Shown here: positions 1 to 64,000 of the stretch, one piece after another
How positions within the stretch are numbered: the stretch's first letter is position 1
Layout: each line of letters opens with the position of its first letter
Source of the DNA: Bradyrhizobium iriomotense
GTDB taxonomy: Bacteria > Pseudomonadota > Alphaproteobacteria > Rhizobiales > Xanthobacteraceae
DNA: 64,000 bases
NCBI RefSeq assembly: GCF_018130765.1
Contig: NZ_JAFCJZ010000003.1
Span: forward strand, 248,001-312,000
Reading direction: 5' to 3'
Notes under the pieces: model-generated
The model's input: the letters and a program-made list of their open reading frames with translations, nothing else
Database searches by the model: none
What the model was told of the DNA's origin: nothing
Made by a program: the position numbers and the translations under genes

Positions 1-438
1 ATCCTCGACTATGTCGCTATCGGCCGGAGGGAGGGCGCGAGCCTCGTCACCGGCGGGACGCGGGTCGGCGAGCGCGGCTACTTCATCAGCCCCGCTGTGT
101 TCGCGGGCGTGGCGCACGAGATGCGGATCTCGCAGGAGGAGATCTTCGGCCCCGTCGTCAGCGTCATCAAGTTCAGGGACGAGGCCGATGCGCTGCGGAT
201 CGCCAACGGCACAGCCTACAGCCTCGCTGCGGGCGTCTGGAGCCGCGACATCGGCAAGCTGCAGCGCTTCGCCAAGAGGGCGCGCGCCGGCACGGTCTGG
301 ATGAACACCTATGGCTACACCGACGTGCGCCTGCCCTGGGGCGGCGAGCGCGACTCCGGGCTCGGCCGCGAGCACGGCACCGCCGCACTCGACAATTTCA
401 CCGAGCCCAAGGCTGTCTGGATGAATCTGGCCGTCTGA
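1..438 (+). CDS. Aldehyde dehydrogenase, C-terminal part (cut by window edge)
   Basis: The frame is open from base 1 and ends at TGA 436-438, giving 145 residues of the C-terminal part of an NAD(P)-dependent aldehyde dehydrogenase. The fragment carries EEIFGPVVSV (about residues 41-50), the conserved segment just after the catalytic domain. It ends with the oligomerisation tail typical of betaine/aminobutyraldehyde-type enzymes (LPWGGERDSGLGREHG). The catalytic Cys and Glu lie upstream of the window, so the substrate cannot be judged. A strong terminator follows 25 bases after the stop. Confidence 0.93.
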   Translation: MLDYVAIGRREGASLVTGGTRVGERGYFISPAVFAGVAHEMRISQEEIFGPVVSVIKFRDEADALRIANGTAYSLAAGVWSRDIGKLQRFAKRARAGTVWMNTYGYTDVRLPWGGERDSGLGREHGTAALDNFTEPKAVWMNLAV

Positions 439-463
439 TTACCTCCCGATCGGCCAATCCTGG

Positions 464-499
464 GCCCGCCTGATCGTCCGGTCAGGCGGGCTCTTTTTT
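464..499 (+). terminator. Rho-independent terminator of the aldehyde dehydrogenase gene
   Basis: A perfect 10-bp stem, GCCCGCCTGA (464-473) paired with TCAGGCGGGC (482-491), has an 8-base loop and is followed by TCTTTTTTC. It lies 25 bases after the stop codon of the aldehyde dehydrogenase. Confidence 0.9.
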
Positions 500-625
500 C
501 GAGATCGATAAAATTGTCTGCATTCGGCTCAGCGGCCGCAAACCCTCCCGACAAGAAGCACGGCGCCTTAAACCAGAGCTTTGGAACCGGCCTGCATCCT
601 GCCCGCAACAGGGCAGGGCATTATC

Positions 626-889
626 ATGTCAATCTTCAGGGAGATCGTCGTGGCGGTTGCGGGAGTCTACGCGCTCCTGTTCGCCTGCGACGCAGTGTTC
701 GGCGTCGGCGAGCCGCGCTTCGACGACGCCTATTACCGCGCCGGCTTCTATGCACCCAAGCCGAAGGAGTTTCGGTTCGCGAGCGACACGCCGCCGGCGG
801 TCCGCGTCAGCGACGCCTTCGCGCAGTTTGCGCCGAGCGACGCAAAGCCGAACAGGCGTTACTCGTCGCTGACGACGATCATTCGCTGA
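626..889 (+). CDS. Small conserved protein with N-terminal membrane segment or signal
   Basis: 87 residues starting MSIFREIVVAVAG. The start at 626 is preceded by a purine-rich AGGGCAGGG and is preferred over an in-frame ATG 45 bases upstream that has no ribosome site. Residues 5-22 are hydrophobic and would be a membrane anchor or signal peptide. The remainder is polar and rich in Phe, Ala, Pro and Asp, with no recognised domain. I cannot assign a function. It converges on the hydrolase gene with 3 bases between stops. Confidence 0.6.
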   Translation: MSIFREIVVAVAGVYALLFACDAVFGVGEPRFDDAYYRAGFYAPKPKEFRFASDTPPAVRVSDAFAQFAPSDAKPNRRYSSLTTIIR

Positions 890-892
890 CCC

Positions 893-1789
893 TCATTCCC
901 CCTGGATCCACTCCGCAAGCCCACGCCACAGCGTGTCGCGGTGCTCGGGGCGGAAGAAGCCGAAATGGCCGATGGCCTTGGCGCCGACGTCGGAGGGCTT
1001 CACCGTCAACACCTCCGGCTTGATCGCAGTGAAGCCGCCCGTGAGCAGCTCGACCGCGGGCCGTGTCGCCCAGGGATCGTCGGAGAAACACAGCGCGCGC
1101 AGCTCGCCCCTAAACTTCGCGAAATTGTCCAGCGCGGGCAGCTTTGAATCGAACAGATAGCGCGGCATCCGGACCCACTCGGCCCATTGCAGGAAGACGC
1201 CCTTGGGCAGATCCTCGCCGATGCCGGCCCAGCCCGGCGCGTAACCGAATGCGTGGGCCAGCGGCACGCCAATGAGGTTCATGAAGGCGTAGACGCGGTA
1301 TTTCTCCGGCGAGGTCATCAGCCGCCAGGTCGCGGCCTGCGAGGCCACGAAGGCGGCGCGGGAAATCTCGCTGTTGTTCTCGATCAGCCCGAGCGCCTGG
1401 CCGCCGTAGGAATGGCCGATATAGGCAAGGGGCAGAGTGTTGTAACGCTCGCGCATCCAGCGCACGGCGGCGGTAACGTCGAGCGCGGCCCAGTCCGACA
1501 TCGAGGCCTTGAAGCCGACCAGCGATTTCGGCTGGTTGTAGCCGACCATCGCTGGCAGCCGGGAGTCGCCGATGCCGCGGTAGTCATAGGTGAGGACCGC
1601 GCAGCCGCGATGGGCGAGATAGGACGCAAAGCCGCGATAGATCTTTCGCGGCACGGCGGTGGCCGAATTGATCAGGACGGCGTGGCGCTTGGCGCCGCGC
1701 GGCAGGAACAGGGTGCCGGCCAGCGCATACCCGTCGGTCGCCGGGAAGCTGATCTCGTCGATGAAAACGTCGTCGCGCGCCGCGTCCAT
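893..1789 (-). CDS. Alpha/beta hydrolase
   Basis: 298-residue serine hydrolase of the alpha/beta fold. The nucleophile elbow GHSYGG sits at residues 125-130 (Ser127). D237 or D238 in FSDDPW and H275 in IGHFGFF are the likely acid and base. YDYRGIGDS (68-76) is the usual strand-3 and oxyanion region. The start at 1789 is chosen because AGGACA lies about 11 bases upstream and the sequence before it is not protein-like. The gene diverges from aroG across about 180 bases. The substrate is unknown; the family includes esterases and lipases of the YheT/YbhO sort. Confidence 0.85.
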   Translation of the reverse strand: MDAARDDVFIDEISFPATDGYALAGTLFLPRGAKRHAVLINSATAVPRKIYRGFASYLAHRGCAVLTYDYRGIGDSRLPAMVGYNQPKSLVGFKASMSDWAALDVTAAVRWMRERYNTLPLAYIGHSYGGQALGLIENNSEISRAAFVASQAATWRLMTSPEKYRVYAFMNLIGVPLAHAFGYAPGWAGIGEDLPKGVFLQWAEWVRMPRYLFDSKLPALDNFAKFRGELRALCFSDDPWATRPAVELLTGGFTAIKPEVLTVKPSDVGAKAIGHFGFFRPEHRDTLWRGLAEWIQGE

Positions 1790-1969
1790 GGGCAGAAGCT
1801 GTCCTGCCAGTTTTCCTAGCCATCCCAGCAAATGCGAATTTGGCTTTCCCTGCAAGGGTTTGCAGTGCGAAACGGATTTACAACTGGCGATGTCGCGCCA
1901 GCCTGTGTATAAGGCGGCCCTCGCAACCCTTAGATCAGGTTGTGCTTTTTGCTTCACGGAGAGATTGCG

Positions 1970-3358
1970 ATGTCCGAGCGGTGGACGCCCGAGTCCTGGC
2001 GCAGCAAGCCGGTGCTACAGGTGCCCGATTATCCCGACGCCAAGGCTCTGGCCGACGTCGAGGCGCAGCTTGCAACCTTTCCGCCGCTGGTGTTCGCGGG
2101 TGAGGCGCGCAATCTGAAGAAGGCCCTGGGCCGCGTTGCGGCCGGCGAGGCCTTCCTGCTCCAGGGCGGCGACTGTGCCGAGAGCTTTGCCGAGCACGGC
2201 GCCAACAACATCCGCGACTTCTTCCGCGTGCTGCTGCAGATGGCGGTGGTGCTGACCTATGCCGGCGCGGTGCCGGTGGTAAAGGTCGGCCGCATCGCCG
2301 GACAATTTGCAAAACCGCGGTCGTCGCCGACCGAGAAGGTTGATGGCGTCGAGCTGCCGAGCTATCGCGGCGACATCGTCAACGACATCGCCTTCACCAA
2401 GGAAGCGCGCGTGCCGGATCCGCAGCGCCAGCTGATGGCCTATCGCCAGTCGGCCGCGACGCTGAACCTGCTGCGCGCCTTCGCGACCGGCGGCTACGCC
2501 AATCTCGGCAGCGTGCACCAATGGATGCTCGGCTTCCTCAAGGATTCACCGCAGTCCCGGCGCTACAAGGAGCTGGCCGATCGCATCTCGGACGCGCTCA
2601 ATTTCATGCGCGCCTGCGGCCTCGATCTCGAGGCCCATCCCGAGCTTCGCTCGACCGATTTCTACACCAGCCACGAGGCGCTGCTGCTCGGCTACGAGCA
2701 GGCCATGACCCGCGTCGATTCCACCACCGGCGACTGGTACGCGACTTCGGGCCACATGATCTGGATCGGTGATCGCACCCGGCAGCTCGATCACGGCCAC
2801 ATCGAATATTTCCGCGGCATCAAGAACCCGATCGGGCTGAAGTGCGGCCCGTCGCTGAAGCCCGACGAACTGTTGAAGCTGATCGACGTACTCAACCCCG
2901 ACAACGAGCCGGGCCGGCTGACGCTGATCGGGCGCTTCGGCTCGGACAAGGTCGGCGAGCATCTGCCGAACATGATTCGCGCCGTGAAGCGCGAGGGCAA
3001 AGTGGTGGTCTGGTCGTGCGATCCCATGCACGGCAACACCATCACCTCCACGACGGGCTACAAGACGCGCCCGTTCGACCGGATCCTCTCCGAGGTGAAG
3101 TCGTTCTTCGCGATCCACGCGGCCGAAGGCACCCATGCCGGCGGCGTGCATCTGGAGATGACCGGCAAGGACGTCACCGAATGTCTCGGCGGCGCCCGCG
3201 CGATCACGGACGAGGATCTCAACGATCGCTACCACACGGTCTGCGATCCCCGCCTCAATGCCGAGCAATCCATCGACATGGCCTTCCTGGTCGCCGAGCT
3301 GCTCAAGCAGGAGCGCGCCGGCAAGACCAAGCCGATGCCGGTCGCAGCGGGGCTCTGA
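1970..3358 (+). CDS. aroG: Class II 3-deoxy-D-arabino-heptulosonate 7-phosphate synthase
   Basis: 462 residues. It catalyses the first step of the shikimate pathway, condensing phosphoenolpyruvate with erythrose 4-phosphate. Class II (plant/Mycobacterium-like) signatures are clear: GGDCAESF at 66-73 with the metal-binding Cys69, [52 protein letters not shown] and GGVHLEMTG. The ATG at 1970 follows GGAGAGATTGCG. The next gene, dgkA, starts only a few bases after the stop, so the two are probably cotranscribed. Confidence 0.97.
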
Positions 3359-3362
3359 TACC

Positions 3363-3716
3363 TTGCTGCGAATCTGGAAGGCCACGATCAATTCCCGCAA
3401 CGGTCTGGCTTTTGCGTTCCGCTCGGAGCAGGCCATCCGCGAGGAGATATTTGCGCTCCTCGTGTCGCTGCCGGTGGCCTGGTTCATCGGCGCGACAGCG
3501 ATGCGTGCGGTCGAGTTGATTTGTGCGGTCGCGTTCGTGCTGACGGTTGAGCTGCTCAACACCGCGATCGAGAAGCTCGCCGACCGCCTGACCATGGATC
3601 ACGACAAGCAGATCGGGCGCGTCAAGGACATGGGCTCGGCTGCCGTTGGTGTGGCGCTACTCATGGCGGGCGCGTTCTGGATCTTTGCCATCGTCGAGCG
3701 GCTGGGTTTCGTCTGA
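3363..3716 (+). CDS. dgkA: Diacylglycerol kinase
   Basis: About 117 residues, the usual size for the small trimeric inner-membrane diacylglycerol kinase that phosphorylates diacylglycerol to phosphatidate during phospholipid recycling. Three membrane helices are visible. The family core VELLNTAIEKLADRL and the active-site segment KDMGSAAV are both present. No ATG gives a sensible N-terminus, so I use TTG at 3363, 4 bases after the aroG stop, with CGGGGC upstream. The exact start is uncertain. Confidence 0.9.
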   Translation: MLRIWKATINSRNGLAFAFRSEQAIREEIFALLVSLPVAWFIGATAMRAVELICAVAFVLTVELLNTAIEKLADRLTMDHDKQIGRVKDMGSAAVGVALLMAGAFWIFAIVERLGFV

Positions 3717-3737
3717 CGAAAATTGAAAAGGGCCGTC

Positions 3738-5495
3738 ATGACCGAACGTCTCAATGCATTCGCGGTCACGCTCGCCCAGCTCAATCCGACCGTGGGCGAC
3801 ATCGAGGGCAATGCCGCGAAGGTGCGCGCCGCGCGCGCGCAAGCCGTCGGTGACGGCGCCGATCTCGTGCTGTTTCCGGAATTGTTCATTTCCGGCTATC
3901 CGCCGGAAGACCTGGTGCAGAAGCCGGCCTTCCAGGCCGCCTGCCGCGCTGCAATCGAAAGCCTCGCGCGCGAGACCGCGGATGGTGGCCCAGCCATGCT
4001 GGTCGGCACGCCCTGGGTCGAGGACGGCAGGCTCTACAATGCCTGCGCACTGCTCGACGGCGGCCGCATCGCCACACTTCGCTTCAAGTGCAATCTGCCG
4101 AATTACGGCGTGTTCGACGAGAAGCGGCTGTTTGCGCGCGGGCCTGCTGCGGGCCCCGTGACCGTGCGCGGCGTGCGCATTGGCGTGCCGATCTGCGAGG
4201 ACATCTGGCTCGAGGAGTCCGAGGACTACGAGAACGTGGTCGAGACGCTGGCCGAGACCGGCGCCGAGATCATCCTGGTGCCGAACGGCTCGCCTTACGC
4301 CCGCGACAAGAACGACGTACGGCTGTCGGTCGCGGTGGCCCGCGTCACCGAGAGCGGCCTGCCGCTGGTCTATCTCAACCAGGTTTGCGGCCAGGACGAA
4401 TTGGTGTTCGACGGCGCCTCCTTCGCGCTCAATGGCGATCTCTCGCTCGCAGCGCAACTGCCGGCGTTCGAGGAAAACGTCACCACGCTCCGCTTCACCA
4501 GAAACGGCGAGGACTGGCGCTGCACGGGATCGATCGCGGAGCAGGTCGAGGGCGACAAGGCCGATTACGCAGCCTGCGTGCTGGGCCTGCGCGACTACGT
4601 CGCCAAGAACGGTTTTCCCGGCGTGCTGCTCGGCATTTCCGGCGGCATCGATTCGGCACTCTGCGCGGCGATCGCGGTCGATGCGCTCAGCGCGGACCAG
4701 GTGCATGGCGTGATGCTGCCCTATCGTTACACGGCGGCACATTCGATCGCCGACGCCGGCGAGCTCGCCGGCCATCTCGGCATCCGCTACGAGGTGTTGC
4801 CGATCGCGGAAGCCGTGAACGGTTTTGAGACCATCCTCTCGGGCATCTTCAAGAACCTGCCGCCTGATATCACCGAGGAGAACCTCCAGGCCCGCACCCG
4901 CGGCACGCTGTTGATGGCGATCTCCAACAAGACCGGGCTGATGGTGGTGACGACAGGCAACAAGTCGGAGATGTCGGTCGGCTACGCCACGCTCTACGGC
5001 GACATGAACGGCGGCTTCAACCCGATCAAGGATATCTACAAGACGCAGGTGTTTCGGCTGGCGAGCCTGCGCAACAGCTGGAAGCCGGATGGCGCGCTCG
5101 GGCCCGCAGGGGAGGCCATTCCCCCTGATATCATCACGCGCCCGCCGACGGCGGAGCTGCGCGAGAACCAGACCGATCAGGATTCATTGCCGCCTTACGA
5201 CGTGCTCGATGCCATCCTCGAGCGTCTGGTCGAACGTGAGGAGCCGCTCGAGGCCATCATCGCCGCCGGCTTCGACCGCGAGACCGTCACCCGCATCGAC
5301 CATCTGCTCAATGTCGCCGAATACAAGCGCCGCCAGGCGGCGCCCGGGGTGAAGGTGACACCGAGGAATTTTGGCCGCGACCGCCGCTATCCCATCACCA
5401 ACCGTTTCCGCGACAAGGGCGAGGGGCTGCCCGCGCCGGACGAGACGCTGGTCTCGCGCGGCAACAAGGCGTCGATCGACGCGTTCGAGGGGTGA
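3738..5495 (+). CDS. nadE: Glutamine-dependent NAD+ synthetase
   Basis: 585 residues in two domains. Residues 1-270 are a nitrilase-type glutaminase with the E48 (FPELF), K117 (RFKCNLP) and C153 (PICEDIW) triad. Residues about 280-585 are the ATP-dependent synthetase with the pyrophosphatase loop SGGIDSA (301-307). The enzyme amidates nicotinate adenine dinucleotide to NAD+ using glutamine. The ATG at 3738 follows AAAAGGG. It lies 21 bases after dgkA and may be in the same transcript. An NAD synthetase is unrelated in position to the nicotinate-type catabolic island at 50-64 kb. Confidence 0.97.
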   Translation: MTERLNAFAVTLAQLNPTVGDIEGNAAKVRAARAQAVGDGADLVLFPELFISGYPPEDLVQKPAFQAACRAAIESLARETADGGPAMLVGTPWVEDGRLYNACALLDGGRIATLRFKCNLPNYGVFDEKRLFARGPAAGPVTVRGVRIGVPICEDIWLEESEDYENVVETLAETGAEIILVPNGSPYARDKNDVRLSVAVARVTESGLPLVYLNQVCGQDELVFDGASFALNGDLSLAAQLPAFEENVTTLRFTRNGEDWRCTGSIAEQVEGDKADYAACVLGLRDYVAKNGFPGVLLGISGGIDSALCAAIAVDALSADQVHGVMLPYRYTAAHSIADAGELAGHLGIRYEVLPIAEAVNGFETILSGIFKNLPPDITEENLQARTRGTLLMAISNKTGLMVVTTGNKSEMSVGYATLYGDMNGGFNPIKDIYKTQVFRLASLRNSWKPDGALGPAGEAIPPDIITRPPTAELRENQTDQDSLPPYDVLDAILERLVEREEPLEAIIAAGFDRETVTRIDHLLNVAEYKRRQAAPGVKVTPRNFGRDRRYPITNRFRDKGEGLPAPDETLVSRGNKASIDAFEG

Positions 5496-5549
5496 ACTCG
5501 CTGATTTTGGGGACTGGCGTGGTGGGGTGGTCTCGCCACCATCAAGCTG

Positions 5550-5651
5550 TCATCATCCGCGAAGGCGGATGATCCAGTACTCCGCGGCGGGCATTGTAGG
5601 AACCGACTGCCGACATGAGTTACTGGATGCCCCGCCTTCGCGGGGCATGAC
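5550..5651. repeat. Paired REP-type palindrome, copy 1
   Basis: Two hairpins about 100 bases apart. The left one is CATCCGCGAAGGCGGATG and continues into ATCCAGTA. The right one begins TACTGGATGCC and contains CCCCGCCTTCGCGGGG. The ATCCAGTA/TACTGGAT edges pair with each other, so the unit can fold as one two-headed structure. A second copy with the same layout is at 43763-43863. It lies between the converging nadE and cox operons and could also act as a bidirectional terminator. Confidence 0.8.
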
Positions 5652-5672
5652 AGCGAGAAACTCCGATTGCCG

Positions 5673-6065
5673 CTATGACGGGGCTGCGAAAAACAGCACC
5701 CGCAGGAAGTGCGTGTATTCGGATTCGAGCACCATGATCGATACAAATACCAATACCGCGATCGGCGGCAGCAGGATGGCATAGGCCAAGGCCAGTCGCT
5801 CCCAGGCCATGTGCATGAAGACGGCGACGATCAGGCCGGCCTTCAACATCATGAACAGCAGGATCAGCGACCACCTCAGATAGCCGTGCAGGCCAAAGTA
5901 GTCGACGAGATAGGAGCACGTGCTGAGGACGAACAGCCAGCCCCAGACCACGAGGTAGAGCTTGATCGGGTGCTGCTGACCCTTGGCGTGAACGGCCCCC
6001 GTTGCGACTGCGCCATGCGCCGGAGCGTGGAGCTGTCCTTCCATGTGTACCGCCGCGTTTGTCAT
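5673..6065 (-). CDS. Cytochrome c oxidase subunit IV-type membrane protein
   Basis: 130 residues with three predicted membrane helices (about 40-62, 72-96 and 100-120). The middle helix carries KAGLIVAVFMHMAWE, the hallmark of the CtaF/CyoD-like subunit IV of haem-copper oxidases. The N-terminal 35 residues are rich in Ala and His. It is the last gene of the oxidase operon, 9 bases after the subunit III gene. The role is inferred as a structural or assembly subunit of the terminal oxidase. Confidence 0.85.
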   Translation of the reverse strand: MTNAAVHMEGQLHAPAHGAVATGAVHAKGQQHPIKLYLVVWGWLFVLSTCSYLVDYFGLHGYLRWSLILLFMMLKAGLIVAVFMHMAWERLALAYAILLPPIAVLVFVSIMVLESEYTHFLRVLFFAAPS

Positions 6066-6074
6066 GCGCCGACC

Positions 6075-6797
6075 TCACCAAAGGTAGAAGAATGCAAAGA
6101 TGAAGACCCACACGAGGTCGACGAAGTGCCAGTACAGGCCCATGATCTCGACGATCTCGTAGTACCCCTTGCGGCTCGTGAAGAAGCCGCGCCTCTCGAC
6201 GTCGAAGTCGCCGCGAAAGACCTTCCGCGCAATGGCGATCAGGAAGATCACGCCGATCGTCACGTGGGTGCCGTGGAAACCCGTGATCATGAAGAAGCTC
6301 GAGCCAAACTGCGCCGCGCCCCATGGATTACCCCAGGGTCGAACGCCCTCCATGATCAGCTTGGTCCATTCGAAGGCCTGCATTCCGACGAAGGTCGCGC
6401 CGAAGGCTGCCGTGACCAGCATCAGGATTGCGGTTCTCACGCGATCGCGGCGGTAGCCGAAATTGACGGCCATCGCCATTGTTCCGCTGCTGCTGATCAG
6501 CACGAAGGTCATGATGGCGATCAGGATCAGGGGGATGTGCTTGCCCCCGATATTGAGGGCGAAGACTTCGCTGGGATTCGGCCACGGCAAGGTCGTCGAC
6601 ATGCGCGCCGTCATGTAGGAGAGCAGGAAGCAACTGAAGATGAAGGTGTCGCTGAGGAGGAAGATCCACATCATGGCCTTGCCCCAGGACACGTTCTTGA
6701 AGGCACGCTGATCGGACGCCCAATCGGCGGCGATGCCACGCCAGCCTTCAAGCCGCGCAGTCGATTGGCCCGAATGTGTCAGCACGGTCTCAGCCAT
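6075..6797 (-). CDS. coxP: Cytochrome c oxidase subunit III
   Basis: 240 residues, a polytopic subunit III with the conserved FHGTHVTIGVIFLI segment (His residues) and the C-terminal YWHFVDLVWVFIFAFFYLW helix. It begins MAETVLTHSG after a 14-base gap from the upstream gene. Position and order match coxP of the coxMNOP alternative oxidase operon described in Bradyrhizobium japonicum; that assignment is by synteny and recall. Confidence 0.9.
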   Translation of the reverse strand: MAETVLTHSGQSTARLEGWRGIAADWASDQRAFKNVSWGKAMMWIFLLSDTFIFSCFLLSYMTARMSTTLPWPNPSEVFALNIGGKHIPLILIAIMTFVLISSSGTMAMAVNFGYRRDRVRTAILMLVTAAFGATFVGMQAFEWTKLIMEGVRPWGNPWGAAQFGSSFFMITGFHGTHVTIGVIFLIAIARKVFRGDFDVERRGFFTSRKGYYEIVEIMGLYWHFVDLVWVFIFAFFYLW

Positions 6798-6811
6798 CTG
6801 GTCTTGCCTCC

Positions 6812-7516
6812 CTAGCTCAGCAATCGGCGGCAGATGTCGACGAAATCATCGGTCCAGCCGGTGAGAAGACCGAGCAGGACAAGCCAGACCAACAGCAGGA
6901 AGTGCCAATAGATGGCGCATAGCTCCACGCTCAATCGCATGTCGGCGATCCCGGCGCCACGCCACATCTTGGCTGAGGTTCGGCCCAGGGCCACCAGACC
7001 GCCCGCCAGATGCAGCCCGTGTACCGCGGTCAACAGGTAGAAGAAGGAATTCGCCGGATTGGACGCCACGAAATATCCGGCAGCCCCGAGCCGTTGCCAG
7101 GCCAGGAGCTGTCCGGCGAGGAAGATCACGGCAGATGCTCCGCCGGCGAGCAGACCGATCGTGACGCTCTCAATATCGTGTCGGCGGGCAGCCACGTACG
7201 ACCATTGCAGCGCGACACTGCTCAGGACCAGCACGCCCGTGTTGACCCACAGCAGCCGCGGTACCGGCAGCGGCCGCCAGTCCACCACGCTCATGCGCAT
7301 CGAGTAGGCGCTGATGAAGAGGACGAACAATGCGCTCGCGACAGCGAGGAACACGCCAAGTCCGACCTTTGCTGCCGGCCAGGTCATGGCATCGCCGCCG
7401 GGGAAGTCACCGGCCGGGCCTTCCTCCAGCCAGGGCTTGGCCGTCAGCCGCTGCTGCGACAGCCACCATCCGGCGATCACCGCAAGCACAGTCAGGAACA
7501 GAATGATGGCGCTCAC
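6812..7516 (-). CDS. coxO: Cytochrome c oxidase subunit III-like protein
   Basis: 234 residues with six or seven hydrophobic helices, related to subunit III (HGLHLAGGLVALGRT and YWHFLLLVWLVLLGLL). The GTG start at 7516 overlaps the stop of subunit I by four bases (GTGA), preceded by AGGGAG. The open frame continues upstream but there it is the antisense of the subunit I gene and not protein-like. By order this corresponds to coxO. Together with coxP it means the oxidase has a split or duplicated subunit III. Confidence 0.87.
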   Translation of the reverse strand: MSAIILFLTVLAVIAGWWLSQQRLTAKPWLEEGPAGDFPGGDAMTWPAAKVGLGVFLAVASALFVLFISAYSMRMSVVDWRPLPVPRLLWVNTGVLVLSSVALQWSYVAARRHDIESVTIGLLAGGASAVIFLAGQLLAWQRLGAAGYFVASNPANSFFYLLTAVHGLHLAGGLVALGRTSAKMWRGAGIADMRLSVELCAIYWHFLLLVWLVLLGLLTGWTDDFVDICRRLLS

Positions 7517-9291
7517 GAAGCAGCTCCCTGAATGAGCTGCGTCGCGCGTGGCGGCTGGTTCTGCGGAATGAAGTCCTCCGCGGCGCCGGGCACGCTGTAA
7601 TCGTAGGCCCAGCGGTACACGATCGGGAGCTCCTTGCCCCAGTTGCCGTGTCCTGGAGGCGTCTCCGGCGTCTGCCACTCCAGCGTCGTTGCCCGCCACG
7701 GATTGCCGCCCGAGGCCTCACCTTTGAACAGGCTCCAGGCAAGATTGAACAGGAACACCATCTGGCTGAAGCCGACGGTCAAGGCCACCACGGAGATGAA
7801 GGCGTTCAGCGAATGGGCTGAGGTCGGGATGAACGCCGCATCCCCGAGTTCGAAATACCGGCGCGGAACCCCGAGCAGTCCAAGATAGTGCATGGGGAAG
7901 AAGATCAGGTAGGCGCCGAGGAAGGTGACCCAGAAGTGAAACTTGCCGAGGGCGTCGTTCAGCATCCGTCCCGTCACCTTGGGGTACCAATGATAGATCG
8001 CGCCGAGCACGACCATGATCGGTGCCACGCCCATCACCATGTGGAAGTGCGCGACCACGAACATGGTATCCGAGAGGGGCACGTCCACGACGACGTTGCC
8101 GAGGAAGAGGCCGGTGAGCCCGCCGTTCACGAAGGTGATGATGAAGCCGAGGGCGAACAGCATCGGCACCCTGAGATGAATGTCGCCGCGCCACAGGGTC
8201 AGCACCCAGTTGTAGACCTTGATCGCGGTGGGGATTGCGATGATGAGCGTCGTGGTGGCGAAGAAGTACCCGAATTGCGGGAACATGCCGCTCACATACA
8301 TGTGGTGCGCCCAGACGATGAAGCTGAGCGCGCCGATGGCCACGATTGCCCAGACCATCATGCGGTAGCCAAAGATGTTCTTGCGCGCATGCGTGCTGAT
8401 CAGATCGGAGACGATGCCGAAGGCGGGCAGGGCGACGATGTAGACCTCGGGATGGCCGAAGAACCAGAACAGGTGCTGGAAGAGTAGCGGGCTGCCGCCG
8501 CCATATTTCGACAGCGTGCCCATCTCGACGAGCGAAGGCATGAAGAAGCTTGTTCCCAGGAGACGGTCGAGCAGCAGCATGACCGAGGCAACGAAGAGGG
8601 CAGGGAATGCCAAGAGCGCCATCACGGTCGCCGTGAAAATGCCCCACACGGTCAGCGGCAGGCGCATCAACGTCATGCCGCGGGTGCGCGCCTGGAGCAC
8701 CGTCACCACGTAATTCAGCCCGCCCATGGTGAAGCCGATGATGAACAGGATCAGGGACGACATCATGAGAATGATGCCCCAGTCCTGTCCGGGCGTTCCG
8801 GAGAGGATTGCCTGCGGCGGGTAGAGCGTCCAGCCGGCGCCGGTGGGGCCGCCGGGCACGAAGAATGTCGAGGCCAGCACCAGGACCGCGAGCAGGTAGA
8901 CCCAGTAGCTCAGCATGTTCACATAAGGGAAGACCATGTCCCGGGCGCCGACCATCAGCGGGATCAGGTAGTTGCCGAAGCCGCCCAGGAACAATGCGGT
9001 GAGCAGATAGATCACCATGATCATGCCGTGCATGGTGATGAACTGGAGGTACTGGTTGGCATCGATGAAAGAGAAGGTGCCGGGGAATCCCAGTTGCAGC
9101 CGCATCAGCCACGACAGCACCAGGGCCACGAGCCCGATGGCCGAGGCCGTCAGCGAATACTGAATGGCGATCACCTTGGCGTCCTGCGAGAAGACATACC
9201 GTGTCCACCAGCTCCTCGGATGATAGAGCTCAACGTCAGGTACTTCGGCAGGCGGGATGCCTTCGATCCCTTCATATGGAATATCGACCAT
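7513..9291 (-). CDS. coxN: Cytochrome c oxidase subunit I
   Basis: 592-residue haem-copper oxidase catalytic subunit with 12 helices. Visible ligands and channel motifs are the low-spin haem His in TMHGMIMV, the HPEVY segment of the CuB/tyrosine cross-link (FFGHPEVYIVALPAFG), the paired CuB histidines in WAHHMYVSGM, and the haem a/a3 histidines in VVAHFHMVMG. The HPEVY and FFGHPE segments indicate an A-type oxidase. The ATG at 9291 follows GAGGAGG by 5 bases, a very strong site. Confidence 0.97.
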   Translation of the reverse strand: MVDIPYEGIEGIPPAEVPDVELYHPRSWWTRYVFSQDAKVIAIQYSLTASAIGLVALVLSWLMRLQLGFPGTFSFIDANQYLQFITMHGMIMVIYLLTALFLGGFGNYLIPLMVGARDMVFPYVNMLSYWVYLLAVLVLASTFFVPGGPTGAGWTLYPPQAILSGTPGQDWGIILMMSSLILFIIGFTMGGLNYVVTVLQARTRGMTLMRLPLTVWGIFTATVMALLAFPALFVASVMLLLDRLLGTSFFMPSLVEMGTLSKYGGGSPLLFQHLFWFFGHPEVYIVALPAFGIVSDLISTHARKNIFGYRMMVWAIVAIGALSFIVWAHHMYVSGMFPQFGYFFATTTLIIAIPTAIKVYNWVLTLWRGDIHLRVPMLFALGFIITFVNGGLTGLFLGNVVVDVPLSDTMFVVAHFHMVMGVAPIMVVLGAIYHWYPKVTGRMLNDALGKFHFWVTFLGAYLIFFPMHYLGLLGVPRRYFELGDAAFIPTSAHSLNAFISVVALTVGFSQMVFLFNLAWSLFKGEASGGNPWRATTLEWQTPETPPGHGNWGKELPIVYRWAYDYSVPGAAEDFIPQNQPPRATQLIQGAAS

Positions 9292-9368
9292 AGAAACCTC
9301 CTCGGTCGTTTCCATCGGAAGCGAGGCGTTGGCCTCATGCACCCGATCTGTTTCGCGGCGGCAGCTTG

Positions 9369-10202
9369 CTACTTGCCGCCGGATTGGTACGTCGCCTTCA
9401 CGATGGCTTTTGCCGACGACAATTCGGCAAACGTCTTTTGTTGCTCCAGCCAAGCGTGATACTCACGCTCTTCGTCGACGATGACCTTGGCCCGCATCTG
9501 ATAGTGAGCCGCGCCACAGAGCTCCGCACAGAGAACATCGAACGTTCCGGTTCGGATCGGCGTAATCCAGAAATAGGTCACCATGCCTGGAACCATGTCC
9601 ATCTTGGCCCGGAATTCGGGCACGTAGAAATCGTGCAGGACATCAACTGAGCGGAGCAGAACCTTGACCGGCTTTCCCACTTGAAGGTGCAGGTCTCCGT
9701 TCTCGATCACGACGTCGTCCTGCGCGTGTGCGTCGTCACGATTGAGCCCCATTGGATTGTCGGCAGCGATGTTGCGGACATCGGATGTGCCCAGCCGCCC
9801 ATCCTTGCCCGGAAGGCGGAAGCTCCACTGCCATTGCTGGCCCATGACCTCGACCTCGGTGGCATCCGCAGGCACCGTCACGAACTGGTGCCAGACCACG
9901 AGGCCAGGCGCCAGCATGGCCGCGACGCCGACGCCGGTCCCGACGCTCAGCCACCACTCGAGCTTTTTGTTTTCCGGATTGTAGTCAGCCCGTCTTCCCT
10001 CTTTGTGGTGAAAGCGGAAGACGCAGTAAGCCATGAAGGCGATGACCGCGACGAAAACAAAGCCCGTGATCCAGAACGTGATGTTGATGGTGTGGTCGAT
10101 ATAGGCCCAGTTCGTGGCGATCGGCGTCCACCACCACGGGCTGTAGATGTGAAACAGCACCGAGCCGATCGCGACCAGAAGCAGTATCAATGCGACAGCC
10201 AT
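9369..10202 (-). CDS. coxM: Cytochrome c oxidase subunit II
   Basis: 277 residues: two N-terminal membrane helices (about 1-22 and 45-65), then a periplasmic cupredoxin domain. The binuclear CuA site CAELCGAAHYQM is complete. There is no fused cytochrome c domain, so the oxidase must take electrons from a separate cytochrome c. It is the first gene of the operon; the gap to subunit I is 77 bases. The order M-N-O-P supports an alternative aa3-type oxidase. No haem A synthase or copper chaperone gene is next to it. Confidence 0.95.
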   Translation of the reverse strand: MAVALILLLVAIGSVLFHIYSPWWWTPIATNWAYIDHTINITFWITGFVFVAVIAFMAYCVFRFHHKEGRRADYNPENKKLEWWLSVGTGVGVAAMLAPGLVVWHQFVTVPADATEVEVMGQQWQWSFRLPGKDGRLGTSDVRNIAADNPMGLNRDDAHAQDDVVIENGDLHLQVGKPVKVLLRSVDVLHDFYVPEFRAKMDMVPGMVTYFWITPIRTGTFDVLCAELCGAAHYQMRAKVIVDEEREYHAWLEQQKTFAELSSAKAIVKATYQSGGK

Positions 10203-10742
10203 CCTGATCCATCCTTGCCATCGAAGGCTACGGATACGAATCCAGGGCGGAGCTCATGTCGGTCGCGATGGCTGGCCTTTCTCGGTTGGCATTCATGCCA
10301 TCGCCGGCCTTTTGCCTCGCCCATTCCACCGGTCGCGAAATCAAGACAACGCTCGCGACCAAACTCCAAGGGCGTCTGGGTCTAAAATGATACCGGCCTA
10401 ATCCGGCGTCAATAGAGCAATGTAGGTGCTCCGGCATGGCGACATGGCGTGGTTGCCGTCGCCCGGCCAGTCGACAAAGCTTCAGGCGCGCATGTTGGAT
10501 GGCGGCGTCCTGGGCGATGCAGCGCACAATCAGACAATTCACCTAACCGTGAGCGCCGCCGTGCCGCGCGCGCGCTAAGCTTGCGAAGCAGGTCGCGACG
10601 GGTTCCGTCCGGCCAGGCTCTGTTCGCTGAACCTGGGTTGCCGTACCCGACCCCTCGCGTTTCCTGCTCGTCAGGCGGACACGCGTGGCTGGAAAGCGCG
10701 TGTTATCGAAAACCGCGATTTTCAGCACGGGAGGGTCCGTTC
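10203..10742. other. 540-bp intergenic region between divergent coxM and DUF2189 genes
   Basis: I see no convincing gene here. A few short open frames exist on both strands, but they lack ribosome sites and protein-like composition. The region must contain the outward promoters for the cox operon and for the DUF2189 gene. I could not pick out a confident -35/-10 pair or operator by eye. Confidence 0.5.
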
Positions 10743-11651
10743 ATGGCCACTCTGTACTCCCACGACATCATCAGGCGGCACGTATTCGGTGAAGCGGCCT
10801 CCTATCCCATTCGTAAGATCAGCTTTTCCGACCTGACCGAGGCCCTGCGCCTGGGTTGGGAGGATTTCCAGGCGATGCCGAGCCACGCGATCATCGTGTG
10901 CGTGATTTATCCCGTTCTCGGTCTCGTCCTGTTCAGGATGGTTCTCGGCTATTCGGTGCTGCCGCTCCTGTTTCCGCTGGCCGCCGGCTTCGCGTTGATC
11001 GGGCCCTTTGCCGCGATCGGTCTCTACGAACTCAGCCGGCGTCGCGAGCGTGGCGAGGAGGTCGATGCGTGGGATGCGATCAAGGTGCTGCGCGCACCGT
11101 CGTTCGGTGCCATGGTCGAGCTCGGCGTGCTCCTGCTGGTCCTGTTCGGGGCCTGGATCGGTGTCGCGAACGGGATTTATGTTGCGATCTTCGGTCACGC
11201 GGCGGCTGCAAGCATTCCCGACTTCGCAACGCGCGTGCTGACGACACCGGAAGGCTGGTCGCTCATCCTCGTCGGTTGCGGTGTCGGCTTCCTGTTTGCG
11301 GTCGTGGCCTTGTGTGTCAGCGTCGTGTCGTTTCCGTTGATGCTCGACCGGCATGCGACTGCGATCGACGCGATCCGCACGTCGCTCCGGGCGGTGGGGG
11401 CAAATCCGGTTGCGATGGCCGGATGGGGCCTCATCGTGGCGGCGCTGCTCGTAATCGGCTCGCTACCGCTCTTCGTTGGTCTTGCTGTTGTTCTGCCGGT
11501 GCTCGGTCATGCCACCTGGCACCTCTATCGGCGGGTGGTCGAGCCCAATCCGAATCCACCGGACGAGCCGCCGCCGCCCCCGAAGGGAAAGCGCTACGCA
11601 GCGGACTTTCCGGCCAATCTCTTCCCGTGGAGCCGCGAGGGCGAGCAGTAA
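10743..11651 (+). CDS. DUF2189 family integral membrane protein
   Basis: 302 residues with about six hydrophobic helices. The conserved N-terminal portion (IRKISFSDLTEALRLGWEDF, then helices containing YPVLGLVLFRMV) matches the DUF2189 family of unknown function. The C-terminal tail is proline-rich (NPNPPDEPPPPP). ATG 10743 follows GGGAGGG. It is divergent from the oxidase operon; members of this family are often found near respiratory oxidase genes, so a related role is possible but only inferred. Confidence 0.85.
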   Translation: MATLYSHDIIRRHVFGEAASYPIRKISFSDLTEALRLGWEDFQAMPSHAIIVCVIYPVLGLVLFRMVLGYSVLPLLFPLAAGFALIGPFAAIGLYELSRRRERGEEVDAWDAIKVLRAPSFGAMVELGVLLLVLFGAWIGVANGIYVAIFGHAAAASIPDFATRVLTTPEGWSLILVGCGVGFLFAVVALCVSVVSFPLMLDRHATAIDAIRTSLRAVGANPVAMAGWGLIVAALLVIGSLPLFVGLAVVLPVLGHATWHLYRRVVEPNPNPPDEPPPPPKGKRYAADFPANLFPWSREGEQ

Positions 11652-11653
11652 CA

Positions 11654-11685
11654 GTGAAGCGGCCGCGCCGGGCGGCCGCCTTCAC
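11654..11685. terminator. GC-rich hairpin between convergent genes
   Basis: GTGAAGCGGCCGC pairs with GCGGCCGCCTTCAC with a one-base bulge. It sits 2 bases after the stop of the DUF2189 gene and 20 bases before the stop of the opposite gene. No T-run follows on the + strand, so it may be a bidirectional or Rho-assisted end. Confidence 0.5.
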
Positions 11686-11705
11686 AGGGCATGACGGGTT
11701 AGGGC

Positions 11706-12899
11706 CTATTTCTGCTGCTGCGGCAGGAAGGTCGGGCCGACCGAACGGATCGGCTTGTTCTCTGAACTCGGCGCAGCCGTGCTGGTGTCCGCTGGCGGTG
11801 TCGCGGCCGGTGCCGTGGCCGTCGTCGGCGCGGGCGCGGCGCCTTTCTTGGCATTGGCGGGCTGCGGCGCGCCCTTGTTGAGGCGCGGCTGCTGCATCTT
11901 CCTGGCGCTCTCTTCGGTGACGATGATGTCGCCCTGCTGCTCGACGGTCGCCTTGTCGTCGGCCGATTTCAGCGCGTCGGCCCAGGTCTGTCCGGCCGCC
12001 TTGCAGGAGCAGGACGGGTTGAACTCGCTGCGGAATTTGAACGCGGTCGGCAGCGCCGTGTAGGGCTGGCCGCCGATCGAGACCGCCGAATTCATGTCCT
12101 CGCCGGGATTGCGATGGGTGTAGAGCACGGCTTCCGCGGCCGGGCACAGTGCCTTGCAGGTCTTCTCGTCGTCGGCGAAGCGCGCCGGCACGGTGGCAAA
12201 GGAGACCGGGAAATAGGCGCCGTCGCAGGTGCGCACGCACACGGTGCGGAAGGTGCCGGATTGCGGGCCGAGATCGGAGGGCGGCACGGCCTGCGGATTG
12301 TTCGGGTTGTTGTTGCCGCCGAACAGGTTGCTCAGGAAGTTGCCGCCGCCTTGCGACTGCGCGGCGTTGGCGTATTGCGGACCGCAATTGTTCTGCGCCA
12401 GCGCCATCAGCACCGAGCGGCGCTGGTTGTCGCGCTCCGGGCTGAAGCCGCCGCCGCGCAGGCGTTCGAGATTGCCGGTGATCTGGTCCAGATTGGCGCG
12501 CATCTGCTGGATCTGGGTGTTGACCGGGCCGCACTGCGCCGACTGGCCGTTGAACAGCGAGAAGAAGCCTGAGGAGTCGCAACCCATGCGCTTGGCCTGC
12601 ATGGTGACGCGGTCGAGCTCGGCCTGCTGCTTGGCCTGGGAATCCTGGTAACGGCGGATCTGCTCTTCACGCGCGGGATCGCCACCGCCGCCGCCACGGT
12701 CGAGCGCGGCGAGCTGGCCTTCCAGCCGCGCGCACATCGGATTGGGGCCAAGCCCGTTCTGGCCGGGCTGAGGCGGCGGGCCGGGGGGACCTGCCTGCGC
12801 GAAAGCGCCATCGGCGAGCACGACGGTGCCCAGGAGCACGGTGCAGGCAAGGAGGGAGCGGGCACGGGAGAGAGACAAAAATTCAGGCATATCCGCCAT
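11706..12899 (-). CDS. DUF2865 domain secreted protein
   Basis: About 397 residues. A signal peptide (hydrophobic stretch ending DGAFAQ) is followed by a Pro/Gly-rich linker and a helical part containing REEQIRRYQDSQAKQQAELD. A cysteine-rich conserved domain follows (VCVRTCDGAYFPVS, CKALCPAAEAVLY, NPSCSCKAAG), which defines DUF2865. The tail after about residue 330 is low-complexity Ala/Pro/Thr. Function is unknown; export to the periplasm is likely. The start is uncertain: in-frame ATGs at 12977, 12899 and 12890 have no clear ribosome site, and the signal peptide fits either of the last two. Confidence 0.82.
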   Translation of the reverse strand: MADMPEFLSLSRARSLLACTVLLGTVVLADGAFAQAGPPGPPPQPGQNGLGPNPMCARLEGQLAALDRGGGGGDPAREEQIRRYQDSQAKQQAELDRVTMQAKRMGCDSSGFFSLFNGQSAQCGPVNTQIQQMRANLDQITGNLERLRGGGFSPERDNQRRSVLMALAQNNCGPQYANAAQSQGGGNFLSNLFGGNNNPNNPQAVPPSDLGPQSGTFRTVCVRTCDGAYFPVSFATVPARFADDEKTCKALCPAAEAVLYTHRNPGEDMNSAVSIGGQPYTALPTAFKFRSEFNPSCSCKAAGQTWADALKSADDKATVEQQGDIIVTEESARKMQQPRLNKGAPQPANAKKGAAPAPTTATAPAATPPADTSTAAPSSENKPIRSVGPTFLPQQQK

Positions 12900-13029
12900 T
12901 CTAGCGAGGTCGCGGCCCAGCGTGATTTTGGGGGCCGAAGCGCGCCCTCCAATAGCCGCTTCCTGCGGCATCGTCACGTCGTTTCAGGGGCCGAAGATGG
13001 GTCCTAAAGTCCGCCAGCTCCGAGGGAAT

Positions 13030-13335
13030 TCAGCGCTGGCAGGTGATTGCGACATATTCGTCGCAATGGCCATGGGAGCAGTTTGCGCCGGTTTTGGGGA
13101 CAGAACCGGTAATTTCGTCGGGATCGACCCGGCGATAGCTTGATGCCTGGGCAAAATCCCGTGACTGGCAGTAGGTGCGCGCGACCTGCGCCCCGCATTT
13201 GTCGCCCCTGGCCAGGCACTGGTCGATCCCATAGCCGTCCGCCTGGTTGGCGATGATGAAGACGCGGGTCTCGGCGAATGCGCCGGATGCCGCGACGAGG
13301 GAGGCACAGGAGACGAGCGCGAACAGGGATCGCAT
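13030..13335 (-). CDS. Small secreted cysteine-containing protein
   Basis: 101 residues. A clear signal peptide (MRSLFALVSCASLVAASGAFA) predicts cleavage before ETRVF. The mature part has six cysteines spaced as three likely disulfides (QCLARGDKCG, TYCQSRD, NCSHGHC, ITC). No known domain is recognised. It is in the same orientation as the DUF2865 gene, with about 130 bases between them. Confidence 0.75.
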   Translation of the reverse strand: MRSLFALVSCASLVAASGAFAETRVFIIANQADGYGIDQCLARGDKCGAQVARTYCQSRDFAQASSYRRVDPDEITGSVPKTGANCSHGHCDEYVAITCQR

Positions 13336-13608
13336 GGGGTACCGGGGGCTTGGAGACAGCCCGCTCTTAATAAACTCAAAAGGTTAAGGGGAATGGAACC
13401 ATTGCGGCAGACCGGCGCGCATTGCGGGGAGAAGACGGCATTTTCGCGGCTCCCTTGACGTCAGGGGCCTTCGTGGCCCATATGTTCCCGCATGAACGGT
13501 CTCCTCGCCATTTGCATCATTTGCGAGATTACGAGCTAGCGATTCGCTGGCTGGAGCCGTCTTTTCTCAAACACATTGAGAGCACTGGACGCCCGGCCGC
13601 GCAACGGC

Positions 13609-13665
13609 CCGGTTCTCGCATTCGCATGTCGTCGCGGCAAATAGGGTTGCGAATGCGAGAACCGG
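13609..13665. repeat. Perfect 18-bp inverted repeat upstream of cysS
   Basis: CCGGTTCTCGCATTCGCA (13609-13626) and its exact reverse complement (13648-13665) flank a 21-base loop. No coding sequence overlaps it. It is the first of two adjacent large hairpins in the 445-bp gap before cysS. Confidence 0.85.
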
Positions 13666-13690
13666 ACCGCTGCGAAGAAATGAAGTTTTT

Positions 13691-13764
13691 GTGCCGCTTG
13701 CGATTTGAAGTTCCTGGTCGAGTTTGCTGCTATCGCTGCAGGAACTTCAAATCGCATTCGGCAC
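13691..13764. repeat. 26-bp near-perfect inverted repeat upstream of cysS
   Basis: The arms 13691-13716 and 13739-13764 match in 24 of 26 positions (core TGCGATTTGAAGTTCCTG) around a 22-base loop. The right arm ends 16 bases before the cysS start codon, so a cysS mRNA that starts upstream would carry this hairpin in its leader. Confidence 0.85.
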
Positions 13765-13780
13765 TACGACGGGTATCCAT

Positions 13781-15160
13781 ATGGAATTACGCCTTTACGA
13801 TACGCTGAGCCGGGACAAGCGCACCTTCGTGCCGCTCGATGCGAAGAACGTCCGCATGTATGTCTGCGGGCCGACCGTCTACGACTTCGCCCATATCGGC
13901 AACGCGCGGCCGGTGATCGTGTTCGACGTGCTGTTTCGGCTGCTGCGCCACACCTACGGCGAGGCACACGTCAAATATGTCCGCAACATCACCGACGTCG
14001 ACGACAAGATCAACGACCGCGCCGCGCGGGATTTTCCCGGCCTGCCGCTGAACGAGGCGATCCGCAAGGTCACCGAGCAGACCGGCAAGCAGTTTCACGC
14101 CGATGTCGATGCGCTCGGTGCGCTCAGGCCGAGCGTCGAGCCGCGCGCGACCGAGCATATCGGCGAGATGCGCGAGATCATCGAGAAGCTCATCGCCGGC
14201 GGCTTCGCCTACGCCGCCGAGGATCACGTGCTGTTCTCGCCGCAGGCGATGAACGCGGCCAACTCCTCGCTGCCGCGCTACGGCGCGCTGTCCAATCGGT
14301 CGCTGGACGAGATGGTCGCCGGCGCCCGCGTCGATGTCGCGCCCTACAAGAAGGGTAACACCGACTTCGTGCTGTGGAAGCCCTCCAAGCCAGGCGAGCC
14401 GTCATGGCCGTCGCCGGCCGGCATCAAGGCCGAGGGGCGTCCGGGCTGGCACATCGAGTGCTCGGCCATGGCCTGGAAGCATCTCGGCGAGCACTTTGAC
14501 ATCCATGGCGGCGGTATCGATCTCGTGTTTCCGCATCACGAGAACGAGGTCGCACAGACCTGCTGCGCCTTCCACCAGCAGCGCATGGCGAACTACTGGA
14601 TGCACAACGGCTTCCTGCAGGTCGAGAGCGAGAAGATGTCGAAGAGCCTCGGCAACTTCATCACGATCCACGAGTTGCTAAAGGACTGGCCGGGCGAGGT
14701 GCTGCGCCTGAACATGCTGAAGACGCATTATCGCTCGCCGATCGACTGGACCATGAAGTCGCTGGAGGAGAGCGCCAAGACGCTCGACGACTGGTATCGC
14801 GTCGCCGCCGACGTCGCGCCGGGCGAACCGGCTGCGTCCGTGGTCGAGCCGCTGCTCGACGATCTCAACACGCCGCTGGCGATCGCGGCGCTGCACGGCC
14901 TGCGCGGCGATGCTGCTGCATTGTCGGGATCGTTGCGGCTGCTCGGCTTCCTGTCGGAGAGTGCCGCGCAGTGGGAAAGCCGCAAGCAGCAGGCGAGCGG
15001 TGTCGATGCCGGGGAAGTCGAGCGTCTGCTTGCGGAGCGGACAGCCGCGCGTGCGCGGAAAGACTTCAAGGAGTCCGATCGCATCCGCGATCTGCTCGCC
15101 GGGATGGGCGTTGCGATCAAGGACTCCAAGGACGGGACGACCTGGGAGGTCGCGCGATGA
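13781..15160 (+). CDS. cysS: Cysteinyl-tRNA synthetase
   Basis: 459 residues, normal for the class I cysteinyl-tRNA synthetase. Visible are the zinc and substrate Cys29 (YVCGPTVYD), the HIGH-type motif HIGN (38-41), WHIECSAM with further zinc ligands, and KMSKS (285-289). The protein charges tRNA-Cys in the cytoplasm. The ATG at 13781 ([10 protein letters not shown]) gives the usual N-terminus. The next gene starts inside the stop codon (ATGA), so translation is coupled. Confidence 0.97.
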
Positions 15161-15270
15161 AGCGGCCCGACACGCCTTTTCCGCGGCACTGGCTCTATTA
15201 CATCGCGCTGAAGATCCTGCTGCTCGGCGCCGCGGTGGCGATCGTGCTGAAACTCTATGGGATGTGGTGA
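15157..15270 (+). CDS. 37-residue single-span membrane peptide coupled to cysS
   Basis: [15 protein letters not shown] followed by one hydrophobic helix (about residues 16-32) and ending KLYGMW. The ATG overlaps the cysS TGA by four bases, and the next gene (GNAT) starts 5 bases after its stop, so it fits an operon exactly. It is too short for automatic gene calls but has a sensible positive-inside N-terminus and a single transmembrane segment. Function is unknown. Confidence 0.65.
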
Positions 15271-15275
15271 GGACG

Positions 15276-15767
15276 ATGGGACAGACTTTGCCAAAGCCCG
15301 GCCTGCGGCCGTTCCTGCCCGATGACGTGCCGGTGCTCGCCGCGATCTTCACCGCCAGCATCGAGCAGCTGACCGGCGACGACTATAGCGAGGCACAGCA
15401 GCAGGCCTGGATGGAGGCGGCGGAGGACGAGGAGTTCGGCAAGCGGCTCGCCTCCGACCTGACGCTGATCGCGACGCTCGAAGGCTCGCCCGTCGGCTTC
15501 GCCTCGCTGCGCGGCACCGATCACATCCGGATGCTCTACGTGCATCCGGCCGTCAGCGGACAGGGCATCGCGACCATGCTGGTCGATGCGCTGGAGAAGC
15601 TTGCCGGCGGCCGCGGCGCCAAGAGCCTCTCGGTCGATGCCAGCGATACCGCGGAGGGCTTCTTCGCCAAGCGCGGCTACACCGCCCAGCAGCGCAACAG
15701 CGTCACCATCAATGACGAGTGGCTTGCCAATACCACCATGAAGAAGACGCTTGGAGCTGTGCCATGA
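15276..15767 (+). CDS. GNAT family N-acetyltransferase
   Basis: 163 residues. It has the acetyl-CoA-binding GNAT pattern: HIRMLYVHPAVSGQGIATMLVDALE contains strand 4 and the Q-x-x-G-x-A pyrophosphate loop, and EGFFAKRGYTAQQ is the usual motif B. The substrate is unknown. It sits between the cysS-linked peptide and cimA; its stop overlaps the cimA start (ATGA). Confidence 0.88.
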   Translation: MGQTLPKPGLRPFLPDDVPVLAAIFTASIEQLTGDDYSEAQQQAWMEAAEDEEFGKRLASDLTLIATLEGSPVGFASLRGTDHIRMLYVHPAVSGQGIATMLVDALEKLAGGRGAKSLSVDASDTAEGFFAKRGYTAQQRNSVTINDEWLANTTMKKTLGAVP

Positions 15768-17362
15768 GCAAGGAGCGTCTCTATCTGTTTGACACCACGC
15801 TGCGCGACGGGGCGCAGACCAATGGCGTCGATTTCACGCTGACCGACAAGCAGGTCATCGCGGCGATGCTCGATGATCTCGGTATCGACTATGTCGAGGG
15901 CGGCTATCCCGGCGCCAACCCGCTCGACACGGAGTTCTTCGGCTCCAAGCCGAAGCTCAATCACGCGCGCTTCACCGCCTTCGGCATGACGCGCCGGGCC
16001 GGGCGCTCGGTCTCCAACGATCCCGGCGTCGCCGGTCTTTTGGAAGCGAGGGCGGATGCAATCTGCTTCGTGGCGAAGTCGTCGGCCTATCAGGTGCGCG
16101 TCGCGCTGGAAACGACCAAGGAGGAGAACCTCGCCTCGATCCGCGACAGCGTCGCGGCGGCGAAGGCAGCCGGCCGCGAGGTCATGCTCGACTGCGAGCA
16201 TTTTTTCGACGGCTACAAGGAGGACGCGAGCTTCGCGCTTGCCTGCGCGAAAGCCGCCTTCGATGCCGGCGCGCGCTGGGTGGTGCTGTGCGACACCAAT
16301 GGCGGCACCATGCCTGATGAGGTCGAGGCCATCGTCACCGAGGTGACGAAACACATCCCGGGCGACCACGTCGGCATCCACGCCCATAACGACACCGAGC
16401 AGGCGGTGGCCAATTCGCTCGCCGCGGTGCGTGCGGGCGCGCGGCAGATCCAGGGCACGCTGAACGGCCTCGGCGAGCGCTGCGGCAACGCCAATCTCTG
16501 CTCGCTGATCCCGACGCTGAAATTGAAGAAGGATTTTGCCGACGTTTTCGAGATCGGCGTCACGTCCGAGAAGCTGGCGACGCTGGTGAAGGTGTCGCGC
16601 ACGCTCGACGACATGCTCAACCGCGTGCCGAATCGGCATGCGGCCTATGTCGGCGAGAGCGCCTTCGTCACCAAGACCGGCATCCACGCCTCCGCCGTGC
16701 TGAAGGATCCGCAGACCTATGAGCATGTGCTGCCGGAGCTGGTCGGCAATCATCGCAAGGTGCTGGTCTCCGACCAGGCCGGCCGCTCCAACGTCATCGC
16801 CGAGCTCGACCGCGCCGGCATTGCCTATGAAAAGAGCGATCCGAAGCTGACGCGTCTCGTCGAGGAGTTGAAGGAGCGCGAGGCACAGGGCTACGCCTAC
16901 GAATCCGCCAACGCCTCGTTCGATCTCCTGGCGCGCCGCACGCTCGGCAAGGTGCCGCATTATTTCGAGGTCGAGCAGTTCGACGTCAATGTCGAGCAGC
17001 GCTACAACGCGCTCGGCGAGCGCGTCACGGTGGCGCTCGCGGTGGTCAAGGTCGACGTCGCCGGCGAGCATCTGATCTCTGCCGCCGAGGGCAACGGCCC
17101 GGTCAACGCGCTCGACGTCGCGCTGCGCAAGGACCTCGGCAAGTACCAGAAATACATCGAGGGCTTGAAGCTGATCGATTACCGTGTGCGTATCCTCAAT
17201 GGCGGCACCGGCGCGGTCACGCGCGTGCTGATCGAGAGCGAGGATGAGAACGGCGACAGCTGGACCACGGTCGGCGTGTCCCCGAACATCATCGACGCCT
17301 CGTTCCAGGCGCTGATGGATTCGGTGATCTACAAGCTCGTGAAATCGGGCGCGCCGGCGTAA
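15764..17362 (+). CDS. cimA: Citramalate synthase (CimA-type)
   Basis: 532 residues of the DRE-TIM metallolyase family. The metal-binding DTTLRDG motif lies at residues 10-16 and HAHNDTEQAVANSL carries the second metal ligands. A C-terminal LeuA-type allosteric domain (residues about 400-532, LNGGTGAVTRVLIESEDENG) is present. The length and the sequence DGAQTNGVDFT are typical of the long (R)-citramalate synthase group, which condenses pyruvate and acetyl-CoA as a threonine-independent entry to isoleucine synthesis. 2-Isopropylmalate synthase is the main alternative but is less likely. Confidence 0.92.
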   Translation: MSKERLYLFDTTLRDGAQTNGVDFTLTDKQVIAAMLDDLGIDYVEGGYPGANPLDTEFFGSKPKLNHARFTAFGMTRRAGRSVSNDPGVAGLLEARADAICFVAKSSAYQVRVALETTKEENLASIRDSVAAAKAAGREVMLDCEHFFDGYKEDASFALACAKAAFDAGARWVVLCDTNGGTMPDEVEAIVTEVTKHIPGDHVGIHAHNDTEQAVANSLAAVRAGARQIQGTLNGLGERCGNANLCSLIPTLKLKKDFADVFEIGVTSEKLATLVKVSRTLDDMLNRVPNRHAAYVGESAFVTKTGIHASAVLKDPQTYEHVLPELVGNHRKVLVSDQAGRSNVIAELDRAGIAYEKSDPKLTRLVEELKEREAQGYAYESANASFDLLARRTLGKVPHYFEVEQFDVNVEQRYNALGERVTVALAVVKVDVAGEHLISAAEGNGPVNALDVALRKDLGKYQKYIEGLKLIDYRVRILNGGTGAVTRVLIESEDENGDSWTTVGVSPNIIDASFQALMDSVIYKLVKSGAPA

Positions 17363-17370
17363 GAAAAATG

Positions 17371-17454
17371 TAGCCCGGATGAGCGAAGCGATATCCGGGG
17401 CAGTCTACGCTGCGGAGATAGTGACCCCGGATGTCGCTTCGCTCATCCGGGCTA
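17371..17454. repeat. 30-bp inverted repeat element
   Basis: Arms 17371-17400 and 17425-17454 match in 29 of 30 positions (outer part TAGCCCGGATGAGCGAAGCG) around a 24-base loop. It lies 8 bases after the cimA stop and could serve as its transcript end. It is a different family from the other repeats here and appears once in the window. Confidence 0.85.
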
Positions 17455-17476
17455 CGGGATCGAGGAGGGGGAGCCA

Positions 17477-17854
17477 ATGATCGACCACATCTCCGTCGGC
17501 GTCAGCGATCTCGATCGCTCCGCAACGTTCTACGAGGCAACGCTCGCCTCCCTCGGCCTCACGCGTCTCGTCACGCGGCCGCGCACGGTGGGCTTCGGCA
17601 AGGCCTATCCGGAATTCTGGATCAATTTGCGCGAGGCCATGCCGCGCGTCGCGCCGGAAAGCGGCGTGCACATCTGCCTGCGGGCGAAGACGACCGGCGA
17701 GGTCGATGCATTCCATGCGGCCGCGCTCGCAAACGGCGGCGCGTCCGACGGCGCGCCGGGCCTCCGTCCCCACGATCGCGTGCGTTACTATGCGGCCTTC
17801 GTCTTCGATCCAGACGGCAACCGGATCGAAGCAGTCACCTTTCCGAGCGAGTAG
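17477..17854 (+). CDS. VOC family (glyoxalase/bleomycin-resistance fold) protein
   Basis: 125 residues, a single vicinal-oxygen-chelate domain. It starts MIDHISVGVSDLDRSATFYE (first metal-ligand His4) and ends in FVFDPDGNRIEAVTF, the conserved second-half motif with the metal-ligand Glu. The preceding GAGGAGGGGGAG is an unusually strong ribosome site. Such proteins include lyases and resistance or isomerase enzymes; the specific activity cannot be told. Confidence 0.88.
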   Translation: MIDHISVGVSDLDRSATFYEATLASLGLTRLVTRPRTVGFGKAYPEFWINLREAMPRVAPESGVHICLRAKTTGEVDAFHAAALANGGASDGAPGLRPHDRVRYYAAFVFDPDGNRIEAVTFPSE

Positions 17855-17857
17855 CTC

Positions 17858-18472
17858 TTACAGCTTGCGCGCGACTTCCGGGGCGAGCTGCTTTTCCTCT
17901 TCGGCGATCTGTGCCGCGGCCGCTTTCAGCTTCGGCAGGATCTCCTCGACGCGATCGGCCTTGAGGATGTCGACCGTCAGGCCGGCGCGAATGAACTCGG
18001 TCTGGCGCATGTGCGACAGGAGCGAGAACAGCGGCTCCCAGAAATTGTCGATATTGGCGAGCAGCACCGGCTTGGCGTGACGGCCGAGCTGCTTCCAGGT
18101 CAGCTGCTCCACCAGCTCCTCCAGCGTGCCGACGCCGCCCGGCAGGGCCACGAAGGCGTCGGAGCGCTCGAACATCAAGCGCTTGCGCTCGTGCATGTCG
18201 GGGGTGACGATCATCTCCTGCACGCGCGTCAGCGCGTTCTCGCGCAGCCGCAGGAATTCGGGAATGATGCCGGTGACGGTGCCGCCGTGATCGAGCACGG
18301 AGGTCGCGACCGAGCCCATCAGGCCGAGCGAGCCGCCGCCATAGACCAGGCGAATGTTGTTCTCGGCGAGGGCCTTGCCGAATGCCTTGGCGCCTTCGGT
18401 GAAGCGGGGATTGGTTCCGGGGCCGGAGCCGCAATAGACACAGACGGTTTTGATCGTGCTCATTGGTGCCAT
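17858..18472 (-). CDS. LOG family protein (cytokinin-riboside phosphoribohydrolase-like)
   Basis: 204 residues with the lysine-decarboxylase-like Rossmann fold. YGGGSLGLMGSVA (about 43-55) and the catalytic PGGVGTLEEL motif (about 108-117) are both intact. LOG enzymes release free cytokinin bases or hydrolyse nucleotide 5-monophosphates. In bacteria the physiological role is often unclear. ATGs at 18472 and 18463 are both possible starts. It converges on the VOC gene with 3 bases between stops. Confidence 0.9.
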   Translation of the reverse strand: MAPMSTIKTVCVYCGSGPGTNPRFTEGAKAFGKALAENNIRLVYGGGSLGLMGSVATSVLDHGGTVTGIIPEFLRLRENALTRVQEMIVTPDMHERKRLMFERSDAFVALPGGVGTLEELVEQLTWKQLGRHAKPVLLANIDNFWEPLFSLLSHMRQTEFIRAGLTVDILKADRVEEILPKLKAAAAQIAEEEKQLAPEVARKL

Positions 18473-18633
18473 GATGCATTGCAGCGAAGAGGCGTCAAGC
18501 CCAATCGGTGATTCGGACTGTCCGGAAATCTACCGGTAAACGGCGAGAAACAATCGAAGATTCGCCATCTGGCGGGGTGCACGGGCATCGGGAAGGCTCT
18601 ATATGACAGGCGAAAATCGTTAATCGCAGCGAC

Positions 18634-18654
18634 GCCCGCATCCGGCGGGCTTTT
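18634..18654 (+). terminator. Terminator-like hairpin in leader of the ABC exporter gene
   Basis: GCCCGC (18634-18639) pairs with GCGGGC (18645-18650) with a 5-base loop, followed at once by TTTT. It ends 10 bases before the ATG at 18665. The upstream gene points the other way, so this is not the end of that gene. It may be an attenuator or a structured leader. Confidence 0.4.
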
Positions 18655-18664
18655 AGGTTTGTTG

Positions 18665-20623
18665 ATGGACCAACCCCAATCGTTCGACGGCGCCGACGTT
18701 CCTGGTTCTCCCGCCGGGGGACCGCTGGAGCGGGCCACGCTGATGGGCACGCTGGCGCATTTGTGGCCCTATATCTGGCCGGGCGACCGCGTCGATTTGA
18801 AGATGCGCGTGGTCTGGTCGCTGGTGCTGCTGCTCGCCGCCAAGCTGATCACGCTCGCCGTCCCGTTCAGCTTCAAATGGGCCACCGACGCACTGACCGG
18901 CGCCAACACCGCGCCGGTCGCGGCCGACAATTGGCACCTCTGGGTGATCGCTTCGCCCTTGCTGCTGACCGCGAGCTACGGCGTGATGCGCATCCTGATG
19001 GCGGTGCTGACGCAATGGCGCGACGGTATCTTCGCCCGCGTCGCCATGCACGCGGTGCGCAAGCTCGCCACCATCACCTTCATCCACATGCACGAGCTGT
19101 CGCTGCGCTTTCACCTGGAGCGCAAGACCGGCGGCCTGACGCGCGTGCTGGAGCGCGGCCGCGAGGGTATCGAGGTCATCGTGCGCATGGTGATCCTGCA
19201 GCTGATCCCGACCATCGTCGAGGTCTCACTGCTGATGGCCGTGCTGCTCTGGCAGTTCGACTGGCGCTACGTGGTGGCGACGCTGATCACGGTCGCGGTC
19301 TACATGTACTACACCTACATCGCGACCGAGTGGCGGATCGGCATCCGCCGCAGGATGAACGATTCCGATACCGAGGCGAACACCAAGGCGATCGACTCGC
19401 TGCTCAACTACGAGACGGTGAAGTATTTCAGCGCCGAGGCGCGCGAGGCGCAGCGCTACGACCGCTCGGTGGCGCGCTACGAGGAGTCGAGTATCCAGGC
19501 CTATACCTCGCTCGCCGTGCTCAACACCGGCCAGGCCGTGATCTTCACGCTGGGCCTGACTGCGACCATGCTGATGTGCGCAATCGGCGTGCGCAACGGC
19601 ACCAACACGGTCGGCGATTTCGTGCTGGTCAATGCCATGATGATCCAGCTCTACCAGCCCCTGAATTTCATGGGCATGGTGTATCGCGAGATCAAGCAGG
19701 CGATCATCGACATCGAGAAGATGTTCAACGTGCTGGGGCGCGAGGCCGAGATCAAGGACGCGCCCGGCGCGCAGCCGCTGGCCGTTTCCGCCGGCACAGT
19801 GCGCTTCGAGGATGTGCGCTTTGCCTATGAGCCGACGCGGCCGATCCTGAAGGGCATCAGCTTCGAGGTGCCTACCGGCAAGACGGTTGCGATCGTCGGT
19901 CCTTCCGGTGCAGGCAAGTCGACCATCTCGCGCCTGCTGTTCCGCCTCTATGACGTTTCCGGCGGCAAGATTTTGATCGACGGCCAGGACATCCGCGAGG
20001 TCACGCAGGCCAGCTTGCGCGCCGCCATCGGTATGGTGCCGCAGGATACCGTGCTGTTCAACGACACCATCCGCTACAACATCCGCTATGGCCGTTGGGA
20101 CGCCAGCGATGCCGAGGTCGAGGAGGCCGCGCGCCTCGCGCAGATCGATCATTTCATCCGCATGGCGCCTAAGGGCTACGAGACCCAGGTCGGCGAGCGC
20201 GGCCTGAAATTGTCGGGCGGCGAGAAGCAGCGCGTCGCGATCGCACGCACAGTGCTCAAGGCGCCGCCGATCCTGGTGCTGGACGAGGCGACCTCGGCGC
20301 TCGACACCCATACCGAGCACGAGATCCAGGGCGCGCTCGACCGCGTGGCGAAGAACCGCACCTCGCTGGTGATCGCGCACCGGCTCTCGACCATTGTCGG
20401 CGCGGACGAGATCATCGTACTGGACCAGGGCCGCATTGCCGAGCGCGGCACCCACGCCGTGCTGCTGGCACAGGGCGGTCTCTACGCCAGCATGTGGAAC
20501 AGGCAGCGCGAGGCGGAGGCGGCGCGCGAGAAATTGGCCAAGATGGCCGATTCCAGCGAAACGCCCAACCGGGAGCCGCCGCCGGTCGCCGACGCCCTCG
20601 CGACGTCTGCGGCCGCGGAGTGA
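18665..20623 (+). CDS. Atm1/heavy-metal-type ABC exporter (fused membrane and ATPase domains)
   Basis: 652 residues. The N-terminal six-helix ABC exporter membrane domain spans about residues 30-340. The ATPase domain follows: Walker A GPSGAGKST (about 412-420), signature LSGGEKQR (about 517), Walker B ILVLDEATSAL (about 536-546) and the H-loop IAHRLSTI. The sequence RFHLERKTGGLTRVLERG and NYETVKYFSAE in the membrane domain are Atm1/HMT1 subfamily marks, members of which export glutathione-linked Fe-S or metal species. The substrate is inferred from the family only. Confidence 0.92.
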   Translation: MDQPQSFDGADVPGSPAGGPLERATLMGTLAHLWPYIWPGDRVDLKMRVVWSLVLLLAAKLITLAVPFSFKWATDALTGANTAPVAADNWHLWVIASPLLLTASYGVMRILMAVLTQWRDGIFARVAMHAVRKLATITFIHMHELSLRFHLERKTGGLTRVLERGREGIEVIVRMVILQLIPTIVEVSLLMAVLLWQFDWRYVVATLITVAVYMYYTYIATEWRIGIRRRMNDSDTEANTKAIDSLLNYETVKYFSAEAREAQRYDRSVARYEESSIQAYTSLAVLNTGQAVIFTLGLTATMLMCAIGVRNGTNTVGDFVLVNAMMIQLYQPLNFMGMVYREIKQAIIDIEKMFNVLGREAEIKDAPGAQPLAVSAGTVRFEDVRFAYEPTRPILKGISFEVPTGKTVAIVGPSGAGKSTISRLLFRLYDVSGGKILIDGQDIREVTQASLRAAIGMVPQDTVLFNDTIRYNIRYGRWDASDAEVEEAARLAQIDHFIRMAPKGYETQVGERGLKLSGGEKQRVAIARTVLKAPPILVLDEATSALDTHTEHEIQGALDRVAKNRTSLVIAHRLSTIVGADEIIVLDQGRIAERGTHAVLLAQGGLYASMWNRQREAEAAREKLAKMADSSETPNREPPPVADALATSAAAE

Positions 20624-20701
20624 CCTTGTCTCCGGTCCCAACTCTGGCCTAAACAAGCCCGCGCGACGACCCGCGCCATTAACCCCAGGCGGCAGATAAC
20701 G

Positions 20702-21400
20702 ATGTCCATTCTCGATTCGATCCAGCGTCAGATCCCGCCGATCCACAAGGAGGGCTATCCCTTCATCGGCGGCTTTGCGCTGGCAAGCCTGATCCTGTTC
20801 TGGCTGTGGTCGCCTTTGGGATGGATCGGCACGATCCTGACGGTGTGGTGCGCGCTGTTCTTCCGCGACCCCGTGCGGGTGACGCCGGTGCGCGAGGGTC
20901 TCGTCGTGTCGCCGGCCGACGGCCGCGTCTCGATGATCACCATGGCGCTGCCGCCGGCCGAGCTCGGGCTCGGCGACCGGCCGCTGCCGCGCATCTCGGT
21001 GTTCATGAGCGTGTTCAACTGCCACGTGAACCGCAGCCCGATCGCGGGCAGGGTGGACCGCATCGCCTACCGGCCTGGCCTGTTCATCAATGCCGAGCTC
21101 GACAAGGCGAGCGAGGACAATGAGCGCAATTCGCTGGTGATCACGACGCCGACAGCGCGGATCGGCGTGGTCCAGATCGCAGGGCTCGTCGCCAAGCGCA
21201 TCGTCTGCTTCGTCAAGGAGGGGCAGGCGATCGGCGCCGGCGAGCGCTTCGGCCTGATCCGCTTCGGCTCGCGGCTCGATGTCTACCTGCCTGTCGGCAC
21301 CAAGGCGCTGGTCTCGGAAGGGCAGACCGCGATCGCCGGCGAGACCATTCTGGCCGACCTTGCCGGCGAGGACCCCAGCCGCGCCTTCCGCGCCAATTAA
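20702..21400 (+). CDS. psd: Phosphatidylserine decarboxylase proenzyme
   Basis: 232 residues, the short soluble-type proteobacterial/archaeal decarboxylase. [13 protein letters not shown] is the family core and the self-cleavage site is FGS at about 188-190, so Ser190 should become the pyruvoyl group. It produces phosphatidylethanolamine from phosphatidylserine. pssA follows 86 bases downstream, as in many alphaproteobacteria, so the two steps are coexpressed. Confidence 0.95.
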
Positions 21401-21485
21401 CCAAAGTCGGTCCTTGCGGGCCTTCCGCCGCAATGGCGGAGGAGAACGGGGCTTGCTATATCTCGCCCTAGGATAAGGACGAGCC

Positions 21486-22367
21486 ATGACGCCCTATGAC
21501 GTGAGAGATCCCGATGTACGCCGCCGCCGGTTCCGCCCCATTCCGGTGCGGATGCTGGTGCCCAACGTCATCACGCTGCTGGCGATCTGCGCCGGCCTGA
21601 CCTCGATCCGCCTGTCGATCGAGGGGCGGATGTCGCTCGCCGTCTACGCCATCGTGTTCGCGGCCGCGCTGGACGGTATCGACGGCCGCATCGCGCGCAT
21701 GATCAAGGGCCAGTCCAAGTTCGGGGCCGAGCTCGACAGCCTCGCCGACTTCGTCAATTTCGGCGTCGCGCCTGGCCTGATGCTGTATTTCTGGCAGCTG
21801 CACGAGCTCGGCAATGCCGGCTGGATCGCCGCCATGGTGTTCGCGATCTCCGGCGGCCTCCGTCTGGCGCGCTTCAACGCCACGATGGACGATCCGAACA
21901 AGCCGGCGTTCGCCGCCAATTTCTTCACCGGCGTGCCGGCGCCGGCCGGCGCGATCACGGTGCTGCTGCCGATCTATGTCGCGTTCCTCGATCTCGGCCG
22001 GCTGCCCGCGGCGGTGACGGCGACCTATACGCTGCTGATCGCCTTCCTGATGGTGTCGCGCCTGCCGGTGTTCTCCGGCAAGACCAAGCGCATGCGCGTG
22101 CCGCCGGAGCTGGTGCTGCCGGCCTTTGTCGCGGTGATCGTCTTCATCGCGATCCTGATCGCCTATCCCTGGCACGTGCTCTCGATCGGCACGGTGCTGT
22201 ATCTTCTCGCCTTGCCGCTTGGCTACAAATCCTATCGCGACCAGGCGCGCGCGATGGAAGCCACCGCGCCGTCAGGAGGCGAAGTCCCATCGCCGCCGTC
22301 GGCGCCGACATTGGCAAACCTGTCGGAGCCGCCGCACGACGACGATCGGCCCGGACGGCTGCACTGA
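21486..22367 (+). CDS. pssA: CDP-diacylglycerol-serine O-phosphatidyltransferase
   Basis: 293 residues, multispanning membrane enzyme. The CDP-alcohol phosphatidyltransferase signature is complete: DGRIAR, eight residues, G, three, D, three, D (DGRIARMIKGQSKFGAELDS and the following LADF). It joins CDP-diacylglycerol and serine to make phosphatidylserine, the substrate of the adjacent psd product. The C-terminal 40 residues are a polar Pro/Ser-rich tail. Confidence 0.95.
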   Translation: MTPYDVRDPDVRRRRFRPIPVRMLVPNVITLLAICAGLTSIRLSIEGRMSLAVYAIVFAAALDGIDGRIARMIKGQSKFGAELDSLADFVNFGVAPGLMLYFWQLHELGNAGWIAAMVFAISGGLRLARFNATMDDPNKPAFAANFFTGVPAPAGAITVLLPIYVAFLDLGRLPAAVTATYTLLIAFLMVSRLPVFSGKTKRMRVPPELVLPAFVAVIVFIAILIAYPWHVLSIGTVLYLLALPLGYKSYRDQARAMEATAPSGGEVPSPPSAPTLANLSEPPHDDDRPGRLH

Positions 22368-22487
22368 GCGGCCCCGCGCGGATATCTGCCATGAGGCCCT
22401 CTGAGTTGGGTTGAGGCCTGATCTCGGCTATATCGCCCTGTGCCGGCGGCATCGCGTCAATCAGCCGCCAATCTGGGAGAGAACGCC

Positions 22488-23207
22488 GTGACTGATACCG
22501 TAACCGGGCCGCTGCCCGCTTTCGTCCTCGAAGCGCTGGGCCGCTACGACACTCCGACGATCTGCAACGCCATGGAGATCGTGGCGCCCGAGCGCCGGCT
22601 GATCGGCTACACCACCAAGCAACTGGTCTGCCCGTTTCCCGACCTGCCGCCGATCGTTGGCTATGCCCGCACCGTGGCGATCCGCTCGGTGCTGAAATCC
22701 TCGCTGCCGGCCGAAGAGCAGTCGAAGCGTCGCATCGAATATTACGAGTATGTCGGCACCGGCCACGGTCCGCGTATCTCGGTGATCCAGGACATCGACG
22801 GTCCCGACGTCGGCTACGGTGCGTTCTGGGGCGAGGTGCAGAGCAACGTGCACAAGGCGCTCGGCTGTCTCGGCGTCATCACCGATGGCTCGATCCGCGA
22901 CATCCCGCAATGGGCGCCGGGCTTCCAGGCGCTCGCCGGCTCGATCGGCCCGTCGCATGCCTGGGTGCATGCGGAAAGCTTCGGCGGCGAGGTGCGTGTC
23001 GCCGGCATGACCGTGAAGTCCGGTGATCTGATCCACGCCGATCAGCACGGCGCCATCGTGATCCCGCTCGACGTCGCCGCAAAGCTGCCCGAGGCCGCCG
23101 AGCTCTGCGGCCGCCGCGAGACGCCGATCCTGGAGATCGCCCGCAGCCCGGACTTCTCGCTGGAGAAGCTGAAGGCCGCGCTGAAGCGCTCGGCGGAGAT
23201 CCACTGA
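22488..23207 (+). CDS. RraA-like / dimethylmenaquinone methyltransferase-fold protein
   Basis: 239 residues from GTG 22488, with GGGAGAG 8 bases upstream. It matches the RraA/HMG aldolase family: YDTPTICNAMEI at the start, GCLGVITDGSIRD (the substrate- and metal-binding Gly-rich loop with Arg-Asp) and HADQHGAIVIP near the C-terminus. Members are class II pyruvate aldolases or oxaloacetate decarboxylases, and only some bind RNase E. I cannot tell which here. Confidence 0.87.
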   Translation: MTDTVTGPLPAFVLEALGRYDTPTICNAMEIVAPERRLIGYTTKQLVCPFPDLPPIVGYARTVAIRSVLKSSLPAEEQSKRRIEYYEYVGTGHGPRISVIQDIDGPDVGYGAFWGEVQSNVHKALGCLGVITDGSIRDIPQWAPGFQALAGSIGPSHAWVHAESFGGEVRVAGMTVKSGDLIHADQHGAIVIPLDVAAKLPEAAELCGRRETPILEIARSPDFSLEKLKAALKRSAEIH

Positions 23208-23223
23208 CGGATGATTGGGCGAC

Positions 23224-23565
23224 CTACGGCCGCGACGCCGGCCGTAGATCGCCTTGCTCGGTCAGAAAGAGGGCGGCCTGATCCGGCTCGCCCAGCACTG
23301 CGGCGGCGCATCCGATCAGGGTGAAGCCGCCGGCAAGATCCCACAGGGTGATGTCGTCTGCACTGTCGGAGCTGTGAAGCAACCGCGCTGCGATCACGGC
23401 GAAGGCGGCCTCGACAAAGAGCAGGGCGCTGAACGCCGGCAGGACAAGCTCCGGTTCGAGCAGATGGAGCGCCAGCACCGCCGGCAACGCGGTGAGAAGA
23501 CTGAACAGCGTCAACATCGCGATGGCTCCCGCGATCGAGCATGCCGCAAGGCCAGAAGATACCAA
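23224..23565 (-). CDS. Small integral membrane protein of unknown function
   Basis: About 113 residues with three predicted membrane helices: roughly 3-30 (GLAACSIAGAIAMLTLFSLL), 38-60 (PAFSALLFVEAAFAVIAARLL) and 70-88. The frame is open up to 23691, but that extra N-terminus is charged and not protein-like. I place the start at TTG 23565, which has AGG just upstream. This start is a guess. No family recognised. Confidence 0.5.
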   Translation of the reverse strand: MVSSGLAACSIAGAIAMLTLFSLLTALPAVLALHLLEPELVLPAFSALLFVEAAFAVIAARLLHSSDSADDITLWDLAGGFTLIGCAAAVLGEPDQAALFLTEQGDLRPASRP

Positions 23566-23829
23566 ATGACCTATGGCCTCGATGTGACGCAGGGCCGCAG
23601 CCGGAGCGTCGTTCCGGCGCGCCCGCTTATGGTTAGCGAAGTGTTGAGATTCCTGTCGCTTGCCGGCAAAGCCGGCATTCTCAGAGCGCATTGCGCCGGT
23701 CCGGTGCGCCGGCTCAACTTAACCTTTACGCGGCTTTAAGGGCGGCGCTCTAGGGTTCCTGATGCGGTTCGGGGTTGGGCCGCGCCAGCGGCCAGGATGG
23801 CCGTTGTTGCGGACGCGTTGGAGTCTCCC

Positions 23830-24603
23830 ATGGATATCATGACGGGCGTTGGGCTCACGGCGGGCATCATCGTCATCACGGCGATGATCCTCATGGGCGG
23901 CGACCTGCACATGTTCATCTCCGAACATGCGATGATCATCATCTTCGGCGGCTCGATCTCCGCGACCATGATCCGCTTTCCGCTCTCGGCGCTGCTGCAT
24001 GGCCTCCCGCTCGGCGCCAAGTTCGCCTTCACCATGAGCCGCCTGTCGGCCCACGACCTCGTCGACGAGCTCGCCCGCATCGCCGAGATCGCCCGCAAGC
24101 AGGGCCCGGTGGGTCTCGAAAAGGTCGAGACCGACGAACCCTTCCTCGCCAAGGGCATCCGCTACGTCGCCGACGGCTACGACCTCGACTTCATCCGCGA
24201 CAATCTCGAGCGCGACCGCGACAACTTCCTGATGCACCTCGATGAGGGCAGCAAGATCTACCGCGCCATCGGCGACTGCGCCCCGGCGTTCGGCATGATC
24301 GGCACGCTGATCGGCATGGTGCAGATGTTCGCCAACATGACCGATCCTTCCAAGCTCGGCCCGTTCATGGCGACCGCGCTGCTTGCCACGCTTTACGGCG
24401 CGCTCGTCGCCAACCTGTTCTGTCTGCCGATCGCCGACAAGCTGCACGGCAAGCTGCTGGACGAAGAGACCAACCGCACCCTCATCATCGACGGCATCCT
24501 GATGATCCGCGACTCCAAGAGCCCGACCTTGGTGCGCGAAATGCTGCTGGCCTATCTGCCGGAGAAGCATCGCCACGCCGAGGGCGAGCCGGTGCCGGCG
24601 TAA
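23830..24603 (+). CDS. motA: MotA/PomA-type stator channel subunit
   Basis: 257 residues, four-helix ion channel subunit of the MotA/TolQ/ExbB superfamily. The large cytoplasmic loop (FLAKGIRYVADGYD) and the paired C-terminal helices (APAFGMIGTLIGMVQMFANM, then TALLATLYGALVANLFCLP) follow the MotA/PomA pattern. GGAG precedes ATG 23830; an upstream in-frame ATG at 23797 is also possible. The next gene encodes the matching MotB-type partner. No flagellar genes are nearby. Confidence 0.88.
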   Translation: MDIMTGVGLTAGIIVITAMILMGGDLHMFISEHAMIIIFGGSISATMIRFPLSALLHGLPLGAKFAFTMSRLSAHDLVDELARIAEIARKQGPVGLEKVETDEPFLAKGIRYVADGYDLDFIRDNLERDRDNFLMHLDEGSKIYRAIGDCAPAFGMIGTLIGMVQMFANMTDPSKLGPFMATALLATLYGALVANLFCLPIADKLHGKLLDEETNRTLIIDGILMIRDSKSPTLVREMLLAYLPEKHRHAEGEPVPA

Positions 24604-24627
24604 GGCCGCTCCCCGGGATCAACAGAG

Positions 24628-25458
24628 ATGGCCAAGAAGAAACGCGGCGATGCTCACGGCGGCGGCCACGGCTGGTTCGTGACCTTCGCCGATCTGATGG
24701 GCCTGATGATGAGCTTCTTCGTGATGCTCGTCGCGTTCTCGACGCAGGACGCCAACAAGCTGAAGATCGTCGCCGGCTCGATGCGCGACGCTTTCGGCGT
24801 GCAGAGCGAGGCGCGCTACGCCGGCATCGTCGAGTCCGACGGCCTGCCGACACGTCCGCGGCTGAAGAACGTCGATCACATCCAGCCCGAGGATGCCTCC
24901 AACACGCCGACGCCGGACCAGGAGGATCGCGACCGCACGTCGGGCGCCAAGATGAAGATCGACCGCAATTTCGCGCTCGCTGCGGCCTCGCTGCGTCAGG
25001 CTTTGCAGGACATGCCGGAGCTGACCGAGATGTCCAAGCACATCATGTTCGAGGAGACCAAGCAGGGCCTTAATCTCGAGATCGTCGACCAGGACGGCCG
25101 TTCGATGTTCGCCGACGGCTCGAAGGTGCCCTACGACCGTACGCGCCGGTTGGTCGAGAAGCTCGCGGTCCCGCTCAAGGCCACGCCGCTGCGCGTCTCC
25201 ATCGCCGGCCACACCGCGGCCGGATTCGTGCCGAGCCGCAGCGATTACGGCGCCTTCGATCTGTCGGCCGACCGCGCCAATGCCGTGCGCCAGATCCTCG
25301 AGCGCGAGGGCCTGCCGGCCTCCCATATCTTCGCGGTCTCCGGTAAGGCGGACACCCAGCCGCTGTTTCCGGACGATCCCTCGCTCGCCGCCAACCGGCG
25401 CGTGACCATTACGCTGATGCGCGAAGATCCGCCGCTGCCGCCGAATTTGAAGCCCTAG
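24628..25458 (+). CDS. motB: MotB/PomB-type stator subunit with OmpA-like peptidoglycan-binding domain
   Basis: 276 residues. One N-terminal membrane helix contains the ion-carrying Asp (FADLMGLMMSFFVMLVAFS, Asp near residue 19). Residues about 150-270 form an OmpA-family peptidoglycan-binding domain (SIAGHTAAGF, SADRANAVRQILEREG, NRRVTITL). It forms with the preceding protein a cell-wall-anchored ion-driven motor unit. The stop codon TAG lies at the edge of a 49-bp palindromic repeat. Confidence 0.88.
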   Translation: MAKKKRGDAHGGGHGWFVTFADLMGLMMSFFVMLVAFSTQDANKLKIVAGSMRDAFGVQSEARYAGIVESDGLPTRPRLKNVDHIQPEDASNTPTPDQEDRDRTSGAKMKIDRNFALAAASLRQALQDMPELTEMSKHIMFEETKQGLNLEIVDQDGRSMFADGSKVPYDRTRRLVEKLAVPLKATPLRVSIAGHTAAGFVPSRSDYGAFDLSADRANAVRQILEREGLPASHIFAVSGKADTQPLFPDDPSLAANRRVTITLMREDPPLPPNLKP

Positions 25459-25506
25459 GGCATGATCCGGAGAAGTGGGCACCGGTTCTCCGACGAGATC
25501 ATGCCC
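25456..25506 (+). repeat. CTAG-edged 49-bp palindromic repeat, copy 1
   Basis: The element starts GGGCATGATCCGGAGAA and ends GATCATGCCC, so its ends are complementary. The bases TAG that stop motB are the left edge of the element. The same element in opposite orientation provides the stop codon of mgtC at 42537-42587. Degenerate copies are at 34842 and 58791. Confidence 0.85.
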
Positions 25507-25686
25507 AAACGATAAGCCCCCTTGCGCTACCATCTTACCTGAGGCATCTCGTCGCGTTGGCGAGATGCGTGGCCACGCCGTCGCGGCAACCGGCTCCGTG
25601 CCTGCTATGCTGTACCGATTGACAGATGCGCAGGAAGCGTCAAAAGGCGCCGGATCAAATTCAGGGACGAAGCGTTTTCCACCCTC

Positions 25687-27585
25687 ATGGCGGCGAGCAT
25701 CACACAGACCGAGGCCCAGGAAGGGCCGGTCACCTCGGGTTTTTGGGCCCTTACGCTCGGGAGTATCGGCGTTGTCTTCGGCGACATCGGTACCTCGCCG
25801 CTCTATGCATTCCACGAGGCTGTCAGGGGCGCAGCTGGCGGTGAGCCGGTCTCGCGGGTGATCGTGCTCGGCGTGCTCTCGCTGATCCTGTGGGCGCTCC
25901 TGATCGTCGTGACCGCCAAGTATGTCCTGCTGCTCTTGCGTGCCGACAATAACGGGGAGGGCGGTACGCTCTCGCTGATGGCCCTCGGGCAGCGCGCGCT
26001 GGGACGGCGGAGCTGGTTCCTGCTCGCCCTCGGCGTCGTCGGCGCCTCCATGTTCATCGGCGATTCCATGATCACGCCGGCGATCTCGGTGCTGTCGGCG
26101 GTCGACGGACTGAAGCTCGCGACGCCTGCATTCGAGCACTATGTCGTGCCGCTCACGGTCCTGATCCTGGCGCTGCTGTTCGCGGTGCAGAGCAAGGGCA
26201 CCGCACTGGTGGCATCCGCCTTCGGGCCGGTGATGGTGGTCTGGTTCACGGTCCTTGCGGTGATGGGCGCGGTCCACATCGCCGACGATCCGTCGGTGCT
26301 GGCGGCGATCAATCCCTATTACGCCCTGCAATTCCTGCTGACGCACGGCACGATCGGCCTCGTGACATTGGGAGCCGTGTTCCTCGCGGTGACCGGTGGC
26401 GAGGCGCTTTACGCCGATCTCGGCCATTTCGGCCGCAAGCCGATCCAGTCCGCCTGGATGTTCTTCGTGCTGCCCGCGTTGCTGATCAACTATTTCGGGC
26501 AGGGCGCCCTGGTGCTGTCCGATCCCAGCGCGATCGAGCACTCGTTCTACCGCATGGTGCCTGAGAAGCTGGTGCTGCCGCTGGTCGGGCTTGCGACCGC
26601 CGCGACCGTGATCGCGAGCCAGGCGGTGATCACCGGTGCCTATTCCCTTGTCTATCAGGCGGTGCAGCTCGGCCTCTTGCCGCGTTTCGAGGTGCGCTAC
26701 ACCTCCGAATCCCATGCCGGCCAGATCTATCTGCCGCGCGTGAACCGGCTGCTGCTGATCGGCGTGATGCTGCTGGTGCTGTTGTTCCGCACGCCCAGCG
26801 GCCTCGCTTCGGCCTATGGCATCGCGGTGTCCACCACGATGGTTGCCGACGGCATCATGGGCTTCATCGTGATCTGGAAGCTGTGGAACTGGCGCGCCGC
26901 GACAGCTTCGATCGTGATCCTGCCCTTCGTGATGGTCGACATGACCTTCTTCAGTGCCAATCTGCTCAAGCTGCTGGAGGGCGCCTGGGTGCCGCTGCTG
27001 TTCGGCGCCGCCATGGCGGGGACGATCTGGACCTGGCGGAAGGGCACCGGAATCCTGATCCAGAAGACGCGCCGGATCGAGGTGCCGCTGGATGACCTGA
27101 TCCGCAGCCTGGAGAAGCGGCCGCCGCACATCGTCAAGGGCACGGCGGTGTTCCTGACCAGCGATCCCTCCTTCGTGCCGACCGCGCTCTTGCACAATCT
27201 CAAGCACAACAAGGTCCTGCACGAGCACAACGTGATCCTGACCATCGAGACCGCGCAAACGCCGCGGGTCGATCTGTCCGAGCGCTTCCGCATGGAGAAG
27301 GTCAGCGACAAGTTCTCCAAGGTCCGGTTGCGCTTCGGCTTCATGGAGCAGCCGAACGTCCCCAAGGCACTGGCGATCGCGCGCAAGCAGGGCTGGCAGT
27401 TCGACATCATGTCGACGTCGTTCTTCGTGTCGAGAAGGTCGCTGAAGGCTTCGGCGCAGTCGGGCATGCCGCTCTGGCAGGACCATCTGTTCATCGCGCT
27501 GAGCCGGTCCGCCAACGACGCCACGGACTATTTCCAGATTCCCACCGGCCGGGTGGTTGAAGTCGGCACCCAAGTCACCATCTGA
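25687..27585 (+). CDS. kup: Low-affinity K+ uptake protein Kup (first of a tandem pair)
   Basis: 632 residues, 12 predicted helices in the first 440 residues and a cytoplasmic tail. The family core [18 protein letters not shown] is at about 21-38, and the second marker, [18 protein letters not shown], follows at about residue 89. Kup symports K+ with protons, mainly at low external K+ or low pH. A paralogue with the same architecture follows 154 bases later. Confidence 0.95.
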
Positions 27586-27739
27586 GGTCACCATTTGAAC
27601 CGGATTGACCCACCTATGCGAATTCTGCATGGTGAGGGCCCAAAATCGGGCTAGGCTATGCCGGTAGCGCAGGACTATAAGCCCCGCGCTCTTCCGCCGT
27701 TGTGCAGTGAAGCATTTTTAGAGGCCATCGGGCTCTCCC

Positions 27740-29668
27740 ATGACAAGCGACGTAGCAGTTCCCGCCCCGGAAACGGCGGCGGCCAATGGGCATGGCGAGG
27801 CCCACACCACCGCCGGGTTCGGCGCGCTGACGCTCGGCAGCATCGGCGTCGTCTATGGCGATATCGGCACCAGCCCGCTCTACGCGTTCCGCGAGGCGGT
27901 GATGGCAGCCTCGGGGGCCGAAGGCGCGCCCACGCCGGCAGCCGTTCTCGGCGTCGTCTCCCTGATCCTGTGGGCGCTCATCGTGGTGGTGACGCTCAAA
28001 TACGTCGTGATCCTGCTCCGCGCCGACAATAACGGCGAGGGCGGCACGCTGGCGCTGATGGCGCTGGCCCAGCGCGCGGTCGGAACCGGCGGGGCGACCA
28101 TCGTCCTGCTCGGGATCATTTCCGGCGCGCTGTTCTACGGCGATGCCGTGATCACGCCGGCGCTCTCGGTGCTGTCGGCGATCGAAGGCATGAAGGACGT
28201 CACGCTGACGTTCGAGCCATACATCGTCCCGCTGACCGTGGTGATCCTGGTCTGCCTGTTCGCGGTGCAGTCACGCGGCACGGCGCGCGTTGCGGCCTTC
28301 TTCGGTCCGATCATGTGCGTCTGGTTCGCGGTCCTCGCGGTGGCGGCGATCCACCCCATTATCGAGCAGCCGCAGATCCTGTTCGCGCTGAACCCGCTCT
28401 ACGCCGTGTCCTTCATGCTCCACCACGGCATCATCGGCTTCGTGACGCTGGGCGCGGTGTTCCTGGCCGTGACCGGCGCCGAGGCGCTCTATGCCGACCT
28501 CGGCCATTTCGGCAAGCGGCCGATCCAGACCGCCTGGCTGTTCATCGTGCTGCCGTCGCTGGCGCTGAACTATCTGGGGCAGGGCGCTCTCGTGCTCGGC
28601 GATCCCGGCGCGATCGTCAGCCCGTTCTTCCAGCTCTTCCCGCAAGGCATTTTCCGCGGCAGCATGGTCGTGCTGGCCACCATGGCGACCGTGATCGCGA
28701 GCCAGGCCGTCATCACCGGCGCCTATTCGCTGACGCGCCAGGCGATCCAGCTCGGGCTGCTGCCGCGCTTTGAAATTCGCCATACGTCTGAAGCCCATTC
28801 CGGCCAGATCTTCATCCCGCGCATCAACCAGCTGCTGCTGGTCGCGGTGGTTCTGCTCGTGCTGCTGTTCCGCTCCTCCAGTGCGCTGGCGTCCGCCTAC
28901 GGCATCTCCGTTACCGGGACCATGGTGGTCACGGCGATGATGGGCTTTGTGGTGGTCTGGAAGGTGTGGCGGTGGTCGCCGATCGCCGCTGGTGCGCTGA
29001 TCGCGCCGTTCCTGTTCCTCGACCTGACCTTCCTCGCCGCGAACCTGCTCAAGGTGTTCGAGGGCGGCTGGGTGCCGCTGGCGCTCGGCGCGGTCATGAT
29101 CATCCTGATGTACACGTGGCGGCGCGGCAGCCGGCTGCTGTTCGAGAAGTCGCGCAAGCTCGAGTTCCCGCTCGCCGACCTCGTGGCGATGCTGGAGAAG
29201 CGGCCGCCGCAGCGGGTGCCCGGAACCGCCGTGTTCCTGACCTCGGACCCGCTCAGCGCGCCGACCGCGCTGATGCATAGTCTGAAACACTACAAAGTGC
29301 TGCACGAGAAGAACGTCATTCTCACGATCGAGACCGCGCAGACCCCGCGGATCGATCCGGCCGAGCGTGTCCGGCTGGAGCAGATCTCGCCGACCTTCTC
29401 CAAGGTGACGCTGAAATTCGGCTTCATGGAATCGCCGAACGTGCCGAAGGCCCTCGCCATCGCCCGCAAGCTCGGCTGGCAGTTCGACATCATGTCGACC
29501 TCGTTCTTCCTGTCGCGCCGGGCGCTGAAGCCCGCCGCCCATTCCGGCATGCCGCGCTGGCAGGACCGGCTGTTCATCTCGCTCAGCCGCTCCGCCAACG
29601 ACGCCACCGACTATTTCCAGATCCCCTCTGGGCGCGTGGTCGAGGTCGGCACCCAGGTGACGATCTAG
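27740..29668 (+). CDS. kup: Low-affinity K+ uptake protein Kup (second of a tandem pair)
   Basis: 642 residues, the same layout as the preceding gene: [36 protein letters not shown], and an almost identical C-terminus ([19 protein letters not shown]). The copies differ along their whole length, so this is an old duplication and not a recent one. The start [19 protein letters not shown] adds about ten residues compared with its neighbour. Confidence 0.95.
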
Positions 29669-29827
29669 GGCAGGGGATTCAAAGCGGACTTCAAGTCGCT
29701 GCGATTTAGCTTTAACTTGCGCCGCGCGGCTCAAGCCTTTGTGGCGCTTGATTTTCGTTTCCCGAGAGGCGAGGTTGCCCCGCACCGGGATCGCCCCGGC
29801 TTGCAGCCCGCGACGTTGGAGGATGAA

Positions 29828-30154
29828 GTGGCAAACCAGGTACAGGATCTGACCCCGGACGAGGTCTCCAAGGGTGTCGCGGAAGGGCGCTATCTGCTCG
29901 TCGACGTCCGTGAGCCGAACGAGGTCGAGGCCGAGGCCTACCCCTACGGCGTCGTGGTTCCGCTCTCGACCTTCGATCCGAAGGCGATCCCAGATCCGCA
30001 AGGAAAGCAGGTCGTGTTTGCCTGCCGCTCGGGCAAGCGCTCGGTGACGGCCTCGCTGGCGGCGCAGGCAGCGGGCCTTCCCTACGACAAGCATCTGGCC
30101 GGCGGCATGCTCGGCTGGAAGGCGGCGGGTCTTCCCAGCAAGGTCGGTGGCTGA
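29828..30154 (+). CDS. Rhodanese-like sulfurtransferase (single domain)
   Basis: 108 residues from GTG 29828, which has TTGGAGG 6 bases upstream. A single rhodanese domain with the active-site loop CRSGKRS (Cys66) and LLVDVREPNEVEAE near the N-terminus. Single-domain rhodaneses carry persulfide sulfur in sulfur trafficking. The open frame extends upstream, but that part has no plausible start. It precedes the aminotransferase by 9 bases. Confidence 0.88.
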   Translation: MANQVQDLTPDEVSKGVAEGRYLLVDVREPNEVEAEAYPYGVVVPLSTFDPKAIPDPQGKQVVFACRSGKRSVTASLAAQAAGLPYDKHLAGGMLGWKAAGLPSKVGG

Positions 30155-30163
30155 TCGGCCCCA

Positions 30164-31354
30164 ATGCCTAACAAGATGTCCAAGAGCTCGTCCCTGAACA
30201 AGGTCTTCGCCGACCTTCCCGTCACCATCTTCGAGGCGATGTCGCAGGCCGCGCGCGACAACAACGCCATCAATCTCGGCCAGGGCTTCCCTGACGATCC
30301 CGGCCCTGAGGACATCCGCCGCGCCGCGGCCGAGGCCTCGCTGAACGGCTACAACCAGTACCCCTCGATGATGGGCCTGCCGGAGCTGCGCCAGGCGATC
30401 GCGACCCATTACGGCCACTGGCACGGTCTCAAGCTCGATCCGATAAGCGAGGTGATGGTCACCTCCGGCGGCACCGAGGCGCTGACCTCGGCGATCCTCG
30501 CCGTGGTCCAGCCCGGCGACGAGGTGGTCTGCTTCCAGCCGGTCTATGATTCCTATTTGCCGATCATCCGCCAGGCCGGCGGCATTCCGCGCCTCGTCCG
30601 GCTCGAGCCGCCGCACTGGCGGTTGAATGAGGACATGCTGAAAAGCGTCTTCAATTCAAAGACCAAGGCGGTGCTCTTCAACAATCCCCTGAATCCGTCC
30701 GCGGTGGTCTATCCGCGCGAGGACCTCGAGCTTCTGGCGCGCTACTGCCAGGAGTTCGACGTCATCGCGATCTGCGACGAGGTCTGGGAGCACGTCACCT
30801 TCGACGAGCACAAGCACATCCCGCTGATCACCATCCCGGGCATGCGCGAGCGCACCATCAAGGTCGGCTCGGCCGGCAAGATCTTCTCGCTGACCGGCTG
30901 GAAGATCGGCTTCGTCTGCGCCGCGCCACAGCTGCTGCGCGTCGCCGCCAAGGTGCACCAGTTCCTGACCTTCACCACCGCGCCGAACCTGCAGGCCGCC
31001 GTCGCCTATGGCCTCGGCAAGTCCGACGACTACTTCCTGTCGATGCGCAAGGATCTGACGCGGAGCAGGGACCGCCTGACCAAGGGACTGGAGAGCCTCG
31101 GCTTCCCCGTGCTGAAGTCGCAAGGCACCTACTTCCTCACCGTCGACCTGTCGCCGCTCGGGCTGAATGAGAGCGACACCGAGTTCTGCTGGCGCATCGT
31201 GAAGGATTACAAGGTCGCGGCGATCCCGGTCTCGGCGTTCTACGAGCAGGACCCGGTGACCTCGGTGGTGCGCTTCTGCTTTGCCAAGAAGGACCAGACG
31301 CTCGACACCGCGCTGGAGCGGTTGTCGGACGCGGTGCGCGGGCGCAAGAGGTAG
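30164..31354 (+). CDS. Pyridoxal-phosphate aminotransferase, class I/II
   Basis: 396 residues, fold type I. The PLP lysine is Lys239 in SAGKIFSLTGWKIGF. INLGQGFPDD near residue 40 and NNPLNPSAVVYPREDLE are typical of the kynurenine/glutamine transaminase and methionine aminotransferase group. The likely donor is an aromatic or sulfur amino acid, but that is not settled by sequence. Confidence 0.92.
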   Translation: MPNKMSKSSSLNKVFADLPVTIFEAMSQAARDNNAINLGQGFPDDPGPEDIRRAAAEASLNGYNQYPSMMGLPELRQAIATHYGHWHGLKLDPISEVMVTSGGTEALTSAILAVVQPGDEVVCFQPVYDSYLPIIRQAGGIPRLVRLEPPHWRLNEDMLKSVFNSKTKAVLFNNPLNPSAVVYPREDLELLARYCQEFDVIAICDEVWEHVTFDEHKHIPLITIPGMRERTIKVGSAGKIFSLTGWKIGFVCAAPQLLRVAAKVHQFLTFTTAPNLQAAVAYGLGKSDDYFLSMRKDLTRSRDRLTKGLESLGFPVLKSQGTYFLTVDLSPLGLNESDTEFCWRIVKDYKVAAIPVSAFYEQDPVTSVVRFCFAKKDQTLDTALERLSDAVRGRKR

Positions 31355-31361
31355 ATTTGAG

Positions 31362-32474
31362 ATGACGAACGTCAGCCGCTCGGGGTTTCGCCTTGGTCTC
31401 ACCATCGCCGCCGCGCTGACGTTGCTTTCGCCTCCCGCCGGGGCGGAGGAGCGCGTCGTCAACTTCTACAACTGGTCCAACTACATGGCGCCGGATGTCC
31501 TTGAGAACTTCACCAAGGAGACCGGCATCAAGGTGGTCTACGACACCTTCGACGCCAACGAGACGCTGGAGACGCGCCTGATGGCCGGCAAGTCCGGCTA
31601 TGACGTCGTGGTGCCCACGGCCTATTTCCTGCAGCGTCAGATCAAGGCCAACATTTTCCAGAAGCTCGACAAGTCGAAGCTGCCGAACCTCGCCAACGCC
31701 TGGCCCGTGGTGACGCAGCGCCTTGCCACCTACGACCCCGGCAACGTCTACGCCGCCAACTACATGTGGGGCACGACGGGCATCGGCTACAACGTCGCCA
31801 AGGTGAAGCAGATCCTCGGGCTAGATGCCAAGATCGACAGCTGGGACATCGTCTTCAAGCCGGAGAACTTGGCAAAGTTCAAAGACTGCGGCGTGCACAT
31901 GCTCGACTCCGCCGACGACATCTTTCCGGCGGCGCTGAGCTGGCTCGGGCTCGATCCGAACTCGACCAAGCAGGCCGACCTCGAGAAGGCCGCCGACGCC
32001 GTCGCAAAAGTTCGCCCGTCCGTGCGAAAATTTCACTCCTCCGAATATCTGAGCGCGCTTGCCACCGGCGAGATCTGCTTCGTGGTCGGCTGGTCCGGCG
32101 ACATCATGCAGGCGCGCGCCCGCGCGGCGGAAGCCAAGAGCGGCGTGGAGATCGGCTACACCATCCCGAAGGAGGGCGCGCAGATGTTCTTCGACAATCT
32201 TGCGATCCCCGCGGATGCCAAGAACGTCAAGGAAGCCTACGAGCTGATCAACTATCTCTACCGCCCGGATGTCGCCGCCAAGAACTCGGACTTTTTGTCC
32301 TACGCCAACGGCAACCTCGCCAGCCAGAAGCTGGTCGATCCGAAAATCCTAGGCGACAAGAACATCTATCCGGACGAGGCGACGCTCGCAAAGCTGTTCG
32401 TCATCACGGCGCGCGAGCCGGCGACCCAGCGCATCATCAACCGGCTCTGGACCAAGGTGAAGACGGGGCGCTGA
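31362..32474 (+). CDS. potF: Putrescine/polyamine-type periplasmic binding protein
   Basis: 370 residues with a signal peptide (about 1-28, ending PPAGAE). The mature protein resembles PotF/PotD (VVNFYNWSNYMAPDVLENF, GTTGIGYNVAKV). It would be the ligand-binding part of a polyamine ABC importer, but no permease or ATPase genes are beside it. It lies 7 bases after the aminotransferase and is probably cotranscribed with it. Confidence 0.88.
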   Translation: MTNVSRSGFRLGLTIAAALTLLSPPAGAEERVVNFYNWSNYMAPDVLENFTKETGIKVVYDTFDANETLETRLMAGKSGYDVVVPTAYFLQRQIKANIFQKLDKSKLPNLANAWPVVTQRLATYDPGNVYAANYMWGTTGIGYNVAKVKQILGLDAKIDSWDIVFKPENLAKFKDCGVHMLDSADDIFPAALSWLGLDPNSTKQADLEKAADAVAKVRPSVRKFHSSEYLSALATGEICFVVGWSGDIMQARARAAEAKSGVEIGYTIPKEGAQMFFDNLAIPADAKNVKEAYELINYLYRPDVAAKNSDFLSYANGNLASQKLVDPKILGDKNIYPDEATLAKLFVITAREPATQRIINRLWTKVKTGR

Positions 32475-32606
32475 GGGGTGCATCCGTATTTTCGAGCTGA
32501 GCGACTTGTCCGCCGAAGCGTTGGCGAAGGCGGGAGCAAACCAGAATCTCTCCGTGGGCGCGCTCCGGATTGCTGCGGCGCCTCGCGTCTGGCAATGACG
32601 CCGTAG

Positions 32607-33539
32607 CTACCGCCACCTTCTGTGCAGCCACAGCCACTGCTCGGGATGCTCGCGCACCCAGCTCTCCACTACGCTGGTGATCGCCTGCGTCGTGCCCTGG
32701 ATGTCGATCTTGCCGTCGGCATCGCGCACAGACGGGACTTCCTCGGTGATCTCGGCCGTGAAGCGGCCGCCGGGCAGGCGGATGATGCGGACCCCGTGGA
32801 TCGGGCATTCGACCTGGCGCAAGAGGCGCGCCAGCATCGGGTTGGCGCGGGTCTTGCGGCCGAAGAAGGTGACCTCGACGCCGCCGGTCAGATACTGGTC
32901 GATCAGCATCGCGACGTGCTTGCCGTCCTTCAGCGCCTGCGCGAGCCGCAGCGGCGCGTCGCGGCCTGCCGGGATCAGCGTGCCCATGTTGACCTGGCGC
33001 ATCTCCTGGATGATGCGGTCGGCGGAGGCGATGTTGGGACGGCGATAGAGGATCGCGGCGTCCAGCCCATGCGCGACGGCGGCGAGCGCCGGCAATTCCC
33101 AGTTGGCGAGATGCGCGGCGAAGATCAGCGCCGGCTTGCCGTCGTCGCGGATCTGGTCGAACAGCTCGATGCTGCGCGCCGGGAGTTCGATCCGGCTCTT
33201 TTCCGGATGGTCGCGGTCGTAGTCCCAGACGTGGTCGATATGGGCGAATTCGGCGCCGACGCGGCCGAGATTGTCCCAGACGCCCATCAGGATGTTTTCG
33301 ATCTCCTCCGGCGACTTCTCGGGAAAGGCCGCACTGAGGTTGGCGCGGCCGATGCGGTGCTCGCGCAGGCGCGGCCCGATCATCTTCACGGCGCGCGCGA
33401 AAAAGTCCGAGGTCTTGACCGGATCGAAATAGCGCGTGGTGCGCAGCATGCCGACCGTGGCGGCGCCGATCAGGCTGCCGCCGATCGATTTGGCAGCCTG
33501 CCGCGCGCGGGCCTTCGTGCTCGCAGTCAGCAGCGCCAT
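32607..33539 (-). CDS. lpxXL: Lipid A very-long-chain acyltransferase LpxXL
   Basis: 310 residues of the LpxL/HtrB acyltransferase family with the catalytic HX4E motif HLANWE (143-148). Linkage to acpXL, fabZXL and the two fabF genes shows it transfers the 27-hydroxyoctacosanoyl-type chain carried on AcpXL to lipid A, at the inner membrane. It is the last gene of the cluster, 8 bases after fabF1XL. Confidence 0.93.
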   Translation of the reverse strand: MALLTASTKARARQAAKSIGGSLIGAATVGMLRTTRYFDPVKTSDFFARAVKMIGPRLREHRIGRANLSAAFPEKSPEEIENILMGVWDNLGRVGAEFAHIDHVWDYDRDHPEKSRIELPARSIELFDQIRDDGKPALIFAAHLANWELPALAAVAHGLDAAILYRRPNIASADRIIQEMRQVNMGTLIPAGRDAPLRLAQALKDGKHVAMLIDQYLTGGVEVTFFGRKTRANPMLARLLRQVECPIHGVRIIRLPGGRFTAEITEEVPSVRDADGKIDIQGTTQAITSVVESWVREHPEQWLWLHRRWR

Positions 33540-33547
33540 GCGTCCGG

Positions 33548-34825
33548 TCAGGCCGGTTCGCGGGTCAGGATCAACGAGGCGTTCTGGCCGCCGAAGCCGA
33601 ACGAGTTCGACATCACCGCGGTCACGCGGGCATCGCGCGCCTTGTTGCCGACGACGTTGAACAGGATCGTGGGATCCGGGGTCTCGTAGTTGATCGTCGG
33701 CGGGATGCGCTGGTGCTCGAGCGTGAGCAGCGAGAAGATCGCTTCCACTGCGCCCGCCGCCGAGATGGTGTGGCCGACCATCGACTTGTTGGAAGTGACC
33801 GGAATCTTCTGCGCGAGCTCGCCGAACACGGCCGATGTCGTGTTGAACTCCATCTTGTCGTTCTCGGGCGTCGCGGTGCCGTGCGCGTTGATGTGGTCGA
33901 TCTGGTCCGGTGTCATGCCGGCATCGGCCAGCGTCTTGTTCATGCAGCCGATGATCGGTTTTCCATCAGGCGAAGAGCGGGTGCGATGGAAGGAATCGGT
34001 GAGCTCGCCGCAGCCGGCGATCACGCCGAGGATTTTTGCGCCGCGCGCGGTGGCGGCTTCATAGCTTTCCAGCACGAGCGCGCCGGCGCCCTCGGCCATG
34101 ACGAAGCCGTCGCGATTCTTGGAGAAGGGGCGGGACGCCGCCTGCGGCGGATCGTTCTGGGTCGACAGCGCCGAGAGCAGCGAGAAGCGCACCAGCGCTT
34201 CCGGATTCACCGTGCCGTCGGTCGCAACGCACAGCGCCGCATCGGTCTCGCCGCGGCGGATCGCCTCGACGCCGAGCTGGATCGAGGTCGCGCCCGAGGC
34301 GCAGGCCGTCGACAGCGAGATCGGCGAGCCCTTGGTGCCGAAGGTCTCGGCGAGGTGGGCTGCGACCGAGCCGAACATGAAGCGGTGATGATAGGCGGTG
34401 TACTTGCCGCCGCCGGAGATGCGCAGCAGATCGTCATAGTTGAAGTCCTGCGCGCCGACGGCGCGGCCGAGCTCACGGCGCTGCGGCCATTCGACCTCGA
34501 CCGGCGCGACAGCCAGGAAGAGGGGACCCGGGAAGTCGGCCTTGGCGCCGATGCCGGCCTGCTCGAGCGCTTCCTGCGTCACGATCTCGGCCATCCGCTC
34601 GGAGAGGCCCGTGGAGGAAAACGGATCGACGCTGACGAAATCGACGGTGCCGGCCATCGTGGTCTTGAGACCCTCGACCGGAAAGCGCGTGATGGTGCGG
34701 ATGCCGGATTCGCCGGCGACGAGCTTGGCCCAATTGTCGTCCTTGCCGGCGCCGAGCGAGGTCATGATGCCCATGCCGGTGACGACGACGACGGGGCGCC
34801 CGAATTTGTCGCGTGGTGCAGTCAT
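33548..34825 (-). CDS. fabF1XL: Beta-ketoacyl-ACP synthase FabF1XL (very-long-chain elongation)
   Basis: 425 residues, a full KAS II-type condensing enzyme. The catalytic triad is intact: Cys175 (STACASGA), His315 (INAHGTATP) and His352 (MVGHTISA), with Lys347. It should elongate the AcpXL-bound acyl chain. GGGGGAC precedes the ATG at 34825. In other rhizobia an alcohol dehydrogenase gene usually follows; here lpxXL follows directly. Confidence 0.94.
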   Translation of the reverse strand: MTAPRDKFGRPVVVVTGMGIMTSLGAGKDDNWAKLVAGESGIRTITRFPVEGLKTTMAGTVDFVSVDPFSSTGLSERMAEIVTQEALEQAGIGAKADFPGPLFLAVAPVEVEWPQRRELGRAVGAQDFNYDDLLRISGGGKYTAYHHRFMFGSVAAHLAETFGTKGSPISLSTACASGATSIQLGVEAIRRGETDAALCVATDGTVNPEALVRFSLLSALSTQNDPPQAASRPFSKNRDGFVMAEGAGALVLESYEAATARGAKILGVIAGCGELTDSFHRTRSSPDGKPIIGCMNKTLADAGMTPDQIDHINAHGTATPENDKMEFNTTSAVFGELAQKIPVTSNKSMVGHTISAAGAVEAIFSLLTLEHQRIPPTINYETPDPTILFNVVGNKARDARVTAVMSNSFGFGGQNASLILTREPA

Positions 34826-34841
34826 GTGTCCCCCGATCAAG

Positions 34842-34866
34842 CTAGAGCATCATCCGGCCAAAGCGC
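34842..34866. repeat. Degenerate copy of the CTAG-edged repeat
   Basis: CTAGAGCATCATCCGG then CCAAAGCG resembles the left half of the repeat at 42537-42587 (CTAGAGCATGATCCGG in the complementary direction). The right arm is not recognisable. It lies in the 49-base gap between fabF1XL and fabF2XL. Confidence 0.5.
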
Positions 34867-34874
34867 GAGGCGCT

Positions 34875-36080
34875 TCAGCCGACCGCCTCGACCAGCGCCA
34901 TGCCTTCGCCGCGCCAGTGTCCGGCCCCCACCACGACAATCTGGGTGGGCGCCCCCTGCATTTCAATCTCGGTTCCGGTCGAATCGTTCGGCGGAAACAG
35001 CGCGCCGCGCGAGATCGACAGCGCCGCGAGCGCGATACCGAGCGGGAATTGCGTTTCCATGGTGTGACCGAACATCGTGCCGGTCGAGCGCACCGGGAAG
35101 TCGGCATGGCCCTTCAGGAAGCCGCGCTCTTCCGAGGTTGCGGGCTCCGCGCCGGTCGCCCCCGTGATGATCGCGCCCTTGCCCTCGCGCTTCGGCAGCT
35201 TGGCCCAGAGCTTTTCCAGCGTCGCGGTCATGTCGCCGGGCTGCCTGCGGCGGGCGAGATCGGCAACGACGCTCGACAGCTTTGCATAGGGCTTTGCGCC
35301 ACGCGCCTCTGCATGCGCGCGAGACTCCAGCACCAGGAACGCACCGGCCGAGCCGAGCGCGAAGCCGGCATGGTCCTTGCGCGCCCATACTGGCGCAAAC
35401 TTGTCCTTGAGGTTGAAGTCGCCGAATTCGTAGAGGACGAGCAAGTCCTTGCGCTCGCCATTATGCGAGCCGCCGACGAGGGCAATGTCGCTTTCGCCCG
35501 AGGCGATGCGCGCAAGCGCGATGCGGGCGGCATCGGCGCCGGCGACTTCTTCGCCCATGAAGGTGCGCGAGGTGCCGCCGAGGCCGTGCACGATGGCGAT
35601 GTTGCCGGCGAGCAGGTTGGAGAGCTGGGCCAGGAACAGCGTCGGCCTGAGATCGCTCATCAGGCGTTCGTTGAGGAAGCCGGGCGCGTTGGCGCCCTTG
35701 GCTTCGGCCGTGAGCACGCCGGTGTCGACGTTGAGGTCGCGCTCGCCGCCGCCGGCGGCGACCACCATGTCGATCTTCGACAGGATGTCCTTGTTGCCCT
35801 TGATCCCGGCGGAGTCGAGCGCAAGGCCGGCCGCATAGGTGCCGATGCGCTGCCAGGCTTCCATCTGGCGCTGGTCGCCCTTCTTCGGAATCTGGCTGTC
35901 GAAGGAGACGGGCATCAGGGGATGCACGATGTAGGGCGCAAAGCCCTTCTCATCGACATTGATGCGCTTCTCCTGAAGCGCGGCCCAGTTGGCGTCCAGC
36001 CCCTCGCCGAGCGAGGTGGCAAGCCCAATGCCGGTGATCCAGACTTCCGTCTGGCCGGGCTTCGAAGCGATGTCAGTCAT
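34875..36080 (-). CDS. fabF2XL: KAS-fold protein FabF2XL lacking the catalytic cysteine
   Basis: 401 residues with the ketosynthase fold, yet the catalytic residues are replaced. Aligned on the shared GESDIAL/GETDAAL segment, the active-site Cys falls at Glu178 (GEEVAGADA). The first His motif is IITGATGAEPAT and the Lys is missing, while the second His is kept (FGHTMETQ, His339). This is the pattern of chain length factors in type II polyketide synthases. The product probably acts as a non-catalytic partner of FabF1XL. Its start overlaps the fabZXL stop (ATGA). Confidence 0.88.
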   Translation of the reverse strand: MTDIASKPGQTEVWITGIGLATSLGEGLDANWAALQEKRINVDEKGFAPYIVHPLMPVSFDSQIPKKGDQRQMEAWQRIGTYAAGLALDSAGIKGNKDILSKIDMVVAAGGGERDLNVDTGVLTAEAKGANAPGFLNERLMSDLRPTLFLAQLSNLLAGNIAIVHGLGGTSRTFMGEEVAGADAARIALARIASGESDIALVGGSHNGERKDLLVLYEFGDFNLKDKFAPVWARKDHAGFALGSAGAFLVLESRAHAEARGAKPYAKLSSVVADLARRRQPGDMTATLEKLWAKLPKREGKGAIITGATGAEPATSEERGFLKGHADFPVRSTGTMFGHTMETQFPLGIALAALSISRGALFPPNDSTGTEIEMQGAPTQIVVVGAGHWRGEGMALVEAVG

Positions 36081-36547
36081 GGCGATATGGCCTGTTGCGG
36101 AAAGCCGACGCGTTTTGCGACCGCGTCCATGTATCCGCGCATATCCGAATTGGGGAAGGGGATCAGCGTGAAGGTGAGCGTCGAATTCGCGCGCAGCTTG
36201 CCGTCGACCCTGATCTTGGCCTCGGTCATGGCATAGCCCGAGCCCTCATGGGCCACGCTCGCCTCGAGGGTCATCAGGTCGCCCGGAAACACCGAGCCGC
36301 GCACCTTGGCTTCCTTCACGGCGGCGAGAATCGGCATGCGCTCGAACTTCAAGACGCCCAGCAGGAGAAAGCCCGAGGCCTGTGCCATCGATTCGATAAG
36401 GAGCACGCCGGGCATCAGGGGATAGCCCGGAAAATGCCCCTCGAAGACGGTGCTCTCCTTCGGGACCTGGGCTTCGACGACAATCTTCTTCTCGTCGACG
36501 TTGAGGTCGACGATCCGATCGATCATGTGGAAGTATTCGAGTTGCAT
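36077..36547 (-). CDS. fabZXL: 3-hydroxyacyl-ACP dehydratase FabZXL
   Basis: 156 residues, hot-dog fold. Catalytic His38 (FEGHFPGYPLMPGVLLIES) and Glu52 are present. The ATG at 36547 (MQLEYFHMID) is preferred over a longer frame, and GGGCGG lies 4 to 9 bases upstream. It dehydrates 3-hydroxyacyl-AcpXL during very-long-chain synthesis. The stop overlaps the fabF2XL start. Confidence 0.92.
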   Translation of the reverse strand: MQLEYFHMIDRIVDLNVDEKKIVVEAQVPKESTVFEGHFPGYPLMPGVLLIESMAQASGFLLLGVLKFERMPILAAVKEAKVRGSVFPGDLMTLEASVAHEGSGYAMTEAKIRVDGKLRANSTLTFTLIPFPNSDMRGYMDAVAKRVGFPQQAISP

Positions 36548-36557
36548 GACCGCCCGA

Positions 36558-36845
36558 TTAGGCGCTTGCGCCCTTGGCGGCAACCAGTTCGTCGATGCGC
36601 GCGCACAGGTTCTTCAGCACGAAATATTGTTCGGTGGTCGCCTTGCCGTCGTTGACCTCCTGGGTCCACTTTTCCAGCGGCAGCTTGATGCCGAACTGCT
36701 TGTCGATCGCGAAGGCGATATCGAGGAAATCGAGGCTGTCGATGCCGAGGTCATCGATGGCATGGCTATCCGGCGTGATCGTGTCGCGCGGGATGTCGCA
36801 GGTTTCAGCGATGATCGTGGCGACCTGATCGAATGTGGAAGACAT
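36558..36845 (-). CDS. acpXL: Acyl carrier protein AcpXL
   Basis: 95 residues, longer than ordinary AcpP. Phosphopantetheine is attached to Ser37 in GIDSLDFLD. It carries the growing very-long-chain fatty acid for lipid A. It is the first gene of the cluster. GTG at 36848 directly precedes the chosen ATG (MSSTFDQ) and could also be used. Confidence 0.94.
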
Positions 36846-37057
36846 CACTAAGCCTTTGATATATTGCGGATATTTGTCAGATTTTCCAGAGTGGCGCGAT
36901 GGGAGGGCATCGCGCCCCTGATGACGCCCTCAAACCCCCCTCTGGCCGGGTCGAGAGCCCGTATATCGGAGCGCCGCCCTGAGTTCAATGGAGCCGGGAG
37001 GACCTAGGAACAGGCTGGGGACGCCGCCGGCAGAGCCTTGCGGCCGGAGGCGGGGGC

Positions 37058-37399
37058 CTAGATGTGGGGCGTCGTGATCTTGGCGCAGTCGCGGCGGCCC
37101 ATCAGCACGCAATCCTGGGTCCGGCGCAGGTCGGCGATGCTCACCGCGAGCCAGATCCCGATTGCAGTCAGCGCGATGGTGAAGGCGAGCGCGGCGATGT
37201 TGGCAAGCATGCGGTGGCGGAAATCGTCCGGCTTGGCGCGGGGCTGCTCGTAGCGCGACAGGTCGAGCGGCTCGGGCGTGACGCGCAGCGGCTGCACGGT
37301 GCCGTTGCCCCGGTGGACCGGCGGGGTGGGCGCAGTGCGCGGCCTGAACTGGAGCACCCGGTGCTCGTCATCCGAGCTTATGGGCCGCTGGGTTTTCAT
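37058..37399 (-). CDS. Single-span membrane protein of unknown function
   Basis: 113 residues. The N-terminal 60 are polar and Pro/Arg-rich (HRVLQFRPRTAPTPPVHRGN), one membrane helix follows (about 66-90, IAALAFTIALTAIGIWLAVSI), then a short tail with two cysteines (TQDCVLMGRRDCAKI). No domain is recognised. It lies about 210 bases upstream of acpXL in the same direction. Confidence 0.75.
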   Translation of the reverse strand: MKTQRPISSDDEHRVLQFRPRTAPTPPVHRGNGTVQPLRVTPEPLDLSRYEQPRAKPDDFRHRMLANIAALAFTIALTAIGIWLAVSIADLRRTQDCVLMGRRDCAKITTPHI

Positions 37400-37703
37400 G
37401 GGGCGGGGATCACTCCGAAGCAGCGATTTTTAGATAGCACACGTGATGAAAGCGTTGCAGAAAATCTTCTCAACGCAAACGTGTATTGCGTCTCTTGCAC
37501 GCCCCGTCTTGCGGAAGCCCGACAGACCCGGGCAGGACGCGCGGGTTGCGTTGCAGCAACGAAGGATGGCGCCGCGTCCAGCCTCGTGAACATCGGCTTG
37601 TGATCTCCCCGTGCAGGTCGAACGCATTTACCGCCATGGGGCCCATGGCATAATCCAGGGAACCCGGGCGACCGGTTGCAACGATGTGAGGGCCCCTTCG
37701 ACC
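37400..37703. other. Intergenic region, nothing recognised
   Basis: 304 bases between divergent genes. Short open frames on both strands lack ribosome sites. No repeat, RNA gene or operator was identified by eye. The promoters of the flanking divergent genes are expected here. Confidence 0.4.
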
Positions 37704-38327
37704 ATGACCAATACGCGCGAGCCGCGAGTGCATCCGGTGCCGATCCTGTCGCTTCGACCGACGCAGATGACGGTCGGCATGCGCGAGGTCAAGGAGAAGC
37801 GCAAGCGCTGGCGCGAGCACGACAGGAGGAAGCAGGCCGACCTGCTCGGCAAGCACATGATCCCCGTCGTCTACGGGCCGGACCTGCGCTACTACGTCAT
37901 CGACCATCATCATCTCGGCCGTGCACTGCACGACGAGGGCGTCAAGGAGGTGCTGGTGACCGTGGTCGGCGATCTCCGCATGGTCGAGCGCGAGGCGTTC
38001 TGGGGCGTGATGGACAACAAGCGCTGGGTCTATCCTTACGACGCCAAGGGCGAGCGGCGGTCGTTCCGCGATCTGCCGAAATCGATCGCCGATCTCAAGG
38101 ACGATCCCTTCCGCAGCCTTGCCGGCGAGCTCCGCCGCTTGGGCGGCTTCGCCAAGGACACCACGCCGTTCTCCGAATTCCTGTGGGCGGACTTCCTGCG
38201 CCGGAAGCTGTCGCGCAAGGCGGTGGATGCCGATTTCGACAAGGCGCTGGAGAAGGCCCTGGCCGCGGCCAAGAGCAAGGATGCGGTCTATCTGCCCGGC
38301 TGGTGCGGCCCGGCGGAGGATGATTGA
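37704..38327 (+). CDS. ParB/Srx-like N-terminal domain protein (ParBc_2 family)
   Basis: 207 residues. PILSLRPTQMTVGMREVKEK, KQADLLGKHMIPVVYGPD and YYVIDHHHLGRALHDEG match the ParBc_2-type nuclease-like fold, in which IDHHHLGRAL replaces the usual GERR motif. The C-terminal 100 residues are helical and lack a helix-turn-helix, so it is not a chromosome segregation ParB. The start MTNTREP at 37704 is preferred; an upstream ATG at 37611 gives a non-protein-like extension. Function unknown. Confidence 0.8.
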   Translation: MTNTREPRVHPVPILSLRPTQMTVGMREVKEKRKRWREHDRRKQADLLGKHMIPVVYGPDLRYYVIDHHHLGRALHDEGVKEVLVTVVGDLRMVEREAFWGVMDNKRWVYPYDAKGERRSFRDLPKSIADLKDDPFRSLAGELRRLGGFAKDTTPFSEFLWADFLRRKLSRKAVDADFDKALEKALAAAKSKDAVYLPGWCGPAEDD

Positions 38328-38342
38328 GCGCACCCGCTCATA

Positions 38343-38498
38343 TCAGTTGCGCTGGAAGATCTTGGCGCCGGGATAAGCGCGCCGCGCGTAGGTGACGACC
38401 AGCGCGCGGTCCTGGGTTGCCAGGAAGGGCGTTCGGATCCGGCACGATCCGATGATCAGGTGCCATAGACCATTGAGCTTCTGAATGACGACTTTCAT
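38343..38498 (-). CDS. 51-residue basic protein
   Basis: A complete small reading frame starting MKVVIQKLNGLWHLIIGS and ending AYPGAKIFQRN. GAGGAC lies 8 to 13 bases upstream of the ATG on the minus strand, and the composition is protein-like. No known domain. The stop is 16 bases from that of the convergent ParB-like gene. Confidence 0.55.
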   Translation of the reverse strand: MKVVIQKLNGLWHLIIGSCRIRTPFLATQDRALVVTYARRAYPGAKIFQRN

Positions 38499-38771
38499 TT
38501 GAGTAGTCCTCGGCGATTCCGCATTCCAGCAAGTGCTGCCTGTCGCGGCGGGTCCTGCGATCCACGATCGTGATCACGGGAGCAAAATTCCCGGTTCCGG
38601 CCACGCCGCTGCAAGACCACGGCCACTCTTCTTAGTTGGTGACGGCAAGCGGCCGGATAAGCCGGCTCTCATCACAGCCGCTTGAGCGACATCATTTTCC
38701 GCGGCGACGAAACCGTCCTGAAACAGAGCCGTCCCAACTATCCGGGTATCGAGCTCACACAGGAGGCAGAA

Positions 38772-38915
38772 ATGCGCCGTCTGTTTTTCGCAATTGCCTT
38801 GCTCGCCGTCGCCTCAGCAGGGATCTCGGCCTCGTTCGCCGCAGTTCACCACGCCAAGACACTGACATTTGCCGAGCGATTTGCCCCGGCGCTCGACCTG
38901 ATGGCGAAGCAGTAG
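38772..38915 (+). CDS. 47-residue exported peptide
   Basis: MRRLFFAIALLAVASAGISA is a good signal peptide, followed by a 25-residue mature part (TLTFAERFAPALDLMAKQ). A perfect AGGAGG lies 6 bases before the ATG, which fixes the start even though the frame is open further upstream. Function unknown. Confidence 0.68.
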   Translation: MRRLFFAIALLAVASAGISASFAAVHHAKTLTFAERFAPALDLMAKQ

Positions 38916-38956
38916 CGGCCTCGCAGCTCGCAGCTGCAGGCCGGGCAGCGGTGCGA

Positions 38957-39160
38957 TCACTTCGGGTCTTGCGGGCCGGGTGAAGAGAGCAGCCGTTCGA
39001 TCTCCGCGGCGGTCTCACCGTCGCGCGCCTTTTGCGGCAGCGTGTGGCGCCTGGCGCCGGCTGGCAGCTTGCTCGCGGCAGCGCGGGCGTCCTGCGTGAA
39101 TTTGTTCAAGCGCTCCTGAAGTGAGAGGGCCGGTCGCGTTCGGCTGCGCTTCCTGGTCAT
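38957..39160 (-). CDS. Small basic protein of unknown function
   Basis: 67 residues with an Arg/Lys-rich N-terminus (MTRKRSRTRPALSLQERLNKF) and a predicted helical middle. I believe similar proteins are common in Bradyrhizobium genomes, but no function is known to me. Confidence 0.7.
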   Translation of the reverse strand: MTRKRSRTRPALSLQERLNKFTQDARAAASKLPAGARRHTLPQKARDGETAAEIERLLSSPGPQDPK

Positions 39161-39358
39161 GAATTGCCCTTACCGGTGCAAGACAACCATGGCTGCGCGA
39201 GCAATGTCCTTAACATTTGTTGGAGTTGCCAACCGACCGCAGGCATTCCGTGGAGCTGCATCGAGCCTGGCACGGTGCTCGATGAGCGGAAACTTTAGGA
39301 ACTGGCGGATTTCGACGGCCTTTACCTGGAGCAGTCGCCAACGCTCCGAGGGCGCCCG

Positions 39359-39589
39359 ATGCCGCGATTCCATTTCGACATCCACGAGAACGGCCGGATG
39401 TTTCCCGACGAAGACGGGCAGGATCTTGCGAACGAGAACGCCGCTCGCAAGGAGGCGGTCATGTCCGGCGCTTCGATCGCCCGCGATGCCTTCGTCTCGG
39501 GCAGCGCGCGGCACGTCGTCATCGACGTTCGCGAGGAAGGCGCGCCGTTCCTGAAGGTGTCGATCACGCTCCAGGTCGACGAAGCCTAG
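39359..39589 (+). CDS. DUF6894 family protein
   Basis: 76 residues, MPRFHFDIHENGRMFPDEDG then LANENAARKEAV, the typical pattern of this small rhizobial family (PRYFFH.. D.. G). Members occur in many copies per genome and have no assigned function. It overlaps a longer frame in another register, which I reject. Confidence 0.82.
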   Translation: MPRFHFDIHENGRMFPDEDGQDLANENAARKEAVMSGASIARDAFVSGSARHVVIDVREEGAPFLKVSITLQVDEA

Positions 39590-39773
39590 GCGTGCGGTGT
39601 CGGCAGGCGCGTGACCGGTTCGCACCTGCGGCAGAGCGGCGCATGCGATCTTGACGTATCGCAAAGTGACGCGGTCGGCGGCCGGTAAGGTCTGCTTGCA
39701 TGACTGCCGAACCAGCGTTGCGCTCCCGCGTGGGCAAATGGACTCCGGATCATGCTGACCTGGAGATGCCACG

Positions 39774-39941
39774 ATGAGCCTGATCTTTCGCATTCTGTTC
39801 GTCCTCGCCGGAGCCATCACCGCGCTGTTCGTCGCGCGCGACGCGCTCAACTTCACCATCATCCAGACTTTCGTCGCCATCCTGCTCGTGACCGCCGTCT
39901 TGCTCGCCGGGAGTCTCTGGAGCCTGCGGCGGAAGACGTGA
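39774..39941 (+). CDS. 55-residue two-helix membrane peptide coupled to the P-type ATPase
   Basis: MSLIFRILFVLAGAITALFV, a short loop (ARDALNFTI), a second helix (FVAILLVTAVLLAGSLW) and a basic end (SLRRKT). GGAG lies 8 to 11 bases before the ATG, and the stop TGA overlaps the GTG start of the ATPase gene (GTGA). This strict coupling suggests a small membrane partner or regulator of the pump, in the manner of known ATPase-associated micropeptides. That role is inference. Confidence 0.65.
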   Translation: MSLIFRILFVLAGAITALFVARDALNFTIIQTFVAILLVTAVLLAGSLWSLRRKT

Positions 39942-42487
39942 GCGGCAAGGCGGGCGCGCGACCGGCCGGACTGAGCGAGGCCGAGGCGAAGGCGCGGCTG
40001 GAAAAGGACGGCGCCAACGAGTTGCCGCGGCCCGAACGGCGCAGCCCCCTGCGCATCGTCGTGGAGGTGCTGCGCGAGCCGATGCTCCTGCTGCTGCTTT
40101 GCGGCGGGCTGATCTACCTCGTGCTCGGCGATCTCAAGGAAGCGCTGATCCTGCTGGCCTTCGGTGCGATGTCCATCGTGATCACGGTGGTGCAGGAGAC
40201 GCGGACCGAGCGGGTGCTGGACGCCCTGCGCGACCTGACCAGCCCGCGAGCGCTGGTGGTGCGGGACGGTGCGCGCCGGCGAATTCCGGGCCGAGAGGTC
40301 GTGCGCGGCGATCTCCTTGTTCTCGGCGAAGGCGACCGGGTTCCCGCCGATGCCGCGCTCGTGGAGGCGCGCGATCTGCAGATCGACGAGTCCCTGCTCA
40401 CCGGCGAGTCCGTGCCGGTCCGTAAGCAGGCCGCGGACCGGATCGCAACAGCCGATCACCGGCCCGGCGGCGAGGATCAGCCCTTCGTGTATTCCGGTTC
40501 GCTCGTCGTGGGTGGCGAGGGGCTGGCGCTGGTCGAGGCGACCGGCCCGCGCAGCGAGATCGGGAAGATCGGACTGTCGCTGCGTGGCTTGCAGGCCGAG
40601 CCGCCGCGGCTGCAGCAACAGACCGCAAGGCTGGTGCGGCTCTGCTTCCTCGGCGGCGCCGTGGTTAGCCTCGCCGCCGTCGCGCTCTATGGCGTCTTGC
40701 GCGGGGACTGGTTACAGGCGCTGCTTGCGGGCGTCGCCATCGGCATGTCGATGCTTCCGGAAGAGTTCGGCGTCGTGCTCACGGTCTTCATGGCGATGGG
40801 CGCGTGGCGGATCTCGCAAGCCCGCGTGTTGACACGGCGCGCCGCCGCCATCGAGGTCCTGGGGTCTGCGACCGTCCTGTGCACCGACAAGACCGGAACA
40901 CTGACGCAGAACCGCATGTCCGTCGCGGAGCTGCGGTTGCCCGATGGGGCGCGGATGCGCCCCGCGGCCGGAGAAGATCGTGCCAGGCCGGAATTTGTCG
41001 AGCTGGCGCGCTGCGGCGCCCTGGCGAGTTCGCCGGAACCGTTCGATCCCATGGAGAAGGCGCTGCACCTGTTCGCGCATGAGGCCTTGCGGGACGGCGA
41101 TGCCATGGATGGCGAGCGGACGCTGCTGCGCACCTACGGTTTGCGGCCCGAACTGCTGGCCATGACCCAGGTCTGGCGGACAGCCGGCCGGGCGGACCTC
41201 GTCGCATGCGCCAAGGGTGCGCCCGAGGCGGTTGCGCGCCTGTGCAGGCTGAACGATGCCGACCAGGAGTCCGTGCGGGATGCCGCCAGCGCGATGGCGA
41301 AGGACGGGCTTCGGGTGTTGGGCGTGGCCGTTGCCGCCTGCGACGACGCCTCACTCCCGCAGTCACAGGAGGCCTTCGCGTTTCGCTTTGTCGGGCTGGT
41401 CGGGCTTGCCGATCCGCTGCGGCCCCACGTCCCGGAGGCGGTCCGCGAATGCCGTGCGGCCGGAATCCGCGTCGTCATGATCACCGGCGACTATCCGGCA
41501 ACGGCCGTTGCCATCGCCAACCAGGCCGGCCTCGACGTCCAGGACGTCATGACCGGCGATCAGGTCAGGCTGGCGGACGATTCGGAGCTTGCACAGCGCG
41601 TCAGGCATGCGAGCGTGTTCGCACGGGTCCTGCCGGAGCAGAAGCTGCGCATCGTCCAGGCGATGAAGGCCGACGGCGAGATCGTGGCGATGACCGGCGA
41701 CGGCGTCAATGACGCGCCATCGCTCAAGGCCGCCCACATCGGCATCGCGATGGGCGGGCGTGGTACCGACGTCGCGCGGGAGGCGTCGTCGATCGTGCTG
41801 CTCGACGACGATTTTGGCTCGATCGTCTCGGCCATTCGCCTGGGCCGCCGGATCTATGACAATCTTCGCAAGGCGATGGCCTTCATCTTCGCCGTTCACG
41901 TCCCGATCGCCGGACTGGCGCTGTTGCCGCTGGTGTTCGGGTTGCCGCTGATCTTCAGCCCGGTGCACATCGCGTTTCTGGAGCTGATCATCGACCCCGT
42001 GTGCTCGCTGGTGTTCGAGGCCGAGCGCGACGAGCGCGATGCGATGACGCGTCCGCCGAGACGGGCCGATGCCAAGCTGTTTTCCTGGGCCCTGGTCGGC
42101 TGGAGCGTTCTTCAGGGCGCGCTCGCCTTCGCCCTGACCGCAACGATATTCGTCGGCGCGCTGCGCTCCGGCCTTGCCGCCGACGAGGCGAGGGCGCTCG
42201 CCTTCGTGACGCTCGTGGTCTGCTTCGTCGCGCTGGTCCTGGTCAACCGGTCCTTCAGTGCTTCGTTCATGTCGGCTTTCTTCCGTCCAAATCCCGCACT
42301 GGTCTGGATCTTCACGGCGGTCGCCGCCGTTCTCGCCGCCGCGCTGCTCTGGCCGCCGGCCTCCAGCCTGTTCCGCTTCGGTCCGCTGCATGCCGATGAC
42401 CTGTTGATCACGCTCGGCGCAGGACTGCTGCTGCTGACGCTGCTCGAAGCGCTGAAGCCGCTGTGGGCGCGGCGGCTTCGATTCTAA
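39938..42487 (+). CDS. Cation-transporting P-type ATPase (P2, Ca/Mg-like)
   Basis: 849 residues from GTG 39938. An N-terminal cation-ATPase domain (GLSEAEAKARLEKDGANELP), the actuator motif TGES, the phosphorylated Asp317 in CTDKTGTLTQ, and the hinge TGDGVNDAP (from residue 586) are all present. Transmembrane helix 4 contains MSMLPEEFGVVL, the P-E-E pattern resembling calcium pumps. No heavy-metal-binding or CPX motif is present. The frame extends upstream of the GTG, but that part is not protein-like. The transported ion is probably calcium or magnesium. Confidence 0.92.
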   Translation: MSGKAGARPAGLSEAEAKARLEKDGANELPRPERRSPLRIVVEVLREPMLLLLLCGGLIYLVLGDLKEALILLAFGAMSIVITVVQETRTERVLDALRDLTSPRALVVRDGARRRIPGREVVRGDLLVLGEGDRVPADAALVEARDLQIDESLLTGESVPVRKQAADRIATADHRPGGEDQPFVYSGSLVVGGEGLALVEATGPRSEIGKIGLSLRGLQAEPPRLQQQTARLVRLCFLGGAVVSLAAVALYGVLRGDWLQALLAGVAIGMSMLPEEFGVVLTVFMAMGAWRISQARVLTRRAAAIEVLGSATVLCTDKTGTLTQNRMSVAELRLPDGARMRPAAGEDRARPEFVELARCGALASSPEPFDPMEKALHLFAHEALRDGDAMDGERTLLRTYGLRPELLAMTQVWRTAGRADLVACAKGAPEAVARLCRLNDADQESVRDAASAMAKDGLRVLGVAVAACDDASLPQSQEAFAFRFVGLVGLADPLRPHVPEAVRECRAAGIRVVMITGDYPATAVAIANQAGLDVQDVMTGDQVRLADDSELAQRVRHASVFARVLPEQKLRIVQAMKADGEIVAMTGDGVNDAPSLKAAHIGIAMGGRGTDVAREASSIVLLDDDFGSIVSAIRLGRRIYDNLRKAMAFIFAVHVPIAGLALLPLVFGLPLIFSPVHIAFLELIIDPVCSLVFEAERDERDAMTRPPRRADAKLFSWALVGWSVLQGALAFALTATIFVGALRSGLAADEARALAFVTLVVCFVALVLVNRSFSASFMSAFFRPNPALVWIFTAVAAVLAAALLWPPASSLFRFGPLHADDLLITLGAGLLLLTLLEALKPLWARRLRF

Positions 42488-42536
42488 CGCGCGATGAGAT
42501 TGGGAGGAATCGTCATCGCGCTTTAGGTTATTGTTT

Positions 42537-42587
42537 GAGCATGATCTTTTCGGAAAACCGCTTCACACTTTTCCGGATCATGCTCTA
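42537..42587 (-). repeat. CTAG-edged 49-bp palindromic repeat, copy 2
   Basis: Reading on the minus strand it starts CTAGAGCATGATCCGG and ends AGATCATGCTC, the same element as at 25456-25506 in the opposite orientation. The TAG is the stop codon of mgtC. It also lies 50 bases after the ATPase stop and can fold on either transcript. Confidence 0.85.
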
Positions 42588-43088
42588 GTTCGCACCCGGA
42601 GAGCCCGGCTTCGGCGGCGCATGGGTTTCGCGCGGCTCGTGCCTGCCGCCGAGCATCCGGTGCAGCCAGTGCTCGGTGCGGTTGCCAACGGTGAGGATCA
42701 GGAAGGCCAGCGTCAGCGCCGTGCCGACGATCGGCCACTGGCCGACGCCGCAGGCGATGCCGAGGCAGGCGGCGAGGAAGGTGCAGGCGGCGCTGGTCAG
42801 GCCGCGGACGCGGAACCTGTCGCTTTCGTGGACAATGACGCCGGCACCGAGGAAGCCGATGCCGGTGAGGATGCCCTGGATGACGCGGCTCGCCGCATCG
42901 GTGATCTTGCCGGCCTCGGCAAACTGCACGGCCAGCAATACGACGGTCGCGGTCGAGAGCCCGACGATGCCGAGCGTCTTCAGCCCGATCGGCTTGCCGT
43001 GCAAGTCACGATTGAGGCCGATGGCGCAGCCTGCGAGCGTGGCGACGCCGAGGCGCAGAAGGATTTCGGGCCAGTCCAGCACGGTCAT
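42585..43088 (-). CDS. mgtC: MgtC/SapB family membrane protein
   Basis: 167 residues with four or five helices. GCAIGLNRDLHGKPIGLKT and GFLGAGVIVHE are the MgtC core. The family is linked to magnesium-limited growth and regulates the F-type ATPase in some pathogens. Its convergent neighbour is a Ca/Mg-type P-ATPase. The start ATG overlaps the upstream gene's stop (ATGA). Confidence 0.9.
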   Translation of the reverse strand: MTVLDWPEILLRLGVATLAGCAIGLNRDLHGKPIGLKTLGIVGLSTATVVLLAVQFAEAGKITDAASRVIQGILTGIGFLGAGVIVHESDRFRVRGLTSAACTFLAACLGIACGVGQWPIVGTALTLAFLILTVGNRTEHWLHRMLGGRHEPRETHAPPKPGSPGAN

Positions 43089-43672
43089 TTTTTCGGCAGG
43101 CGTCCCATCAGATAGAACTCCTCGTTCGGCCGCATGCCCGTGAAATTCGCCAGCCGGTTCGACAGCGCGAAGAAGGCGGAGATCGCGGCGATGTCCCAGA
43201 TGTCGTCGTCGCTGAAGCCGTGCGGTTGCAACGCTGCGAAATCTTCCTCGCAGACGCGCTGCGCGTCGGCGGAGACCTTCATCGCGAAATCGAGCATCGC
43301 CTTCTGGCGCGGCGTGATGTCGGCCTTGCGGTAGTTCACCGCGACCTGGTCGGCGATCAGCGGATTCTTGGCGCGGATGCGCAGGATCGCGCCGTGGGCG
43401 ATCACGCAATACTGGCACTGGTTGGCGGCCGACGTCGCCACCACGATCATCTCGCGCTCGGCTTTCGTCAGACCGCCATCCTTCTCCATCAGCGCGTCGT
43501 GATAGGCGAAGAAGGCGCGGAACTCGTCGGGGCGGTAGGCCAAGGTGAGGAACACGTTCGGCACGAAGCCGCTTTTTTCCTGCACGGCGAGGAGGCGGGT
43601 GCGGATGTCCTCGGGAAGCGCGTCGAGGGCGGGAGCAGGGAAGCGTTGTGCGGCGGTTTTTGTCATGTGCAT
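43085..43672 (-). CDS. Peroxidase-related (carboxymuconolactone decarboxylase-like, AhpD fold) protein
   Basis: About 195 residues. The AhpD-type active site CQYCVIAHG (CxxC plus His) follows the conserved TKAEREMIVVATSAANQ. NYRKADITPRQKAMLDFA is the usual next segment. Proteins of this group are called uncharacterised peroxidase-related enzymes and probably reduce hydroperoxides through the cysteine pair. ATGs at 43672 and 43666 are alternative starts. Confidence 0.88.
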   Translation of the reverse strand: MHMTKTAAQRFPAPALDALPEDIRTRLLAVQEKSGFVPNVFLTLAYRPDEFRAFFAYHDALMEKDGGLTKAEREMIVVATSAANQCQYCVIAHGAILRIRAKNPLIADQVAVNYRKADITPRQKAMLDFAMKVSADAQRVCEEDFAALQPHGFSDDDIWDIAAISAFFALSNRLANFTGMRPNEEFYLMGRLPKK

Positions 43673-43762
43673 GGATTCCGGCTGGGGCCGGCAACCATAG
43701 TCGATGCGGGCGGCCGCCTCAACGTGCCGCGGTATGCCAGGGGCGCGTGCCACACACTCGCG

Positions 43763-43863
43763 TCATCGCCCGGCGAAGACCGGGCGATCCAGTATTCCAG
43801 AGACGGTGATGGCATACGGAGAGGCAGCGGCGTACTGGATGCCCCGCCTTCGCGGGGCATGAC
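43763..43863. repeat. Paired REP-type palindrome, copy 2
   Basis: Same structure as at 5550-5651. The left hairpin is CGCCCGGCGAAGACCGGGCG followed by ATCCAGTA. The right begins TACTGGATGCC with CCCCGCCTTCGCGGGG. The right halves of the two copies are identical over about 30 bases; the left stems differ but stay self-complementary. It lies between the peroxidase-like and HerA-like genes. Confidence 0.8.
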
Positions 43864-43889
43864 AGTGTGCTTGGAGCGCGAGCGCGGCC

Positions 43890-45632
43890 TTACCGCAGCG
43901 GCTTCTTCAGCAGCGAGAAGCGGTCGGGATCGAGCCCCATCGAGGGCTGCAGCATCGGGGCTTCGAGGCTGGACATCGTCTTCGTGGGCGGGGCCGAGAA
44001 CACGGGATCGTTCGGAGAGGAATCGCGCTGCGAGGTGGCGCCGCGCCAGCGCTCCAGCACGGCGCTGACGAAATGCATGTCGTGACCGGCGGTGACCGAC
44101 GGTACGCTGCTGATGGTGGCTTCGCCGCGCGGCAATTGGTGTGGCGGCACCTCCTTGAAGCGCAACCGGGTCGGCAACGCGACGCCTTCGCCGAACGCCA
44201 GCACCTCGCGGGTGCCGAGCGAGGGAACGAAGGAGAGCAGGTTCGCGGCCGCATCCGACACAGCGGCGCGCAGCAGCGCCTGGTCGCGGTCGTTGGCAAG
44301 ACGCATCGTGAACAGCGTGTTGCACTGGGAGATGATGGTGGCGTCGAGCTCCGCGGGGCGCTGCGTGATGAGGCCGAGATAGACGCCGTATTTGCGGCCT
44401 TCCTTGGCGATGCGCGAGACCGCCTTGCGGGTCGGGCCGAAGCCGACATTGCGGTCGGCGGAAGCGTAGCGGTGCGCTTCCTCGCAGACGAACAGCAGCG
44501 GCGAGACGCCGTCGCTCCACAGGCCGAAATCGAAGGCCATGCGGCACAGCACCGAGACGACGGAATCGATCACTTCGGCCGGGAAGCCGGCGAGCTGCAT
44601 CACCGTCATCGGCTTGCCGTTCGCCGGCAGGCGGAACAGATGGCTGATGACCTCGGCCATGGTGTCGCCGCCGACATTGGCGTTGTCGAACATGAAGGCG
44701 TAGCGCGGGTCGTTGCGCACCGCCTCGATGCGCGAGATCAGCTTGTGATAGATGATGCGCGAGGAGCGGTTCTCCAGCTTGCCCATGCGCTCGTCGATCA
44801 GCGACAACAGGTCGACGAGGCGGTACGGCACCGGCGTGTCGACGGTGTAGCCGACCTGCTTGGGATCGATGCGCTTCAGGCCGATGCGGTCGGCGTTCTG
44901 GTACTGGGTGTAGACGCCCTTGGCGAGCGGGATCACCTCGGCGAGAATGTCGAGCTCTTCGGGCACGCCGGCGCGCCCGCCGAACAGCACGTCGACGATT
45001 TCCTCGAAATTGAACAGCCAGAACGGCAGCTTCAGGTTCCGCGGGTTCAGCACCAGCGCGCGGTCGCCGAAGCAGCGGCCATATTCGTTGTGGACGTCGA
45101 GCAGGAAAATGCGCAGGTTCGGCCGCGCCTTCAGGATCTCGTTGAGCAGCAGCGACACGCCGGTCGATTTGCCGACGCCGGTCGAGCCCAGCACGGCGAA
45201 ATGCTTGGACAGCATTTCCTCGACGTCGACATAGGCGACGACGGAGCGGTCCTGCTGGAGGAAGCCGACATTGATCTGGTCCGATCCGGTCGGCGCGTAG
45301 ATCGTGCGCAGCTCCTGGCTGGTGATCAATTCGACCGCATCTCCGATGGTCGGATAATTGGTGACGCCGCGCTGGAATTTGGCCTTGTCGGCGGCGTTCA
45401 GGATCTCGCCGAGCAGGTCGACCGAGGCGATGGCGATGTAATTGTCCGTGCTCGACAAATTCTCGCAGGAGACCTCGGTGATCATCGCGACGATGACCGA
45501 GCTGGCGCAGCGAATGCTGACGAAGCGGCCGACGGTGGCCCGAACCTCCGAGATCGGCATCTGGCTGGTCGCCAAAAGCCCGACCCGGGCGAGCGATCCG
45601 CGAACCGAAATCACGCGTCCAAAGGATGTCAC
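43890..45632 (-). CDS. HerA-like ATPase (DUF87)
   Basis: About 580 residues. An N-terminal HAS-barrel-like region (GRVISVRGSLARVG) precedes a HerA/FtsK-type ATPase with Walker A GSTGVGKST, Walker B LLFVCEEAHRY and an arginine-rich sensor stretch (GLITQRPAELD). HerA enzymes are hexameric DNA translocases that work in end resection, or in phage defence when paired with nucleases or Sir2. No nuclease gene is beside it. GTG 45632 is preferred as start; the frame also opens with TTG at 45656. Confidence 0.85.
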   Translation of the reverse strand: MTSFGRVISVRGSLARVGLLATSQMPISEVRATVGRFVSIRCASSVIVAMITEVSCENLSSTDNYIAIASVDLLGEILNAADKAKFQRGVTNYPTIGDAVELITSQELRTIYAPTGSDQINVGFLQQDRSVVAYVDVEEMLSKHFAVLGSTGVGKSTGVSLLLNEILKARPNLRIFLLDVHNEYGRCFGDRALVLNPRNLKLPFWLFNFEEIVDVLFGGRAGVPEELDILAEVIPLAKGVYTQYQNADRIGLKRIDPKQVGYTVDTPVPYRLVDLLSLIDERMGKLENRSSRIIYHKLISRIEAVRNDPRYAFMFDNANVGGDTMAEVISHLFRLPANGKPMTVMQLAGFPAEVIDSVVSVLCRMAFDFGLWSDGVSPLLFVCEEAHRYASADRNVGFGPTRKAVSRIAKEGRKYGVYLGLITQRPAELDATIISQCNTLFTMRLANDRDQALLRAAVSDAAANLLSFVPSLGTREVLAFGEGVALPTRLRFKEVPPHQLPRGEATISSVPSVTAGHDMHFVSAVLERWRGATSQRDSSPNDPVFSAPPTKTMSSLEAPMLQPSMGLDPDRFSLLKKPLR

Positions 45633-45910
45633 GATGAATGAACCTGGCAAGAGCAAGGGGTTTGGTCGGACTATGCGCGGCCGTCGCTGGACAAACGGTT
45701 AAACGGCGGGCGCGCCCGCTCCGTTAAATCCGCGGTAATTCGGTCTGAAGCTTTGTCGCGAATGGATGTTTGTGGGTGGAAACGCCGGGAAAACGCGGCA
45801 TTTCGAGGCCGGTGAGGGCCCCCGGCGCGCTAAGGAATGGTTTACCATAGACCAAAGGTCGGCCTGGAATGCGGCGCAGGCCGAGGCGACCGGCAAGGGA
45901 GACGCAGCGG

Positions 45911-46543
45911 ATGTCGAGCAGGACCGTCAAACAGCGGGTCGGCCCCGGTATCTACCTGCTTCGCTTCAAGACGCAGTACGAGCTGACGTCGACCTTCCTG
46001 CGCGTGCAGGAGCACTACGAGTCCCCCGAATTCCACGGCCGCGTGTTCTCGCTCGAGCAGTACATGGACTGGTACGCCGAGCAAAACGGTAACTTCACCT
46101 ACTACCAGGACTGGTCCGGCTTCAACGTGCCTTCGACGGCGTTCGCTCCGTTCTACTCCGGGGCGTTCGACCCGCTCTCGCGGAAGGAGAAGAGGCTGCT
46201 CGGCATGTTAGCGAGGTTGCGCGGACGCTTCTATGTGATCGGGATCTACCAGGGGGGCGGCAGCACCCTGAGGCACGAGCTCGCGCACGCGCTGTTCTTC
46301 ACCGATGCCGACTACCGCAAGCAGGTGCGCGAGGCGATGCGCTCCTACGATACGCGCGCGTTGGGGCGGCAGATCGCGAAGGCCGGCTATGCCCAACACG
46401 TCATCGAGGACGAGACCCAGGCCTATCTGATCGCGCCGTCGGGCAAGCTCGGCGCGGCATCGAAGGCGCTGCTGCCGCTGCGACGAAAGCTGAGGGCGCT
46501 GTTCCGCGAGCACGCGACGAAGCTGTCTGTGCCGGCGAGCTAG
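45911..46543 (+). CDS. Small zincin-like putative metalloprotease
   Basis: 210 residues. It contains RHELAHALFF with the HExxH zinc motif (His122, Glu123, His126) and, 40 residues on, VIEDETQAYLI with acidic residues that may supply the third ligand (gluzincin type). AGGGAG lies 9 to 14 bases before the ATG at 45911, which fixes the start. No signal peptide is visible, so it should be cytoplasmic. Its stop codon overlaps, on the opposite strand, that of the lipase-like gene (CTAG). The protein family is not known to me. Confidence 0.7.
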   Translation: MSSRTVKQRVGPGIYLLRFKTQYELTSTFLRVQEHYESPEFHGRVFSLEQYMDWYAEQNGNFTYYQDWSGFNVPSTAFAPFYSGAFDPLSRKEKRLLGMLARLRGRFYVIGIYQGGGSTLRHELAHALFFTDADYRKQVREAMRSYDTRALGRQIAKAGYAQHVIEDETQAYLIAPSGKLGAASKALLPLRRKLRALFREHATKLSVPAS

Positions 46544-47940
46544 GGGAAGCTGGTTCGGATGAATGCGATGGTTCTCGGCTGACGGAAATAATTGCAGTGC
46601 CAGACCTCTGAAGAATTGCCGAAATTCTCCACGCCCTGGATGGCGAGCGGGAAGCCCGTCGCTCCGAGGTCCGTCATTGAGGCGGTATCGACCACGAGAT
46701 CGTTGTCGCCGGGGAATATCTGGTCGGCGGCAAGATCGCCGGCGCGCAGTGCCCTGAAGTTCTTCCAGAACTGCCAGCCGGGATCCTCGGTCTCGAAATT
46801 CGACTGGACGACGAAATAGGCCGGCTGCGTCGTGCAGGGACCGAGGCGTAGCAGGTTAAGCTCGTAGTTGTTTTCGATCATGGATTGTCCGAACAGTCCC
46901 GGAATCAGGGCGACAAGACCGTCCAGGAGCGGCGTGTTCGCAAGGGTCCCGGTCACGGTCATCACCACCTCGACCAGCTTGCCGGCAACCCACAGGAACG
47001 GATTGGCGCCGCCGGCGAGCTGCAATGTCTTCTCGGCGAAGGTTCCGATATTGGAAATCAGACTTAGCGCGTGCTGGAGCTTGTCGGGGGCGGCAAGCGA
47101 GGTGCCGTGCAGCGGCGAGCCGGCAAAGACGACGCGTGTCGTGGCGGCGAGCGAGCGGCCGAAGGCCTCGAGCCACCACCGCACGATCAATCCGCCGCGG
47201 CTATGGGCGATGACGTCGATCTGTCCCGATGCATCGGCAAATGCGCGTCCGAGCTCGAGCGCATTCAGGACCGGGCTGACGGCAAGGGTCGCATGCTCGA
47301 ACACGAGGACCCGATCGTACTTTTCGGGGCCGTTCAGGGCCGCGTCGAGAAACGCCTGGCCGTCGGCCGTGGCCTCGAACTCGCCGATCATGTTGACGGC
47401 GTTGGAGAAGGTCCCATGGACAAACAACAGGGTACGACCGTTGAAGGGGCCATGGACATCGGCGGGGGCGATGACAAAGCTGGTCGGGCCACCATGCAGT
47501 TGCCGTATGTGGGAACGCAGCGACGCATCGATCGCGGAATTGAGACGCATATCGATCGCGCCGATCGCGGCGGCAGCCTTGTTGGGCTTGAGCCTCGGAA
47601 ACTCCCTGGTCAGGACCACCGTCTGGTCCGGGAGCGGCGGAGGCCCTCCGGCTCGCCGCGCCCGGCGGCGGCGCTGCGGCGCTTCCTCGCGGGCGGGAAC
47701 GCCGTCATACCAGCGCAGGACGCCGTTTTCCTCGACCAGCGAGGCCGCAAGGATCACGTCGTCGGATGTGTTGGCGGCGCGGCGCCGGCGGCGGCGCAGG
47801 CCGGCCACGGAATCCATCCTCTCGTCGTGATCGACATAGAGATGCTCGAACAAGTCGTCGTTGTCCTCGACCGCCTTGATCTGCGACAGAAAACGTCCGG
47901 GATCTTCCGCAACAAACTGTGACATGTTCGATGCCGTCAT
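46540..47940 (-). CDS. Lipase-like alpha/beta hydrolase, third gene of the CHAT operon
   Basis: 466 residues. Residues 1-160 are polar with two Arg-rich patches (about 49-54 and 90-96). The hydrolase domain follows: oxyanion loop FVHGTFSN (His175 region), nucleophile elbow IAHSRGG (Ser247), and a likely Asp/His pair at Asp414 or Asp418 (GDNDLVVD) and His448 (VWHCNYF). The layout matches lipase-like domains that I recall being attached to or near CHAT proteins. The start ATG overlaps the upstream stop (ATGA), so it is translationally coupled. Confidence 0.82.
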   Translation of the reverse strand: MTASNMSQFVAEDPGRFLSQIKAVEDNDDLFEHLYVDHDERMDSVAGLRRRRRRAANTSDDVILAASLVEENGVLRWYDGVPAREEAPQRRRRARRAGGPPPLPDQTVVLTREFPRLKPNKAAAAIGAIDMRLNSAIDASLRSHIRQLHGGPTSFVIAPADVHGPFNGRTLLFVHGTFSNAVNMIGEFEATADGQAFLDAALNGPEKYDRVLVFEHATLAVSPVLNALELGRAFADASGQIDVIAHSRGGLIVRWWLEAFGRSLAATTRVVFAGSPLHGTSLAAPDKLQHALSLISNIGTFAEKTLQLAGGANPFLWVAGKLVEVVMTVTGTLANTPLLDGLVALIPGLFGQSMIENNYELNLLRLGPCTTQPAYFVVQSNFETEDPGWQFWKNFRALRAGDLAADQIFPGDNDLVVDTASMTDLGATGFPLAIQGVENFGNSSEVWHCNYFRQPRTIAFIRTSFP

Positions 47941-49037
47941 TCGTTGATGATCGGAAGCGGGGTGACGTTCAGGGTTCGCGCGTGCTGGATGTCGAGCAGG
48001 CTGTCGAATTCCTTCGGGCTGCGCAGGTTGGCCCGTCCTTCGGTTTGCGCGTCCTTGAAGCCGTAGGCCCCGGTCAGGTAGGTGGCTTCCAGCATGACGA
48101 GATCGCCCGACGTCACATAGGCCATGATCTCCGCGTAACTCATCCTGGTGAGCCGCCAGCCGTAGGGATCGACGTAGCACAGGCCCGCATCGCGGGTCGT
48201 GGCGTCGCCGACGGTCGGTACCGTGGCGGGCACCTTCGCCACGCCCACGAAGTCGTCATGCGCCTCCTCGGACCTCCAATAGCCTACGAAGGCATGACCG
48301 GTGAGCAGAACCACGACCGGGAAGATGCCGACATATTCGAGGCACGAGGCGAGCAGCAGTGCGAGGTCGATGCAGGTGCCGGTGTTGGAGGCGACGATCT
48401 CGCTCGGCGTGCGCAGCCGCTGCGTCTGCTCCGAATAGGCCGGAGGAGGGTTGATATATTGGAGGCGATATTCGTTCACGAGCGCGGTCCAGATGGACTG
48501 GACCTGGCGATCGACCGCGTGCCGGTCATCCTGTTGATACCCGTCGAACCCCGCGCCGGGATCGTCGAGGATACCGATCAGGTAGCGCCGCGAAGCGTTG
48601 ATGATCTTCAGGATCGCCGGATCTCTCGGCAGCACGAAGGAGGGCAGCCAGGGATTGTTCTTGGTGTCGTCGAGCCATTCGTCCACGGGGATCAACGTGA
48701 CGCGTCTCGTGTCCTCGAAAGCCGTCTCTCCCCCGCAGGTCACCTTGACGTAAACGGCGGACTGCACACGTTCGTGCAATGAGCGGCTCAAGCTGGCCGT
48801 GAGAGGGATGATCACGTTGGAAGACAGCGGCAGCTGCACTTCCGTCATGACCGGGATCGTGTAGCGGTAGGGGTAGTTCTCGGCGCCGACACAGAGTTCG
48901 ACTTGAATGTAGATCGCTTCCACCGGCTTCTGGGTCAGCCGTGTCAGCGTCAATTTGTCGAGCAAGGGTCTGTTGTTGTGCAGCAGGGAGTAGTTGATTT
49001 CCTCCGCCACTTCCAGGTCGACCTGGATCGGGATCAT
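47937..49037 (-). CDS. Transglutaminase-like cysteine protease-fold protein, second gene of the CHAT operon
   Basis: 366 residues. An N-terminal beta-rich domain (about 1-120; EVQLPLSSNVIIPLTASLS) is followed by helices and a transglutaminase-like core with the full Cys-His-Asp set: Cys222 in NTGTCIDLALLLASCLEY, His248 in LTGHAFVGYW and Asp290 in CYVDPYGW. Such folds act as proteases or acyl transferases. ATG 49037 overlaps the stop of the CHAT gene, and its own stop overlaps the next start. No signal peptide is seen. Confidence 0.82.
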   Translation of the reverse strand: MIPIQVDLEVAEEINYSLLHNNRPLLDKLTLTRLTQKPVEAIYIQVELCVGAENYPYRYTIPVMTEVQLPLSSNVIIPLTASLSRSLHERVQSAVYVKVTCGGETAFEDTRRVTLIPVDEWLDDTKNNPWLPSFVLPRDPAILKIINASRRYLIGILDDPGAGFDGYQQDDRHAVDRQVQSIWTALVNEYRLQYINPPPAYSEQTQRLRTPSEIVASNTGTCIDLALLLASCLEYVGIFPVVVLLTGHAFVGYWRSEEAHDDFVGVAKVPATVPTVGDATTRDAGLCYVDPYGWRLTRMSYAEIMAYVTSGDLVMLEATYLTGAYGFKDAQTEGRANLRSPKEFDSLLDIQHARTLNVTPLPIINE

Positions 49038-50260
49038 CTGGCTGCCCTCTTTTTTCGGGGAGACGCCTTCTTGACGGAACGCGATCCCGGTGCCGACTTC
49101 CTGATCGACTCGCTGCCGGGCGCGAAGATGCTTCGTCCCATCCAGATCACGATCGACGTGCCATGCACCTTGTCCGAAGGCATCGCCTCCCACGCCTTGA
49201 GGAATGCATCCGGGATCGAAAGGGTCAATTTCTCCGTTCCGTGAAACCAGTTCCAGTAGAAGGCCTGGAAGAACAGCTCGGCCACCTCGTCGTCGATCTC
49301 GTCGAGAAATCCGAGAGCGACGTGGGCCTTGTTTTTCACCAGTTCGCGCGCGATACGCGCGCCGGAATAATAGAGATTGAGCGTGACGATACGGGGTGGC
49401 GTCGGACCCACCAGGATCTTGGCGAGGTCGCCGTAGGGAACGGGCAGCTCGCTCTCATGACCTTCGCGAAGGATCATTCCATCCGGCAGCCGTCCGGTGG
49501 AGTCGACGAGCGTGTCGAACAGCGGCTTGTTCTTGTCTTTCATGTCCACATAGAAATCGTCGACGATCCACGCGGCCTGATGGGTATCTATCCCTGTGAC
49601 GTGGATCGCCTCCCATTTCGAGCCGTGGATTTTCTTGGCGAGCTCGCTTGTCTGCGGCGTGCGGAGGATCGTCCAGTAGTCTTCGTCATCCGGTCGGTTG
49701 GGCGCACCGACTGCGACGCTGATGCGGTTTTCCTCGTCCGAGAATTCGTACTTGTCCCTGAAGCGTCCGGGCGCGCTCTCGACGAAGAGGACGCCGGTCG
49801 GCGGGTGTGGCCTGACCTGCGCCAGCCCGTTGTCGAACAGGCGGGTGATCAAGGTGCTGTGGTAACGGCCTTCCGCGCGCGTGCCGGCACTGAGCAGGTA
49901 CTCCCAGGGAATTTCGCAGGCTGCTTCGTGGATCGCGCATGTCCGCGCATCCGAGCGTTCCCAATCATGCACCTCGATCTCGATACGTTCGGCTGTCGCC
50001 AGCTCGCGCAAACGCTCGGAGGTCACGCCTACGCTTGCGAGGGCCTTGACGGCGCGCTCGGCGACGGATTTGCGCAATTCGGTATCGGAGGCCCAGCGCG
50101 AGCGTGCCCGTAGGAGATAGGTCCACTCTTGCGCTATGCGCGCGAGCAGCTCGGGATGCTTGATGTGTGTGTCTTCGACGCCTGCGGCACGAATGGTGGC
50201 GATACGCTTGTCAGGCGGCGAATTGCCGCGCGGACGCGTACTCCCTGATTTCTTGGCCAT
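49034..50260 (-). CDS. Degenerate CHAT-domain (caspase-like) protein, first gene of the operon
   Basis: 408 residues. The C-terminal 290 residues follow the CHAT outline: EIPWEYLL (116-123), strand KWEAIHVTG (215-223), and the strand IVTLNLYYSG (291-300) followed by ARELVKNKAHVALGF. In active CHAT proteases the second and third sites read H-x-x-G-H-G and L-N-A-C-x-S/T-G. Here they are IHVTGID and LNLYYSG, so the Cys and probably the catalytic His are gone. The N- and C-termini are basic. GGGGGGAG precedes ATG 50260. Confidence 0.75.
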   Translation of the reverse strand: MAKKSGSTRPRGNSPPDKRIATIRAAGVEDTHIKHPELLARIAQEWTYLLRARSRWASDTELRKSVAERAVKALASVGVTSERLRELATAERIEIEVHDWERSDARTCAIHEAACEIPWEYLLSAGTRAEGRYHSTLITRLFDNGLAQVRPHPPTGVLFVESAPGRFRDKYEFSDEENRISVAVGAPNRPDDEDYWTILRTPQTSELAKKIHGSKWEAIHVTGIDTHQAAWIVDDFYVDMKDKNKPLFDTLVDSTGRLPDGMILREGHESELPVPYGDLAKILVGPTPPRIVTLNLYYSGARIARELVKNKAHVALGFLDEIDDEVAELFFQAFYWNWFHGTEKLTLSIPDAFLKAWEAMPSDKVHGTSIVIWMGRSIFAPGSESIRKSAPGSRSVKKASPRKKRAAR

Positions 50261-50285
50261 CGAGCTCCCCCCAACTCCCGGCACA

Positions 50286-50308
50286 CCGAGCACTTTGCTT
50301 GTGCTCGG
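50286..50308 (-). promoter_or_regulatory. Hairpin in the leader of the CHAT operon
   Basis: A perfect 8-bp inverted repeat, CCGAGCAC and GTGCTCGG, with a 7-base loop, ends 26 bases before the CHAT start codon. It may be a repressor site or an mRNA stem that controls translation. Confidence 0.45.
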
Positions 50309-50445
50309 GGTCCCCAAGCTACACGTTTAGATAGCGCGTGTCCGCAAAATAAACCGTGCGTGTGCGCTTTCCCCCGGGCGTTGATGCAACGTTCGAGATT
50401 TGGGCCCGCGAGCCGTATCCCGGTAAGCCAGATCCCAGGAGTTTG

Positions 50446-50472
50446 TTGACGAGACCTAATCATTTGTACATT
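50446..50472 (+). promoter_or_regulatory. Putative sigma-70 promoter of the extradiol dioxygenase gene
   Basis: TTGACG (50446-50451) and TACATT (50467-50472) are separated by 15 bases. The -10 overlaps a large palindrome. The gene starts 128 bases downstream. Confidence 0.4.
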
Positions 50473-50483
50473 AGTACAAATGA
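50460..50483. promoter_or_regulatory. Palindromic operator A
   Basis: Arms TCATTTGTAC (50460-50469) and GTACAAATGA (50474-50483) are exact reverse complements around ATTA. The half-site CATTTGTAC fits CRTTYGTAY, shared with the two operators near 55.6 and 55.8 kb, though the spacing differs. It covers the presumed -10 of the dioxygenase promoter. Confidence 0.6.
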
Positions 50484-50599
50484 ACCGGCGGCTTTAGCGC
50501 CGCTCGGGCGTGCGAGCGCGTTGCGGCCCTGTGCCCGATTGCGCGATCCGGCGAACGGATCGCAAGCCACGCCTTAATGGACAAGCCCTGGAGGAAAGC

Positions 50600-51565
50600 A
50601 TGCAGCCCGAACCGATCCTCGATCTCGCCCATCTCGGTCACATGGAACTGCTGACGCCGAAGCCTGACGAGAGCCTGAAATTCTTCGTCGACGTCATGGG
50701 CATGACCGTCAGCGGGCAGAAGGGCGAGTCCGTCTACTTGCGCGGCTGGGACGATTACGAGCGCTATTCGCTCAAGCTCACGGCGTCGAAGACGTCAGGC
50801 ATGGAGCACATGGCGCTGCGTGCGCGCAGCCAGCAGGCGCTGGAACGCCGCGTCGCCGCCCTCAAGGGCTCCGGCTTCGACATCGGCTGGATCGACGGCG
50901 ACATGGGGCAGGGGCCGACCTTCCGCTGCCGCGACCCTGATGGCCACATCGTCGAGCTCTATTACGAGACCGAATGGTATCAGGCGCCGCCGGAGCTGAA
51001 GCCCGCATTGAAGAACCAGGCGCAGCGTTTTCCCGCGCGCGGCGTCAATGTCCGCCGCCTCGATCACCTCAACTGCCTCGCCGTCGACATCAAGGCCAAC
51101 CGCGAGTTCTTCGAGAATTATCTCGGCTGCCGGCTCACCGAGCAGATCGTGCTCAACGACGGCCGGGAAGCTGCGATGTGGCTGACGATGTCGAACAAGA
51201 GCTACGACTTCGCCTATTCGCTGGACCATTCCGGCGTGCCTGGCCGCTTCCACCACGTTACCTACGCGCTCGACAGCCGCGAGGAGATTTTGCGCGCTGC
51301 AGATATCTTCCTGGAGAACGGCGTGCATATCGAGACCGGCCCGCACAAGCACGCGATCCAGCAGACCTTCTTCCTCTACGTCTACGAACCCGGCGGCAAC
51401 CGCGTCGAGGTCGCCAATGCCGGCGCGCGCCTGATCCTCGCGCCTGACTGGAAGCCGATCGTATGGACGGAAGAGGAGCGCAAGAAGGGCCAGGCCTGGG
51501 GCCTGAAGACGATCGAGTCCTTCCACACCCACGGCACGCCGCCGGTGGAGGTGAAGCACTCTTAA
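50600..51565 (+). CDS. Extradiol ring-cleavage dioxygenase (catechol 2,3-dioxygenase-like, two VOC domains)
   Basis: 321 residues with two tandem VOC modules (about 8-125 and 152-285). Probable Fe ligands are His156 (RRLDHLNC), a His in RFHHV (218 or 219) and Glu270 (EPGGNRVEVANAG), the type I extradiol pattern. GGAGG precedes ATG 50600. A Fe(II) enzyme of this class opens catechols or hydroxylated N-heterocycles next to a hydroxyl group. The gene converges on the large hydroxylase gene, with overlapping stops (TTAA). Confidence 0.87.
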   Translation: MQPEPILDLAHLGHMELLTPKPDESLKFFVDVMGMTVSGQKGESVYLRGWDDYERYSLKLTASKTSGMEHMALRARSQQALERRVAALKGSGFDIGWIDGDMGQGPTFRCRDPDGHIVELYYETEWYQAPPELKPALKNQAQRFPARGVNVRRLDHLNCLAVDIKANREFFENYLGCRLTEQIVLNDGREAAMWLTMSNKSYDFAYSLDHSGVPGRFHHVTYALDSREEILRAADIFLENGVHIETGPHKHAIQQTFFLYVYEPGGNRVEVANAGARLILAPDWKPIVWTEEERKKGQAWGLKTIESFHTHGTPPVEVKHS

Positions 51566-54500
51566 TGTGCTGAGGCGCGCAGGCGTGCGATCGTCTCGCG
51601 CACGCCGGTCCAGGCCGGCTTGCCCGGCGCGAACTGGCCGCGCAGGAAAGTGACGAGCTCCTCGATCTGGGTGTCGCTCATGCTGTTCCTGAACGCCGGC
51701 ATGTAGCCGAGATCGCTGGAGACCGGCTCGGTGATGCCGTGCAGGATCACCTGCACGAGATTGTCCGATGTGGCGCTGTGCAGATTGCTGTTGAGTGCGA
51801 GCGAGGGACGGCTGCCGAACAGCGGCAGGCCGCCGACCTCATGGCACACGGCGCAGGCGCCTTGATAGAGGCGCGCGCCGGTGGAGGAGGCGACGGTGAC
51901 CTGCGTCGCGCTTTCCAGCCGTGCCGCAACCGCGTCCGGCGTCTCGGCTGCGGTGTCGTTGAATGAATTGAGATAGACCGCCATCGCACGGATGTCCTGG
52001 TCAGGCAGGGCCTTGAGGTCCCTGACGATTGGTGCCATCGGGCCGGCGGCGACGCCGTGATAGCGCGAATGGCCGGTGCGCAAATAAGCGTAGAGCTCGT
52101 CCTCGCTCCACGGGATCGGCGCCTGTGAGAGCGAGGTCAGCGGCGGCGCTTCCCAGCCTTCGGCAAAGCCGCCGGCGAGATAGGCGTTGCGCTGCTCGGC
52201 GCCGAGCGCGTTGCGCGGGGAATGGCAGGCGCTGCAATGGCCGAGGCTCTCGACGAGATAGGCGCCGCGATTCCACGCCTCGGATTTGGCGGGGTCGGGC
52301 TTGAATTCGCTCGTCTCGTGGAACAGCGCATTCCAGCCCGCAAGCAGCGGACGGAGATTGAACGGGGAGGCGAGCGTGTTCGCGGGCGTCGTCGCGCGCA
52401 CCGCGGGCTGGGCCATCAGGTAGGCGTAGAGCGCCTGCATGTCGGCGTCGCTGGTCTTGGCGAAATGCGTGAAGGGGAAGGCGGGGTAGAGCTGGCGGCC
52501 GTCGCGATGCAGGCCATCGCGCATCGCGCGTTCGAAGGCGGGATAGGACCAGGCGCCGATGCCGGTCTCGACATCGGGCGTGATGTTGGTTGAATAGATC
52601 GTGCCGAACGGCGTCTCCAGCGCGCGGCCGCCGGCGTTGAGCGCGCCGTTAAAGCTGGTGTGGCACTCCGCGCAATTGCCCAGCGCCGCAAGCTGCTGGC
52701 CGCGCGCGATCGTCGCGGCGGAATAGACTGACGCATCGGGCCGTGCGATCGGCGCAATGGCGCGTCCCGGCAGAAGCGCGGCGCCGACGCCGATAGCTGC
52801 GGTGCAGACGGCGGCGATCGTTGCGAAGATGCCGGCGCGCTTGGCGAAGGGATTTTCCCAGACGCGCGACGGAGGCGGGGCTGCGGGCGCGGGCAGGCCC
52901 TGCGGTGTCGCCAGTGCCTCGCCGTGCAATCCCCTGAGGATACGTTCGGGCGTGAACGGCGGCTCGCGAAAGCGCACGCCAGTGGCATCGAAGATCGCGT
53001 TCGCGATCGCCGCCGCACTCGGCACCGAAGCGGACTCGCCGACGCCGAGCGGCGGCTGGTCCTGCCGCGGCAGCAAGAGCACGTCGATCTTGGGCGCGTC
53101 GGGGAAGGGGATGATCGGATAGGCGCCCCATTCGCGCGCCGCCACCGCGCCGCGCTCGAACGAGACCTCCTCCATCAGCGCTCGGCTGGTGGACTGGATG
53201 ACATTGCCGTGGATCTGGTGGCGGACGCCGTCCGGATTGATCATCAGGCCGGAGTCCTGGCCGGCGACAACGCGCGTCACGCTGACATCGCCGGTCGACT
53301 TGTTCACCGCGACGTCTGTGACCCACGCCGACCACGCCGCGCCAAAGCCCGGAAACTTGCTGTGGACGTAGAGTGCATAGGCAAAGCCGCGCCCGTGCAC
53401 GATGTCGCCATCCTTCTCCTCGCGGCCCGGGCGCGGCGTCCAGCCCGCGCGCTCGGCGACCGCATTGACGAGATCGACGGCGCGCTGGTCTTTCAGATAG
53501 CGCAGGCGATATTCGATCGGGTCGACGCCGGCCTCGGTCGCGGCCTCGTCGATATAGGATTCATGCGCAAACGTGTTCGGCAGCGCCGAGACGCCGCGAA
53601 ACCAGGAGGCGCGCACGATCGGCGCCATGTCGTGGGCAACGACACGCATATGATCGTAATCGTAAGGCGGGATCGCGGTGCGATCGCCCATCTGCAGCAC
53701 GGCGGGATCGGGTGAGATGCGACCGGTCAGCAGCAGCGCCAGCGTCGGGGCGGCGTTCGAGGGATAGCGCGTGGCGAGATCGTAGGCGGCGATGCCGCCG
53801 TTGGCATCGAGCCCGCCATTGACGTCGATGAGCTGCGCGGTGCCCTTGGGCTCCCAGGCATGCTCCTGCTCGCGCGTCAATTGCACGCGCACGGGCCGGC
53901 CGACCGCGCGCGACAGCAGCAGGGCATCCGCGGTGACGTCGTCGGCGCAATTGCGGCCGTAGCAGCCGGCGGCCTCCAGCCGGATGACCTCGATCTCGCT
54001 CTCGGGACGCTCGATCAGCAGCGCCAGATCGCTGCGCAGCACATGCGGATTCTGCGTGCCGGACCAGACGCGGATATTGCCGTCCTGGAAATCGGCGACC
54101 GCGCATGAGGGGCCGATCGAGGCGTGCATCTGATACGGCCAGACGTAGGTGCGCTGCATTGGCCTGGCCGCGCCGGCAATGGCAGCATCGACGTTGCCCT
54201 TGTCGATCAGCGTGCGCGGCGTCGACGGATTGGCGCGCAGCGCGGTCTCGACATCTGAGAGGTCGGTGAGGGAGGGCGTTGGCTTCCAGCTCAGCTTGAG
54301 CTGTTCGGCGGCGCGAATCGCATTCTCTTCGCGCTCGGCAACGACACCGACGAAATCGCCGATGTGCACGACGGCGATGATGCCGGGGATGTCGCGCACC
54401 GAGGATTCATCGACCGCGAGCAGGCTGGTGCCGACGAACGGGCCGGCATCGACGCCGGCATAGGGCGGGCGCACCACGCGGCCGTGCAGCATGCCCGGCA

Positions 54501-55086
54501 GGCGGATGTCATGCACGAAGGTCAATTCGCCCGTGGCCTTGGCCGGCAGGTCGACGCGCGGGACGGAGTGGCCGACGATGGCGTAATCGCCGACGGGCTT
54601 CACAGTGACGTCGTCTTCGAGCTCGAGCCGGATCTCGTCGCCGCCGATCAGCTCGCCATAGCTGACGCTGCGGTTGTCGTGGCCGCGCACGAGGCCGTCT
54701 TCGATCTTGAGGTCGGCGGCCGGCAGCTCCAGCCGTTCGGCCGCGCGTGCGATCAGGAAATGACGCGCTTGCGCTGCGGCTTTGCGTAAGGGAACGGCGG
54801 TGATCTGGATGGTCTCGCTGGCGATCGTCGCGCCCTGGTTCGGCACCACCGACGTGTCGCCGAGCACGACGACGACGCGCGCAAAGGAGACGTCGAGCTC
54901 TTCGGCGACGATCTGGCCGAGTGCGGTGCGGATGCCGGTGCCGAGATCGACATGGCCGTTATAGGCGGTGACGGAGCCGTCCGCGGTGATGCGGACGAAG
55001 GTCTCGGATGTGACCTCGTCCACGCTGCGGGCGACGACGAGCGAACCCGATGGGCGCTCAACTCCGTTCGAAACAGGGGAGGCCAT
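51562..55086 (-). CDS. NicB-like molybdenum hydroxylase large subunit fused to a triheme cytochrome c
   Basis: 1174 residues. Residues 1 to about 730 are the aldehyde oxidase/xanthine dehydrogenase molybdopterin-binding domains, with a Mo-site GVGE motif near residue 695. A membrane helix follows (AGIFATIAAVCTAAIGVGAAL), then three cytochrome c motifs: CAECH (about 802), CSACH (about 949) and CAVCH (about 1076). Nicotinate hydroxylase NicB of Pseudomonas has the same arrangement, so nicotinate 6-hydroxylation is the best guess, with electrons passing to the respiratory chain. Isoquinoline or aldehyde oxidoreductases of the same build are alternatives. The start overlaps the small-subunit stop by one base (TGATG). 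Confidence 0.88.
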   Translation of the reverse strand: MASPVSNGVERPSGSLVVARSVDEVTSETFVRITADGSVTAYNGHVDLGTGIRTALGQIVAEELDVSFARVVVVLGDTSVVPNQGATIASETIQITAVPLRKAAAQARHFLIARAAERLELPAADLKIEDGLVRGHDNRSVSYGELIGGDEIRLELEDDVTVKPVGDYAIVGHSVPRVDLPAKATGELTFVHDIRLPGMLHGRVVRPPYAGVDAGPFVGTSLLAVDESSVRDIPGIIAVVHIGDFVGVVAEREENAIRAAEQLKLSWKPTPSLTDLSDVETALRANPSTPRTLIDKGNVDAAIAGAARPMQRTYVWPYQMHASIGPSCAVADFQDGNIRVWSGTQNPHVLRSDLALLIERPESEIEVIRLEAAGCYGRNCADDVTADALLLSRAVGRPVRVQLTREQEHAWEPKGTAQLIDVNGGLDANGGIAAYDLATRYPSNAAPTLALLLTGRISPDPAVLQMGDRTAIPPYDYDHMRVVAHDMAPIVRASWFRGVSALPNTFAHESYIDEAATEAGVDPIEYRLRYLKDQRAVDLVNAVAERAGWTPRPGREEKDGDIVHGRGFAYALYVHSKFPGFGAAWSAWVTDVAVNKSTGDVSVTRVVAGQDSGLMINPDGVRHQIHGNVIQSTSRALMEEVSFERGAVAAREWGAYPIIPFPDAPKIDVLLLPRQDQPPLGVGESASVPSAAAIANAIFDATGVRFREPPFTPERILRGLHGEALATPQGLPAPAAPPPSRVWENPFAKRAGIFATIAAVCTAAIGVGAALLPGRAIAPIARPDASVYSAATIARGQQLAALGNCAECHTSFNGALNAGGRALETPFGTIYSTNITPDVETGIGAWSYPAFERAMRDGLHRDGRQLYPAFPFTHFAKTSDADMQALYAYLMAQPAVRATTPANTLASPFNLRPLLAGWNALFHETSEFKPDPAKSEAWNRGAYLVESLGHCSACHSPRNALGAEQRNAYLAGGFAEGWEAPPLTSLSQAPIPWSEDELYAYLRTGHSRYHGVAAGPMAPIVRDLKALPDQDIRAMAVYLNSFNDTAAETPDAVAARLESATQVTVASSTGARLYQGACAVCHEVGGLPLFGSRPSLALNSNLHSATSDNLVQVILHGITEPVSSDLGYMPAFRNSMSDTQIEELVTFLRGQFAPGKPAWTGVRETIARLRASAH

Positions 55087-55568
55087 CAATCTGCGGCCTC
55101 GGCGAGTTGACCTGATGCGCGCATCACGGCGCGCAGGATCTCGACATGCGTGCCGCAGCGGCAGAGATTGTAGCGCAGCGCCGCCAGCGCCTCCTGCTCG
55201 GTCGGATGCGGGTTCTGAGCGAGCAGCGCCTTGGTGGTCATGATCATGCCGTTGAGGCAGTAGCCGCATTGCGCGGCCTGCTCGTCGACGAAGGCCTGCT
55301 GCACCACATCGGGCTTGTCACGCGTGCCGAGGCCTTCGAGCGTCACGATGTCGCGCCCGGCGCAGCCGCCGATCGGAATCACGCAGGAGCGCGCCGCGGC
55401 GCCGTCGATCAGGACAGTACAGGTGCCGCATTCGCCGAGACCGCAGCCGTATTTCGGGCCGTTGAGCGCGAGATCGTTGCGCAGCACATAGAGCAGCGGC
55501 GTCTGGCGCTCTGCAGCGACCTCGTGGATCCTGCCGTTTACGGTGAGGCGGATCGGTGTCTGCGTCAT
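55086..55568 (-). CDS. (2Fe-2S) small subunit of the molybdenum hydroxylase (NicA-like)
   Basis: 160 residues with two [2Fe-2S] clusters: CGLGECGTCTVL and its following Cys form the plant-ferredoxin-type site, and CGYCLNGMI with NLCRCGTH form the second. It passes electrons from the Mo centre to the haems of the large subunit. ATG 55568 (MTQTPIRL) is chosen. Its promoter carries an operator between -35 and -10. Confidence 0.93.
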   Translation of the reverse strand: MTQTPIRLTVNGRIHEVAAERQTPLLYVLRNDLALNGPKYGCGLGECGTCTVLIDGAAARSCVIPIGGCAGRDIVTLEGLGTRDKPDVVQQAFVDEQAAQCGYCLNGMIMTTKALLAQNPHPTEQEALAALRYNLCRCGTHVEILRAVMRASGQLAEAAD

Positions 55569-55617
55569 CCCTGGTCCCAAGCCCAACACTATGCAGTCGT
55601 AAAAATTCTACGTCGCG

Positions 55618-55645
55618 ACGATACCGTTTGTACACAAACGTGCAA
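55618..55645 (-). promoter_or_regulatory. Promoter of the molybdenum hydroxylase operon with embedded operator B
   Basis: On the minus strand TTGCAC (55645-55640) and TATCGT (55623-55618) are 16 bases apart. The palindrome CGTTTGTACACAAACG (55625-55640) fills the spacer exactly, so a bound repressor would block RNA polymerase. Confidence 0.6.
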
Positions 55646-55748
55646 GCCGTGCATGTCGCACTGCAGCGCGACTGCCTTCTTTGTGGACAGAGCCGATAGG
55701 CAAATGAGGTTTTATGCGGCAGCGACATCTTTTGCGCTGCACCGCAGC

Positions 55749-55778
55749 TTGACAGGCCTAGGGGACCACGCGCAACAT
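55749..55778 (+). promoter_or_regulatory. Putative promoter of the 6-hydroxynicotinate-reductase-like operon
   Basis: A perfect -35, TTGACA (55749-55754), is followed after 18 bases by CAACAT (55773-55778). Operator C begins immediately downstream of the -10. Confidence 0.45.
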
Positions 55779-55794
55779 CGTTCGTATACGAATG
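55779..55794. promoter_or_regulatory. Operator C
   Basis: CGTTCGTATACGAATG is palindromic except for one pair. It aligns with operator B (CGTTTGTACACAAACG) at 12 of 16 bases, and all differences are transitions. It lies 32 bases before the ATG at 55827. Confidence 0.55.
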
Positions 55795-55826
55795 ATAACG
55801 ATGTCTCCGCTGGCTATGGCTTGGTG

Positions 55827-57278
55827 ATGGAAACTACGAGCGCTGCCACCGACAAGATCCGCTGCGATGCCTGTCCGGTGATGTGCTACATCAAGCCGGG
55901 CGCGGCGGGCGCCTGCGACCGCTATGCCAACCACGACGGCAAGCTCGTCCGCGTCGATCCGCATGTGATCCTGGAGCGCACCGTCTCGCATGGCGGCAAG
56001 CTCGTTCCGTTCAGCCGCACGGAAGACTGGGACGGCAAGATCGTGCACGAGCCTTCAACCTTTGTGACGGCGATCGGCGCGGGTACGACCTATCCCGACT
56101 ACAAGCCGGCGCCGTTCATCGTCTCCGCGGAGGTCGACGGCGTCGACATGGTGACCGTGGTCACCGAGGGCATCTTCTCCTATTGCGGCATCAAGGTGAA
56201 GATCGATACCGACCGCTATCTCGGCCCGGAGACCGCGACTGTGCGCGCCCAGGGCGAAGCGGTCGGCCACGTCACCACCAGCGAGTACGGCTCGCAGATG
56301 CTGTCGCTCGGCGGCGTGCATCATCTCACCGGCGGCTCCAAGAAGGAGGGCCGCGTCACCTGCGACACGCTGATGGACCTCGCCAACTGCAAGGCGGTGG
56401 AGCTCACCATCGACGGCGGCGCCACGGTAGTGGTGCAGGCCGGCCAGCCGCCGATCGTCAACGGCGCGAAAGAAGAGCGCATGCGCGTCGGCTGCGGCTC
56501 GGCGACGATCGGCATGTTCGCCAAGCAATGGCACGGCAAGGTCGACGAGGTCGTCGTGGTCGACGACCACATCACCGGCGTCCTTTCGGAGCATCAGGCC
56601 GGCAAGCTGCTCGACATCGCCGACACCGGCATCAAGATGAAAGGCCGCCGCTCGACGCCCGGCCGCTATTTCCAGGTCGCCGATCCCGGCACCGGCTGGG
56701 GCGGTACCAACATTTCCGATCCGCTGTCGATCCTCGGCCCCTTCGACAAGAAGGAGGCGAAGGCCGGGTTGACCATGCTGATGGTGTCCACGACCGGCGA
56801 GCATTCGTCCTATTACGTGCTCGACGAGGCCTTGACTCCGGTCGAGACCGAGATGCCGGCCGACCTCAAATTTTCGGTCGAGCGCATCCAGGAGAATTGC
56901 GAGCCGGCGCTGTGCACGGTGCTGTTCATGGCAGGTGCCGGCGGCTCGCTGCGCGCCGGCGTCACCGACAATCCGGTGCGGCTGACGCGCTCGGTGAAGG
57001 ACGCGCTGACGCGGGTCACCAGCGGCGGCGCGCCGGTCTATGTCTGGCCCGGCGGCGGCATCACCTACATGGTCGACGTGACGCAGATGCCTTCAGGCGC
57101 GTTCGGCTACGTGCCGACGCCGGCGCTGGTCGCGCCGATCGAGTTCACGATGAAGCTCTCCGACTACGCCGCACTCGGCGGACACATGGATTATGTGAAG
57201 CCGCTCTCCGAGGTGCAGAACGGTGACGATGTCCGCCAGTTGCCCTGGCAGAACCCGATCCCGGGACCTCGGGCATGA
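55827..57278 (+). CDS. 6-hydroxynicotinate reductase-like iron-sulfur protein
   Basis: 483 residues. An N-terminal cysteine cluster (CDACPVMCYIKPGAAGAC, Cys spacing 2-3-8) would hold an Fe-S centre; no other known cofactor domain is visible. The sequence resembles proteins annotated as 6-hydroxynicotinate reductase, which convert 6-hydroxynicotinate to 1,4,5,6-tetrahydro-6-oxonicotinate. The neighbouring hydroxylase would make exactly that substrate. The start is ATG 55827; the upstream open frame is antisense to nicA-like coding. The annotation rests on resemblance only. Confidence 0.8.
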   Translation: METTSAATDKIRCDACPVMCYIKPGAAGACDRYANHDGKLVRVDPHVILERTVSHGGKLVPFSRTEDWDGKIVHEPSTFVTAIGAGTTYPDYKPAPFIVSAEVDGVDMVTVVTEGIFSYCGIKVKIDTDRYLGPETATVRAQGEAVGHVTTSEYGSQMLSLGGVHHLTGGSKKEGRVTCDTLMDLANCKAVELTIDGGATVVVQAGQPPIVNGAKEERMRVGCGSATIGMFAKQWHGKVDEVVVVDDHITGVLSEHQAGKLLDIADTGIKMKGRRSTPGRYFQVADPGTGWGGTNISDPLSILGPFDKKEAKAGLTMLMVSTTGEHSSYYVLDEALTPVETEMPADLKFSVERIQENCEPALCTVLFMAGAGGSLRAGVTDNPVRLTRSVKDALTRVTSGGAPVYVWPGGGITYMVDVTQMPSGAFGYVPTPALVAPIEFTMKLSDYAALGGHMDYVKPLSEVQNGDDVRQLPWQNPIPGPRA

Positions 57279-58171
57279 CACGGCTCCCGCAAATCGCCTT
57301 GCTGTCTGATGGCCGGCGGCTGCATTTGCAGGATGGACCGATTGATCTGATCGTGGAGGCGAGGGGGCGCGCGGGCGCAGTGCGTGCGGCTTATGAGGCG
57401 GCAGCGCAGCGCTTTACGGGACTTCTCGACGAGCTTTGCGCGGAACTGCCGCAATTGCGCGCGGCGGCCGCCAGGCGGACTTCGTTGAATGGTGTGGTGG
57501 CGCGGCGGATGCACGCGGCTGTCGCGCCTTATGCCGACGATTGCTTCATTACGCCCATGGCCGCAGTCGCAGGCAGCGTGGCGGAGGAGATTCTCGGCGC
57601 GATGCTGCGCATGGGTGCGCTCGATCAGGCCTACGTCAACAATGGTGGCGATATCGCGCTTCATCTTGGCGAGGGCGGGCATTTCTCGGTCGGCCTGATG
57701 GATCGGCCCGATCGCGAGGGCGTGATGCGAGCCATGAGGATCGACGCGAACGATCCCGTGCGCGGGATTGCGACCAGCGGGCGTCACGGCCGCAGCTTCT
57801 CGCTCGGGATCGCCGATGCGGTGACGGTGCTGGCGGCAACGGCATCGCAGGCCGATGCGGCCGCAACTGTCATCGCCAATGCCGTCGATCTGCCCGGGCA
57901 TCCCGCCATCACCCGGATGCCTGCGAACGAAATTCAGCCCGATAGCGATCTCGGCGCGCGCCTCGTGACCAGCGATGTCGGTGAATTGTTGCAAAATGAG
58001 ATCGCGGCCGCGCTGGAATCTGGCGCGGAATGTGCACGGCAATTGTTCGATCGCGGCTTGATCGAGGGTGCCGTGCTGCAGCTCAGTGGTGATATGCTTG
58101 TCATCGGACCGAAAGATATTGAACGGCAACGATCGCGTCCGCTTGCGCTGGAGAACGCGGTTCATGCCTGA
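57275..58171 (+). CDS. UPF0280 family protein (ApbE superfamily)
   Basis: 298 residues. The start overlaps the previous stop by four bases (ATGA). AYVNNGGDIALHL and SLGIADAVTVLAAT resemble the N-G-G-D and A-D-A-T/S motifs of the flavin transferase ApbE, and I recall that UPF0280 is grouped structurally with ApbE. It may transfer FMN to, or mature, the reductase encoded before it. This is inference; no enzymatic function is established for UPF0280. Confidence 0.85.
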   Translation: MTRLPQIALLSDGRRLHLQDGPIDLIVEARGRAGAVRAAYEAAAQRFTGLLDELCAELPQLRAAAARRTSLNGVVARRMHAAVAPYADDCFITPMAAVAGSVAEEILGAMLRMGALDQAYVNNGGDIALHLGEGGHFSVGLMDRPDREGVMRAMRIDANDPVRGIATSGRHGRSFSLGIADAVTVLAATASQADAAATVIANAVDLPGHPAITRMPANEIQPDSDLGARLVTSDVGELLQNEIAAALESGAECARQLFDRGLIEGAVLQLSGDMLVIGPKDIERQRSRPLALENAVHA

Positions 58172-58197
58172 ACAGGAAGCGACTTGAGGAAACAATC

Positions 58198-58782
58198 ATG
58201 AGCGCGATCATCCGCAAGATCGTCACCGTCGTCGAAGAGACGCAGATGGAGATGGGCCGCCAGGTCTCGCCGCCGACCCGGCGTGCTGCCGCGATTGCCG
58301 TGATCGAAAATCCCTTTGCCGGAAAATATGTCGAGGATCTCTCGCCGCTGATCGCGATCGGCGAGGAGCTCGGCGAGCTCCTGTCGAAGCGCGCGGTGGC
58401 GGCGCTCGGCATCGAGGGCGCGAAGGCCCAGAGTTATGGCAAGGCCGCAGCCGTCGGCGAGAACGGTGAGCTCGAGCATGCCGCCGCCATCCTTCACCCC
58501 AAGATGGGCGCGCCGGTGCGTAAAGTTCTGGGCAAGGGCGCGGCGCTGATCCCGTCGTCGAAGAAGCGCAGCGGGCCGGGCACCACACTCGATATTCCGC
58601 TCGGGCACAAGGACGCCGCCTTCGTGCGCAGCCATTTCGACGGCATGGAGGTGCAGATCAACGACGCGCCGCGCGCCAATGAGATCATGGTTGCGGTCGC
58701 CGTCACCGACAGCGGCCGTCCGCTGCCGCGCGTGGGCGGGCTGACGGTTGCGGAAGTCAAGGGCGAAGACGGGTTGCGATAG
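58198..58782 (+). CDS. Amino acid synthesis family (AA_synth, formerly DUF1185) protein
   Basis: 194 residues. VVEETQMEMGRQVSPPTRRA and ENPFAGKYVEDLSPLI are the family core. Solved members have a chorismate-mutase-like fold, and a role in amino-acid metabolism was suggested, not proven. It is 26 bases after the UPF0280 gene and probably in the same operon, so it likely acts in the same pathway. Confidence 0.85.
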   Translation: MSAIIRKIVTVVEETQMEMGRQVSPPTRRAAAIAVIENPFAGKYVEDLSPLIAIGEELGELLSKRAVAALGIEGAKAQSYGKAAAVGENGELEHAAAILHPKMGAPVRKVLGKGAALIPSSKKRSGPGTTLDIPLGHKDAAFVRSHFDGMEVQINDAPRANEIMVAVAVTDSGRPLPRVGGLTVAEVKGEDGLR

Positions 58783-58790
58783 GGTTTGAA

Positions 58791-58828
58791 CCGGGGAGGC
58801 GGGCACAGCTTCCCCGACAAGATCACGC
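58791..58828 (+). repeat. Degenerate copy of the CTAG-edged palindromic repeat
   Basis: CCGGGGAGGCGGGCACAGCT and the following TCCCCGACAAGATCACGC match the inner and right part of the element at 25456-25506 in about 29 of 37 positions. It lies just after the AA_synth gene and before the ABC binding protein gene. Confidence 0.6.
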
Positions 58829-58862
58829 TGAAGACGTAGAGAGTTCAAAACTGGAGGTTGGG

Positions 58863-60065
58863 ATGCGAGCGAGAAACTATTTTGTGGGCGCGGCCTTCGC
58901 GCTTCTGGCGGGTGGTATGGCCCATTCGGCGGTGGCGCAGGACATCAAGATCGGCGAGATCAACAGCTATTCGCTGCTGCCGGCATTCACCGAGCCCTAT
59001 CGCAAGGGCTGGCAGCTCGCGGTCGAGGAGATCAACGCAGCCGGCGGCATCAACGGCAAGAAGCTCATCGTCGTCTCCAAGGATGACGGCGGCAAGCCGG
59101 CCGACGCGCAGACCGCCGCCAACGAGCTGGTGTCGAGCGAGGGCGTCGCGATGCTGACGGGTACGTTCCTGTCGAATATCGGCCTTGCGGTTTCGGACTT
59201 CGCCAACCAGAAGAAGGTGTTCTTCCTCGCGGCCGAGCCACTGACGGACGCGGTGACCTGGTCCAAGGGCAACAAGTACACCTTCCGCCTGCGCCCCTCC
59301 AACTACATGCAGGCCGCGATGCTGGTGGAAGCTGCCAGCAAGCTGCCCGCAAAACGCTGGGCGACGATCGCGCCGAACTACGAGTACGGCCAGTCGGCGG
59401 TCGCGGTGTTCAAGAAGCTGATGTCGGAGAAGCGCCCGGACATCCAGTGGGTCGATGAGCAGTGGCCGCCGCAGGGCAAGATCGATGCGGGCCCGGTGGT
59501 GCAGGCGGTTGCCGCGGCCAATCCCGAGGCGATCCTCAACGTCACCTTCGGCGCCGATCTGGTCAAGCTCGTGCGCGAAGGCAACACCCGCGGCCTGTTC
59601 AAGGGCCGCGAGGTGGTGTCCTTCCTGACCGGCGAGCCCGAATATCTCGATCCGCTCAAGGACGAGACGCCGGAGGGCTGGATCGTCACCGGCTATCCCT
59701 GGTACTCGATCAAGACGCCGGAACACGATGCGTTCCTCAAGGCCTACCAGGCCAAGTACAACGACTATCCGCGTCTCGGCTCGATCGTCGGCTACCAGAC
59801 CATCAAGTCGGCAGCCGCCATTCTCGCGAAGGCCGGCTCGACCGATCCGGAGAAGCTGATCGCTGCGGCGGAAGGGCTGTCGATGGGCTCGCCGTTCGGC
59901 GAGATCACCTTCCGCAAGATCGACCATCAATCGACGCTTGGCGCTTACGTCGGCAAGACCGCGCTGAAGGACGGCAAGGGTGTGATGGTGGACTCCGTCT
60001 ACAAGAAGGGCGCGGACTATCTGCCCAGCGACGCCGAGGTCGAGAAGCTGCGGCCGAAGGATTGA
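58863..60065 (+). CDS. ABC transporter substrate-binding protein (branched-chain amino acid / aromatic acid type)
   Basis: 400 residues with a signal peptide (about 1-25, ending HSAVAQ). The mature part is a Peripla_BP_6 domain (IKIGEINSYSLLPAFTEPYR, AGGINGKKLIVVSKDDGGKP). Such HAAT-family binding proteins in Bradyrhizobium bind aromatic acids as well as amino acids. Given the island, the ligand is probably the catabolised aromatic acid. Confidence 0.92.
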   Translation: MRARNYFVGAAFALLAGGMAHSAVAQDIKIGEINSYSLLPAFTEPYRKGWQLAVEEINAAGGINGKKLIVVSKDDGGKPADAQTAANELVSSEGVAMLTGTFLSNIGLAVSDFANQKKVFFLAAEPLTDAVTWSKGNKYTFRLRPSNYMQAAMLVEAASKLPAKRWATIAPNYEYGQSAVAVFKKLMSEKRPDIQWVDEQWPPQGKIDAGPVVQAVAAANPEAILNVTFGADLVKLVREGNTRGLFKGREVVSFLTGEPEYLDPLKDETPEGWIVTGYPWYSIKTPEHDAFLKAYQAKYNDYPRLGSIVGYQTIKSAAAILAKAGSTDPEKLIAAAEGLSMGSPFGEITFRKIDHQSTLGAYVGKTALKDGKGVMVDSVYKKGADYLPSDAEVEKLRPKD

Positions 60066-60075
60066 TCCCCGCTGC

Positions 60076-60213
60076 CGTAGGGTGGGTTAGCCCTGCGGAT
60101 GCGCAAAGCGCATCTGCGGGGCGTAACCCACCACCTTCGGCGTCACACGAGAAATGGTGGGTTACGCCGGGCGAACTGCGCTCCGCGCAGTCGCAGGGCT
60201 AACCCACCCTACG
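60076..60213. repeat. Four-stem nested palindromic element
   Basis: The outer 22-bp arms (60076-60097 and 60192-60213) are perfect reverse complements. Inside are a second pair, GCGTAACCCACCA (60121-60133) with TGGTGGGTTACGC (60155-60167), and two small hairpins (GATGCGC AAA GCGCATC and ACTGCGC TCC GCGCAGT). It fills the gap between the binding-protein and permease genes. Confidence 0.85.
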
Positions 60214-60236
60214 ATTTCACCTAACCCGGACCGAAG

Positions 60237-62126
60237 ATGGCCTTTTACGTCGTACAGTTTCTGACCGGTCTCGCCAGCGCAGCGTCGCTGTTCCTGGTGG
60301 CGTCGGGCCTGTCGATCATCTTCGGCGTGACGCGGATCGTGAATTTCGCGCATGGCGCCTTCTACATGATCGGCGCCTACATCGCCTTCACGCTGACGGA
60401 GCGCCTGTCCGGCGCGTTCGGCTTCTGGGGCAGTATCGTGCTGGCCGCGCTCGCGGTGGCGCTGATCGGCGTGCTGGTCGAGATGGTGCTGCTGCGCCGC
60501 ATCTATCATGCCCCCGAACTGTTCCAGCTGCTTGCGACCTTTGGTTTGACCCTGATGGTCGAGGACCTCGTGGTGCTGATCTGGGGGCCCGACGATCTCG
60601 TTGGCCGCCGCGCGCCGGGCTTCAAAGGCGCCATCGATTTCTTCGGCCAGAACATCCCGAGCTACGACCTGTTCCTGATCGTGCTCGGCCCGGTCGTGCT
60701 TGGCATTCTCTGGCTGCTGTTCCAGCGCACGCGCTGGGGCGTGCTGGTGCGCGCGGCGACGCAGGATCGCGACATGGTCGCCGCGCTCGGCGTCAATCAA
60801 AAATGGCTGTTCACGTCAGTGTTCGCGGTCGGCGTCTTCCTCGCCGCCCTAGGCGGCGCGCTCCAGATCCCGCGCGATGCCGTGCATCACGCGATGGATC
60901 TGCGCATCATCGTCGAGGTGTTCGTCGTCGTGGTGATCGGCGGCCTCGGCAGCATCGTCGGCGCGTTCGTTGCGGCGGTGCTGGTCTCCGAGCTCAATGC
61001 CTTCGGCATCCTGATCTTCCCGAAGATCTCCATCATCCTGGTCTTCCTGGTGATGGCGGTGGTGCTAATCGTGCGGCCCTGGGGCCTGTTCGGCAAGCCG
61101 GAGGCTGCCGCGCGCAAGACACCGGGTCTCACCGTCAATCCCTGGCGGCCGCTGACGTCGAACGAGCGGCTCGCTTCGCTGGCGGCGCTGGTCATCGCGG
61201 CGACGCTGCCGCTGTTCGCCGGCAACTACGCGCTGACCGTCGGCTCGGAGATCGCGATCTTCGTGATCTTCGCCGTCTCCTTGCATTTCCTGATGTCGGT
61301 CGGCGGCCTCGCATCGTTCGGCCACGCGGCCTATTTCGGCCTCGGCGCTTACGGCATCGCCTTCCTCGCCAAGATGGCGGGGTTGCCGATGATTGTTTGC
61401 CTTTTGCTCGGACCGCTGCTCGGCTGCATGGGCGCCGCCGTGTTCGGCTTCTTCGCCGTGCAGCTCTCCGGCGTCTATTTCGCCATGCTGACGCTCGCCT
61501 TTGCCCAGATCGTCTGGTCGATCGCGTTTCAGTGGGTGAGCGTGACCGGCGGGGACAACGGCATTCTGGGGGTGTGGCCCGAGAAGTGGGCGGCGAGCCC
61601 GTCGCACTTCTACTGGCTGGCGCTTGGCGTCGCCGCGCTCGTGACCATTGCCTTGCGGATCGCTGTGTTCTCGCCGTTCGGCTACGCGCTCCGGGCCACG
61701 CGTGACTCGCTTCTGCGCAGCGAGGCCATCGGCATCAACGCCAAGCGTATCCAGTGGACGGCTTTCGTGATCGCGGGCACGACTGCCGGCATCGGCGGCG
61801 CGCTGTTCGCGTACCTGAAGGGCAGTGTCTTTCCTGACAATCTCGGCATCTCGCTCTCGGTCGATGCGCTGGTGATGGTGCTGCTCGGCGGCGTCGAGAC
61901 GGTGTCGGGCGCGGTGATCGGCGCCATCGTCTACAAAGCCCTGAACATCTGGCTGGTCAGCCAGACCGATCTGTCAAAACTCGTGCTCGGCGGCTTCATC
62001 GTGCTGATCGTCGTCGTCTTCCCCAAGGGCATCGTCGGCATGCTGGAGATGCTGGCGCAGCGCCGCAGGAAGTCGTCGCCGCCGGGATCCTCCTTGCTTG
62101 CCAAGCCGATCGAGTCCGCCGAATGA
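60237..62126 (+). CDS. Fused LivH-LivM branched-chain-type ABC permease
   Basis: 629 residues, twice the usual permease length. Residues 1 to about 290 match LivH (FVVQFLTGLASAASLFLVASG type start, SIIFGVTRIVNFAHGAFYM). Residues about 310-610 match LivM (ALTVGSEIAIFVIFAVSLHFL, GLASFGHAAYFGLGAYG, SVTGGDNGILGV). One polypeptide thus provides both membrane channel halves. Stop and next start overlap (ATGA). Confidence 0.92.
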   Translation: MAFYVVQFLTGLASAASLFLVASGLSIIFGVTRIVNFAHGAFYMIGAYIAFTLTERLSGAFGFWGSIVLAALAVALIGVLVEMVLLRRIYHAPELFQLLATFGLTLMVEDLVVLIWGPDDLVGRRAPGFKGAIDFFGQNIPSYDLFLIVLGPVVLGILWLLFQRTRWGVLVRAATQDRDMVAALGVNQKWLFTSVFAVGVFLAALGGALQIPRDAVHHAMDLRIIVEVFVVVVIGGLGSIVGAFVAAVLVSELNAFGILIFPKISIILVFLVMAVVLIVRPWGLFGKPEAAARKTPGLTVNPWRPLTSNERLASLAALVIAATLPLFAGNYALTVGSEIAIFVIFAVSLHFLMSVGGLASFGHAAYFGLGAYGIAFLAKMAGLPMIVCLLLGPLLGCMGAAVFGFFAVQLSGVYFAMLTLAFAQIVWSIAFQWVSVTGGDNGILGVWPEKWAASPSHFYWLALGVAALVTIALRIAVFSPFGYALRATRDSLLRSEAIGINAKRIQWTAFVIAGTTAGIGGALFAYLKGSVFPDNLGISLSVDALVMVLLGGVETVSGAVIGAIVYKALNIWLVSQTDLSKLVLGGFIVLIVVVFPKGIVGMLEMLAQRRRKSSPPGSSLLAKPIESAE

Positions 62127-62914
62127 GCGTTGCACCCCCACTTCTCGCGGTCGAAGGCCTGACCAAATCCTATGGCGGCATCCATGCCGTGCGCGGCGTC
62201 TCGTTCTCTCTGCGCGCCGGCGAAATCCTGGCGCTGATCGGGCCCAACGGCGCGGGCAAGAGCACCTGCTTCGACATGCTCAACGGCCAGAACAAGCCTG
62301 ATAGCGGCCATGTCCGCCTGCTTGGCGAGGAGACCACCGGCAAGAGGCCGCGTGAGATCTGGCGGATGGGGGTGGGGCGCACCTTCCAGATCACAGCGAC
62401 CTTCGCCACCATGACGGTGCGAGAGAACGTCCAGGTCGCGCTGATCTCGCACGGCAAGCAACTGTTCAATCTCTTTGGCTCGGCGCCGAACTTCGATCGG
62501 GGCGAGGCCGGCCGGCTGCTCGAGCTGGTCGGCATGGGCGGCTACGCGGATCGTCCTTGCGGCGAGCTCGCCTATGGCGACCTCAAGCGGCTCGAGCTCG
62601 CGGTCGCGCTCGCCAACGAGCCAAAGCTGCTCCTGATGGACGAGCCGACCGCCGGCATGGCGCCGCGCGAGCGCGTCGACCTGATGCGGCTGACCGCGCA
62701 GATCGCGCGGGAAAAATCGATTGGGGTGCTCTTCACCGAGCACGACATGGACGTGGTGTTCGAGCATGCTGACCGCATCATCGTGCTGAACCGCGGCACA
62801 CTGATCGCCGAGGGTTCGCCGGCCGAGGTGCGCAGCAATCCGCAGGTGCAGGCGGTCTATCTCGGCGAGGGCCTGCTTTACGAGGCCGAGCATCGCGAGG
62901 GAGCATCGACATGA
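62123..62914 (+). CDS. livG: ABC transporter ATP-binding protein (LivG-type)
   Basis: 263 residues. Walker A GPNGAGKST, the LivG-type signature LAYGDLKRLELA and Walker B LLLMDEPTAGMAP are intact. The family-specific loop RTFQITATFATMTVRENV is present. It powers the importer together with the LivF-type partner encoded next, whose start overlaps this stop. Confidence 0.95.
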   Translation: MSVAPPLLAVEGLTKSYGGIHAVRGVSFSLRAGEILALIGPNGAGKSTCFDMLNGQNKPDSGHVRLLGEETTGKRPREIWRMGVGRTFQITATFATMTVRENVQVALISHGKQLFNLFGSAPNFDRGEAGRLLELVGMGGYADRPCGELAYGDLKRLELAVALANEPKLLLMDEPTAGMAPRERVDLMRLTAQIAREKSIGVLFTEHDMDVVFEHADRIIVLNRGTLIAEGSPAEVRSNPQVQAVYLGEGLLYEAEHREGAST

Positions 62915-63615
62915 AGCTCACGGTGCAGGACCTCAACAGCCATTATGGCCCCGCGCATATCCTGTTCGACATCGGCTTCGAGGTGGGCGAGGGCGAGGTC
63001 GTGGCGCTGCTGGGGCGCAACGGCGCGGGCAAGTCGACGACGTTCCGCTCGATCGTCGGTCTCGTGGCGCAGCGCTCCGGTCGCATCATGTTCGAGGGCA
63101 AGGACGTCTCGGCGAAGCCGACCCACGAGATCGTGCGCGATGGCCTCGGCTACGTGCCGGAGGAGCGGCGCATCTTCACCGACCTCACGGTGGAGGAAAA
63201 CCTCGAAGTCGGCCGGCAGCCGAAGCGGCCCAACGCGCCGCACTGGACGCGCGAAAAGCTGTTCACGCTGTTTCCCAATCTTGGCGAGATGAAGAACCGC
63301 CCGGGCGGGCGCATGAGCGGCGGCGAGCAGCAGATGCTGACCATTGCGCGCACGCTGATGGGCAATCCGTCCTTGGTGTTGCTCGACGAGCCGTCGGAAG
63401 GCCTGTCGCCGAAGATCGTGGAGCAGATGGTCGACGCCATCCTGACCATGAAGAAGGAGGGCGTCAGCATCGTCGTCTCCGAGCAGAATTTGCATTTCGC
63501 GCGGCTGATCTCCGACCGCGCCTACATCATCGAGCGCGGCCGGATCTGCTTCGGCGGCACCATGGCCGAGCTCGACGCGCGTCCGGACATCCGCGACGCG
63601 CATCTGTCGTTGTGA
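62911..63615 (+). CDS. livF: ABC transporter ATP-binding protein (LivF-type)
   Basis: 234 residues. Walker A GRNGAGKSTT, signature MSGGEQQML and Walker B LVLLDEPSEGLSP. LGYVPEERRIFTDLTVEENL is typical of LivF. It starts inside the livG stop codon. It is followed 24 bases later by the MarR regulator gene. Confidence 0.95.
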   Translation: MKLTVQDLNSHYGPAHILFDIGFEVGEGEVVALLGRNGAGKSTTFRSIVGLVAQRSGRIMFEGKDVSAKPTHEIVRDGLGYVPEERRIFTDLTVEENLEVGRQPKRPNAPHWTREKLFTLFPNLGEMKNRPGGRMSGGEQQMLTIARTLMGNPSLVLLDEPSEGLSPKIVEQMVDAILTMKKEGVSIVVSEQNLHFARLISDRAYIIERGRICFGGTMAELDARPDIRDAHLSL

Positions 63616-63639
63616 AGGCAAGGGGAAGGCAGCGAGCGG

Positions 63640-64000
63640 ATGGCGAGAAGCGTCGTGGCGAAGAAGAACGGCAAACCGGCCAAAGCGCTTAGCAAGCCGC
63701 CTTACGTGCTCGACGAGCAGGTCGGCTTCATTCTGCGCCAGGTCTGGCAGCGTCACAGCTCGATCTTCTCCCGCGACATCGGCACCAATCTGACGCCGAC
63801 GCAGTGGGCGGCGCTGTCGAAGCTCGCCGAGACCGGTCCGTGCTCGCAGAACCAGCTCGGCCGGCTGACGGCAATGGACGTCGCGACCATCAAGGGCGTG
63901 ATCGATCGCTTGACGGCGCGCGGCCTGACCGAGACCAGCCAGGATCCCGAGGACGGCCGCCGCCTGCTGGTGAGCCTGACGCGCGCCGGTCAGCAACTCG
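63640..64000 (+). CDS. MarR family transcriptional regulator (truncated by the window)
   Basis: 120 codons visible. After a Lys-rich start, residues about 30-120 give a winged helix of the MarR type: TPTQWAALSKLAETGPCSQN, LGRLTAMDVATIKGVIDRL and DPEDGRRLLVSLT. The order and the operators upstream of the other operons suggest it is the ligand-responsive repressor of the island, as NicR is for nicotinate genes in Pseudomonas. That link is inferred. Confidence 0.9.
   Translation, partial: MARSVVAKKNGKPAKALSKPPYVLDEQVGFILRQVWQRHSSIFSRDIGTNLTPTQWAALSKLAETGPCSQNQLGRLTAMDVATIKGVIDRLTARGLTETSQDPEDGRRLLVSLTRAGQQL

Follow-up and report, generated by a model that had tools for sequence, protein, structure and literature searches.

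A CHAT, transglutaminase-like and lipase-like gene cassette of Bradyrhizobium iriomotense with relatives in six bacterial phyla

One gene set in a 64,000-nucleotide stretch of Bradyrhizobium iriomotense DNA (the whole stretch analysed, hereafter the window) encodes a CHAT protein, a transglutaminase-like protein (TG) and a lipase-like protein (LIP), and the grouping of these three genes is far beyond chance. Judging by the residues present, the CHAT protein mostly goes without a nucleophile, whereas TG and LIP keep their catalytic residues, and we propose, with the probabilities for and against evenly balanced, that the cassette is a switch in which the nucleophile-less CHAT gates the TG thiol peptidase and TG activates the LIP hydrolase. 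The gene order, the CHAT-TG fusion in most relatives, the absent CHAT nucleophile, the conserved residues and the insertion as a unit can all be read from the sequences themselves.

Gene order, fusion and spread of the cassette

The initial annotation had described the genes in the order CHAT, TG and LIP, joined by two ATGA overlaps, and this arrangement was confirmed on the minus strand, from 50260 to 46540 (Table 1). The tail of LIP has a 4-base overlap with a fourth gene, which runs convergently and had escaped the initial annotation.

Table 1. Positions in the window of the cassette genes, selected residues, gene overlaps and the insert
Feature	Position	Strand	Remarks
CHAT gene	49034..50260	(-)	408 aa; caspase fold predicted
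CHAT His220	49601-49603	(-)	kept residue
CHAT position 297, nucleophile site	49370-49372	(-)	Tyr
CHAT/TG overlap	49034..49037	(-)	ATGA
TG gene	47937..49037	(-)	366 aa; predicted beta-sandwich 1-120, then predicted transglutaminase-fold domain
TG Cys222	48372-48374	(-)	
TG His248	48294-48296	(-)	
TG Glu317	48087-48089	(-)	
TG/LIP overlap	47937..47940	(-)	ATGA
LIP gene	46540..47940	(-)	466 aa; DUF7379 alpha/beta hydrolase
LIP polybasic stretch, Arg49-Arg54	47779..47796	(-)	RRRRRR in the window
LIP Ser247	47200-47202	(-)	
LIP Asp414	46699-46701	(-)	
LIP His448	46597-46599	(-)	
Fourth gene, convergent	45911..46543	(+)	about 210 aa; HELAH motif; open frame from 45869
Accessory insert with four genes	45849..50441		4593 bp; 73 bp in its place in genome G068

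Species genomes were scanned with the TG profile by way of two TG peptide patterns, which gave 91 stretches and 68 confirmed loci; as the scan rests on these two patterns, TG relatives with neither pattern word were missed. The 68 loci span Pseudomonadota, Planctomycetota, Gemmatimonadota, Acidobacteriota, Verrucomicrobiota and Myxococcota (the last with one locus), many of them being metagenome bins whose phylum assignment may err. CHAT lies directly upstream of TG in 67 of the 68 loci, the contig of the remaining one (L035) beginning at that very point, and LIP adjoins in 60, downstream of TG in 59 and upstream of CHAT in one (L012). Among the eight loci where LIP was not found, three contigs stop at or just past TG (L023, L026, L065) and five loci carry other genes (L050, L056, L060, L061, L070). 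The earlier proposal that the three genes form one functional unit was thus borne out, by the CHAT-TG pair (67/68), by the adjoining LIP (60/68) and by the spread over six phyla, and the order is kept well beyond close relatives. The gene set is nevertheless rare, since a LIP search (E 1e-20) of 398 genomes drawn widely from the phylum matched only the genome of origin.

CHAT and TG form a single open frame in 62 of the 68 loci and are split in the window and five Bradyrhizobium loci (the frame status of L035 was not readable), so that the window represents the split form. A possible LIP start with a 4-base overlap of the TG stop was present in 42 of the 60 loci having LIP, taking the in-frame ATG or GTG closest to that stop. 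A quick tree of the TG domain only, midpoint-rooted and with many long branches, requires at least two changes for the CHAT Cys and at least two for the split or fused state (L035 left out), and therefore shows neither a single Cys loss nor a single split. The TGs of a Phycisphaeraceae bin (L027) and a Lysobacteraceae bin (L052) cluster in this tree (99*), which reflects either cross-phylum transfer or a binning error.

In the five loci with other genes, the place of LIP is taken in L050 by an M36-like peptidase (E 0.0013, under the Pfam cut-off) and in L056 by a C14-like caspase (E 0.0029, under the cut-off) together with a gene resembling an alpha/beta hydrolase by eye. Upstream of CHAT-TG, a phosphoesterase is present in L060 and in L070, together with a C11 clostripain in L060 and, by eye, an HExxH protein in L070; L061 has a front like that of L070 and, downstream, a CHAT-like protein with a weak SAVED_CHAT match, whose contig-cut end resembles a nucleotide-binding part by eye. 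These loci look like a constant CHAT-TG core with exchangeable effectors. Downstream of CHAT-TG, L070 also encodes a WXG100 and an FtsK-like protein; the stretch in question (L070:11300-16258), right after CHAT-TG, comprises, besides the WXG100 protein and the FtsK-like ATPase (1293 aa), a protein of 187 aa, and has a type VII-like secretion flavour.

The genome of origin also holds what looks like a sibling system, a same-strand trio (L103:3403-9704, i.e., G000:C23:213403-219704) of a 419-aa CHAT protein, a 532-aa protein with no Pfam match and an 1118-aa DUF7379-DUF7363-CHAT fusion (L103:6348-9704). Like the cassette, this fusion brings a DUF7379 hydrolase and CHAT into one system; unlike it, the fusion is one chain, its CHAT has both His and Cys (by eye), and TG gave no match. 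With CHAT fused to TG in most of the 68 loci and to LIP kin in this 1118-aa chain, the two arrangements point to contact among the three products.

Residues of the three proteins

For CHAT we used 110 near rows (300-480 aa, the window protein included) from the best 120 of 144 matches. His220 is present in 110/110 rows and 67/67 loci, and position 297 is Tyr in 104 rows, Phe in five, Asp in one and Cys in none. In the structure model this position falls between strand 291-295 and helix 300-309, and the caspase nucleophile likewise sits after a strand and before a helix. Across the loci, Cys occupies it in seven of 67 (L022, L023, L024, L026, L060, L061, L070), the other 60 having Tyr (26), Trp (19), Phe (6), His (5), Asp (2), Glu (1) or Ser (1). 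The window protein has two Cys in all (108 and 115), both at variable columns, and Phe at position 339, where 103 of the 110 rows have Cys. Set against PF12770 (CHAT/caspase-fold protease), it thus shows the predicted fold and the His and lacks the catalytic Cys. The active caspase-like protease of the initial annotation was not borne out and is rejected on this missing nucleophile.

TG was aligned in 93 near rows, namely the query and 92 (300-420 aa) of the best 120 of 377 matches. The predicted structure has the transglutaminase-fold arrangement of a Cys at a helix start followed by His and an acid on later strands: Cys222 opens helix 222-235, His248 opens strand 248-254, and Glu317 comes after strand 313-316. 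Of the Cys-His-Asp triad first ascribed to TG, Cys222 and His248 stood, each in 68/68 loci, but the acid is Glu317 (67/67 loci, one gap) rather than Asp, as Asp290 is Asp in 81 of the 93 near rows yet in only 12 of the 68 loci. TG is still the likely peptidase, as the initial annotation had suggested.

A named relative of TG is ProA (NCBIfam NF058533, 'anti-phage protein ProA'), positions 1-245 of which match TG residues 15-263 (E 2.1e-59). A further, weak match covers 251-320, and the Cys and His motifs are common to both proteins. ProA, however, is a single protein of 1903 positions, only the N-terminal part of which is matched by the window TG, at 201 bits against a curated cut-off of 1500, i.e., short of a full-length match. 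Among 14 ProA-type loci read in the genus, the GTCLDL motif was found in 13 and the GHAFVG motif in 14 (in L094 the Cys-motif pattern matched at another place). Eighteen further genus genomes have only the TG-like parts of ProA-type proteins, whose open frames are 1986-2062 aa long in 16 of the 18, G017 and G056 having shorter ones. Among the open-access titles and abstract openings searched, none presented ProA as a defence protein.

LIP matches DUF7379 (PF24096) with E 3e-32 and 112.6 bits (cut-off 33) and has the Ser-Asp-His set, conserved across the loci as Ser247 (60/60), Asp414 (59/59) and His448 (59/59, one gap). The query and the best 120 of 768 matches were all used as near rows. Met6 is almost invariant in the near relatives, so the LIP start in the window could lie 5 codons later. 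Of 60 LIPs, 44 have a run of at least three Arg/Lys 102-135 residues upstream of the HGTF motif; among 478 same-size control segments taken downstream, 8 contain such a run. This polybasic segment may serve for cleavage or for membrane docking. The idea that LIP is the likely effector is likewise upheld as a reading. Sequence searches of solved structures with the three proteins and their three profiles gave no usable relative, and no paper on DUF7379 or DUF7363 was found among open-access articles.

An accessory insert in Bradyrhizobium

Full-length TG was present in 16 of 195 genus genomes, and full-length LIP in those same 16, adjoining by coordinates; partial LIP-profile matches in 19 further genus genomes lie mostly within proteins of 1100-1900 aa. 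The alignment of the window with G068 ends at 45848 and restarts at 50442, G068 having 73 bp in this interval, and that with G188 ends at 45804 and restarts at 50442, G188 having 120 bp for 45805-50441. From these breaks, the insert contains all four genes; no transposase was seen inside its 4593 bp. The flanks are a HerA gene on the left, found in 195/195 genus genomes, and a dioxygenase gene on the right (164/195), and the gap between them, in the window and in four other carriers, measures 4347-4941 bp, compared with 338-389 bp in 20 cassette-less genomes and 15479 bp, with the cassette within, in G113. Other sites harbour the cassette in G189 (gap 4005) and in G171, G079 and G076 (gaps 293-355). 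By these comparisons of sequence, the cassette is accessory and inserted as a unit.

The fourth gene was found in 13 of the 195 genomes, every one a cassette carrier; G147 has a 36-residue remnant, and the carriers without it are G171, G079 and G076. It gave no Pfam match, its likely start is 45911, and its HELAH (HExxH) motif resembles those of zinc peptidases; the product probably serves the Bradyrhizobium version as an accessory peptidase.

The neighbouring HerA/DUF87 ATPase (43890-45656) was rejected as a part of a defence locus, being present in all 195 genomes, cassette or none; it is a core gene of the genus, though the PADLOC and NCBI anti-phage HerA models match it. Just beyond the insert, at 50461-50482, lies a 22-base palindrome, CATTTGTACATTAGTACAAATG, which is retained at the empty site of G068; the dioxygenase gene probably has an operator here.

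Other origins were considered and set aside. Ten pattern matches to the TG query in viral contigs included no TG relative, and phage records gave no LIP match. A plasmid origin was rejected as well, the 78 plasmid records matching TG all showing less than 60% identity; 15 among the best 20 of these are annotated DUF3320 or DUF4011.

Proposed mechanism and known systems

In the proposed switch, CHAT would no longer cut and would instead bind a ligand or peptide and restrain TG. Upon infection or a similar attack, TG might cleave or otherwise modify LIP, perhaps at the conserved polybasic N-terminal segment, and the activated LIP would hydrolyse a lipid or ester, leading to cell arrest or death. 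The cassette is likely a conflict system, a role favoured by three points: TG is related to ProA, Kaur et al. 2020 (PMC7159879) offer a parallel, and the distribution is patchy. A broader version is more tentative and somewhat doubtful: in at least six phyla such a module would serve immunity or suicide, a dead caspase acting as sensor and gate of a fused TG protease. In that version the protease would have been swapped and the caspase scaffold kept, and exchangeable hydrolases (lipase, caspase, clostripain, metallopeptidase) would be unleashed.

The role in phage defence first suggested for the cassette gains only indirectly, from the ProA kinship and the accessory distribution, and a defence-island neighbourhood found no support in 117 neighbours, taken with no control set. 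In these neighbours, which come from 16 of the 68 loci, none of the best 25 of 60 matched PADLOC families occurs more than twice, DpdF, PsyrT and PD-T4-6 have single strong matches, and the Pfam families (best 25 of 117) are mostly metabolic or transport. Furthermore, neighbourhoods recur between genomes in Roseateles and Pelomonas (13 loci) and also in Thiodiazotropha, with genes of housekeeping type by eye. Such neighbours, the scarcity of defence families among them and the failure to find a copy with TG in viral contigs or with LIP in phage records speak for a non-immune stress or envelope module, in which CHAT-TG would govern LIP and lipids or thioesters would be remodelled on a physiological signal, with no conflict role. 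We regard this as unlikely, given the patchy presence (16/195 genus genomes), the clean insertion as a unit, the cross-phylum spread and the replacement of LIP by other genes in five loci.

It is more improbable still that the cassette serves protein modification, with TG crosslinking, deamidating or deglycosylating a target and LIP acting in parallel or reversing an acylation, because the ProA and plasmid kin, with their DUF3320 or DUF4011 annotations, have no known modification partner, and the genes replacing LIP are mostly peptidase-like. Least credible of all, and very improbable, is the earlier model of CHAT as an active caspase-like protease starting the cascade; the predicted caspase fold, the invariant His220 and the Cys-bearing loci (7/67) favour it, but here the nucleophile site is Tyr297, no near row has Cys there, and neither the window's own Cys residues, at variable columns, nor column 339, with its Phe, offers a substitute.

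The PADLOC-DB 2023 models gave no match to CHAT, TG or LIP up to E 1. A published parallel is that of the VMAP ternary conflict systems, in which caspases are reported always to have an alpha/beta hydrolase neighbour and about 70% of the effector-position caspases to be inactive (Kaur et al. 2020, PMC7159879). Adjoining caspase-superfamily and alpha/beta-hydrolase genes, rare TG-like peptidases and many inactive caspases are likenesses to the cassette, and the pairing of caspase-type proteins with alpha/beta hydrolases in conflict systems is already published. Unlike VMAP systems, the cassette showed no MoxR or vWA match, and hence no MoxR-vWA pair, in the eight window proteins scanned; the word CHAT is absent from the text of Kaur et al. 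2020 (PMC7159879) that was searched. The combination of CHAT, transglutaminase and lipase was not described in the open-access titles and abstract openings searched, and neither the CHAT-TG fusion, nor a nucleophile-less CHAT beside a TG that keeps its residues, nor the insert of four genes turned up in the searches of open-access literature.

SAVED-CHAT (8tl0) and the TPR-CHAT/Csx29 of Craspase have a catalytic His and Cys and carry SAVED or TPR parts; unlike them, the window CHAT has no Cys at that site, and no SAVED or TPR part was recognised in it. Animal immunity, too, has pseudo-caspases, and the cassette would, if the proposed switch holds, be their bacterial parallel, with the caspase scaffold as regulator and another thiol enzyme doing the cutting. 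As Cys-bearing (7/67 loci) and Cys-less relatives occur within one family, the transition from protease to pseudo-protease can be put to the test there, and the cassette unites TG-type domains of ProA, CHAT proteins and DUF7379 hydrolases, which are elsewhere seen separately.
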